11,980 nucleotides of DNA from Pseudomonadota bacterium (GTDB taxonomy: Bacteria > Pseudomonadota > Alphaproteobacteria > Rhizobiales > Hyphomicrobiaceae): positions 1-11,980 of the forward strand of contig JAEYYJ010000121.1 in the NCBI GenBank assembly GCA_023430845.1, written 5' to 3'. The position numbers and the translations under genes were made by a program. The notes under the pieces are model-generated. The model was not told the DNA's origin and searched no databases. It saw only the letters and a program-made list of their open reading frames with translations. Positions 1 to 11,980 of this stretch are shown one piece after another. The stretch's first letter is position 1; each line of letters opens with the position of its first letter.

Positions 1-248
1 GGACATCGATCCTTTTCGTCAGCGAGGCCTCGTTGTCGGAAGGGCAGGTGAAGAGTTATGGCCTGAGTAAGCGGCTAGAAGCGGTGCGCAAGTGCCGTGG
101 GCTCAGTAAGGCGGACATGAAGCTCAACGATGCTCTGCCCAGCATCGCCGTTGACCCGAAGACGTATCAGGTGACCGCCGACGGGGAGCTGATTACCTGC
201 AAGCCAGCGTCGAGGCTGCCACTCGCACAGAGGTACAATTTGTTTTGA
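1..248 (+). CDS. ureC: Urease subunit alpha, C-terminal end (5' end outside window)
   Basis: This is the last ~82 residues of the nickel-containing catalytic subunit of cytoplasmic urease, which hydrolyses urea to ammonia and carbamate. The frame is open from base 3 at the left edge and needs no start inside the window. Family hallmarks are a TSILFVSEASL segment (typical TSVxFVSxAA), a CRGLSKADMKLNDALP segment, then VDPKTYQVTADGELITC and the terminal PLAQRYNLF. The family almost always ends PxAQRYFLF, so the C-terminus is complete and normal apart from N for F. The stop is TGA at 246-248. In most urease operons ureE or another accessory gene follows closely. Here no recognisable accessory gene follows within the window, so the operon either ends here or was disrupted downstream. 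Whether the upstream part is intact cannot be seen. Confidence 0.93.
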   Translation, partial: TSILFVSEASLSEGQVKSYGLSKRLEAVRKCRGLSKADMKLNDALPSIAVDPKTYQVTADGELITCKPASRLPLAQRYNLF

Positions 249-526
249 GGGCCTGAAGAAAACCATACTGGCAAAATGGACGGTGTAACTGTTGCTCGGC
301 TACTCGACGATCGGGAGCACGGGTTGGCACTTCGATATCAAGGCCGATAACACTGCGATTGCCGAGAAATCTACGTCGGGCCCTCAACGCTATTCCCCAA
401 GCAGGTCGGTGTCGCGGCGGGCGTCATGCACTGACTTCTTCCCGACCTTGAACACGTCAAGGACCCCTCGTTGCCACGGCTGGATGTCCTGCTCCTGATC
501 ACGATCGCCTGCCATTCCATGCGCTC
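249..526. other. Gene-free stretch between ureC and the CoA-transferase gene, possibly decayed coding DNA
   Basis: I see no gene I can support here. Plus-strand reading across 395-520 gives broken protein-like text, with a LPDLEHVKDPSLPRLDVLLL segment. It vaguely resembles the N-terminal part of ISAs1-type transposases (LPDPR...HPLLDiLxIA) but is interrupted by an in-frame stop. The similarity is weak and I do not call an element. Both flanking genes (ureC plus strand, CoA-transferase minus strand) end here, so this is a convergent 3' region. I found no convincing terminator. Confidence 0.35.
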
Positions 527-1714
527 TCAGATTGTTCCGGACGCACGCAGGCGTTCGACATCGCGATGCGAGAGTTCGAGAAGATCCTGCAGGACCGCGC
601 TCGTGTGCTCTCCAAGCGTCGGCGGTGGGCTGTAGCCGTTCAGCGGCGTGCTGCTCATCTGCACGGGGTTCTTGATCCCCTTGACGATCCCGGCCGTGGT
701 GTGCGGCATCTCCACGATCATGCCCCGTGCGCGCAACACATCGCTCTCGCATACTTCGCCCACGCTGCGAATTGCGCCGCACGGAATACCGAGCGCCTCA
801 AGACGCGTGCGCCAGGCATCTCGCGTCGCCGAGCGCATCATCGTGCGCACGATAGGGACGAGCTCGGCGCGATGACGCACGCGGTCGGCAGCTTTGGCAT
901 ACCGAGCATCCTCAGCGAGGTCCGTGCGCCCCACGGCTTGGCAAAAACGCCGCCAGTGCTCGTCATTGGCAACGCCGAGATTGAGCCAACCATCAGCCAC
1001 TTCGAACGTCTCGTAGGGCACAATGGTCGGGTGTTCGTTGCCACGGCGGCGCGGAGATTGGCCAGTTGCAAAGTAGATGCTCGCCGTGAAGGTCAGCAGG
1101 GATGCCACTGCCTCGTACATGGAGACATGGACATATTGGCCTTCACCCGTGCGCCCGCGCACGAGGAGGGCCGCCAGAATTCCCTGGGTCAGCGTCAATC
1201 CCGATGCGAGGTCGGCGACCGAGGTGCCCATCTTGTGTGGTGCTCCGTCGACCGGCCCCGTCAAGTCCATGATCCCGGCTTCACCCTGCACGATCACATC
1301 GTAGCCGGGGCGCGTGCGCTCTGGGCCACTGTCGCCGAAGCCGGAGATCGACGCGTAGATCAGGCTCGGCCGACGTTCACGCACGGCCGCGTAGGCGAAG
1401 CCGAGCCGCCCCATCGCGCCAGGCCGGAAGTTCTCGACCAACACATCGGATTTCTCGATGAGCTTCCACAGCAGCTCTTTTCCGTCAGATGATTTCAGAT
1501 CGAGCGTAACGCTCTTCTTGTTGCGATTGACGGAAAGGAAGTAGGCGGCCTGATCGCCTTGGAAAGGCGGGCCGAAGGCGCGCGTGTCATCGCCTTCACC
1601 GGGGCGCTCGATTTTGATCACCTCCGCGCCGAGATCACCGAGCTGCATGGTGCAGTACGGACCCGAGACGACGCGCGTGAGGTCGAGAACGCGGATGCCA
1701 TCGAGCGGACGCAT
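527..1714 (-). CDS. CaiB/BaiF (class III) CoA-transferase family protein
   Basis: This cytoplasmic enzyme of 395 residues is full length for the family (~390-430). Family members move CoA between organic acids through aspartyl-anhydride and aspartyl-CoA intermediates. Visible hallmarks are the N-terminal PLDGIRVLDLTRVVSGPYCT, the GDLGAEVIKIERPG CoA-binding segment (about 26-39), NRNKKSVTLDLKS (63-75), VLVENFRPG (91-99), and MGTSVADLASG with the expected catalytic Asp at about residue 168 (Asp169 in oxalate CoA-transferase Frc). The overall text resembles the succinyl-CoA:glutarate/hydroxymethylglutarate-type branch, but the substrate cannot be read from sequence. ATG at 1714 is preceded on the minus strand by GAGG about 6 nt away. 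The stop of the HAD gene lies only 8 bp upstream, so the two are almost certainly co-transcribed, with the transferase second. The acid it activates may be the product of the HAD enzyme, which is an inference. Confidence 0.92.
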   Translation of the reverse strand: MRPLDGIRVLDLTRVVSGPYCTMQLGDLGAEVIKIERPGEGDDTRAFGPPFQGDQAAYFLSVNRNKKSVTLDLKSSDGKELLWKLIEKSDVLVENFRPGAMGRLGFAYAAVRERRPSLIYASISGFGDSGPERTRPGYDVIVQGEAGIMDLTGPVDGAPHKMGTSVADLASGLTLTQGILAALLVRGRTGEGQYVHVSMYEAVASLLTFTASIYFATGQSPRRRGNEHPTIVPYETFEVADGWLNLGVANDEHWRRFCQAVGRTDLAEDARYAKAADRVRHRAELVPIVRTMMRSATRDAWRTRLEALGIPCGAIRSVGEVCESDVLRARGMIVEMPHTTAGIVKGIKNPVQMSSTPLNGYSPPPTLGEHTSAVLQDLLELSHRDVERLRASGTI

Positions 1715-1722
1715 GGCCTACC

Positions 1723-2430
1723 TCAGCACAGTGCTTGAGCCAGTTCGGCGAAATTCGCCGCGATGAGATCTGCCTGATGCGGCGTCTCGCCGAACGGGCG
1801 TTTGCGGCGATCGATGAACGCCGTGCGCATGCCGTAGGATTTAGCGCCGATGCAGTCGAAGGCGTGATTGGCTACGAACAGGCAGCTCGACCGATCGAGC
1901 CCGGTCAACTCCTCGGCCTTGGCGTAGGTCTTCCAATGAGGCTTGAAGTATCCGGCCTCCTCGACCGAAATGACCTGATCGAAGGGGAAGCCGATATACG
2001 GGCCGGCTGCCTTCAGCATGTCGCGGTCGCCATTCGAGAGAATGACGAGCTTGTATCCTGCGCCACGCAGGCGCTCGAGCGCGGCGATGACATCCGGGAA
2101 CGGCTTCAGCCTCTCGATCTCGGAGACCAGCCAGCGCACCTCGTCCTGCGTGTAGGCGAAGCCACAGCGGTCCATGACGTACGACACCGCACGGTGCCCG
2201 ATCTGCCGGTAGGGCGTATGCCCGCGATCGCAGAGGGCATCGATCATCGAGTTCTCGAAGTGCGTACGGCGCCACCACGTGACGAACTGATGTGGATTAC
2301 CTTCCCACCCCTTCTTTATCAAAAAAGGGGTAGCGATCTCGGTCAGCCCCTTCTGCATGTCGACGATGGTGCCGTACTGGTCGAACACCAGCGCCTTCAC
2401 CTCGCGTTTCAAGACCTCGATGCGTTCCAT
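1723..2430 (-). CDS. HAD-superfamily hydrolase, 2-haloacid dehalogenase (type II)-like
   Basis: A cytoplasmic HAD hydrolase of about 235 residues, the usual length for L-2-haloacid dehalogenases, which turn (S)-2-haloacids into (R)-2-hydroxyacids. Numbering from the longer ATG at 2442, motif I is FDQYGT with nucleophile Asp21 and Thr25. Arg58 lies in WWRRTHFEN, matching the substrate Arg41 of L-DEX. Motif II is LSNGD (Ser136), motif III is GYFKP (Lys167), and Tyr173 and Asp196 (HAFDCIGA) follow. At the positions of L-DEX Ser175 and Asn177 this protein seems to have Ala and His, so true dehalogenase activity is uncertain; a phosphatase-like or other HAD activity is possible. I prefer ATG at 2430 because GGAG sits about 6 nt before it; ATG at 2442 has no good site. 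It is first in a two-gene unit with the CoA-transferase and divergent from a LysR gene. Confidence 0.88.
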   Translation of the reverse strand: MERIEVLKREVKALVFDQYGTIVDMQKGLTEIATPFLIKKGWEGNPHQFVTWWRRTHFENSMIDALCDRGHTPYRQIGHRAVSYVMDRCGFAYTQDEVRWLVSEIERLKPFPDVIAALERLRGAGYKLVILSNGDRDMLKAAGPYIGFPFDQVISVEEAGYFKPHWKTYAKAEELTGLDRSSCLFVANHAFDCIGAKSYGMRTAFIDRRKRPFGETPHQADLIAANFAELAQALC

Positions 2431-2462
2431 TTGAGGCTCCATTCAAGTTGGGCGTGTCCTTC

Positions 2463-2476
2463 TTGGCAGACGCCAA
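2463..2476. promoter_or_regulatory. Perfect dyad TTGGC-N4-GCCAA upstream of the HAD gene
   Basis: The bases read TTGGC AGAC GCCAA, a perfect 5-bp inverted repeat. It lies 33-46 bp upstream of the preferred HAD start and between the two divergent genes. It could be an operator for the adjacent LysR regulator, since it contains a T-N11-A arrangement (2464 and 2476), or a site for another regulator. Short dyads also occur by chance. Confidence 0.35.
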
Positions 2477-2497
2477 TAAATCTCTCAAATAGATTGT

Positions 2498-2527
2498 TTG
2501 TATGCCATCATCCATCATATGGATAAT
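2498..2527 (+). promoter_or_regulatory. Candidate sigma-70-like promoter for the LysR gene
   Basis: TTGTAT (2498-2503) and GATAAT (2522-2527) are spaced by 18 bases and would start transcription near 2534, leaving a ~40-nt leader before the GTG at 2575. The -10 hexamer lies inside the 2506-2531 dyad, which would suit autorepression. The -35 match is weak, and alphaproteobacterial promoters are poorly predicted by eye. Confidence 0.3.
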
Positions 2528-2531
2528 GATG
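2506..2531. promoter_or_regulatory. 26-bp interrupted palindrome, candidate LysR-type operator
   Basis: The arrangement is CATCAT-N4-CATATG-N4-ATGATG, with three perfectly symmetrical blocks centred at 2518/2519. A direct repeat CCATCAT (2505-2511 and 2512-2518) overlaps the left half. Its centre is 56 bp before the LysR start and 88 bp before the HAD start, the usual place for an autoregulated LysR operator serving a divergent pair. Confidence 0.5.
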
Positions 2532-2574
2532 CCAAAGTGCTGGCGGCAGTATCGATCACCGGAACGGACCACAC

Positions 2575-3507
2575 GTGGCCAACCTTCGTAACGTCGATCT
2601 CAATCTTCTTGTCGTGCTCGACGCGCTCCTGCGCGAACGGCACGTCACGCGGGCGGCGCGGAGCGTGGGGCTGTCTCAACCCGCTATGAGCAGCGCGCTC
2701 GCGAGGCTCCGGAACGTGTTCAAGGACGAGCTGCTGGTTCGTACCGCCGCCGGAATGCAACCGACGCCGCGCGCTGAAACACTGATCGAGCCGCTACGGC
2801 AAACGATCGGCCAGATCGAGCGCGTACTCGAGCCCGACGAGGGATTTGAAGCCGCCAAATCGGAACGACGCTTCGCCATCCGGCTTTCAGACCTTCTGAG
2901 CTACCTTCTGTTACCGAGCCTGATGACGGAGATCACCCGGACTGCGCCGAGGATCAGTCTCGACGTCAGGCATCTGTCTCCCATGCAGACCATCGACGCT
3001 CTTGAACGGGACGAGATCGATATCGCCGTCAGCATGGGTCTCGAGCATACGGGAACGATCAACCGGCAAGTGCTCTTCAAAGACCGGATGGTCGCTGTCA
3101 TGAGCAACACACACCCATTGGCGAACGGAAGACTAACGCTCAAGCGCTTCCTTTCGACACGACACCTCAAGGTATCAATGGCACCGACGGATATCCGGTT
3201 TGCGGACGATGTCCTGTCGAAATCGAATACGGAACGGGATGTGGCCCTCAATGTGCCGCACTGGCTGCTCGTGCCACATGTCCTCGCGACGACCGACTAT
3301 GTGGCGGTGATGCCCGGCGCTTTCGCAGCCGCCGTCGGGGATAAAGCACTGGTTGTCCGCGAAATGCCTTTCGCCTCGAAGCCTTTTGATTGGTGCCTCT
3401 ACTGGCATCGGCGGCAACAGGAGAATCCTGCCAACAGGTGGATTCGGCAACGCACCGTGCAAGCGGCGCTCGCGATCGAGGCGAGCAGATCACGCTCGTT
3501 GTCCTGA
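2575..3507 (+). CDS. LysR-family transcriptional regulator (NodD/NahR/LinR type)
   Basis: DNA-binding regulator of 310 residues, the normal length. The N-terminal winged helix-turn-helix (about 6-65) reads NVDLNLLVVLDALLRERHVT then AARSVGLSQPAMSSALARLR, the signature of the NodD/NahR/LinR branch. An effector-binding periplasmic-binding-protein-like domain follows (about 90-300). The start is GTG at 2575: an in-frame stop at 2527-2529 closes the upstream frame, and no other start codon lies between. The ribosome binding site is weak (GGA-rich, no clear AGGAGG). It is divergent from the HAD/CoA-transferase unit with a 144-bp gap holding two dyads, the classical layout in which a LysR regulator controls its neighbours in response to a pathway metabolite. 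Branch members often sense aromatic or chlorinated acids. The effector here is unknown. Confidence 0.93.
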   Translation: MANLRNVDLNLLVVLDALLRERHVTRAARSVGLSQPAMSSALARLRNVFKDELLVRTAAGMQPTPRAETLIEPLRQTIGQIERVLEPDEGFEAAKSERRFAIRLSDLLSYLLLPSLMTEITRTAPRISLDVRHLSPMQTIDALERDEIDIAVSMGLEHTGTINRQVLFKDRMVAVMSNTHPLANGRLTLKRFLSTRHLKVSMAPTDIRFADDVLSKSNTERDVALNVPHWLLVPHVLATTDYVAVMPGAFAAAVGDKALVVREMPFASKPFDWCLYWHRRQQENPANRWIRQRTVQAALAIEASRSRSLS

Positions 3508-3533
3508 TTTGTGCCGCCACCGCGCCTGAGCGA

Positions 3534-3675
3534 TCACGAGCGCAGTGCGGAACTATTGCTGCGTTTCACCGCTGCGCCGGCTTTATACCAGGGCGGGTTT
3601 GGTTGACGATCTTCACCACGCTCAGCATCCACGGCACCTCGATCAGGACGCCGACGACAGTCGCGGCACCCTTGC
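3534..3675 (-). pseudogene. Remnant of Acr3-type arsenite efflux permease, C-terminal end
   Basis: On the minus strand, 3670 to about 3590 encodes AATVVGVLIEVPWMLSVVKI followed by VNQTR. This closely matches the last transmembrane helix of Acr3 arsenite/H+ antiporters (typically LATVVGVLIEVPVMLSVVxIVN). A frameshift follows: the expected post-helix text WYKAGAAVKR continues in a different frame and runs to a TGA at 3534-3536. The rest of the ~350-residue permease is absent; upstream of about 3675 the sequence no longer looks like Acr3. This is a 5'-truncated, frameshifted relic with no expected function. It suggests an arsenic-resistance operon once lay here. The match is from family memory of a short segment. 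Confidence 0.6.
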
Positions 3676-3706
3676 AGTCGGCGGCGCTAGGAGCACCGCC
3701 GACTGC
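3674..3706. repeat. Perfect 11-bp inverted repeat with 11-base loop
   Basis: Left arm GCAGTCGGCGG (3674-3684) and right arm CCGCCGACTGC (3696-3706) are exact reverse complements. The loop can add two more pairs (GC...GC), giving a strong hairpin. No T-run follows on either strand, so it is not a textbook intrinsic terminator. It sits exactly where the Acr3 remnant stops being recognisable, so it may mark a rearrangement junction. Confidence 0.6.
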
Positions 3707-3844
3707 GTCCGGTCTCAGGGGCCTGATGTCGGAGGATAAGATGCCGATCTTCTCCACGGTTTCAAACGCGTCGTCGACCTCAATACGATGCGAATGCACG
3801 CAGCGTGCACGGCGCCCGTTGTGGCCCGAGCGTTGAAACTCTGC

Positions 3845-3952
3845 CTATCTCGGTGTCTGCTTTTTCTCGCGCTTGGTATTCTTGCGACCTTCGTAGGAGA
3901 AATGCCGTGCCGGTACGGGCAGGTTGTGGCCTTTACCCTTGCGTTTGCGCAT
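3845..3952 (-). CDS. Possible small basic protein (35 residues), unrecognised
   Basis: A short minus-strand frame starts with ATG at 3952 and ends with TAG at 3845-3847. GGAG lies about 8 nt before the ATG, a good ribosome binding site. The protein starts MRKRKGKGHNLPVPARHFSY and ends KREKKQTPR; about a third of its residues are Lys or Arg. It has no cysteines, no signal peptide and no hydrophobic segment, so it could be a nucleic-acid-associated or ribosome-associated micro-protein. I do not recognise a family with certainty. It lies within a decayed region, so it may be a chance frame; the ribosome binding site and clean basic composition are the only support. Confidence 0.35.
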   Translation of the reverse strand: MRKRKGKGHNLPVPARHFSYEGRKNTKREKKQTPR

Positions 3953-4611
3953 AAGTTCACTCCGTTTGCATTACGGCTGATCGCTTCACCGCGTCGTCAA
4001 CCGGGCGATGGGCACCGGCTTCGGGAGGAAGGCGAAAGCCTGTTGGTGATGTCAGGGGGACGCCGGGCTGACGCGTTGCTGGCTCCATACTGAGGCGGAG
4101 CTGCTATCCCAGCGGGCGAATGTTCGTCCTTTGGCAATGGACGCAGGCCAAACCCACCGCGATCAACGAGCGGTTGCGCGGTAGCTTGCGCTCATCGTTG
4201 TCGCAAAGTGAGCCGCAGCTCGACCGTCGCTAGCGCACTCTATGCGTCAGCGCAGGGAGCCAACTATGTGCTGAGGATACCCGGGAAGAAGTCGATCGCT
4301 GCCCTGACTAGAGCGCAGCACGGCCCGCCCGGGCCAAGACATGCTTGATCCAGCGGCGCGGGACAACGGTGGTGCAAGGATGCGACATGAAATTCAACAT
4401 AAGCCGGCTCTATCTTAAGTCAAGCTAAGGGCGAAATGTGCGACGAAGATCACCAATGATGTCTTGGTGCATAGGTTACGCCTTCGGTGATGCGCGACGA
4501 AGTTCGCTCCCCTTGCGCAGACCTCATTCGCCGAACCTGAGGTACGCTCTCCACCTTGATTGCCGGAAGTGCGCAATATCTTTGGAAGCAGTCTCTACGC
4601 AGCCCGTAGGC

Positions 4612-4641
4612 TTGATTTTCTGTTCAGCGGCACCATATACG
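4612..4641 (+). promoter_or_regulatory. Candidate promoter for the zinc-ribbon/rnk unit
   Basis: TTGATT (4612-4617) and TATACG (4636-4641) are separated by 18 bases, about 170 bp upstream of the GTG at 4814. This is the best sigma-70-like pair I see ahead of the small-gene cluster. It is only a by-eye match. Confidence 0.25.
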
Positions 4642-4813
4642 CTACATGTCACAGCTCCGACTTCCCTTGTCGCCGCGCTCAGCCAAGCATGACTTGGCCC
4701 GAGGCGGACTCGCGTCTGTTTAACAAACGCCGCAGGAAGTTCCGCTCGGGTGCCCCCTACACACTGATGGTTTCAATGTGTGCGCGCGCAGTGCGTGCGC
4801 TGGAGGTCGAGCT

Positions 4814-5020
4814 GTGACTGTTGGTTATCCAAGTGCGATATGCGCTGGCTGTAAACGTCGATTGCCGCGAGCCGCTGCTCGTTGCCCCTGGTGTCAATGG
4901 CGGGTCGGTATTTTAGTTGCGGCCGGTGGCAGCGCGCCCCCGACATCCCGGCATAATTCCCACCGTGATGGCATCATTCATCACCCCCGCTCCGCAATCG
5001 CAAAAGGAGGTCGACAATGA
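4814..5020 (+). CDS. Small zinc-ribbon-like protein (68 residues), hypothetical
   Basis: The frame starts with GTG at 4814, preceded by GGAGGT (4802-4807), a near-perfect ribosome binding site at a good distance. An upstream in-frame ATG at 4778 lacks such a site. The protein begins MTVGYPSAICAGCKRRLPRA and carries two CxxC knuckles (Cys10/Cys13 and Cys24/Cys27, in CAGC and CPWC). This is typical of a small zinc ribbon that binds nucleic acid or protein. A short hydrophobic patch (VGILVAAGG) follows, then a His/Ser-rich tail. Its stop overlaps the next gene's start as ATGA (5017-5020), so it is translationally coupled to the Rnk-like gene and may act with it. The family is unrecognised and function unknown. 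Confidence 0.6.
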   Translation: MTVGYPSAICAGCKRRLPRAAARCPWCQWRVGILVAAGGSAPPTSRHNSHRDGIIHHPRSAIAKGGRQ

Positions 5021-5547
5021 CACGGACTCCGACGGATTCTCGGAAATTGCCCACCATCATCATCAATGAAGTCGAGTATGATCGCCTGACGAGCCTCGCC
5101 GAGAGAGCAGTAAACAGCGCACCGGACGCAACAAGCATTCTCCGCGCAGAATTGCGCCGGGCGATCGTTGTCCCCGTCAACAAAGTGCCTTCCAGCGTCG
5201 TCCGCATGGGCTCACGGGTCGAGTTCACCTTCGATGGCGGCCATCCGCGCGATGTCGCGTTGGTTTACCCCGGAGAGGCGAACATCTCGGAGGGTAGGGT
5301 TTCGATCCTTACGCCCATCGGAGCTGCCCTCATTGGCCTTGCGAATGGGCAGTCGATCAGATGGAAAGCGAATGATGGCCGCCTTCACAAACTGACTGTA
5401 CTGCGTGTCGCGCCGCCGAATGTCGGGCCTGCAACATCCCAAGGAGCCGCGGTGAATGTCGTCGATTTCCTGCCGCGATCCGCGCGCCTCAGCAGCAATG
5501 CTCCCGACGATCCAGACGGTGACGATCCTGGACCTCGGGCGGCTTGA
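5017..5547 (+). CDS. Rnk-like protein (GreA/GreB C-terminal domain, nucleoside diphosphate kinase regulator family)
   Basis: A 176-residue cytoplasmic protein related to Rnk, which in enterobacteria and pseudomonads binds RNA polymerase near the Gre-factor site and affects nucleoside diphosphate kinase levels. An N-terminal helical region (about 14-52, with LPTIIINEVEYDRLTSLAER) precedes a GreA/GreB C-terminal FKBP-like fold (about 54-132). The fold's hallmarks are VYPGEANISEGRVSILTPIG then ALIGLANGQSIRW. The start at 5017 has a perfect AGGAGG 7 nt upstream and overlaps the preceding stop by ATGA. Typical Rnk proteins are ~135 residues; this one has about 45 extra C-terminal residues that are Asp/Pro-rich (NAPDDPDGDDPGPRAA) and look disordered. 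The tail may be real or may reflect loss of the original stop. Confidence 0.85.
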   Translation: MTRTPTDSRKLPTIIINEVEYDRLTSLAERAVNSAPDATSILRAELRRAIVVPVNKVPSSVVRMGSRVEFTFDGGHPRDVALVYPGEANISEGRVSILTPIGAALIGLANGQSIRWKANDGRLHKLTVLRVAPPNVGPATSQGAAVNVVDFLPRSARLSSNAPDDPDGDDPGPRAA

Positions 5548-5682
5548 TTACCGGCTGCGCGATGCAGTTGGCAAAGTGCTCGATCAGGTCGTTTGTCGCC
5601 GCGTCGGTAGTCGCAGCCCCGGCCAATCGTATGGCCGACGCTCCAGGCGTCCGACTTTGTAAACCTATGTAGGAGGTCCGAG

Positions 5683-5862
5683 ATGCTCAATCGATCTAAA
5701 GAACTGGCTGAGGAATTCGGTCCTCTTAGAGACGAGAGAGATAGCGAGGAGAAAATCCGCTCCTGCCTGATTTGCCGCAGGGATTTTCCAAGCGCCTGGG
5801 CAGGCGAGAGGGTCTGCCGTAGCTGCAAGAGCACGTCGGCCTGGCGGAGCGGGATCGCGTAG
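5683..5862 (+). CDS. Small CxxC/CxxC zinc-finger-like protein (59 residues)
   Basis: The ATG at 5683 follows AGGAGG (5671-5676) by 6 nt; the stop is TAG at 5860-5862. The N-terminal half is charged and helical (MLNRSKELAEEFGPLRDERD). The C-terminal half has paired knuckles CLIC (Cys28, Cys31) and CRSC (Cys45, Cys48) around RRDFPSAWAGERV, ending KSTSAWRSGIA. This pattern (C-x2-C...SxWxGxRxCxxCK-x-TSAWRSG) recurs in short hypothetical proteins of rhizobia, from family memory. A zinc-bound DNA- or protein-binding role is likely but unproven. It lies on the same strand between the Rnk-like gene and the XRE gene, with a 135-bp gap before it and 78 bp after. The strong ribosome binding site and intact motif make it a convincing gene despite its size. 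Confidence 0.75.
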   Translation: MLNRSKELAEEFGPLRDERDSEEKIRSCLICRRDFPSAWAGERVCRSCKSTSAWRSGIA

Positions 5863-5940
5863 CACGGCATACGCGACATGGCGGCACAAAAGATGACCGG
5901 TATTTTCCAGGAGCTACGATTACGAACTATGGAGGCGTGC

Positions 5941-6264
5941 ATGACATCGAGAATGGACATAACGGGCCGATTGATCGCTGCTGGTCGTGCCTTGGTTGAG
6001 GTGGGCCGTGAAGATTTCGCGAAAGCCGCAGGGCTGTCGGTCGACGCCCTCGCGCTTCTGGAGGCTGGTGGAAGCGCCTGGGTTCAATCTCAGAGTGACG
6101 CCGAAGCCATCATTCGAGCGTTCGACACGTTCGGCGTTGTCATCGTTGATGAGGGTGGTGGCTTAGGAGCAGGCGTGCGGCTCAAGTTCACGCGGCAGGA
6201 TGTGAAACAGCTCGTCAGGTTGGAAACGGAAGGCGGCATCATCAGACCTGATGATTCGCCATGA
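5941..6264 (+). CDS. Short XRE-type helix-turn-helix transcriptional regulator
   Basis: A 107-residue putative DNA-binding protein. After the start MTSRMDITGRLIAAGRALVE, the HTH spans about residues 8-65. It includes REDFAKAAGLSVDALALLEA, a typical XRE recognition region. The tail FGVVIVDEGGGLGAGVRLKF (about 65-85), then TRQDVKQL, is a conserved extension in alphaproteobacterial members. The frame is open further upstream with an ATG at 5878, but I choose 5941 because GGAGG lies 6 nt before it and homologous proteins start near this point. Family members usually act as local repressors; the target is unknown. It ends the run of small plus-strand genes, followed by a GTTCC-N5-GGAAC dyad. Confidence 0.85.
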   Translation: MTSRMDITGRLIAAGRALVEVGREDFAKAAGLSVDALALLEAGGSAWVQSQSDAEAIIRAFDTFGVVIVDEGGGLGAGVRLKFTRQDVKQLVRLETEGGIIRPDDSP

Positions 6265-6268
6265 TCGC

Positions 6269-6283
6269 GTTCCCTCGCGGAAC
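6269..6283 (+). terminator. Short dyad after the XRE gene, possible weak terminator
   Basis: GTTCC-CTCGC-GGAAC lies 5 bases after the XRE stop codon. The stem is only 5 bp with no T-run (AAAG follows), so termination strength is doubtful. Confidence 0.2.
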
Positions 6284-6371
6284 AAAGATCGGTGCGCATT
6301 AGTCCCATCCGCCGATCCACTGTAATGCTTCCTCCCGGTGGTTTCGGCTCGACTGAGCGTTTCGGCTTGAT

Positions 6372-6589
6372 CGGCGATCATCGAGAAGACGCGGCACCTT
6401 GTGCCCTATGGCGGCTTCACCTGGGAAATCGATGTATACGACGGCGATCTTGCCGGAGTCGCTATCACTGAAATTGAACTATCCGATATGCGAACGGAAT
6501 TCGCCCGCCTTGACTGGCTTGGCACCGAAGTGACTGGAGATGAGAAGTACCGCAAGTTCAATCTCTATCACTCAGCCGGGCGTGTGTGA
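6372..6589 (+). pseudogene. CYTH-domain protein remnant, C-terminal half
   Basis: The frame is open from about 6372 (after an in-frame TGA) to TGA at 6587-6589. It reads AIIEKTRHLVPYGG, then FTWEIDVYDGDLAGVAITEI and ELSDMRTEFARLDWLG. The last line is EVTGDEKYRKFNLY. This is the second half of a CYTH domain (inorganic triphosphatase/class IV adenylate cyclase-like fold): the EKTRxxVPYGGxTWEIDVFxG strand pair and the AEIEL acidic strand are diagnostic. The N-terminal half, including the ExExK signature and the first basic strands, should lie in the ~110 bases upstream but is absent, and that stretch has stops. A GTG at 6401 could start a short product, but it would lack half the tunnel fold and half the metal and phosphate ligands. 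I read it as a 5'-truncated pseudogene. Confidence 0.75.
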
Positions 6590-6770
6590 GCTGACATTAG
6601 CTTAGTTGAGACTTGCAGCAAGAGGGCAGGCAAGCACCGAGAGCTTCCAAAAGTCATCGAGAGATTCCAGCCGTCAAAGCGCCTACATAGCTCAGACTTA
6701 TATTGCTGGATCAGACGATCTTCACGCAACCTTGACCGGCCGCGCGCGTTTGTCCGATGTCGCGCGCGCG

Positions 6771-6804
6771 TACGATCTGTCAGAGAGTACGACCTGTCAC
6801 AGAA
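6771..6804 (+). repeat. Imperfect 17-bp tandem repeat just upstream of the L,D-transpeptidase gene
   Basis: Two copies of 17 bases begin at 6771 (TACGATCTGTCAGAGAG) and 6788 (TACGACCTGTCACAGAA), with 14 of 17 positions identical. They end 18 bp before the ATG at 6823. Just before them are two CGCGCG-rich tracts. Tandem sites ~1.6 helical turns apart could be an operator, though duplication slippage is equally possible. Confidence 0.45.
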
Positions 6805-6822
6805 GTCGCGTAAGGTGTTTGG

Positions 6823-7542
6823 ATGCTTCGGTTCCTAGTTGTCCTCGCGACGCTTACGAGCGTCGCGCAATCTGCAGCCGCGCAAGACCGCATGGACTGG
6901 ATGCCTTGGAACAAGCCAGGGTATTCTGCGCCGTCATACGATCGGCCAGAGTCTCGAGAGCGCGCGCCGCCCAAGCGTCGCCTCGCGATTGACCGGGCGC
7001 CTGCGCTTCTCAAGGGAGGCCCACGCCCCGCGATAGCCTCGGTTCCTCCGGAGCCCGTAGCCTTCAACAGCGACTATGCATCCGGCACCATTGTAATCGA
7101 TACGTCCGGCCGCAAGCTCTACCTCGTGCAATCTCCGACGGAGGCGCTCGTCTATCCCATCTCCGTTGGTCGTGAGGGGTTCGCCTGGACGGGGACCGAA
7201 AGCATCAGCCGCGTGGCGGCGTGGCCCGACTGGCGCCCGCCGGCCGAGATGCGCGAGCGCGACCCGCGCCTGCCCGAAAGGATGACGGGAGGTATTCGCA
7301 ATCCACTCGGTGCGAAGGCCCTCTATCTCGGCAACACGCTCTATCGAATTCACGGCACGGACAATGAGCGCACCATTGGTCGAGCCTCCTCGTCTGGGTG
7401 CTTTCGGATGCGCAACGGCCACGTTGTCGATTTGGCGGAACGTGTCGGCATTGGCACGACGGTTGTCGTCCTCAAACAACTTCCGCAAAACGTAGCGGGA
7501 TTGGACTCTGCGCAAACCACAATGACGCCGAAACCGCAGTAG
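6823..7542 (+). CDS. L,D-transpeptidase (YkuD domain), secreted
   Basis: A 239-residue periplasmic enzyme that cuts the L,D bond of peptidoglycan tetrapeptides and forms 3-3 cross-links or anchors envelope proteins. A Sec signal peptide (MLRFLVVLATLTSVAQSAAA, cleavage near residue 20-21) is followed by a Pro/Arg-rich linker (about 30-80). The YkuD catalytic domain (about 87-217) includes IVIDTSGRKLYLV, then AAWPDWRPPAEM, and the active-site block YRIHGTDNERTIGRASSSGC then FRMRNGHVVDL. The nucleophile is Cys193, with His177 and Arg195 in the usual places. The ATG follows AAGGTG by about 6 nt. It is full length. It lies 45 bp upstream of the Tat-exported oxidase gene and probably shares its transcript. 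A second, diverged L,D-transpeptidase lies beyond that gene on the opposite strand. Confidence 0.93.
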   Translation: MLRFLVVLATLTSVAQSAAAQDRMDWMPWNKPGYSAPSYDRPESRERAPPKRRLAIDRAPALLKGGPRPAIASVPPEPVAFNSDYASGTIVIDTSGRKLYLVQSPTEALVYPISVGREGFAWTGTESISRVAAWPDWRPPAEMRERDPRLPERMTGGIRNPLGAKALYLGNTLYRIHGTDNERTIGRASSSGCFRMRNGHVVDLAERVGIGTTVVVLKQLPQNVAGLDSAQTTMTPKPQ

Positions 7543-7587
7543 GCGACCCGAACCCGAGGCGGCCCCTTTCAACAGTGGAGTGTAATC

Positions 7588-8775
7588 ATGGCGTCTTCTC
7601 GCAGGGATATCCTCAAGCGCGGTGCGGGTGTCGCGGCGACCGCTGCCGGATGGTCCTTTTTCGGGACCGCGCACGCCCAAGTGAAAGAGGAAGCGGGGAC
7701 CGATCCCCTGCAGATCACGCGCAAGGGCATCAACAAGGATCTCGAGGTCATCAACATCGACCTTCTGGAGGCGCAGGCGAAGGCCGCGCTGCCCGAGGGC
7801 GTCTACGTATTCATCGCGAACGGCAACGGCGACCAGTGGACGCTGCGCGAGAACCGGCGCGCCTTCGGCGACTACGTCTTCATGCCGCGGCGGATGGGCG
7901 GCGTCGTGAGGGCCGACATCGACACGTCCGTCACGCTCTTAGGTGAGAAGCTCCCGCATCCGGTGATCGTTTCGCCGATGGGAAGCCATGGCCTTGTCCA
8001 TCCCGCAGCTGAGCTGGCGACCGCCGAGGGTGCCGCTCGTTCCGGCGCCCTGCTCTGCGTTTCCAGCGCCTCGACGGCCGCCATGGAGGACATCGGCAAG
8101 GCCTCGACCGGGCCGAAGTGGTTCCAGATGTACCTGACTGTCGATGAGGGCGAATCGCGCGAAGTGCTGCAGCGCGTGAAACCTGCAGGGTTCAAGGCAG
8201 TCATCCTCACGATCGACGCCATCGGTCAGGGCTCATCCGATGAGTATGTTCGTCTCGGCAGGAACCGGCCCTGGCTGCCTTACGGCAACTTCCCGAAGAG
8301 CAACCCGAACGCCTTCAAGACCAATCTCAGCTGGAGTGACCTCGATTTCATCCGCAAATCGAGCGGCCTTCCGGTTTTGGTGAAGGGCGTGACGACACCG
8401 GAGGATGCTGCTGCAGCTGTGAAGGCGGGAGCCTCTGCCGTGCAGGTGTCAAACCATGGCGGCCGCGCGCTCGATGGGACGCCCGCCTCCATCTCCGTGC
8501 TGCCGAAGATTGCCGATGCAGTAAAGGGTGATGTACCGATCATCATGGACAGCGGCATCAGGCGCGGCATGGACATCGCCAAGGCGCTGGCACTCGGCGC
8601 GAACGCCGTCGCTATCGGACGCCCTGTGTGGTGGTCGCTTGCACTCGGCGGTGCTGGCGGCGTCGCCGGAGTGATGGATTACTTCAACCGGGAACTGGTG
8701 AATACGACGCTGCACCTTGGAGCGCAGAGCATTGTCAAGCTCGGCCGCGAGCACGTCACCAGAGCACCTGGGTAG
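7588..8775 (+). CDS. Tat-exported FMN-dependent alpha-hydroxy-acid oxidase/dehydrogenase family protein
   Basis: A 395-residue flavoprotein related to glycolate oxidase and L-lactate oxidase. The N-terminus carries a twin-arginine signal (SRRDILK, hydrophobic stretch, AHA-Q cleavage near residue 30), so the folded FMN enzyme should reach the periplasm. Most relatives are cytoplasmic or membrane-associated. Retained hallmarks: Gln180 and Tyr182 (FQMYL), Lys266 (VLVKGV), catalytic base His290 and Arg293 (VSNHGGRALDG), and the FMN-phosphate loops DSGIRRGMDI (321-330) and GANAVAIGRPV. By alignment from memory to spinach glycolate oxidase, Tyr24 is Phe75 and Arg164 (in GRREAD) is Ser217 (in GQGSSDEY), so two substrate-carboxylate contacts look lost. 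Substrate is therefore unclear; lactate or glycolate should not be assumed. ATG at 7588 has GGAG about 8 nt upstream. It likely shares a transcript with the upstream L,D-transpeptidase. Confidence 0.92.
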   Translation: MASSRRDILKRGAGVAATAAGWSFFGTAHAQVKEEAGTDPLQITRKGINKDLEVINIDLLEAQAKAALPEGVYVFIANGNGDQWTLRENRRAFGDYVFMPRRMGGVVRADIDTSVTLLGEKLPHPVIVSPMGSHGLVHPAAELATAEGAARSGALLCVSSASTAAMEDIGKASTGPKWFQMYLTVDEGESREVLQRVKPAGFKAVILTIDAIGQGSSDEYVRLGRNRPWLPYGNFPKSNPNAFKTNLSWSDLDFIRKSSGLPVLVKGVTTPEDAAAAVKAGASAVQVSNHGGRALDGTPASISVLPKIADAVKGDVPIIMDSGIRRGMDIAKALALGANAVAIGRPVWWSLALGGAGGVAGVMDYFNRELVNTTLHLGAQSIVKLGREHVTRAPG

Positions 8776-8814
8776 CCGCTGATACGCGGTGACGCGACGG
8801 GCGCAGTGATCTTG

Positions 8815-8829
8815 GATCGAGGCTCGATC
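8815..8829. terminator. Perfect dyad between convergent genes, possible weak bidirectional terminator
   Basis: GATCGAG-G-CTCGATC is a perfect 7-bp inverted repeat around a single base, 40 bp after the oxidase stop and 12 bp before the stop of the convergent L,D-transpeptidase. Its position suits a shared terminator, but the loop is tight and no T-run follows on either strand. It could equally be a protein-binding dyad. Confidence 0.35.
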
Positions 8830-8840
8830 GAAGTATCGAT

Positions 8841-9533
8841 TCAAACGACCAGGAGTGTCGACCCGCTGCGCACCTCGCCATAGAGGTGAATGATGTCCTG
8901 GGGTAGCAGGCGAACACAACCGCTGGACACAGCTTGACCAACGGTCCGCTCATCCGGATTCCCGTGTATGCGGTAGAGCGTATCCGTGTTGCCTTGATGA
9001 ATGTAGAGCGTGCGCGGTCCGAGCGGGTTATCAGGTCCTGGCGCCATGCCATGACGGTACTTCTCCAGCTCCGGCTCTCTAGCGATCATGTCGGAGGGCG
9101 GCGTCCATCTGGGCCATGCGCGCTTGTACGCAATGTGTGCCTTGCCCGACCACCCGAATCCGGCACGTCCAATGCCAACGCCATAGCGCGTTGCGATGCC
9201 TCCATCCTTGACGTGATAGAGAAATCGCTTCTGCGTATCGACAAAAACAGTTCCGGGCGCTTCGCCAGTCGGATCCGCCACGTCCTGACGCCAATAGCGT
9301 TCTGGGACCAACTCGACGCGAGACGCGCGAATGGGAAACGGCTCGTCTGAGACAGCAGCGTACATTGCCCGGACGTGCGGCGGCACATCCCGAGGCTCAG
9401 CGCTGCCTTTTAGATCAGCATTGCCATCAATAATTGGGATGGCCTCGATGGAGGCACATCCTGCCACCGGCAAAGCCACAAAAGTGATACCCCCAGCAAG
9501 AAACTGCCGACGTCCAATCTCTGCGCGAGTCAT
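8841..9533 (-). CDS. L,D-transpeptidase (YkuD domain) with twin-arginine lipoprotein signal
   Basis: A 230-residue envelope enzyme. The N-terminus MTRAEIGRRQFLAGG has a twin-arginine motif (GRRQFL) followed by a hydrophobic stretch and a lipobox ending VAGC (Cys26). The mature protein would be a lipoprotein exported by Tat, an unusual combination for a transpeptidase. The YkuD domain (about 94-230) has VFVDTQKRFLYHV, then AWPRWTPPSDMI, and the active-site block YRIHGNPDERTVGQAVSSGC then VRLLPQDIIHLY. The nucleophile is Cys206, with His190 and Arg208. It ends right after the domain. It resembles the Sec-type L,D-transpeptidase at 6823-7542 in domain order and motifs but differs in export signal and linker. 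It is convergent with the Tat-exported oxidase. The ribosome binding site is weak (GACGGA close to the ATG at 9533). Confidence 0.93.
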   Translation of the reverse strand: MTRAEIGRRQFLAGGITFVALPVAGCASIEAIPIIDGNADLKGSAEPRDVPPHVRAMYAAVSDEPFPIRASRVELVPERYWRQDVADPTGEAPGTVFVDTQKRFLYHVKDGGIATRYGVGIGRAGFGWSGKAHIAYKRAWPRWTPPSDMIAREPELEKYRHGMAPGPDNPLGPRTLYIHQGNTDTLYRIHGNPDERTVGQAVSSGCVRLLPQDIIHLYGEVRSGSTLLVV

Positions 9534-9832
9534 TCCGTCGATCTCATAATCTTATCCGCCCCCGATTTGCGGCGCTCTGCATCGCGGCACGGCTCCGAGA
9601 TCGGAGAATTGCACCGAAGCCCCCGTCCAAATCTCTCACCGAGCACCAGCTGGACATGAAGCAGCCCGCCAAACGGCGTCGACGTGGACGCGCGAACTGG
9701 CGGGCTGCAACGCTCGTTTCTAGCGATCAGCGTTACCCATTCCCCGACTGGCTTTACCGCATTTCCAAGCAAGGGCGAGGCGCGGAGTGCCGCACTCTGC
9801 CTTGGGGCAGGCGGCACGTCGCCGCATATTGC
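9534..9832. other. About 300 bp without a recognisable gene
   Basis: This stretch lies between the start of the lipoprotein L,D-transpeptidase gene and the SDR remnant. It should contain the transpeptidase promoter (minus strand), but I see no convincing -35/-10 pair. It holds one strong hairpin at 9661-9708. Open frames here give no recognisable protein text. Confidence 0.5.
9661..9708. repeat. Large hairpin: 11-bp perfect outer stem plus inner stem
   Basis: The outer arms GCAGCCCGCCA (9661-9671) and TGGCGGGCTGC (9698-9708) are exact reverse complements. Inside, GCGTC (9676-9680) pairs with GACGC (9687-9691) around a 6-base loop. Together they form a 48-nt cruciform or RNA hairpin. Only a weak TTTC follows on the plus strand, and no upstream plus-strand gene needs a terminator here. 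It may be a structured RNA or a remnant of a mobile-element end. Confidence 0.6.
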
Positions 9833-10124
9833 CTATCGATAGACAAGTCCGCCGTCGATCAACGGCGCCTGCCCCGTCATGTAGTCTGCGTCCGGACCCC
9901 GCCAGGAACGAAACGAATGCGGCGACATCTTCCGGCGTCTGCGCCCGCCCCAAGGCGATGCCCTTGACATACTTCTCATAGGTTGCCCCGATCGGGACGC
10001 CCGTGATCTCGGCAAACCGCTTGTTGATCTCGACCCACATGTCGGTTCCTACGAGGCCGGGGCAGTACGCGTTCACGGTGATCCCATCTCTGGTGAATTC
10101 CTTGGCCGCAGCTTGGGGCAGGGC
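9833..10124 (-). pseudogene. Short-chain dehydrogenase/reductase remnant (acetoin/diacetyl reductase-like), frameshifted
   Basis: Minus-strand text from about 10124 reads ALPQAAAKEFTRDGITVNAY, then CPGLVGTDMWVEINKRFAEI. It continues TPEDVAAFVSFLAG near 9897, then switches frame to GPDADYMTGQAPLIDGGLVY and a terminal R, ending in a stop at 9833. This is the C-terminal half of a classical SDR of the acetoin reductase/butanediol dehydrogenase type. The A-A-A-K-E helix after the catalytic YxxxK, the PG-x-V-x-T motif, and the C-terminal TGQ-x-x-x-x-DGG are all visible. The Rossmann N-terminus (GxxxGxG) and the catalytic Tyr/Lys are missing. The frame change falls at a GGGG run (CCCC on plus, 9897-9900); one base fewer restores the frame. 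It is a 5'-truncated, frameshifted relic without expected activity. Confidence 0.8.
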
Positions 10125-10394
10125 AGGTGCGCGGCACATTGCGCCTCAATGCGCCCGTATCATTCGGTATACGCGAGATTGCGCCGCGACTTCCCGGGCT
10201 AGCGGCACAACATCTAGCACTCACGATCGACCGATTGATTTTCTGGCGGCGCGCCTGGGGCCGGTGCCGCCTTGGGATTGACTACAGAGCTGCGCTCACA
10301 CCCGTCCGGAGACAGTTTCCGCTATGCGCCGACAGTCGCACCTCATTCGTGAGCGACAGCCATAGTCGTACTAAGTCGAGACATAGCGCGCCGT
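10125..10394. other. Gene-free stretch between two 5'-truncated remnants
   Basis: No coding text, tRNA or repeat could be supported here. The upstream (N-terminal) half of the SDR would be expected in this interval on the minus strand but is absent, placing a deletion or rearrangement junction near 10124. Confidence 0.45.
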
Positions 10395-10615
10395 CTAGAA
10401 GCCGATTGCGGCGCCATCGCCCCTGGGGTCCGCACCACCTTCGAAGAGTTGGGTCGCGCGATTGATCCGAATGGCTTGGGCATGCTCGAGCGTGCCGTCC
10501 CATTGCCCGACAATCTTCACCGGCTGGCCACGCAGTCGTAGTTCGCGCTGCCGCCGGCATCCGGCCCGACCAGATGCTGGCCGATAGCCGCCCGGCTCCA
10601 ACTTAATTCCTGGTC
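10395..10615 (-). pseudogene. Gamma-glutamyltransferase remnant, C-terminal end
   Basis: Minus-strand text ending in TAG at 10395-10397 reads IKLEPGGYRPASG, then after a poorly conserved stretch LRLRGQPVKIVGQWDGTLEH and AQAIRINRATQLFEGGADPR, closing GDGAAIGF. This is the C-terminus of the small subunit of a gamma-glutamyltransferase-like Ntn hydrolase: the LEPGY segment, the RGHxVxIVG segment, the A-IRI strand and the GGADPRxDGAAxG ending are family features. The remaining ~450 residues, including the autoprocessing Thr, are not present upstream, where the neighbouring permease gene begins to interfere by about 10730. The middle region also departs from the family, suggesting further decay. 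Frames beginning at an ATG at 10655 exist but give no extra recognisable domain. A non-functional relic is the best reading. Confidence 0.75.
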
Positions 10616-10729
10616 TCGCGACTGGGCACTCCACTGCTCGACTCGTCTCGCTCATTCAACGCGCCGGATCATCGGCGCTCGAACCGCGTTGCCATCAAAG
10701 TGGTTTCGTGCGGGTCAATCCGTAACAGA

Positions 10730-11626
10730 TCAACCCCGACCAACGGACGGCCTGCGACGAGGTGTCAACAGAGCAAGCAAGACTCCGGTCAGCGTGAGGG
10801 CCATGGCTACGACCTCCCGCGAACCGAGCGGCTCTCCAAGAACGAGTGCAGCCAACACAGTGCCGACCAGTGGCACCAGCAGTGTGCCCATCGACGCCAG
10901 CACCGGTGACAAGTGTCGGAGTGCCTCAAACCACATGATGAAGCAGAGGCCCATCGGGACAAGGACCATGTAGATCATCGCCCAGAAGCCGGGCACATCG
11001 AGCGCGAACAAGCGCGGCTGCTCAATGGTGATGCCTAAAATCAGCAGTGGCAAGCAGCCAAGAACCAGCTGCCAGGAAATCGAGGCAAGCGGCGGTAGCG
11101 GCAGCGACCTCGAATTGAGGACGGCGCCGGCCGCGAACAGGATCGCGGAACTGAGCGCGAAGGCCATACCCGGCAGCTTGCCCATGTCAATTGAAACGAC
11201 GTTGGGACCAAACAGCACGATGATACCGGAGAACCCCAGGCCGAGCGCGAGGAAGCCTCGCAAATTGGGCTGCTCACCTTGCACGCCCCATGCGATCAAC
11301 GTCGACCAGATGGGCATCGTGAAGACGAGAAGCGTCGCTTCGCTGACCGTCAGCCAGACAAGGCTGATAGCCGCAAGACCCATCCAAGCGAAGACATTTG
11401 TCAGCGCTGCGAAACCGAGGCGTGGCCATGCGCCCGGAGGTACCGCCAGCCGCTCACCTCGATAGTTCGCCAGCGCCGCCAATAGCAGTGCGGCAATGAC
11501 TCCCGCCAGCCCACGACAGAACATGGGCGTCCATGTCTGCAGAACGATCTTCGTGCCAACCCAGCCACTCGCCCAGCCAAGCGTGGTCGCAATCAGGGCG
11601 GCCACGCCCCGGCTAGTGCTGGTCAT
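10730..11626 (-). CDS. EamA/DMT-superfamily transporter permease
   Basis: An inner-membrane permease of about 298 residues with ten predicted hydrophobic helices in two EamA repeats. The first begins VAALIATTLGWASGWVGTKI and includes the conserved LVWLTVSEATLLVFTMPIWS helix. The second begins GMAFALSSAILFAAGAVLNS and ends LLVPLVGTVLAALVLGEPLG then SREVVAMALTLTGV. Family members export amino acids, metabolites or drugs; the substrate is not predictable. I choose ATG at 11626 because AGGG lies about 8 nt upstream and the protein then starts MTSTSRGVAAL just before helix 1. ATG at 11659 would add 11 residues with GGAG only one base from the start. The C-terminus TPRRRPSVGRG is basic and cytoplasmic. 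It is divergent from the MFS gene at the right edge. Confidence 0.9.
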   Translation of the reverse strand: MTSTSRGVAALIATTLGWASGWVGTKIVLQTWTPMFCRGLAGVIAALLLAALANYRGERLAVPPGAWPRLGFAALTNVFAWMGLAAISLVWLTVSEATLLVFTMPIWSTLIAWGVQGEQPNLRGFLALGLGFSGIIVLFGPNVVSIDMGKLPGMAFALSSAILFAAGAVLNSRSLPLPPLASISWQLVLGCLPLLILGITIEQPRLFALDVPGFWAMIYMVLVPMGLCFIMWFEALRHLSPVLASMGTLLVPLVGTVLAALVLGEPLGSREVVAMALTLTGVLLALLTPRRRPSVGRG

Positions 11627-11842
11627 TCCACTGCCCTGAGAAATAAATCTGCAATCCATGCTCCGAATAGCTTGACGTGTCCCGCCGCCGACCGCGCGTC
11701 CGTATATGAAGCATCTCGAAAATCGTCAATCGACCAACGCCAGCGACAGGAGAGCAGGTCAGTCCTCCAAATAGTAGTCTTGCGGTAACCAAACTCGCCT
11801 CTACGATTGGGGCCAAGAACAAGCATGAAGTGGGGAAGCGTT
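11627..11842. promoter_or_regulatory. Divergent intergenic region between EamA and MFS permease genes
   Basis: Two transporter genes are transcribed away from each other across this ~215-bp region, so it must hold both promoters. I cannot point to a convincing -35/-10 pair or dyad. Open frames on the minus strand here give no recognisable protein. Confidence 0.35.
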
Positions 11843-11980
11843 ATGGACGGGGGCTCCGGTGCCGACGGCAAAGCGTCGGCCAGCATTGAGACCACAGCAT
11901 CTTGGCGGACCGCTTGGTACGTCCTTGCAGTTCTGACGATTGCCTACGGATCGCCACTGCTCCTGGTAGTTGGGTTGAAG
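11843..11980 (+). CDS. Major facilitator superfamily permease, N-terminal part (runs off window)
   Basis: The frame is open to the right edge. It begins MDGGSGADGKASASIETTAS, then WRTAWYVLAVLTIAYGSPLL and LVVGLK. A polar cytoplasmic N-terminus followed by an AWYVLAVLTIAYG helix is typical of the first transmembrane segment of MFS permeases, which often read AWYVLxVLxLxY. The choice of ATG at 11843 rests on GGGGAAG about 4-5 nt upstream; ATG at 11825 in the same frame adds six residues (MKWGSV) but lacks a good site. Only ~46 residues are visible, so the sub-family and substrate cannot be judged. It is divergent from the EamA permease. Confidence 0.65.
   Translation, partial: MDGGSGADGKASASIETTASWRTAWYVLAVLTIAYGSPLLLVVGLK

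Follow-up and report, generated by a model that had tools for sequence, protein, structure and literature searches.

A lactate-oxidase-like FMN protein with a putative twin-arginine signal belongs to a clade lacking the lid-latch arginine

The window, that is the whole 11,980-nucleotide stretch of DNA analyzed here, encodes a protein that raises a question of substrate: what would an FMN-dependent enzyme oxidize if it keeps the catalytic residues of the 2-hydroxy acid oxidases but lacks two of the residues with which glycolate and lactate oxidases hold their substrate? The original prediction for this gene described a twin-arginine signal and a complete FMN TIM barrel, and proposed either that the substrate is not a simple 2-hydroxy acid or that the protein represents a new sub-family. 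The reading favored here, to which a probability of about 0.5 is assigned, is that the window protein acts in the periplasm as an FMN oxidase or dehydrogenase and represents a separate Tat-exported sub-family that is sister to the L-lactate oxidases and has an opened and less acid-selective pocket.

Results

The gene, its putative signals and the codons of the residues discussed below are located in the window as follows.

7577..7580, + strand: GGAG, likely Shine-Dalgarno sequence, 7 bases 5' of the ATG (read from the sequence)
7588..8775, + strand: Tat-signal FMN-dependent oxidoreductase, lactate-oxidase-like, 395 amino acids (P0001; PF01070, E 2.1e-104)
7588..7677, + strand: putative twin-arginine signal peptide, residues 1-30 (SRRDILK ... 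AHA/Q; sequence read by eye)
7810..7812, + strand: Phe75 codon, at the position of lactate oxidase (LOX) Tyr40 and glycolate oxidase (GOX) Tyr24 (alignments)
8131..8133, + strand: Tyr182 codon, equivalent to LOX Tyr146 and GOX Tyr129, kept (alignments; 120/120 best-listed homologues)
8218..8382, + strand: residues 211-265, containing loop 4 and the segment preceding Lys266 (alignments)
8236..8238, + strand: Ser217 codon, at the position of LOX Arg181 and GOX Arg164 (alignments)
8383..8385, + strand: Lys266 codon, equivalent to LOX Lys241, kept (alignments; 120/120 best-listed homologues)
8455..8457, + strand: His290 codon, catalytic base, equivalent to LOX His265 and GOX His254 (alignments; 120/120 best-listed homologues)
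8464..8466, + strand: Arg293 codon, carboxylate Arg, equivalent to LOX Arg268 and GOX Arg257 (alignments; 120/120 best-listed homologues)

The PF01070 (FMN_dh) profile matched the window protein almost end to end (residues 64-391; profile positions 1-349 of 350) with a score of 349.7 bits against a gathering threshold of 24.9, and the nearest solved relatives were lactate oxidases, with 37-39% identity. The cut-offs of the more specific profiles were missed: TIGR02708 for L-lactate oxidase (289.9 versus 645.5 bits), TIGR03966 for the pre-mycofactocin synthase MftD, which was the second-best NCBIfam profile (228.1 versus 470.85 bits), and the LldD profiles NF033901 (201.3 versus 550 bits) and NF008398 (218.3 versus 376 bits).

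To place the active-site residues, HMMER alignments to the Aerococcus viridans lactate oxidase chains and a MAFFT alignment with lactate oxidase and spinach glycolate oxidase were performed, and both agree. The full-length FMN_dh match and the alignment of His290, Arg293, Lys266 and Tyr182 to their counterparts uphold the complete FMN TIM barrel of the original prediction, and its assignment of Phe75 to the Tyr24 site and of Ser217 (in GQGSSDEY) to the Arg164 site was reproduced with correct numbering. Asp210, the counterpart of GOX Asp157, is also kept (120/120 best-listed homologues), and the catalytic set of the FMN_dh family (His and the Tyr129-, Asp157-, Lys230- and Arg257-type residues) is complete in the alignment. 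The FMN TIM barrel is shared with spinach glycolate oxidase and human HAO1, and spinach Tyr129, Asp157, Lys230, His254 and Arg257 all have counterparts in the window protein, which differs from the spinach enzyme in Phe for Tyr24, Ser for Arg164 and a Tat-type signal. The same three differences, as Phe for Tyr40, Ser for Arg181 and the signal, separate it from the L-lactate oxidases of A. viridans and Pediococcus acidilactici. The seven conserved active-site residues of S-2-hydroxyacid oxidases (EC 1.1.3.15) are taken to include Tyr24 and Arg164. Judged by these seven residues, the window protein departs from the set at Phe75 and Ser217.

Of 7995 candidates scored in a homologue search with the window protein, 1641 proteins reached E<=1e-3. 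Conservation was counted in the best 120 of these, window protein included, a choice that favors conservation; given that these rows are 65-100% identical to the window protein, the counts are partly a product of that choice. Among the best 120 of 1641, Phe75 was found in 119 with 1 gap and Ser217 in 120/120, while Gln214, Tyr220 and Pro231 (each 120/120) and Trp229 (119/120) form a series of fixed residues in the pocket region, and Arg325 and Arg345, aligned to FMN-site residues, have been retained. A second search, performed with a relative from a Klebsiella plasmid (44% identical), returned 6171 proteins, of which the best 120 plus the query make up a sister set of 121 rows (P0121 and P0122 being the same protein). 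Here, position 75 was Phe in 103 rows and Tyr in 18, and position 217 was Ser in 81, Pro in 39, Asn in 1 and Arg in none. Arg is therefore absent from both the close and the sister set, Tyr survives in part of the sister set, and the window protein is no lone mutant: the Phe75/Ser217 pattern generalizes to its clade.

As a control, five genomes were searched for matching proteins. The 45 rows obtained comprised 6 of the close group, 33 other FMN_dh rows and 6 short or weak matches that were dropped, and the 33 rows represent 17 FMN_dh paralogue places in four of the five genomes. Position 75 was Tyr in 16 paralogues and Phe in 1, and position 217 was Arg in 16 and Pro in 1. Given that the two exceptions are different proteins, the double loss marks the Tat groups in this comparison, and single changes occur elsewhere; an actinobacterial relative (L010) has Phe at the Tyr24 position with the Arg kept.

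At the N terminus, a twin-arginine motif, a hydrophobic stretch and an AxA cleavage site were all recognized by eye, and the predicted structure has low model confidence for residues 1-31. Arg occupies the column of residue 5 in 99 and that of residue 6 in 98 of the best 120 of 1641 homologues, in keeping with the putative signal SRRDILK as first proposed. An RR pair within the first 45 residues was present in 98/120 best-listed close rows and in 110/121 sister rows. Most of the 22 close rows without it are truncated or start just past the point where the motif would be expected; three carry variants (one SRD, two SRK); of the 11 such sister rows, eight (Psychrobacter type) start near the domain. 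From these signals the window protein is predicted to be Tat-exported and periplasmic.

To establish the relationship between these groups, a tree of 61 proteins, including 21 of the 120 close rows and 21 of the 121 sister rows, was calculated with IQ-TREE (LG+C20+F+G4 by PMSF) and rooted at the midpoint; several of the paralogues in it are long-branched. The close group formed one clade (100/100), as did the sister group with weaker support (97/68), and the two together formed one clade (100/99). In this midpoint-rooted tree, the joint clade is attached to the two lactate oxidases at 99/95, apart from the paralogues. True L-lactate oxidases are stated to lie in a single clade in excerpts of PMC11238220. 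The groups recovered here, one clade with no Arg at 217 and a short loop 4, are named the Tat-exported lactate-oxidase-like clade in this analysis. Of the two proposals in the original prediction, the sub-family is thus supported by the clade (100/100), the fixed Phe75 and Ser217, the Tat signal in most rows and the short loop 4, and the other substrate is plausible but unproven. The sister Tat group includes proteins from Klebsiella plasmids, uropathogenic E. coli, Neisseria, [Pasteurella] aerogenes, Psychrobacter and others. Like the group of the window protein, it carries a Tat signal in the majority of rows, lacks Arg at 217, has mostly Phe at 75 and possesses a short loop 4; it is distinguished by the motif GPGx(S/P)(D/E)xF in place of GQGSSDEY and by a loop stretch that is six residues longer.

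Loop 4 is the active-site lid. In A. viridans LOX, according to excerpts of PMC4908395, Arg181 bonds Tyr215 and helps to fasten this lid, with some contact to the carboxylate, and the carboxylate pocket consists of Tyr40 and Arg268; the corresponding Arg164 of glycolate oxidase is described as invariant and mobile in excerpts of PMC10153336. The stretch from Asp210 to Lys266 inclusive spans 57 residues in the window protein and in 20/21 close members (58 in the remaining one) and 63 in 21/21 sister members. By comparison, it spans 68 residues in the two lactate oxidases, 66-114 in the 17 paralogues, 74 in spinach glycolate oxidase and 87 in the actinobacterial relative. The stretch of the window protein is thus 11 residues shorter than that of LOX and 17 shorter than that of the spinach enzyme, and the two Tat groups have the shortest stretches of all sequences compared. 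Pro240 of the window protein falls at LOX Tyr215 in the alignments, although these are unsure within the loop. Subject to the same uncertainty of the loop alignments, a missing latch Arg and a shortened lid are found together here.

Selection was assessed from dN/dS in eight DNA copies of the gene (28 pairs, 26 with a defined value), the split copy L007 and the partly matched copy L009 being left out. Values of 0.015-0.20 were obtained across these 26 pairs, with 0.015 for the closest pair (L002/L003; dS 0.98). For the window gene against the seven other copies, the range was 0.08-0.20 at dS of 1.3-3.0, where saturation makes the values rough. No internal stop was present in the eight genes compared. 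Such low dN/dS is indicative of purifying selection and therefore argues against a dead enzyme. The gene of a 76-79% identical relative in Pseudaminobacter manganicus (L007, 8001-9174) is split over two frames, either as a broken gene or through an assembly error.

The surroundings of the gene were compared by clustering mechanically called open reading frames from ten loci (the window and nine relatives), with genes of the relatives named by eye. In the window, 45 bases separate a YkuD L,D-transpeptidase gene (6823-7542, + strand) from the oxidase gene, which follows it on that strand; another YkuD gene (8841-9533, - strand) lies 3' of the oxidase gene on the opposite strand. The product of this second YkuD gene has the twin-arginine stretch GRRQFL at its start and then a lipobox-like LPVAGC. 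YkuD, oxidase and YkuD are thus probably three exported proteins in a row; no match to the two YkuD genes was found among the open reading frames of the nine relatives' loci. Besides the oxidase itself, the widest neighbor family was LysR-regulator-like and occurred in 4/10 loci, the other six families being confined to two loci each. One of the six comprises the CoA-transferase gene of the window and a gene of L008, each distant from the oxidase. Two others are a GST-like gene found upstream in L002 and L009 and a DedA-like gene found downstream in L002 and L003. An operon or pathway was considered and rejected: no neighbor is conserved across the ten loci and none names a substrate, and because no neighbor recurs widely, no pathway is claimed. 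Elsewhere in the window, the gene at 9720-10139 (- strand) looks truncated or frame-shifted: of a short-chain dehydrogenase, it encodes just the C-terminal portion (profile positions 155-220 of 236). Two records of a plasmid collection matched the window DNA, only over 9837-10085, where the identity to Rhodococcus plasmid genes annotated as acetoin reductase is 74.8%.

In the sister group, the oxidase of E. coli 536 and UPEC 26-1 (L045 and L046, both 6426-9478) lies in the order TetR, YybH, oxidase, DoxX, with TetR in the opposite direction; no study of this oxidase was found in the open-licence literature. In Klebsiella pneumoniae (L019, 10001-11643), the oxidase is followed by DoxX on a conjugative IncFIB/IncFII plasmid, and on a Cupriavidus plasmid by a hypothetical gene and a pirin gene, not DoxX. 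Such neighborhoods suggest that the oxidase may have a membrane partner in some hosts of the sister group, but they are not direct evidence on the window gene. The E. coli 536 and UPEC 26-1 region adjoins fimbrial genes. Two further associations were considered and set aside. The first was a Klebsiella metal island, where genes for an iron ABC transporter, ZigA and a repressor occur close to the relative; none of them is beside the window gene. The second was rcrARB, the UPEC hypochlorite-resistance operon, suggested by the TetR and DoxX flanks; RcrB is described as a DUF417 protein, and the excerpted main text of PMC9600549 contains neither "DoxX" nor "lactate".

The DNA of the Klebsiella gene matched in 348 of 5,426 E. 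coli genomes at 60-80% identity (250 with at least 80% query coverage), matches that need not all belong to this group. For the close group, and with the seed genome included in each count, matches were found in 1/289 genomes of the class of G001 (E<=1e-70), 5/268 of the family of G002 (E<=1e-110), 5/297 of the family of G001 (E<=1e-70) and 5/200 of the family of G003 (E<=1e-70). Three matches in each of the last two families are only 40-50% identical and therefore probably lie outside the close group. A sister-group query matched 1/369 genomes of the class of G002 (E<=1e-75), the match being the close-group gene of the seed genome. The close group thus looks rare at strict cut-offs.

Discussion

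On the favored reading, the window protein would fold with FMN in the cytoplasm and then leave folded via Tat. His290 would take the proton of the substrate hydroxyl, as in lactate oxidase, with Tyr182 and Arg293 holding the substrate over the flavin, to which the alpha-hydrogen would pass. What would be altered is the holding of the substrate, given the lack of a Tyr hydroxyl at Phe75 and of a carboxylate-touching lid-latch Arg at Ser217, together with the shortened lid. Such a pocket should be opened up and discriminate less in favor of a small free carboxylate, and may accept more readily larger or neutral alpha-hydroxy carbonyl compounds, for example amides or esters.

For one of the two residues, the proposal of another substrate has a good precedent in 4-hydroxymandelate oxidase (Hmo), for which positions are taken from the numbering of the paper and not from a letter alignment. 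As described in excerpts of PMC6677016, a natural Phe24 lines the Hmo pocket, Arg163 and Arg255 contact the carboxylic end of the hydroxy acid, and the enzyme uses a 2-hydroxy acid despite this Phe. Phe75 is therefore not decisive and is compatible with a hydroxy acid. Given that Phe at the Tyr24 site also occurs in 1/17 paralogues and, with the Arg kept, in the actinobacterial relative, only loss of the Arg discriminates, and Hmo keeps Arg163 where the window protein has Ser. Activity was lost in the Hmo mutants R163A, H252F and R255A, whereas the low-activity mutant R163L oxidizes the neutral (S)-mandelamide to the ketoamide (PMC6677016, excerpts); crystals of R163L revealed a flavin adduct of the amide (PMC6778850, excerpts). 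By extension from one enzyme to another, Ser217 thus leads one to expect that free acids are used poorly and that neutral substrates may be used. In a set of recombinant family members, at least one of the seven conserved residues was missing in 8/10 inactive proteins and in 2/14 active ones, 12/14 active proteins having all seven, a strong rule, but one that its authors call not absolute (PMC8491902, excerpts). On this evidence the window protein may plausibly act on something besides a simple 2-hydroxy acid. Several points count against the favored reading, among them that Arg293 might hold a carboxylate alone, that Hmo uses 2-hydroxy acids with its natural Phe24, that 2/14 active family members were short of a conserved residue, that 18/121 sister rows keep Tyr75, and that one paralogue has Pro in place of the Arg. 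In the open-licence literature, no substrate, activity or electron acceptor was found for any member of the Tat group, nor was a paper on the group or one joining lactate oxidase with twin-arginine; an alpha-hydroxy-acid oxidizing enzyme that could not be assigned to the Tat group is mentioned in excerpts of PMC12507848 and PMC7921472.

The most serious alternative, which we consider possible though somewhat unlikely, is an ordinary periplasmic L-2-hydroxy acid oxidase or dehydrogenase, in which Arg293 alone holds the carboxylate, Phe75 acts like Phe24 of Hmo and lactate, or else a medium or aromatic 2-hydroxy acid, serves as substrate. With Arg293 in the place of LOX Arg268, binding of a carboxylate would still be possible; the catalytic His, Tyr and Lys are likewise intact, the closest solved structures and the sister lineage in the tree are lactate oxidases, and many listed members are named lactate oxidase by JGI, a name given automatically. 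This alternative has to accommodate Ser at the Arg181 site in 120/120 best-listed homologues, the short loop 4 with Pro at LOX Tyr215 in an unsure alignment, the effects of R163A and R163L in Hmo, and a TIGR02708 score less than half of its cut-off.

MftD, a mycofactocin enzyme with the FMN_dh fold, performs C-N oxidation. Oxidation of a different bond in the MftD manner, such as a C-N bond in a modified peptide or small amine, would suit both the rank of TIGR03966 among the NCBIfam profiles and a rebuilt pocket region with its own fixed residues Gln214, Tyr220, Trp229 and Pro231. It is nevertheless improbable, given that the score is far under the MftD cut-off, that the hydroxy-acid catalytic set is complete, and that no mycofactocin-type gene was recognized in the nine window open reading frames scanned (one of which matched no family). 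A copy that has lost or is losing catalysis, and that either serves as a flavoprotein scaffold or drifts, would explain the two missing pocket residues and the split P. manganicus gene, but is very unlikely in view of the retained catalytic residues and FMN-site Arg325 and Arg345, the low dN/dS and the uninterrupted reading frames.

The favored reading, a Tat-exported sub-family with an opened pocket, bears on annotation. Members are named lactate oxidase, alpha-hydroxy-acid oxidizing protein and even histidine kinase, yet they are without the Arg that, when replaced in a studied relative, left hydroxy-acid oxidation abolished or much reduced. Were another substrate the true one, a family found in environmental proteobacteria, on Klebsiella plasmids and in some E. 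coli would be misnamed, and a periplasmic redox reaction would await discovery. The database name histidine kinase, carried by P0058, P0177, P0217 and P0219, is an evident misnaming of FMN_dh proteins.
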